20,874 bases of DNA, taken from NCBI GenBank assembly GCA_020080175.1, contig JAGHQL010000272.1, positions 1 through 20,874 of the forward strand, written 5' to 3'. Below the pieces are notes generated by a model that searched no databases, had not been told where the DNA came from, and saw only the letters and a list, made by a program, of their open reading frames with translations. The stretch's first letter is position 1. The number at the start of each line of letters is the position of its first letter. Origin of the DNA: Glutinoglossum americanum (Eukaryota > Ascomycota > Geoglossomycetes > Geoglossales > Geoglossaceae). Below, in pieces: positions 1-20,874 of this stretch. The position numbers and the translations under genes are program-made.

Positions 1-91
1 GGGTGGGGGGGTGGGGGGGGGGAGGGGAGGGGGGGGGGGGGGGGTGGGGGGGGTGTGGGGGGGGGGGGGTTGGGTTGGGGGGGCCTGGCGA
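1..91. repeat. Poly-G low-complexity tract
   Basis: Almost every base is G, broken by single T, A or C bases, and it is followed by a GAG/GGA triplet run to about 104. It could fold as G-quadruplexes. It sits at the very edge of the window, so a contig-end or sequencing artefact is a real alternative. Confidence 0.85.
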
Positions 92-595
92 GGAGGAGGA
101 GGAGTCTGTCTGGGGGCGGGCGCGGATGTCCGGTGCGTCTTGCCGGGCTGCGTCGAGTTTGGGCTGTGGGCTCGGGAGTCGAGGGGGGAGGTGGGTGGGT
201 AGGCAGGGGTTCTTCTGGGGGGTTTGTTTGGTTGGTTGTTTTGTTTGCGTGGAGGGAGAGGATCGGTTCGATGCGATGGCCGGTCTTGGAGTTTGCGTTC
301 CGAGGCTGATGTAAGGGGTGGTGGTGCGGGGTCCATGTTTGGTTCGGAATATATGAGCCGGGATATCCTTCTGCTTTTATCGAATTCTTTGTATTGGGTT
401 TCCCGTGTCAAGTCATTATCATTTTTGCTCGGCGTTAGGTCGGTAGGGAGGACAGCTCCACCGTCACACGGGTTACATTCCTCTCTCTCTCTCTGTACTA
501 TAGAATACGCTGGGATCCCATCACTCTCTAAAATCCTTCCTGTAATCGGTGCTCTAGCCAGTTATCCGCATCGCAATTCCCTCTGTTCTACAGCC

Positions 596-631
596 GCGTT
601 GCGATGCGCGTTGCGATGCGCGTCGCGCTCG
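596..631. repeat. 12-bp tandem repeat, about three copies
   Basis: The unit GCGTTGCGATGC occurs twice exactly (596-607 and 608-619), followed by a diverged third copy (620-631). It is a minor minisatellite with no gene assigned to it. Confidence 0.75.
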
Positions 632-2346
632 CGTCCCGTTCCATTCCATTCCCGCTGTATCGCATGGAAAAAGGCTTATGCCACGAGACCATCGAAAAGC
701 AAGCGGGCGGAAAAATAAAATGAGGAAATGAGGCCGCTTTGACGTTCCCCGCCGATCTGGAAAGAATCGCCATCGGGGTGTCTTCTTATCGCATCGAGGT
801 TTTTGCTCGGGTCTTCGCTCTCCTTGCACTCTCTGGACTCAGTTCTTCGATTCTTCTATTGGATGTTCACAAAGGAAAAAAGAAATTCTCCATAGCAAAA
901 AGAAAATAATTAAAAAAAATTAAACGTGCATGGGAGGCGTTTCCTTGTCCGGATAGGATTAGCCGAAATACCCATCACCCCTGAAAAACAACAATCCTCA
1001 GCGAGAAGAGAGGGCGACCGACGCCGACGGAGTAACCTCCAAATCGATCATACCTTCCAATGCTGCCATCTCGCCGCGTGCTCCGCACAGCACCCTAGAA
1101 TCGAGAACCCCCATATTACGAGATATTCAAGGTAAGACGTAACCCATCGGCCCTCCCCGGTCGATCCCAATCTCACAGGTGGCACTTGAAGATTTCGAGA
1201 AAACGCGCCGTTCGCAGAGGGAAATCGCCTTTTCTTTTTCCTTGCGAGGGACGGGTGGTGGTAATTTGGGTTCAGAGCCAATCGGCCTGGAGAGCTTTTT
1301 GACAGGATTGGCATCGTGCTCAGCAAGGGCATGTGTCCCAGTTGACGGGTTCGGATATTTTCTTGGATGTTTTCCATTTCGTTTCCAAAAAGCATTCCCC
1401 GCGAAAATAATCACAATAGATTCCAAGAAACGGCCGGAGAATTTGTTTTCCTTGTAGGTATTTTGGTGCTGCCGAGCCTGCAAACACAAAGCTTGCCGGC
1501 GTAGGGCAGTGTGATTCGTTCCTCTGCATCGATGTTACTCCAGAGCCAGCAGCCGTGGCGTTGATGTGGTGATTGAAACCGATGCAGGAACGCGGCAGCG
1601 AGAGCCCCTTACTCGCCCAGAGACAGACAGACAGACAGAGTACCAACGTGTCTTTAGTCATGGCAGCGAAAACCCATCCTCACCTCTCCAAGCCTGAACA
1701 ACCAACAGCTGAGCAACCTCACGTCGTGGCAGAATAAGGCAACAGCAGCCGCAGCCATCGCTGACCCAGCTGTGTGGTCTTTCTATCGCCATCGCCTGGT
1801 GTCCTACGTCTCTTCGTGCTCGGGAGAGACGGCAATGGCTGGCGGCGCTTGACCAAGGCAAAAGCGACGTTATGTCCCAAGCGAAATGAAAGGATTATTT
1901 TTGGGGATTGCGCGTTAGCTGGATTTGATCATTACTGCTACGACAGAAGCATTCGTTCCGTCCGGACCAGCCGTGAGACCTCTTCGTGCTACGAGACTAG
2001 CAAGGAATCAAGTATTGGAATGCCGATCTCCGAGCTGCTCTTTTCGACTTTCCGAAGAGAAGAGTCTCCTCGTTGATAACGATGGATGACTGCTCCGGCT
2101 TTCGAGTAAGCAAGGGAGGCAGATCCCTGGCAGGTTCCCCTAGCAATTCGGGAGAAACTTGATTTGGGATCAGATCCATGCCGATGCGGCACATCGTAAT
2201 CTGCGCAAATCTACGAAGTACACGACAGTTAGAGCCACCATGCAACAAGCTGCTTAGAGAGGTTTCATCACTTGCTTTGACGCCCGAAGCCTGCAGAATG
2301 AGCCGAGCGACGCGATGTGTCGGGGTTGCATTGCCGACATTTGCAC

Positions 2347-2374
2347 TATTTACTATTTACTATTTACTATTCAC
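2347..2374. repeat. 7-bp tandem repeat TATTTAC, four copies
   Basis: There are three exact copies and one copy with a single T-to-C change (TATTCAC). It is a simple sequence repeat in non-coding DNA. Confidence 0.8.
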
Positions 2375-2592
2375 ACTGCATACAACCATATACAACGATG
2401 TAGCGAGATACCTTCCCCAGTCCCGCTCCCATCCCGTCCTGGCATGTCATTCCTGGGAGCCAGCGAGAAACACCGAAAACCTTGAAAAACATCCATACAT
2501 CCGTAGAAAGCACACCCTAGTGAGTTCTTTGCTCCAGGCCAACGATTTGGAGATGGGAATTAAAAATAAAGATTAGAAAAAGGCCTCGCCGC

Positions 2593-2730
2593 GATTGGAC
2601 GCTACGACGCGGAACAATTAGAAAGAAGCGGAGACTGAGGAATCGGGTGATTGGCCAATTGGCAATTGGCAATTGGCAATTGGACGGAATTAGGCTAGTG
2701 GTAGTCCATCGAGAGAGATTGGTGGATTGG
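2593..2730. promoter_or_regulatory. Cluster of CCAAT/ATTGG motifs
   Basis: ATTGG, the reverse of CCAAT, occurs at 2594, 2650, 2658, 2665, 2672, 2679, 2718 and 2726. One pair forms the palindrome CCAATTGG at 2655-2662, and three exact copies of CAATTGG follow in tandem at 2663-2683. CCAAT is the binding site of the fungal HAP/CBC factor. The cluster lies 650 to 790 bases upstream of the GPI-protein start codon, so a distal regulatory role is possible. It could also be a plain 7-bp microsatellite that happens to contain the motif. Confidence 0.35.
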
Positions 2731-3150
2731 TGGGAGGACGCTCTAACTTTACGCGCTGTCATTTCCGGAGGGCCAGCAACGGCGGACGAGTTGACTCGCG
2801 AACGGGTGCTGTTTGGCCTCCACGTCAGCGGAACCACGCAATCCCAAGTACAATGGTCGTACTCGCAGCCCGGAATGGAGTAACTACGGGTACGACGGGC
2901 GCTGTGGGTACCGTCGAGCGACTCCGAGCGACCCGAACGGGACTTGCTTGTGTCTCTAATCCCAGGCACCAGACGCCCGTGCCCAGTCAGATGCCAGCAG
3001 AGAATATGCAATATGCAGAGGCCCCTTTCAACTGCAACGCTTGCACTAGCCCCGACGCCACACCGTCGAAAAGGGCTAGCCGGGCCTTCGGGTTAGATTG
3101 TGGTGCGAGGTTCGGTCGATAATTTTGCCTCAAAGCAAAACGCTCCCCCA

Positions 3151-3380
3151 ACCCCATTTAAAGAGTTTCCTCCCGTCCCACACGTTTGCTCTTCTTCTTC
3201 TTTCCTCCACTTCACGCTCTTTACAGTCCACGCAAACGCACCACCGGTTTTTCGCCGATTACATTCGTTTTCAGAACAAACACAACCCAGCACTCTACAT
3301 TCTCGATTCAACACGGTCAATCCGTCTCTTTACTTCCGCCTTAATCAAAGCGTAAATACCTAATTACCAACCCGACGAAA
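3151..3380 (+). promoter_or_regulatory. Core promoter and 5' leader of the GPI-protein gene
   Basis: A TATA-like ATTTAAAG lies at 3156-3163. A long pyrimidine-rich, TCTTC-rich tract (about 3187-3230) follows, which is the usual start-site environment of strongly expressed fungal genes. The leader then runs to the ATG at 3381, whose context CGAAAATG has an A at -3 and is favourable. No start site was measured. Confidence 0.5.
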
Positions 3381-3976
3381 ATGCGTTTCTCCGTTGTCGC
3401 CGCTTCTGCGCTCTCCCTGGCTGCTGGTGCTTCAGCCTGGTCTAACGAAACCTACGAGGCCTATGTCACCGAGGTCGTCACTGCCTACACCACCTACTGC
3501 CCGGCTCCTACCGTCATCTCTCACGGCAATGTCACCTACACTGTCACCGAGGTGCGATTGACCCGATAGTTTTCTATCTTTCGAGGCTCGCACGTTCGAT
3601 TCATGACTAACTTGCGTATTAACACAGGCTACTACCTTGACGGTCACCAATTGCCCATGCACGATCACCAAGCCGGTGTACACTTCCACCGTGACTTCCT
3701 GCCACACTTGGTAAATTCCGCTCTATCTTTCGGCTAACTGCCAACCGTGATGTGCGGGTACTAACCTTTACCAGCACCACTCCTTATGCGATCCCTGCTC
3801 CACCACCAGCTCCACCGGCTTACAATACCACCCACCCAGAGGAGATATACCCTGTTGCTAGCACTTACCCAACGAAGACTGCGGCCGCCACCTTCACTGG
3901 TGCTGCCAACAAGGCCTTCGCTGCATCCGGTGCTGGCCTTGCTGGCCTCCTCGGTCTCGCTGCTTACATCTTGTAA
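3381..3976 (+). CDS. Small secreted GPI-anchored wall protein, CCG-6-like
   Basis: There are three exons, 3381-3551, 3628-3710 and 3775-3976, joined by GT-AG introns of 76 and 64 bases that have GACTAAC and TACTAAC branch sites. The product is 151 residues. Residues 1-19 are a signal peptide (MRFSVVAASALSLAAGASA). A Thr/Val-rich middle carries five cysteines at about 40, 66, 68, 82 and 85, with the pattern NCPCTITKP. A Pro-rich stretch follows (about 91-100). The end is a typical GPI signal: small residues near 127-130, then a hydrophobic tail to AAYIL. The VTEVVTAYTTYCP and ATTLTVTNCPC segments match what I recall of the Neurospora CCG-6 family of abundant wall proteins; function beyond wall structure is unknown. 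Synonymous sites favour C, which fits high expression. The first donor (GTGCGA) is weak, but the reading frame fits only if this intron is removed. Confidence 0.88.
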
Positions 3977-5369
3977 GTAGCTGGCCATCATGGATCCTCG
4001 GGTTATTGATGACTGGCTCTCGTCTTGATTTCTCGAGTGTCCTGTGGTGAGCAGGCGCAAGTTCGGCGTGGAACGGTGGGTTGGCAAAAGTTTTGGCTGG
4101 TATATGCATTGAAGTGGACGTCGTGTTGATTGTCATGACTTCAAATCATTGTGTATGGTGGTGCAAAAAGGGCTACTTCGAATTGCGCACAACTTGTAAT
4201 ATTCTTACGTGGCAAATGGCGAGAGAGAGAGGGTGGTTGCTTTGCGGAGATGGAAAGAGTGGATATCGACTCTAATGTTGCTTGGGATTCATGTTTATAA
4301 TTGTGCCGTCGCATTCCTGCTGTCGTGAAGAGTGGCGATCAGGTCGATAATTCAATATTGCATGTTCATCCTCTTATCTTTTCATCTCCGCCTCCCAGCG
4401 GCCTTGCTCGTCATCTTGTTTTCGACTACTTTACCATTCTTGCTGAAAAACTTTAGCCCCTTGACACGCGGGTGGCTCCCAGGGAGCTAGCATGCTTTAT
4501 GCTTGTGCTCGTGCTTTTCGACGATCACATTCAAGTTCCGGGCATCTTCAATCCAACAAACTATAGACGGATGGACGGGGGACAAAAAGGGGCGTTTCCT
4601 CAAGTCTCTATGCGGACGAAATATATTCCAAAGTTCCTCCTCGAACCACAAGAAGAAAAAAAAAAAAAAAGGGAAGCAGAACCGGCGACGGCTCTTCTCT
4701 CGGCGGTGTGTTTTTTTGCCCACAAATCGAAGAAAAATCCAAAATCCCCGAAACCCGCGTGGACAGAACGCGTCCGTCCCGTCCGTTTTTCGGAAGAGAG
4801 GGCGCGCATGGACCGCGCCCGCGACGCGAACGTGAACGTGAACATGACGACGGGTGGTGAGTTTTTTTTTTGCTCGTTGCGGAAAAAAGAAATGGGGAGG
4901 GAGGAGGGAAGATTAGAGGCGTTTTCGACGGGAGGGGTTGGTGTAGAGGTTAGCGTTAGCTTTACTCGGACTCTTTTTTTTTTTCGTGGAAGGGTTTTTT
5001 TATTTGTTTACTTAGCCTCGTGCTTAAGGGTCATCATTCGGCTTTTTTTTTCGGGCCGTGCAAGGCTCCCAACCCTATTCCGCTGAGTTCTCTGGATTGG
5101 CGGGGTTCTATCTTTTTCTTTTTCTTTTTTTTTTCCTTTTCTGATGATGGTGATTCGGTTGGGTTTGTATCCTATAGGATGGGTTTGGGAAACCGGTTGA
5201 GGAGAGTTGGCTGTGGCTTGCAGTCATCCTTCCCAAATTAGTTAAAGTGCGACTTGTCTACAAAAGTATTAAACAATATTAACCTCTGCATATGTCCACC
5301 GAGCTAACATTACTTTCGTCGATGATGCAGTCTCTGGTTGGTTGATGTTTCGCCCTTCCCTGTCCAAGC
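3977..5369. other. Intergenic stretch rich in homopolymer runs
   Basis: The start is the 3' flank of the GPI-protein gene. From 4656 to 5134 it carries a 15-base A run (4656-4670) and T runs of 9 to 11 bases at 4862, 4974, 5043 and 5125, with further shorter runs between them. Long open frames here owe their length to this biased composition and show no domain. A 204-codon frame from about 4472 to 5086 is therefore not called. Confidence 0.55.
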
Positions 5370-5763
5370 ATGTCTTTTGGCTTCTGCAAACTTATCGCTA
5401 GCATCTTCAGTCTTCGCGGTTCAGCATCCGAGTACCAAGAACTCGTCCGAGAACTCGATAGCCCTCACCTGCATGAACAGGCTCAAAAGATGAACAACAA
5501 CCAGCGATCAACGCGGTCAAATGCGCAGCCTTTATGTGCCAGTATCCTCTCACAGAGCTCATCTTGAAAATCCAGAAATACGAAAGCAGCTTAGGGCTAG
5601 GAAAGTCAAATGGAAGACGAAGGATTTCGAAAAGAAAACATGGTGGTGTTTGTGCACGGAGCAAGAGGTAGAGAAATTGAGGGCCTACCTGAATGCGTAT
5701 ATAGGAAGTATCAATATGCTCTTGATCTACGTTGCGATTGATTCCCTTGTGAAAGACTGGTGA
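5370..5763 (+). pseudogene. Relic of a fungal STAND/NLR-type N-terminal domain
   Basis: Three neighbouring segments in different frames together resemble the helical N-terminal domain found at the head of many fungal STAND (NLR-like) and ankyrin-type proteins. The first opens with MSFGF and continues as SASEYQELVRELDS. The second, starting near 5510, reads NAVKCAAFMCQYPLTELILK and then IQKYESSLG. The third reads EVEKLRAYLNAYIGSINMLL near 5670-5720. These correspond, in the right order, to the usual MSFGF start, the EYQELxRELxSL helix, the (K)CAA..C..PL..(F/L)..KI.KYE.SLG helix and the LRAYLxxHIGSINMLL helix. At least two shifts of frame separate the parts, and the usual residues just after MSFGF are missing. 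No NACHT, NB-ARC or repeat domain follows. I infer a decayed copy, not a functional gene. Family recognition is from memory of the consensus. Confidence 0.6.
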
Positions 5764-7600
5764 CGATGCCTAGGCAAAGATAGACGGTGAATATATCCGG
5801 AGTCGGAAGTTGGATAGCGAGTAGCACGAGTGGAAGGGTTGGACAACTAGGATGAAATTCTGTAATCAATAGGTTCGTCTCCAGCTCCAAAAGCGGGGAG
5901 GATTGCTACACAGTCAAAGTCTATGGACGGTCGTTCAATATCCCCGCTCAGGTCGTAGCACTGCATCGATAATAATAATAATAATAATACTAACCTCCTA
6001 ACATCTCTCATCTGACGAATCTCACGATCTCCTCCTCCTAGTAACGTATGCGCACCACACCAGTCAGCTTACAAGTTACATCTCTATACCTATACATATG
6101 GGCTCCGCATCTAAGAAAAAAACTTTCCTCATTTCTATTTCTGTTTACTGTTCCATCTACTTAGTTGGACGAGTAGGACGTCAATGATCTCCCATTCGTC
6201 GAGGAGGATCAAAACCCTCGAACCCCCAGACATTCTCGGTTGTTTTGCGTAGACGCCCCTTTTTCTATATCTTGAATGGTATTGGCGATGGAAAGGGCTC
6301 CGAAAATGGAGGTAGGCGCTGCCGTTTTTTGAGGTGCTTCCACCATGACGTTCTGTTGCTATAAGTGACTCACAACCTAGTTTAAGCGCTGCCTCATCGC
6401 TCAACATCTCACGAGTGCAAAGCCAGAGAGAGCCCGAATCAGTACCCCTTCCCATTCTAAATATGTATATATTCTGTCCTCATGACTATTTACTATACTA
6501 TTTATAAATTTTAAAGAAATTATAGAGCCTCCTTATAATATAACTGAGTTAATTAGTTAACTATTACTACAAGTACTCGAATTATGAAGAATAAGTATGA
6601 TTGAGTAGTTACAAGTGAGCTTGTAAGGCCTGGAGGCTATACACAATAGAGTAGATACATTGACCGATGAGGTTGCAAGAAGCAATGGTTCGCAGCTCAT
6701 GAGCACGGCTCTCTCGGTGGCCCGAGCGTCTCGTGACCGTCACAGAGGGTTACAAGAGAAGAGAATTACAGACACGATACTAAGTACTTTGTTTATTTCA
6801 AAAAAAAACCTGTTTAAGAATCTATGTATACTGGCGATCACTTTCCTCTAATTTCAGCTCTGCGCGACAGTAGGATGGGATGTAGTTGTGCTATGCGGCG
6901 TAAACAGTCATGAAAAAAGATCCCAGGACTTTTGCTGAGAAGCCTCGTACCAGCACGGCTGGTATTATTAGCCACCTGTTTCGATGAGAACGGCCCATCG
7001 ACGTGCGACAATAGACCCGGGTAGAGCGGCGACATTAAAGACATCGCTGTCGAGCCGGACATTTTACGTGAAAGGAAGCCGAATTAAATCCAACTAACGA
7101 ATAGATCGATGAGATGGTTTCCGCGGAACGATGGATTCGTGCTGGAGCTTGCCGGTCGGCTTCATGGGAAGTTGAAAGGTGTCTATTTGCTGGCCACGAG
7201 AAAACCTACGGGAGCGTCAAGCAAAATGAATGCTTTGCCGGAGCTCCTTCCAGCCTATCCCACAGTCCCGCTCATTATGAATTGGGCTTTGGCGGCTTTG
7301 TCTTTCTAAGCCCCGTTTCTCTTGCACCCATGCAGCTCATCAATGGCGAGTGGACTCATCCTTGCCTGATCACGACCGCCTGCCGTCCTCATAACTCGCC
7401 GCATAGCGTCAGGGGCGACGGGAGCTTCGACCTTGCGGGAAATTACGATTGGGGGTCATAGCAAATACTGCTGCATGGACGGGCTTCCGTGTCTGGCTAT
7501 TGTACAGGGGGCGGCTGGGAAAAGGGAACTAGGGGCTAGTATTAAATGTCAAATCTTCCCTCCCTTCGCGCACCCCTATCGTGCAACGACCCAGCCTTAC
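5764..7600. other. Gene-poor, partly AT-rich stretch
   Basis: No gene is supportable. Features seen are an (AAT)n microsatellite at about 5969-5989 and an AT-rich block at about 6460-6610. The latter is consistent with old repeat-induced mutation, but I have not tested it. Just after the STAND-type relic a few words such as LDN.DEIL may be further decayed coding sequence of the same gene. A 106-codon frame on the minus strand (6135-6455) has no recognisable content. Confidence 0.45.
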
Positions 7601-7715
7601 GCTCTTTTGCGCAACATTTATAATTGTGCCTCCTGCGGTTTTGTTGCAAGTTCTTTCCTACTTTTATAATTTATTCACTCGTTACCATAGCCAAGATTCG
7701 GGGAGGTTAATAATC
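7601..7715 (+). promoter_or_regulatory. Putative core promoter of the laccase gene
   Basis: TATA-like elements ATTTATAATT (7616-7625) and TTTATAATTTA (about 7663-7673) lie 100 and 50 bases upstream of the laccase ATG. The first is better spaced for a normal leader. This is inference from motif and distance only. Confidence 0.35.
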
Positions 7716-9912
7716 ATGTTGACTAAGGTCGCCATTTTGGCCGCGATGATGGGGGCTGCGAGGGGGATGATCGGTGACGGTGGGTGGAGGATGAAGACAG
7801 GCCTACGGTTGGGCTTTAACTGATCGGTGAATAGGTTGTGAATTTGCTGGTGTTGGTCAAGTCGTCGGTACGACAATGGGAAAGGGAGTACCTGCGCCAG
7901 GTAGCCACGGCAGTTCTCCTGGATCGAACAGCACGTCTGACTGCCATGTCTGCTCGTCATCATACTATCTTCCAAAGTTCCTTTCGGATGGTGTGAGTAG
8001 TACCATTCGATTTTTCCAAGATGTACGCTAACATGTTTGGCTTTAGCCCATGGCTGGTGGCTGCCCGTGGGGAGGTTTGACCGCTAACAACACCAACCCG
8101 TTCGGCGGCGGTGACGCCCCGGATACCGGTGTCACTCGATCCTTTAATTGGACCATCAAGCGCGCCGTCGGTGCGCCAGACGGAGTGGAGAAACCCATGA
8201 TTCTCGTCAACGACCAATTCCCAGGTCCGGCCATTGAGGCCAATTGGGGTGATAACATTCAGGTGACAGTCACCAATGAGATTACTGACCCGGAGGAAGG
8301 AACGCATATACATTGGCACGGGTAAGATGTACATCTTTGCCTCTTGGTTCTGTATGCTGATGGTATTAGATTCCTCATGCATGGAACTGTCGCGGACGAT
8401 GGTGTACCAGGTGTTCAGCAATGCCCAATCGCACCGGGCCAATCTTATACCTTCAATTTCAAGGCTGAGCTCTACGGTAGTACTTGGTGGCACGCTCACT
8501 ACAGTGCTCAATATGGTTCTGGTGCCTTTGGGCCAATGGTTATCTATGGGCCAAGCAACGTCGATTACGACATTGATATCGGTTCCGTTCTGTTGTCAGA
8601 TAACTATCACCGTGGCTACTTCGATATCGTTGAACAAGTCATGGGTGTTGTGCCGATAGTCGGTGGAGTGCCAAACGTGAGCTAATATGATGATTTATCG
8701 AATATTTATTAATATTATCGACAGATTCCCGCCATCATTCCAGTGTCGGATAGCAATCTGATCAACGGCAGGAATGACTTCGATTGTTCGCAGATCACTG
8801 ACGGAACACCTTGCACACCTAATGCTCCACTTGCAGAATTTCAGCTCACTCCAGGCAAGAGTCATCGTATCCGCATTACCAATGCTGGTTCCGACGGTGT
8901 TCAGAAGTTTTCTATTGATAACCACGAGCTCCTTGTCATTGCGAACGATTTTACGCCAATTATTCCATATACCACCAATATTGTTACACTAGCTGTAAGG
9001 TAGACCGTCCTTCAATCTGTTGTCGTATTAACTTGATTTCTAGGTTGGTCAACGTGCCGATGTCATCGTCATGGGGCTCGCTGACGGCGCCGGCTCATAC
9101 TGGATGCGTGCTAACCTGACTGGCTGTGCCCCTTCTGCTAACCCATTGGCTAAGGCTATCGTTCATTACGATTATTCGACTGATTTGCCAACCTCGACTC
9201 CTTGGCCTGACACTAGTACCGATCCTTGTGCTACTGATGACCTCGCTGGCCTTCAGCCCTGGTTTCCAATTACTCCAACCGCGGAACCTGATACTACAGT
9301 CACCATCGATATTTCTGGCACTATCAATGCCACAGGCCACTTTGTCTGGACTATGAATGGGTCTTCATTCCGTGCAAATTACAATCACCCAACTCTGCTC
9401 TTAGCCAACGCTGGAAACACCTCGTATCCGTTTGATCCTCAATGGAATGTCTATAACTTTGGTAGCAACAAGACCGTTCGGTTCATCTTCAACAACAAGT
9501 CACCCGCGGCTCACCCTATGCACCTTCACGGGCACAATTTCTTCGTGTTGAATGCCGGTCCAGGTGAATGGGATGGCACCATTATCAACCCAGAGAATCC
9601 ACAACGTCGTGATACCCAGGAAGTTCTCGTTGGCGGATATCTTGTTGTCCAGATTGATATGGACAACCCAGGTGTCTGGCCATTCCATTGCCGTGAGTAT
9701 CCTATATCCATATTACATAGGTTAGGCCATTGTCGTTAACATTTTGCATAGACATTGCATGGCATATATCTGGAGGGCTTTATATCAATGTTATGGAGCG
9801 CCCTGCAGACATTGAGAACATCGAGATTGATGATGATGTCATCCAGGTTTGCAAGGATTGGGCTGCATTCACCAACACCGAGCTACCCAATGAAATTGAT
9901 TCTGGCGTGTAA
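7716..9912 (+). CDS. Secreted laccase (ascomycete multicopper oxidase)
   Basis: Laccases oxidise phenols and reduce O2 to water; close relatives in ascomycetes also act on dihydrogeodin-like polyketides. There are seven exons: 7716-7779, 7835-7992, 8047-8321, 8370-8676, 8725-8994, 9044-9692 and 9752-9912. The six introns are 48-59 bases and all GT-AG, and the joins keep one frame of 627 residues. Copper motifs are all present: HWHG (H163, H165), WWHAHYS (H207, H209), HPMHLHGH (H515, H518, H520) and HCHIAWH (H573, C574, H575, H579). Leu584, ten residues after the T1 cysteine, is the axial position. The start is the first in-frame ATG and gives a hydrophobic leader MLTKVAILAAMMGAARG. The protein ends in DSGV, like the C-terminal plug (DSGL/I/V) of ascomycete laccases. 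Uncertain point: an alternative first donor after 7773 gives two fewer residues. The gene stands alone, with no pigment or polyketide genes beside it here. Confidence 0.93.
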
Positions 9913-10384
9913 ATCATCAACTCGACATCGGGTGTATACAGCCCCCACGATGAGCCTTTAATGTCAAGCCGACTAATGTAAGGTGAACTTCGGTATCGTC
10001 ATTTCTCGAGGGCAACTGGTGGGATCTCGTCAAAGTCGGGCAAGGCCCTAAACATGTATTACCTGCGAAGCGGCGAATTTATTTTATTTTTGGCTGGAGC
10101 GAAGTAACTGGAGAATAATCAACGGCTTGTTGTAAACTTTTAAATTTGAATAATACTTTTCGCCGTGGGTGTTAAGAGTTTGAACGATATAAACATCTAT
10201 GAGAGACCCCGTCAGAGTGATCGGCGGAAAGCTCTCCGTTGACGTGAACATTCCTGGCCTGTAGGCTATACGGTTGTAGGAGCTCGGGGGGCTTAGGCCC
10301 CTCGGTTTCTATGAAATTACCGCTGCCAGATGGGGAGAACAAATTTCCTATCCCTTTTTGACGCTCTTTAAGATTGCATCGTTT
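9913..10384. other. Laccase 3' flank and intergenic DNA
   Basis: AT-rich words such as AATAATCAA (about 10113) and TTGAATAATA (about 10147) could serve in 3' end formation for the laccase transcript. Beyond them I see no gene. A 165-codon frame on the minus strand (10172-10669) has no recognisable content. Confidence 0.4.
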
Positions 10385-10724
10385 TGTTATTTTTTCTGTA
10401 TTTTTGCTTTTTTTAATTGCAGTTGGTATAAGCGGTACACTCCGCAGCACGGCGAACCAACGGCCGTCTCGTGTAACGCATAGGGGCGGGACCGGACTAG
10501 ATTTCGGCGGCCGTTCTGTGATTGGCGGGAGGGAGCAAGTACCGGTACATGTCGCCCGGAATGTAGACCTCCGCCCAAGCAAATTGACATCGTCGTTGCA
10601 ACGCGCTGTGAGCGACAAGCGGTAGGGTCCTAGCCATAGATAGTCCCGATATAAATGCGTCTTGTTCACACTCTACTACGCTCCCCCTGTACGATCACCG
10701 CCCTAAGGCGGGCTCACCATAACA
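10385..10724 (+). mobile_element. LTR-like fragment, possibly gypsy type (weak)
   Basis: The segment begins TGTTAT and ends ATAACA, a 6-bp inverted pair with the TG...CA boundary of LTRs. It is GC-rich in the middle and has a TATA-like GATATAAATGCG near 10650, followed by a start-site-like pyrimidine stretch, as LTRs do. A second possible left edge is the TGTAAC at 10472. I find no matching target duplication and no second copy in the window. It could be an old fragment or chance. Confidence 0.25.
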
Positions 10725-12950
10725 AGCGCAGCAGTTTGTCAATAGTCAGATCTTACTAGCAGTAGAAACGGCAGGACCCCAGTAAACTATAAGGAGGCCA
10801 AAATAGCGGTCGAAGAGTATCACTTTCCGAAAGAGGGTTTGCAACCCGAGATGGCTGGAAAGGGAGTTTTTGTACTTTGCTGGAAATGGAAGGGGAAGCC
10901 GGGGGTTGGTCGACCGAGGGGAAAAAAGTAAGTTAGAAGCTAAAAAGGGCATAGGAGAGGGAGCGGGTGAAGCTCAGGATAAAAGGGTGAGGCGGGTGCG
11001 AAGGTCAGAGGAGGGTGAGCGGTTTTAAAAGCGGCATGCTTTGAGTGAGCCGCATGTGAGCTCGGGGCAGATTCTACTCTTCTTTAAGCGCCAAGCCTGC
11101 GTCTGAAGAGCTTCAAGCAAACACGTCCGAAGACAGCTCTTTAAGAATAACCACTTTCTGCAGGACTGGGACGGAAAGAGCAAGCTTATTATATGTTCAT
11201 CTAAGCTACAAGGTATATCTTTAATTTTTATCTACAATGCACACCCTACGACACCGTGTTGGTTGCCTTAGCACTGTCCATTTCATCCAGCTACGCCTTC
11301 CAAGAGCCCTTGATACCAAGCATTGCAGAAAGACCAGGGTGCTGTAAACGCACCTTCACAACCTCATTTGCTGCCCCTCAACCCTCCATCATGACAAGGA
11401 ATTTACACCCACGCTGGAGGATGTAGTCTCGTGGTTGCCCATCATATTGCTCAGTAAAGGAACAGAAGGCATATCGCCAAAGCTTTAGGGTTCGTAGATG
11501 TCTTAGAGGATGGAGAGAGCACCACGTTCCAGTGCCCGTTAGACGATGCCTTACTTCGAGAAAAGAGGCAAGTCCACGTCATTCAGGGGCCGATGGCGTA
11601 GTCCAAGTAGAACCCTGAGACACCGGACCCCCAGATTCTCGTGAGAGCTCTTATTCCCGCTCATTTCCTCACCGCTCGAGTATAGCGGAAAGGCAGTCTC
11701 CATCATGTTCTCCACCAGGGTTGACCGGCGCATGCTCAGTGCTTCACCACAACATGTAATCAGCTAGTGCATGATCCATTGGTCCCACTAAATCACCCCG
11801 CCAGGTTCGCCGCTACACAGTCGCCCCTATCCAACCCTTCTCCAGCTGCATTGCCGATGCACTGCCCAGTTTTCCAGTCCGAAACAGGAGTCTGGAGGAG
11901 TAAGACTAGTATTGAACTTCATCCATCGTAACCACGTCAAATAGAATATTCCAATGTCATTCGGCGATAACCAGAGATACGGACACACGGAATCCCACGA
12001 TCCCCTGCAGACGGCCTAGGTGAAACAGCTCGAGGCGAGCTGGAAGTTGGTACACACATACTCCACCGCCTCGGAGAACCAATTGATATAAGCCTTGAGG
12101 CGTTAGCGCACTAGGACTTGCCGCCAGAAGGCGTCATTCGCAAGCCCTCTGGCCGTATCATCCAGCACATCTATGCTCCTCTGCACACTCATCCATGTCC
12201 ACGCTGCTGGCTTCGCCTCCGAACGTCCTCCCGACCTGGTGCCTGCCCTGAAAACTTCTCCAGTAACCACCAGTCTCATCGTGTCTCACCGGAAAGGCAC
12301 CCTACCACTTTGTTCGACACATATTCCTCTCCTCTGGGATTCATCTGACTCGTGAGGCGAAAGGGGAAACACCTTGTTGAATGATATGTATAACAGATAA
12401 TGACCCACAGAAAGATGTAGAAGAATAACATAACGGTCATAAGGGATTATTTATATTGCCCAGGTACATAGTATTTATTCTGATAAGTGTTTCACGGGAC
12501 CCCCACAGTTCCACTTCCATTGTCCACGAGTGTAACCAAAGGTAGTGGCTCTGCCTCTAAGGTCTATGGAAGCAACACAGCATCTTGCCTGCCACGGTAA
12601 ATACCCAGGCACGAGGTGCGAGGCTTCGACCCCTTTTCTAACCTTTCCACAAAGCTTAGTGGGTTCCCTCACGTTCGACCGCAGTAGCGATAGATTTAAC
12701 GTTACTGCTGGCGTACCCCGACCCTCCTAAAACTGCCACATAGCACAAGGGCCGGGAAAGAAGAGCTGGTAACCTCATGTAGGTATTCCATTCCCTGACG
12801 AACCTGGAGAATAATAAAACCAGAGCGATTGCGATCCCGGGGGCGGGGGCTGGCACTCATCATCACCATGGTGGACTAGTGTACCCCGGGTCAGCTGTTA
12901 AGGGATCCAAACATGGGGCGGGGGGGGTGAATATTGCGGTGGGACAGGGC
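10725..12950. other. Gene-free stretch with faint decayed coding traces
   Basis: No intact gene is visible. On the plus strand near 11244 a frame reads PYDTVLVALAL, and near 11399 another frame reads EFTPTLEDVV. In that order and spacing these recall the plant-mobile-domain (aminotransferase-like) family, which has a YDT..V..AL helix followed by a TPTLEDV motif. No further match was found downstream, so this is only a hint. The remainder (11.5-12.95 kb) has short frames with no domain. Confidence 0.3.
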
Positions 12951-13731
12951 GTAGTGCGTCAGATGAGACGCGATCCCAAAGATTCAATGGCTCGTGGGAA
13001 GTCGAAGTCGTAATTCGAAGGAATTCTATACTTGTCCATTAGCCTCAAGTATGGAGAAATGGAGGGAGGGGCGGGGCAGTGCATGTATGAATGCCGCCAA
13101 TTCAGAAAATACCTCATCAGAGAGTAATGTTAAGGGTTGAGAGGAGGAGGGAAATGGCGATGATTTTATATTGTCGCTCGGCGGAGGCCGACAAAGCGGC
13201 AAGCGAGACGTCAACCCCAAAGCGGCAAGTCTAACTGGAAGCGGGGTAATTCATCGGAAATAATTATATATATGTAGTTGCTCATGCGAAGGCCGAGGAA
13301 GCGGAGGTTCGTGAGGCGAGGCAGGCCTTAAACGTGGCTTCGTGCCCGCGCGCAACCACATATATATATATATTTTATCTTAATGGACTCGCCTCCGTGT
13401 ATGGAGGCTGCCTCGATCGGGTAAAGCGCGCATCACCTGATCGCTTGCCGCTTTTTCGTCCCCCGCTGGGTCACGAACATAAATTCATCGCCATTTCCCT
13501 CCTCTTCTTGACCTTTACCCTCGCCCATTTTCCACCTCCGATCCTACTCCTAGCGTCGCCTCGATGAGGTATTTTCTAAACTGGCGGCATTCATGCATGC
13601 ACTTCTCCCCTCGCCTGTCCATTTTCATTTCCCGTGTCTCAGGCTAACAGACAAAGCATAGGGCTCCTTCGAATTACATCTTCCTATGAGCCATTGAATC
13701 TCTAGGATCACCACTCATCTGGCGCACTCGC
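12951..13731. repeat. Long imperfect palindrome (foldback-like element)
   Basis: The left arm (about 12951-13281) and right arm (about 13352-13731) are inverted copies with scattered changes and small gaps, around a short unpaired centre. Clear paired blocks are 13081-13118 with 13563-13600 (35 of 38 matching), 12981-13000 with 13681-13700 (18 of 20), 13144-13166 with 13482-13504, 13194-13206 with 13441-13453, and 13274-13281 with 13352-13359. All five differences in the first two blocks are transitions. There is no transposase and no convincing coding frame inside. It could be a foldback or MITE-type element, or an inverted duplication. A transcript through it would form a long hairpin RNA. 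Confidence 0.85.
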
Positions 13732-14843
13732 TGCAGCTGGATACCCCCTGACTCACCTCGGCACTGTCAGCGATCGTGAAATTGTACGGCGATCGAAGGT
13801 CATGTCATCTCACAAACGCATTTCGTTCTCCCCCCGGAGGGGTCCAGACTCGGTGGCAAGCTGAGAAGACGATCCTGCTGCACGATCCTCCTAGGCAGCA
13901 ATGGCCAGGTCCATTCTTGCTCCGCAGAGTCACTGGTCTGCGGACGATCGGAAATCACGTCCTCCTACAAGCTCCGGTCTGTCCGTGTCTAGATCCCCCG
14001 CTCATGGCATGATGAGCTGAGAAGATGGCCCTACCATGCGATCCTCCCGGGCAGCAATGCATCTCGCACCCCCCCACCTCTTTCTCCTTAATTCCAGAGC
14101 TCATCGGCTTGCTAGGGGGTTATGTCTCGGCGATTCCCTAGGCAGGGGAACGGCCTGCATCTTCGCACATGTCATTTAGCAAGGCGTCTCTCTCTCCGCC
14201 CCATAACTGGCCAGACGAACCACAGAGGAAGGGAATGTGTGCCGAGCAGGGATAGGCACAAGATCGGGAGAACTTTCGGAGGCGGAGTCAGCAGTGTGGG
14301 CATGGATGAGTGCACAAGGAAGCGTAGCTGTGTTGGATGTCGCGGCCAGAGGGCTTGTGAATGACGTCTTTCAGTAGCGATTCTTAATGTGCCAACGCTT
14401 CAAGGGCTATGTCAATTGGTTTTCTGAGGTGGCGGAGCATGTAGCTTGGAATAGCTTGATCTGGAGGAGACGGGATACGGAGGTGTGTGTCGGCCTTCAA
14501 CTCGCTTCAAGCTGTTTTACTCCAAAGCCCTTCTTCAATTAGGTGACACCGAGACCGCTTGCAAGAGATTGCAGGATTTTGTGTGTCCATATTTCCCCTG
14601 ATTGGCACCGAATGACGTTGGAATGCTCCACTTCCGTGAGGCAAGGCAGGCGTGGTTCCGCGGGCGGGGTTCACTAATACTACTCTTACCCCCCGGGCTC
14701 TCCTATTTCGGTATAATGGAGCTACTTCGGAACAATGGCAAACCGGGCAGTAAATTAGCAATACATTGGCCATGCAGTCGGGTGAGAGTTGGATTGGGTG
14801 GCCTTTCAACTGCGCTCAGACAGCAAGGAAATGCTTTGACTAA
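13732..14843. other. Gene-free stretch with a dispersed direct repeat
   Basis: A pair of related 45-bp segments is noted separately. Otherwise only short frames without domains are visible, such as an 80-codon plus-strand frame at 14122-14364. Part of 14.4-14.84 kb may be decayed upstream exons of the membrane-anchor remnant that follows, but I could not trace them. Confidence 0.4.
13859..14059 (+). repeat. Two copies of a ~45-bp direct repeat
   Basis: Copy one is 13859-13903 and copy two is 14015-14059. Both begin AGCTGAGAAGA and both end in CGATCCTCC followed by GGCAGCAATG after two variable bases. The middle dozen bases differ. The copies are 156 bases apart and not linked to any gene I can see. 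Confidence 0.7.
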
Positions 14844-15107
14844 GCAGGATATAGAGCCTATACAAGATTGGGGCTGGGGGTTGGAGTTCCGCTTGCGGTC
14901 ATTGGTATTGGCGCCTTACTACTTGCATTATTTCTCCAGTGGCGTCGTCGTCGTTGCGAAGCGGGTACCAGCCAAAACATGGAACAATCCCCTGGAATCC
15001 TGCAGCCATCACCTCATAGCGGACAAAGTTGGGATCGGAACATGGCGACGTATGAGTTGAATGAGGCGCATGCACAACGGCAAAGGAGTGAGCTGCCCGG
15101 TTTATGA
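14844..15107 (+). pseudogene. Membrane anchor and tail of a surface protein, 5' part missing
   Basis: The frame reads TRLGLGVGVPLAVIGIGALL and continues as a single hydrophobic segment, then a stop-transfer run WRRRR and a short hydrophilic tail ending RSELPGL. This is the usual end of fungal secreted Ser/Thr-rich proteins anchored by one transmembrane helix: a T(K/R)xGLGVGVPL lead-in, a helix, an Arg cluster, and a tail rich in Gln, Pro and Glu. A possible splice acceptor (GACTAAGCAG) ends at 14847. I could not find a signal peptide or an extracellular domain upstream in any consistent exon chain, and the frame has no good start codon before the helix. It may be the last exon of a gene whose upstream exons I failed to recognise, or a relic. 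Confidence 0.45.
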
Positions 15108-15581
15108 CAAGGCAATGGGAAGTTGCTGGATAGTGGCCTGCTTCGTGAATGGGACAGCCGATTCGCAGAGATCATGGCTTCGCAACTCGGCTGGAAGACA
15201 ACAACATCACCGCTCTCTCAACATCGACCTTGACCTTCCATAAGTCGTTTAATCTCTCAGACGGCGACTCGTCTGATATTCAGTGTCCCTGCCTCGCCGC
15301 AGCTGAAAATTCCTCAGCTCTTCTTGGCGTCGCCGATAGTTATTGTGGAGTCGTACAGGAACGGAGGTCATGCGGAGGTCGTGCGGAGGTCGTGTCTTCG
15401 TAAATAGGAATCTTGAAACGCCGTTCATACTCGGACGCCATTGGTCAGTAGCAGGCGCTAGTTACTAGCGACATCCATAGTGGGTTTCTTCCACCCATAT
15501 CCTCCGTTTCATCCTCGTTCTCTTCGTCACCCTCATGGTCTCCTTTATCCATATTCTTTACTCCTCTTCCTCACGTTCGCT
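15108..15581. other. Gene-free stretch
   Basis: Apart from the 11-bp tandem repeat, I see no supportable gene, RNA or repeat here. CT-rich runs near 15500-15570 are the reverse of the Glu-rich end of the minus-strand open frame that follows. Confidence 0.4.
15362..15394 (+). repeat. 11-bp tandem repeat, three copies
   Basis: The unit CGGAGGTCGTG occurs at 15373-15383 and 15384-15394, and the first copy (15362-15372) differs by one base. Confidence 0.8.
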
Positions 15582-15956
15582 GTCTCTGTTGGAGGTTATG
15601 GAACGAACGAGGGAACGGGAACGAGCATGTAAGTAGAATATATATATTAGTCTAGTTAATTGAGCTGAGTTCCAGCTACCTACGAAGTGAGAAGAGTCCT
15701 TATATACCCGTTCCGTGGCAAGGCCACGTAATACAGTGGTGGCAACCTGCCACGTAATGGAAGCAATCCGAATGTTGCTTGGTGGCGGTGGCAATATCCA
15801 ACAGTCTCCTTCATCCAACACTTCATCGGTAGTAGTATGGTCTTGGATATTTGCTTGCTTGACTGCAATCGCGAAATTGGTAGGGGTAGCGTCGTTTGGC
15901 TGGCCATCGCAAGGTGGAGTCGCTGCTTCAGAGGACTGGCTCTGTACTAGAAGGGA
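15561..15956 (-). other. Open minus-strand frame of 132 codons running through the solo LTR
   Basis: The frame is open from the stop at 15957-15959 to the stop at 15558-15560. Before the LTR it reads a low-complexity Ala/Thr/Asn-rich stretch and then TTTDEVLDEGD. After it, SEREEEE closes the frame. The LTR plus its duplicated 5 bases is 222 bases, 74 whole codons, and holds no stop in this frame, so the host frame stays open across it. A possible acceptor (CTAATCCCTTCTAG) lies just at the upstream edge, so this could be a last exon on the minus strand. No domain is recognised, no start codon is evident, and coding status is unproven. Confidence 0.3.
15587..15803 (-). mobile_element. Solo LTR of a Ty1/copia-type retrotransposon
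   Basis: The segment is 217 bp, starts TGTTGGA and ends TCCAACA (7-bp inverted termini). It is flanked on both sides by the same 5 bases, GTCTC (15582-15586 and 15804-15808), a perfect target-site duplication. The TATATAAGG box (plus strand near 15698-15706) points to transcription on the minus strand. No internal retrotransposon genes are present, which is what recombination between two LTRs leaves behind. The intact termini and duplication suggest a fairly young insertion. Assignment to copia rests on the TGTTGGA...TCCAACA ends and the small size. Confidence 0.85.
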
Positions 15957-16361
15957 TTAGCTGTCGGGATCAGGGAGGCATTGAATCAGCAGATGGGGGG
16001 GACGTTGGGGACATCTCCTTTCAAGACATGAAGCTTACTCCTGTTACTCCTGGTCGTCCCGCCCTTCAAGAGCCGTTGATTTATCTCGGACTCCAGGAGA
16101 ACGACGGCCTGATTGAGAGAGCAAATCTTACTCAACCGAAGTAATGGCCACTTCAAGCTGTAGTTGAAGTTGGGTGGACGGATTAGATTCGAAAGAGCTT
16201 CATGAGGTAGTTGGCCCCAGTGGAGTTGAATCTTTCGGACTTCTGTCTACACTCTGGCGATGAGCAGTTTGTGCTTCTCCAGGAACGCCTTCAACCTTTC
16301 TTTGCTCGTAGTCGACCTCACCCTTGAGGGACTCGAGGGATTCATATCGAAACTCCCATGA

Positions 16362-16556
16362 TCAATTCGCGACAAGGTAACCCCAAGCGGCTGTCACGAC
16401 CTCTGGCACCTGCTCGTTGATCTGCTCTGCAGCATCTAGTATGTGGAGAACATCCACGAGTTTCTCTTGTTTCGAATCGATCCCATCAAGCTGGCCATGG
16501 ATCCCCTCGGCAATCGACTTGGTAAGCCCGTCATCACTGTCAATTGAGAGTTCCAT
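16362..16556 (-). pseudogene. Coding-like minus-strand fragment, unknown family
   Basis: The 64-codon frame starts MELSIDSDDGLTKSIAEGIH and is acidic and helix-forming, with a heptad-like run (LVDVLHILDAAEQINEQV). After its stop the same frame carries on with coding-like sequence (ESLESLKGEVDYEQRKVEG) to about 16200, and another frame there reads TSKERLKAFLEKHKLLIARV. This mixture looks like a host gene that has decayed, perhaps the same gene whose last exon holds the solo LTR. I do not recognise the family. It may instead be unrelated short frames. Confidence 0.25.
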
Positions 16557-17407
16557 GATGTAGTCATGTAGGAAAAGTTTGTCGAGGGAATAATAGGATT
16601 AGCCATCGAATGAGGGAGGCTCTAAGCCTCAAGCAAAAGAAAGTGGGGCAAATCATTTCCTGCCTCGATCTTGTTATTCGCCAAAAGTACATAATTGCCA
16701 TGATAGTACGCTGCCAGTCGGTTGACGGCGTACCGTCATGACAAATAACCTCATATTAAGTATAAATGCTCATATTATTAACGGCTTCTATTTTCATCCA
16801 TATTCTTTGTTAGGGTAGAAAACATTGGTCAGCGAATGAGAATGGGATTAGATATTCTTTATGAGAATTTGTGAGCAAGTACGTTTTCTGATTTCAAGTA
16901 TATTTTTCTGCCTGAAACTTGATGGGTTATATTCGGAGTACCGACCGGAAACGGAATGTGAAGGATGAAAGTGGTACTAGTATAGTATGATTCTCCTATG
17001 TGTCTATAAGACCCTTGTTAATGTCATGGGCGGTGTGAACTCACAGCAACGCCGAGCATGCAGTGATTAGCGATCAAAATCAGTGGAATGGCCGGTGTTG
17101 AAATTGCTAAAAGACTGTGCCTCATCGTTATCTTAGTTCAGCTTCGTCATCACGAACTCCGGTGGAAGGCCTCCGGCCTCCCACTTCTATATAGTATACT
17201 AGCTTTTCATTTTCAAGAATTAATCAAGACATTCCTCGATGCCCGAAGGCCAACGACATGAAAGACGGCATGAACATAATTATTCCGTCTAACAAGTACT
17301 AAAATGTAGAAAATAATCCATTCTGTGCTTGTATTTTCCAGCCGTGATGCAACATCTGTAAAGACAAAAGGAGTTTTTGGTTGAATAGTGATCGGGTTGA
17401 AATCCGA
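16557..17407. other. AT-rich intergenic stretch
   Basis: No gene is seen. The right end (about 17280-17407) is the 3' flank of the minus-strand membrane-protein gene. A short inverted pair (GTACGCTGCC / GGCGTAC, near 16708-16734) is present but is too short to interpret. Confidence 0.4.
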
Positions 17408-19174
17408 CTAGGGAATGGTTGGATCCATTGTAAAACTCTCTTTGGGGTTCTTCGGTGGTGGATGTTGCTGTATCCGCCCACGCCCAGAAACCTTATGGTA
17501 GAGAACAAGGTTCTCTAAAAATGCATCTTCGGGCTCCGGTGGTCTGTGGTAAGCCTCAGCTACTGCGATCGGGTTTAGGCTGATAGGGTGCTCAATATTA
17601 GTGACATGCCCTCCATAACCGCCAGTAGGCACCTCCTTGGGGCTAAATGCCGCCTCCGTCCGCGGGTAAGCGAAAATAATAATAATTGAAATGAGCAACG
17701 CAGTGGACATGATGCTGAGTGCCGAGATCCAGAAGCCTCTCTTGATATAATAGAAGGGTACCTTATCTATCTCTTCGACCGTGAAGTTCGCCGTCGTCCC
17801 ATTATTCGATTTGAGAGCTGTCCGGAAGGTTATCTCGTGAAGCGCGCTTAGGATATCTTCAGTCGGGGAGCTGAACTGACGGGCACAGCTAGTGATAGCA
17901 TCGTAGTGAGTGTCATTAAGATCGTAGTACAGTCCGGCTAGCGATCCCTTCATGTCGATGTCATATATTCGCGTCGTTCCATTATAATCGACCGTGGCAT
18001 TGGACAGGTAGTATGCATTAGCAAAGCCGGCAAGTGCAGTCAGGGGACCAGCCCCCCAATCTAGCTTGGTAGCGTTCGAATCGCCGGTGGATTTGATAGG
18101 TATATAGGTTCGATCGTTACTAACTATATGTAACTGACTCATGTCGAGTCTGACCGTCTGGTTAGAAATGATCACTGGGTACTTGATGGTCGACATCCAA
18201 ATGTCGCAGGTGTCGATGGTGACACTTGCACCGCAAGAGTCGTTGACGGCAGTAACGTATTTAGCGACAACTCTCAGCGTCGGATAACCCCACTCATTAT
18301 CGAATCGATCGAAGTTGGTTGAGAATACCAATGATCCGTTCCGATATGGATCATTAAGAACAAGGAAATCAGTAGCCTTTGCGCAATGCCATATGATACC
18401 GGCACCGGGAACATCCCCCGTGCATACCCCAGGGCAAAAGTACTCCTGTTCCAATCCAGACATGGTAATAGGTTCCCTGCGATACCATTGCTGCATGATT
18501 GAAAAGAAGTTGTGGCTGAATGAAATATTTCCGGGTTTGGCGGTGTTAATAGCCCCGCTCCAGCCGTCAGGTATGCGTACTGGGAAATCCAACTTCATGA
18601 CTCTATTTGTGACCTGATCTTGAGTTCGGACATCCATTGCTTGCTGCAGCAAAGGACCGCTGAGGAAATTTGTTACTGCAACAATCAAGGCAACGACCGC
18701 TAAGGTTTCCGCTTCCCAATTATCCTTGAGTTTCTTCCCATGCCCAAACACCTGGTGCCCAGCCTTGAAGATGCCGCACACGCCACCAGTACCATACTCC
18801 CAGATCTGACTGAGTTTGCGTGTTTGTGTGCCACGCACGGCCGTCCGCCACCAGATGATGGTAGTAACATGCGTAATCACCGCTCCCAGGCAAAATACGT
18901 AAACTGAGGACATGATATTGAGGATCGTCGTAGGTTGAATATATTTGAACAACTTCCTGCTTGCATTGGTCTTTCCATTCATGAAATCGACGAAGACCCC
19001 AGAACCAACAGTGCACACAGTTGCCCCCACATATAATAGCATGAGAAGTGTTTGGTTTCCCATGAAGGTGTGGAATTCTTGGCTTCTGATGAAGGCGAGG
19101 AATCCTCGGAATTTTCGGTTTCCGATGAAGGGGAGGGACTTCCACCAGCGTTGGGTGGATTTCTCGCTGTCCAT
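17408..19174 (-). CDS. Four-pass fungal membrane protein of unknown function
   Basis: This is one uninterrupted exon of 588 residues, with the start at the first ATG after an upstream TATA-like element. Predicted helices lie at about residues 42-64, 84-108, 157-177 and 480-503. Between helices three and four is a 300-residue loop with about ten N-glycosylation sites (for example NIS 216, NGS 279, NQT 338, NAT 392, NFT 463) and six cysteines (247, 251, 264, 314, 323, 430), so it should face outside. The N-terminus and a Pro-rich tail of about 85 residues should be cytosolic. The GPLLQQA motif at 173-179, ending helix three, together with this layout matches a large family of uncharacterised ascomycete membrane proteins, related in my judgement to the DUF3176 type. 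No enzymatic motif is seen. The gene appears intact and is flanked by relic-rich DNA on both sides. Confidence 0.85.
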   Translation of the reverse strand: MDSEKSTQRWWKSLPFIGNRKFRGFLAFIRSQEFHTFMGNQTLLMLLYVGATVCTVGSGVFVDFMNGKTNASRKLFKYIQPTTILNIMSSVYVFCLGAVITHVTTIIWWRTAVRGTQTRKLSQIWEYGTGGVCGIFKAGHQVFGHGKKLKDNWEAETLAVVALIVAVTNFLSGPLLQQAMDVRTQDQVTNRVMKLDFPVRIPDGWSGAINTAKPGNISFSHNFFSIMQQWYRREPITMSGLEQEYFCPGVCTGDVPGAGIIWHCAKATDFLVLNDPYRNGSLVFSTNFDRFDNEWGYPTLRVVAKYVTAVNDSCGASVTIDTCDIWMSTIKYPVIISNQTVRLDMSQLHIVSNDRTYIPIKSTGDSNATKLDWGAGPLTALAGFANAYYLSNATVDYNGTTRIYDIDMKGSLAGLYYDLNDTHYDAITSCARQFSSPTEDILSALHEITFRTALKSNNGTTANFTVEEIDKVPFYYIKRGFWISALSIMSTALLISIIIIFAYPRTEAAFSPKEVPTGGYGGHVTNIEHPISLNPIAVAEAYHRPPEPEDAFLENLVLYHKVSGRGRIQQHPPPKNPKESFTMDPTIP

Positions 19175-19269
19175 CGTTCAGGTATCCTAGTAGAATAACT
19201 TTACGACAATTAGCTCCCTGGCGGTTTAAACTACCGATGTCAGATATCGGACCGGAAATAAAATCAAGG

Positions 19270-19290
19270 ATAGCGCGATATATAGTGGAA
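19270..19290 (-). promoter_or_regulatory. TATA-like element of the membrane-protein gene
   Basis: CTATATAT on the minus strand (plus 19278-19285) lies about 105 bases upstream of the start codon at 19174, a plausible distance for a fungal core promoter. This is inferred from motif and spacing only. Confidence 0.3.
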
Positions 19291-20001
19291 TAAGGAAACT
19301 AAATCAGCCTATCCAAGATCCAAATAAGCATTCGACCCAAGAAATAAGTTCAATTCATATCTTAGTTGTGAGGGAGATGTTCTGCAGACAAGTGAGCATC
19401 ATCTCAGACCACCTAACCTGAGCGGAAGTAAGGTGAGATAACTTACAACTATCATACGTATTAACGGTCGTACGATCTCCCGTCATGGCCAAATCTGATA
19501 GGTATATTAAGGCCATCTTGAGCCAATAAAATATGTTGAGTTGCTGGAAGCGCAACACCGGGCATTGAAAATGCTACTTTCCTTGGCTGCCAGCAACAGT
19601 CAAGAGATCGAATCGTATGACAAGGTAATAATCGGCTGATTTGCTCGAGTGAGAGTCCTGAACGCTAATAGGGAGATAGGGCTGCCCACCCATTCGGCTT
19701 CGTTGGCGTTCCAATTGAGTCGAAAGGTAGGTCCAGCCCTTTGTTGATGCAGGAGCCGAAAAAGAAAAATATACAACTTTTTCGTAAGAGTGCTCACTAC
19801 TCGGCACGGGAGATGCTCCCCAACACCTAACTTTTCGCAATGCACAACTCAACACGTTTAAACGCCCCACACAGAAATTTTAACGGCTAACTTATCAAAG
19901 ATTCTTCTTTCACTCGAGACTTCACACCTCTCCTCCCACCCCTATTCTAATTAAAAAAAAATCAATTAAATTCTGATAAAAACTATAGGAAAGCATCTCT
20001 T
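19291..20001. other. Intergenic stretch between membrane-protein gene and transposase relic
   Basis: No gene is supportable; frames of 67-98 codons on the minus strand lack any domain. The missing N-terminal part and left terminal repeat of the Tc1/mariner element would be expected here, but I could not see them. Confidence 0.4.
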
Positions 20002-20404
20002 CATATGATTTGGGGAGCAATTAAGGGCGTGAAAACAATGAAAACATGCCGACATTATAGTGGGATAAGAGTTGTAGGATGAAAGAGGTAATATCACGGC
20101 AAAAGGATACTGTGGGACAGAGTTGCCTCAGGATAATGCTGGTCCTCACAAGGCAGAATTTACTTAAAAATGAATGCAGGATCAAGAGGCTATTATTATA
20201 AGTTGGCCACTATCTTCTCCGGATCTTATCAAGCTTCGCTTGAGACATCGGTTGGGTAGGTATCCTAAACTATTGTAAGAAATGAATATAACTATTGACG
20301 AAGAATGGGGGAGGATTACACAAGATATTCAGACTTGTATTGATAGTATGCCAGAACACAGCCAAGCCGTTCTGGCTGCTAAAGGTGGGCCGACAAAGTG
20401 GTAG
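20002..20404 (+). mobile_element. Decayed Tc1/mariner transposase fragment
   Basis: Pieces of a DDE transposase appear in the right order. HMIWGAIKG at 20002-20028 matches the (V/M)xWGAI strand. QDNAGPHKAEFT at about 20129-20164 matches the DNAPxH motif with the second catalytic Asp. ISWPLSSPDLIK at about 20198-20233 matches the WPPYSPDLNPIE motif, but the NPIE part with the catalytic Glu is replaced. The C-terminus IDEEWGRITQDIQTCIDSMP continues to AAKGGPTKW and a stop at 20402-20404. From the second piece on, all lie in one frame interrupted by stop codons; the first piece is in a different frame. The N-terminal DNA-binding region is not found. It is a dead copy. A near-perfect hairpin lies 82 bases after the stop. 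Confidence 0.75.
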
Positions 20405-20485
20405 TAAAAAGGATTTTCTATGTATCAAGTTAAAAATCTCATCGTCGATCTCCCCACCGGTTTCGTGCTACCGACTTCTTATGCC

Positions 20486-20584
20486 GGAGGCCTACTACAA
20501 AAGTTGTGGGTCTTCGCCGCTTTTACGGCTAGCTAAGCCTCAGTTAAAATAGCGAGAGACCCACAACTTTTGTAGCAGGCCTCC
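20486..20584. repeat. Near-perfect 99-bp hairpin (MITE-like inverted repeat)
   Basis: The left arm 20486-20512 (GGAGGCCTACTACAAAAGTT plus GTGGGTC) pairs with the right arm 20558-20584 with a single mismatch in 27. Pairing continues inward (TCGCCGCTTTTA with TTAAAATAGCGA), leaving a loop of about 18 bases around GCTAGC. A weaker outward match (GACTTCTTAT near 20473 with the reverse of ATAAGGAGTC near 20600) suggests a slightly larger element. It could be a small MITE nested near the transposase relic, or part of that element's end. Confidence 0.8.
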
Positions 20585-20722
20585 GAAGTAATTATCAATA
20601 AGGAGTCAGATCCAGAAGCAGATTCCGAGCAGTGCGAGATACCTCGATGCAAAACATGCGTACAAGTTCTAGCAAATGGTGAAATCGCTCGCAAAAATAT
20701 CTTTAAATTGCCGCAAAAAGAC
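20576..20722 (+). other. Short open frame with a C-x4-C-x2-C motif
   Basis: The 49 codons are open between stops at 20573-20575 and 20723-20725 and contain CEIPRCKTC. There is no start codon in frame. The composition is protein-like: an acidic Glu/Asp/Ser stretch, then the cysteines, then a basic end NIFKLPQKD. Its first few codons fall in the right arm of the hairpin. It may be an exon or a relic of a host gene into which the hairpin inserted, or chance. I do not recognise it. Confidence 0.25.
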
Positions 20723-20725
20723 TGA

Positions 20726-20874
20726 TACGATTGGTTCTGCAATAGTACCGTCCTTTGAAGGCCCGGAAGACAAGCTGAAGCGCTCTCTCATGTCTTTGTG
20801 TGAATCTTGAGAGGCCTGTTTCTATTGTAGACAGGCTATGGGGCACGAAGGGGGCATGTAGAATGGTTCAAATT
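20726..20874. other. Right edge of window, nothing recognised
   Basis: I see no gene, repeat or RNA in the last 150 bases. The short open frame upstream could continue through splicing beyond the window. Confidence 0.3.

Follow-up and report, generated by a model that had tools for sequence, protein, structure and literature searches.

Foldback elements have long inverted arms and little or no coding content, and an imperfect palindrome in Glutinoglossum americanum resembles them in these respects; it differs from them in that its arms lie mostly unpaired elsewhere in the genome and come from different subfamilies of one repeat, here called E. Palindromic loci of Naumovozyma castellii are described as prolific in siRNAs (PMC7528652) and, as characterised there, share with this palindrome their inverted repeats, a transcript that would form a hairpin and RNAi-type gene families in the genome, whereas the arms of the present locus are only 69% alike and are known from sequence and predicted folding. 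Elements associated with TA microsatellites are known in plants (PMC4486113, PMC5907723), including MuTAnT in Medicago and SaTar in guayule and rice, which in those accounts resemble E in their association with TA repeats or microsatellites and in the arrays formed by neighbouring elements. MuTAnT and SaTar are plant Mutator-like DNA transposons, whereas the E copies examined yielded no terminal inverted repeat, no target duplication and no transposase. The central 88 bp of the palindrome share with Ty3-like solo LTRs the TG...CA ends, a 4-bp target duplication and membership of a family in which one LTR pair encloses gag-pol pieces; the LTRs of this family, at only 70-88 bp, may be unusually short. 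Judged from its sequence, the palindrome probably arose when three pieces of mobile DNA happened to insert into, or beside, one another within a repeat island.

The window corresponds to an entire contig (C193; 20,874 bp) from an assembly with 317 contigs and 25.77 Mb in total, and its features are collected in Table 1, in which C and L numbers denote contigs and loci. The initial annotation described positions 12951-13731 as a 780-bp imperfect palindrome. Inverted arms within 12953-13728 are far above chance, as claimed (E = 1.1e-36 against the window in a gapped reverse-strand self-alignment), but the length does not hold, as inverted similarity in the reverse-strand self-comparison continues beyond 12951-13731, giving a pair that extends over approximately 11.8-14.8 kb, and the evidence points to three insertions in place of a single element. 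The self-comparison also contains weaker inverted blocks (11939-12022 with 14547-14633, and 12311-12389 with 14167-14248), while the middles of the two copies, at about 12400-12935 and 13793-14160, are dissimilar. For the left-copy middle at about 12400-12935, neither the right copy nor, by genome search, any other place gave a match.

Table 1. Positions of features in the window.
Feature	Position	Strand	Remarks
Multicopper-oxidase pieces	8344-8685 and 9071-9739	+	flank the repeat-rich stretch
Left E copy	11176..13272	+	(TA)n end at right; subfamily with L041, L045 and L046
Left outer arm block	12056..12244	+	against 14254-14442: 189 nt, 78%, gap-free; outside 12951-13731
Left inner arm	12935..13272	+	83% to L041; 69% to right inner arm, aligned columns
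TATA, left target duplication of the putative solo LTR	13269..13272	.	4 bp
Putative solo LTR	13273..13360	- (sense)	88 bp; plus strand reads TGTAGTTGC...GCAACCACA
TATA, right target duplication of the putative solo LTR	13361..13364	.	4 bp
Right inner arm	13361..13728	-	from self-alignment; 89% to L040 (16-copy alignment)
Right E copy	13361..~14800	-	(TA)n end at left; nearest relative L040 on C292
Right outer arm block	14254..14442	-	pairs with 12056-12244; outside 12951-13731
DUF3176 frame	17408-19174	-	flanks the repeat-rich stretch

The five differences in two short blocks of the arms had been described as transitions. The 38-base block with 35 matches is present at 13078-13118 against 13563-13603, and its three differences are all transitions; the 20-base block with 18 matches cannot be assigned to one place, as several 20-base blocks score 18-20. 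Transversions are present in the arms as wholes: of the differences within the 320 aligned columns of the inner arms, 63 are transitions and 36 are transversions, and the outer 189-nt block has 41 differences, of which 35 are transitions and 6 transversions. The differences in this outer block are spread 14/17/10 over the codon phases and thus give no clear coding signal. The reported lack of coding content was borne out by Pfam searches, in which nine stop-free pieces of at least 46 aa covering 12478-13564 matched no family at an E-value up to 0.1. A further 108 pieces of at least 50 aa, taken from window positions 10700-12500 and 13360-14850 and from five related loci, likewise gave no match with an E-value under 0.05.

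A search of all contigs with 12951-13731 gave 52 matches in the genome. Once the window itself and hits confined to the central 88 bp are set aside, the arms have matches at 17 or more further sites; querying with one related E copy contributed at least six sites and querying with the outer parts about nine more, all of these site counts being lower bounds. Twenty E stretches (96 kb) were taken for mapping of the arms, and 14 of them (L040-L053) hold inner-arm sequence. Twelve of these 14 hold unpaired copies, including L043 with two copies 6 kb apart, and the others are one tandem pair (L042) and one inverted pair (L047). Because copies elsewhere are mostly unpaired, the arms of the palindrome are, on sequence comparison, two copies of a dispersed, apparently non-coding and decayed repeat. 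The inverted pair on C116 (L047:1789-2159) is a second tail-to-tail arrangement, consisting of truncated E copies approximately 60 bp apart.

This distribution bears on the foldback element that the initial annotation offered as one possibility, here taken as a true foldback or long-terminal-inverted-repeat transposon with the arms as its ends. Inverted arms of hundreds of bases without detected coding content agree with such an element, but the 14 other loci with inner-arm sequence contain a single inverted pair, that of truncated copies in L047, neither member of which falls in the left-arm clade of the inner-arm tree. The inner arms belong to different subfamilies, the centre is occupied by what appears to be an unrelated solo LTR, and no common outer ends were found among the copies compared, making a foldback transposon very unlikely. 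The evidence points to a product of mobile elements in a broader sense than had been suggested, and not to one element. Other self-inverted matches, in L043, L046, L049 and L051, are not pairs of E arms. Another family with long inverted arms is present at L046:2817-3930 (244 nt, 79%, gap-free), with relatives at L040:4646-5001 and L072:1950-3501, and may answer the foldback description better than the palindrome does.

The left E copy has matches on C252, C1, C233, C5, C21, C118 and other contigs. Two matches to L057 had pointed to 11234 as an end of E, but this was rejected because the match to L055 extends further, to about 11176. Outward from there, as far as about 11090, likeness to L055 is marginal, with a score of 22.5 where the best of 30 shuffles reached 20.0. 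The remaining lengths of E are about 1.4 kb in the right copy and at least 2 kb in the left copy. In C118:28821-29130 (L061), the inner end corresponding to 13204-13276 is joined directly, at a sharp joint, to 11384-11625, as if this copy had lost the part matching window positions 11626-13203 by internal deletion. Among nine other E copies inspected, a clear (AT)n edge is present in five (L040, L041, L042, L043b and L044), a short AT run lies at the match edge in three (L043a, L046 and L049) and L052 has none; the flanks beyond the AT-rich edges are dissimilar among the nine. We infer that E transposes, a statement kept at this strength because no convincing target duplication was found in eight single copies inspected and no complete E among the copies examined.

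The origin of the inverted pair was assessed from an alignment of 16 inner-arm copies and an outer-arm test with 10 rows. The right inner arm is closest to L040 (89%; C292) and the left to L041 (83%; C252), and the inner-arm tree separates them, placing the left arm with L041, L045 and L046 (support 93/99) and the right arm with L040 (87/82), in a tree in which 8 of 13 inner branches have support below 80. A single inverted duplication of one E copy, by template switch or fold-back repair with later divergence, would account for the same order of inner and outer blocks in both arms. Forcing the inner arms together lowers the log-likelihood by 99 and is rejected (p-AU 9.5e-5), whereas forcing the outer arms together is not (difference 5.9, p-AU 0.127), so the outer parts, which may reflect gene conversion or an old duplication, do not decide between the two histories. 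The inner arms are also nearer to copies on other contigs, with which they have end types and indels in common, and the left copy reaches about 11176 while the right ends near 14800, all of which makes a single duplication improbable.

Inverted pairs are also a known type of artefact, and a fold-back chimera of the assembly or of a read would yield such a pair; the initial annotation had named an assembly chimera as something that would refute its reading. The arms of such a chimera would be nearly identical, whereas here 31% of aligned inner columns differ and each arm has its own nearest relative elsewhere in the genome, making this origin highly unlikely. Of the readings compared (an inverted duplication, a foldback element and a read chimera), none appears to fit as well as two tail-to-tail insertions at a (TA)n tract.

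The central 88 bp, which begin with TGT and end with ACA, are read as the solo LTR of a Ty3-like retrotransposon, antisense in the window. Used alone as a query, this sequence matches 13 other places, and a shorter relative used as query adds C257:121797, giving 15 with the window. Duplications were judged in 14 inspected copies, a set outside which the C257:121797 copy falls. Nine of the 14 have an exact 4-bp duplication on both sides (TATA in the window, CCAG three times, CATG, TTAG, ATAA, TAAT and GTTT), against approximately 0.05 expected (14/256). The five copies with no exact duplication are L031, L032, L035, L037 and L039, of which L037 and L039 form the LTR pair of a single element and L035 shares its internal edge with L039. 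Two sets of three copies are identical (L028-L030; L033, L035 and L036), which suggests that the family moved recently. On C257, two opposed LTR copies lie 1.2 kb apart (121797-121874 and 123052-123129), the second with the purine tract of a 3' LTR. A scan of viral contigs with the LTR gave no match.

The solo-LTR reading derives from a relative on C16, in which an LTR pair surrounds gag-pol pieces. This Ty3-like element of approximately 5.5 kb (C16:70764-76290; L037, L071 and L039) has very short direct LTRs of 78 bp at 70764-70841 and 76213-76290, with one difference in 78 positions and CTAA outside both. The first LTR is followed by C-TGGTAGCAACAGC, so that TGGTAGCAACAGC, one base on, forms a putative primer-binding site, and the second is preceded by GAGGGAAGGAAGGG, placing a purine tract inside the LTR pair. 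Seven open pieces, searched separately, follow the Ty3 order of gag, protease, reverse transcriptase, RNase H and integrase: gag matches Ty3_capsid and Retrotrans_gag, and there are matches to RVT_1 and RNase H, an aspartyl protease match (RVP_2 above its cut-off and two other families just below) and matches to rve and Integrase_H2C2 below their curated cut-offs, the last two of the seven pieces having no Pfam match. The gag frame is open and the pol frame has stops between the reverse transcriptase/RNase H and integrase pieces, so this copy is probably dead. Two other identities considered for the centre, a MITE and a Ginger-like element, the latter on account of the TGT...ACA ends and 4-bp duplications (comparison drawn from PMC2836005), were dropped on the evidence of the C16 LTR pair with its purine tract and gag-pol pieces. 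This family, with its short LTRs of 70-88 bp and its two groups of three identical copies, could readily be taken for a MITE.

Some traits of E recall non-LTR retrotransposons, namely the (AT)n edge and variable far ends, yet the C118 copy looks internally deleted and no convincing target duplication was found in the eight copies inspected. None of the 22 RVT_1 matches in the genome adjoins a known E copy, the nearest being 3.9 kb away on C158. E as the 3' end of a LINE was rejected, since 3.5 kb of C267 downstream of an RVT_1 match resembled another repeat and none of the E portions in the loci compared. Three of 55 DDE_1 matches lie 1.5-3.2 kb from E (C103, C107 and C116); the idea that E forms part of a DDE_1 element was set aside because a comparison of the DNA beyond E on C103 with the far sides of C107 and C116 gave no good match, the best E-value being 0.024. 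A tRNA-like string seen by eye near the L041 copy was likewise discarded, ARAGORN finding no tRNA in L040-L059.

Repeat-induced point mutation (RIP) had been offered, beside ordinary deamination, as the source of the arm differences. With thresholds of product above 1.15, substrate at or below 0.75 and composite above 0 (PMC7882544), positions 12951-13731 have a TpA/ApT ratio of 0.65, a substrate index of 1.43 and a composite index of -0.79, and the composite index is negative in all 13 stretches tested. Three of 21 1-kb windows (from 3001, 6001 and 10001), all outside the palindrome, have a slightly positive composite index and fail the substrate threshold. Counts of C-to-T change, with the majority of the other E copies as a proxy for the ancestor, give CpA 59/386, CpC 79/499, CpG 76/378 and CpT 50/479 over all copies, indicating no CpA preference. 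These values do not support RIP, and the differences between the arms agree with ordinary mutation. By contrast, C-to-T changes are abundant in one other copy, L046 (CpA 13/36, CpC 15/42, CpG 16/32, CpT 6/42; G+C 0.36), perhaps through some mutational process directed at C.

The surroundings of the palindrome contain further repeats on the side of the DUF3176 gene (15587-15781, 15843-16625 and 16839-16975), and relatives of the first of these lie approximately 0.8-1.2 kb from DDE_1 matches on C109 and C197. An element-like inverted repeat at 20485-20585 has 29-nt arms, 97% complementary and separated by 43 nt, with no flanking duplication obvious by eye. Positions 1-83 form a near-pure G run at the contig start, perhaps an artefact of the contig edge. 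No Rfam family over its threshold and no tRNA were found in the window, and a search of solved structures with one oxidase piece gave none at 1e-20.

Elsewhere in the genome, a few E copies have NLR-type genes (NPHP3_N with ankyrin/TPR, PNP_UDP_1, CHAT) at a distance of up to about 2 kb: among the 20 E stretches, NPHP3_N or NLR-like PNP/Ank/TPR/CHAT matches are present at L043, L045, L048 and, just below cut-off, L059. Tandem repeats in L047, with DNA like that of L043, had no Pfam match. A rough control with 35 of 41 pieces from LTR loci, four Ty3 pieces and two L072 pieces having been left out beforehand, contained no NPHP3_N and two ankyrin pieces, in a comparison of small numbers and differing stretch lengths.

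The nesting of three insertions can be set out as a sequence of events. The repeat island between the multicopper-oxidase gene and the DUF3176 gene would have taken up two E copies of different subfamilies, oppositely oriented and meeting at their (TA)n ends. If the end or the target of E is a self-complementary (TA)n, it could have let the second copy settle beside the first, and, because (TA)n reads alike on both strands, a neighbour could be added in either orientation. The 88-bp Ty3-like LTR, now solo, would have arrived last, landing in the joint (TA)n tract and duplicating TATA. The result resembles the usual debris of mobile DNA rather than an element of a new type, and the locus is probably without selected function, any hairpin RNA being a by-product.

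The initial annotation also suggested a small-RNA source. The alternative that the inverted pair is a hairpin-RNA locus, whose transcript would be cut by Dicer into siRNAs against the E family, was weighed against predicted folding and gene content. The two strands fold at a predicted -409.8 and -401.4 kcal/mol (z -17.8 and -20.9), far better than shuffles, none of 20 per strand folding as well, and the longest uninterrupted predicted helix is 33 bp. Piwi matches are present on four contigs, several of them partial or with stops, and Ribonuclease_3 matches on three contigs, paired on C168 and C112, and the siRNA-producing palindromes of N. castellii offer a precedent (PMC7528652). Production of siRNAs from a transcript of the palindrome is thus possible, but any inverted pair folds, several Piwi matches are broken or partial and, given arms with just 69% identity, any siRNAs would be a poor match to the majority of E copies. 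A hairpin-RNA locus acting on E is accordingly regarded as unlikely, and chance nesting of three insertions is retained as the preferred account.

A long palindrome that gives the impression of one element can consist of three insertions, which is of consequence for the annotation of repeats and for the prediction of hairpin-RNA loci from sequence alone. A broader proposal, that a self-complementary (TA)n end leads E, through repeated insertions, to form tail-to-tail pairs which, when transcribed, become sources of hairpin RNA directed against the E family, is considered quite unlikely. If true, it would provide an accidental and recurrent route to small-RNA loci in an RNAi-competent fungus, and, if tail-to-tail pairing at (TA)n ends is common, a simple way for genomes to gain hairpin loci.
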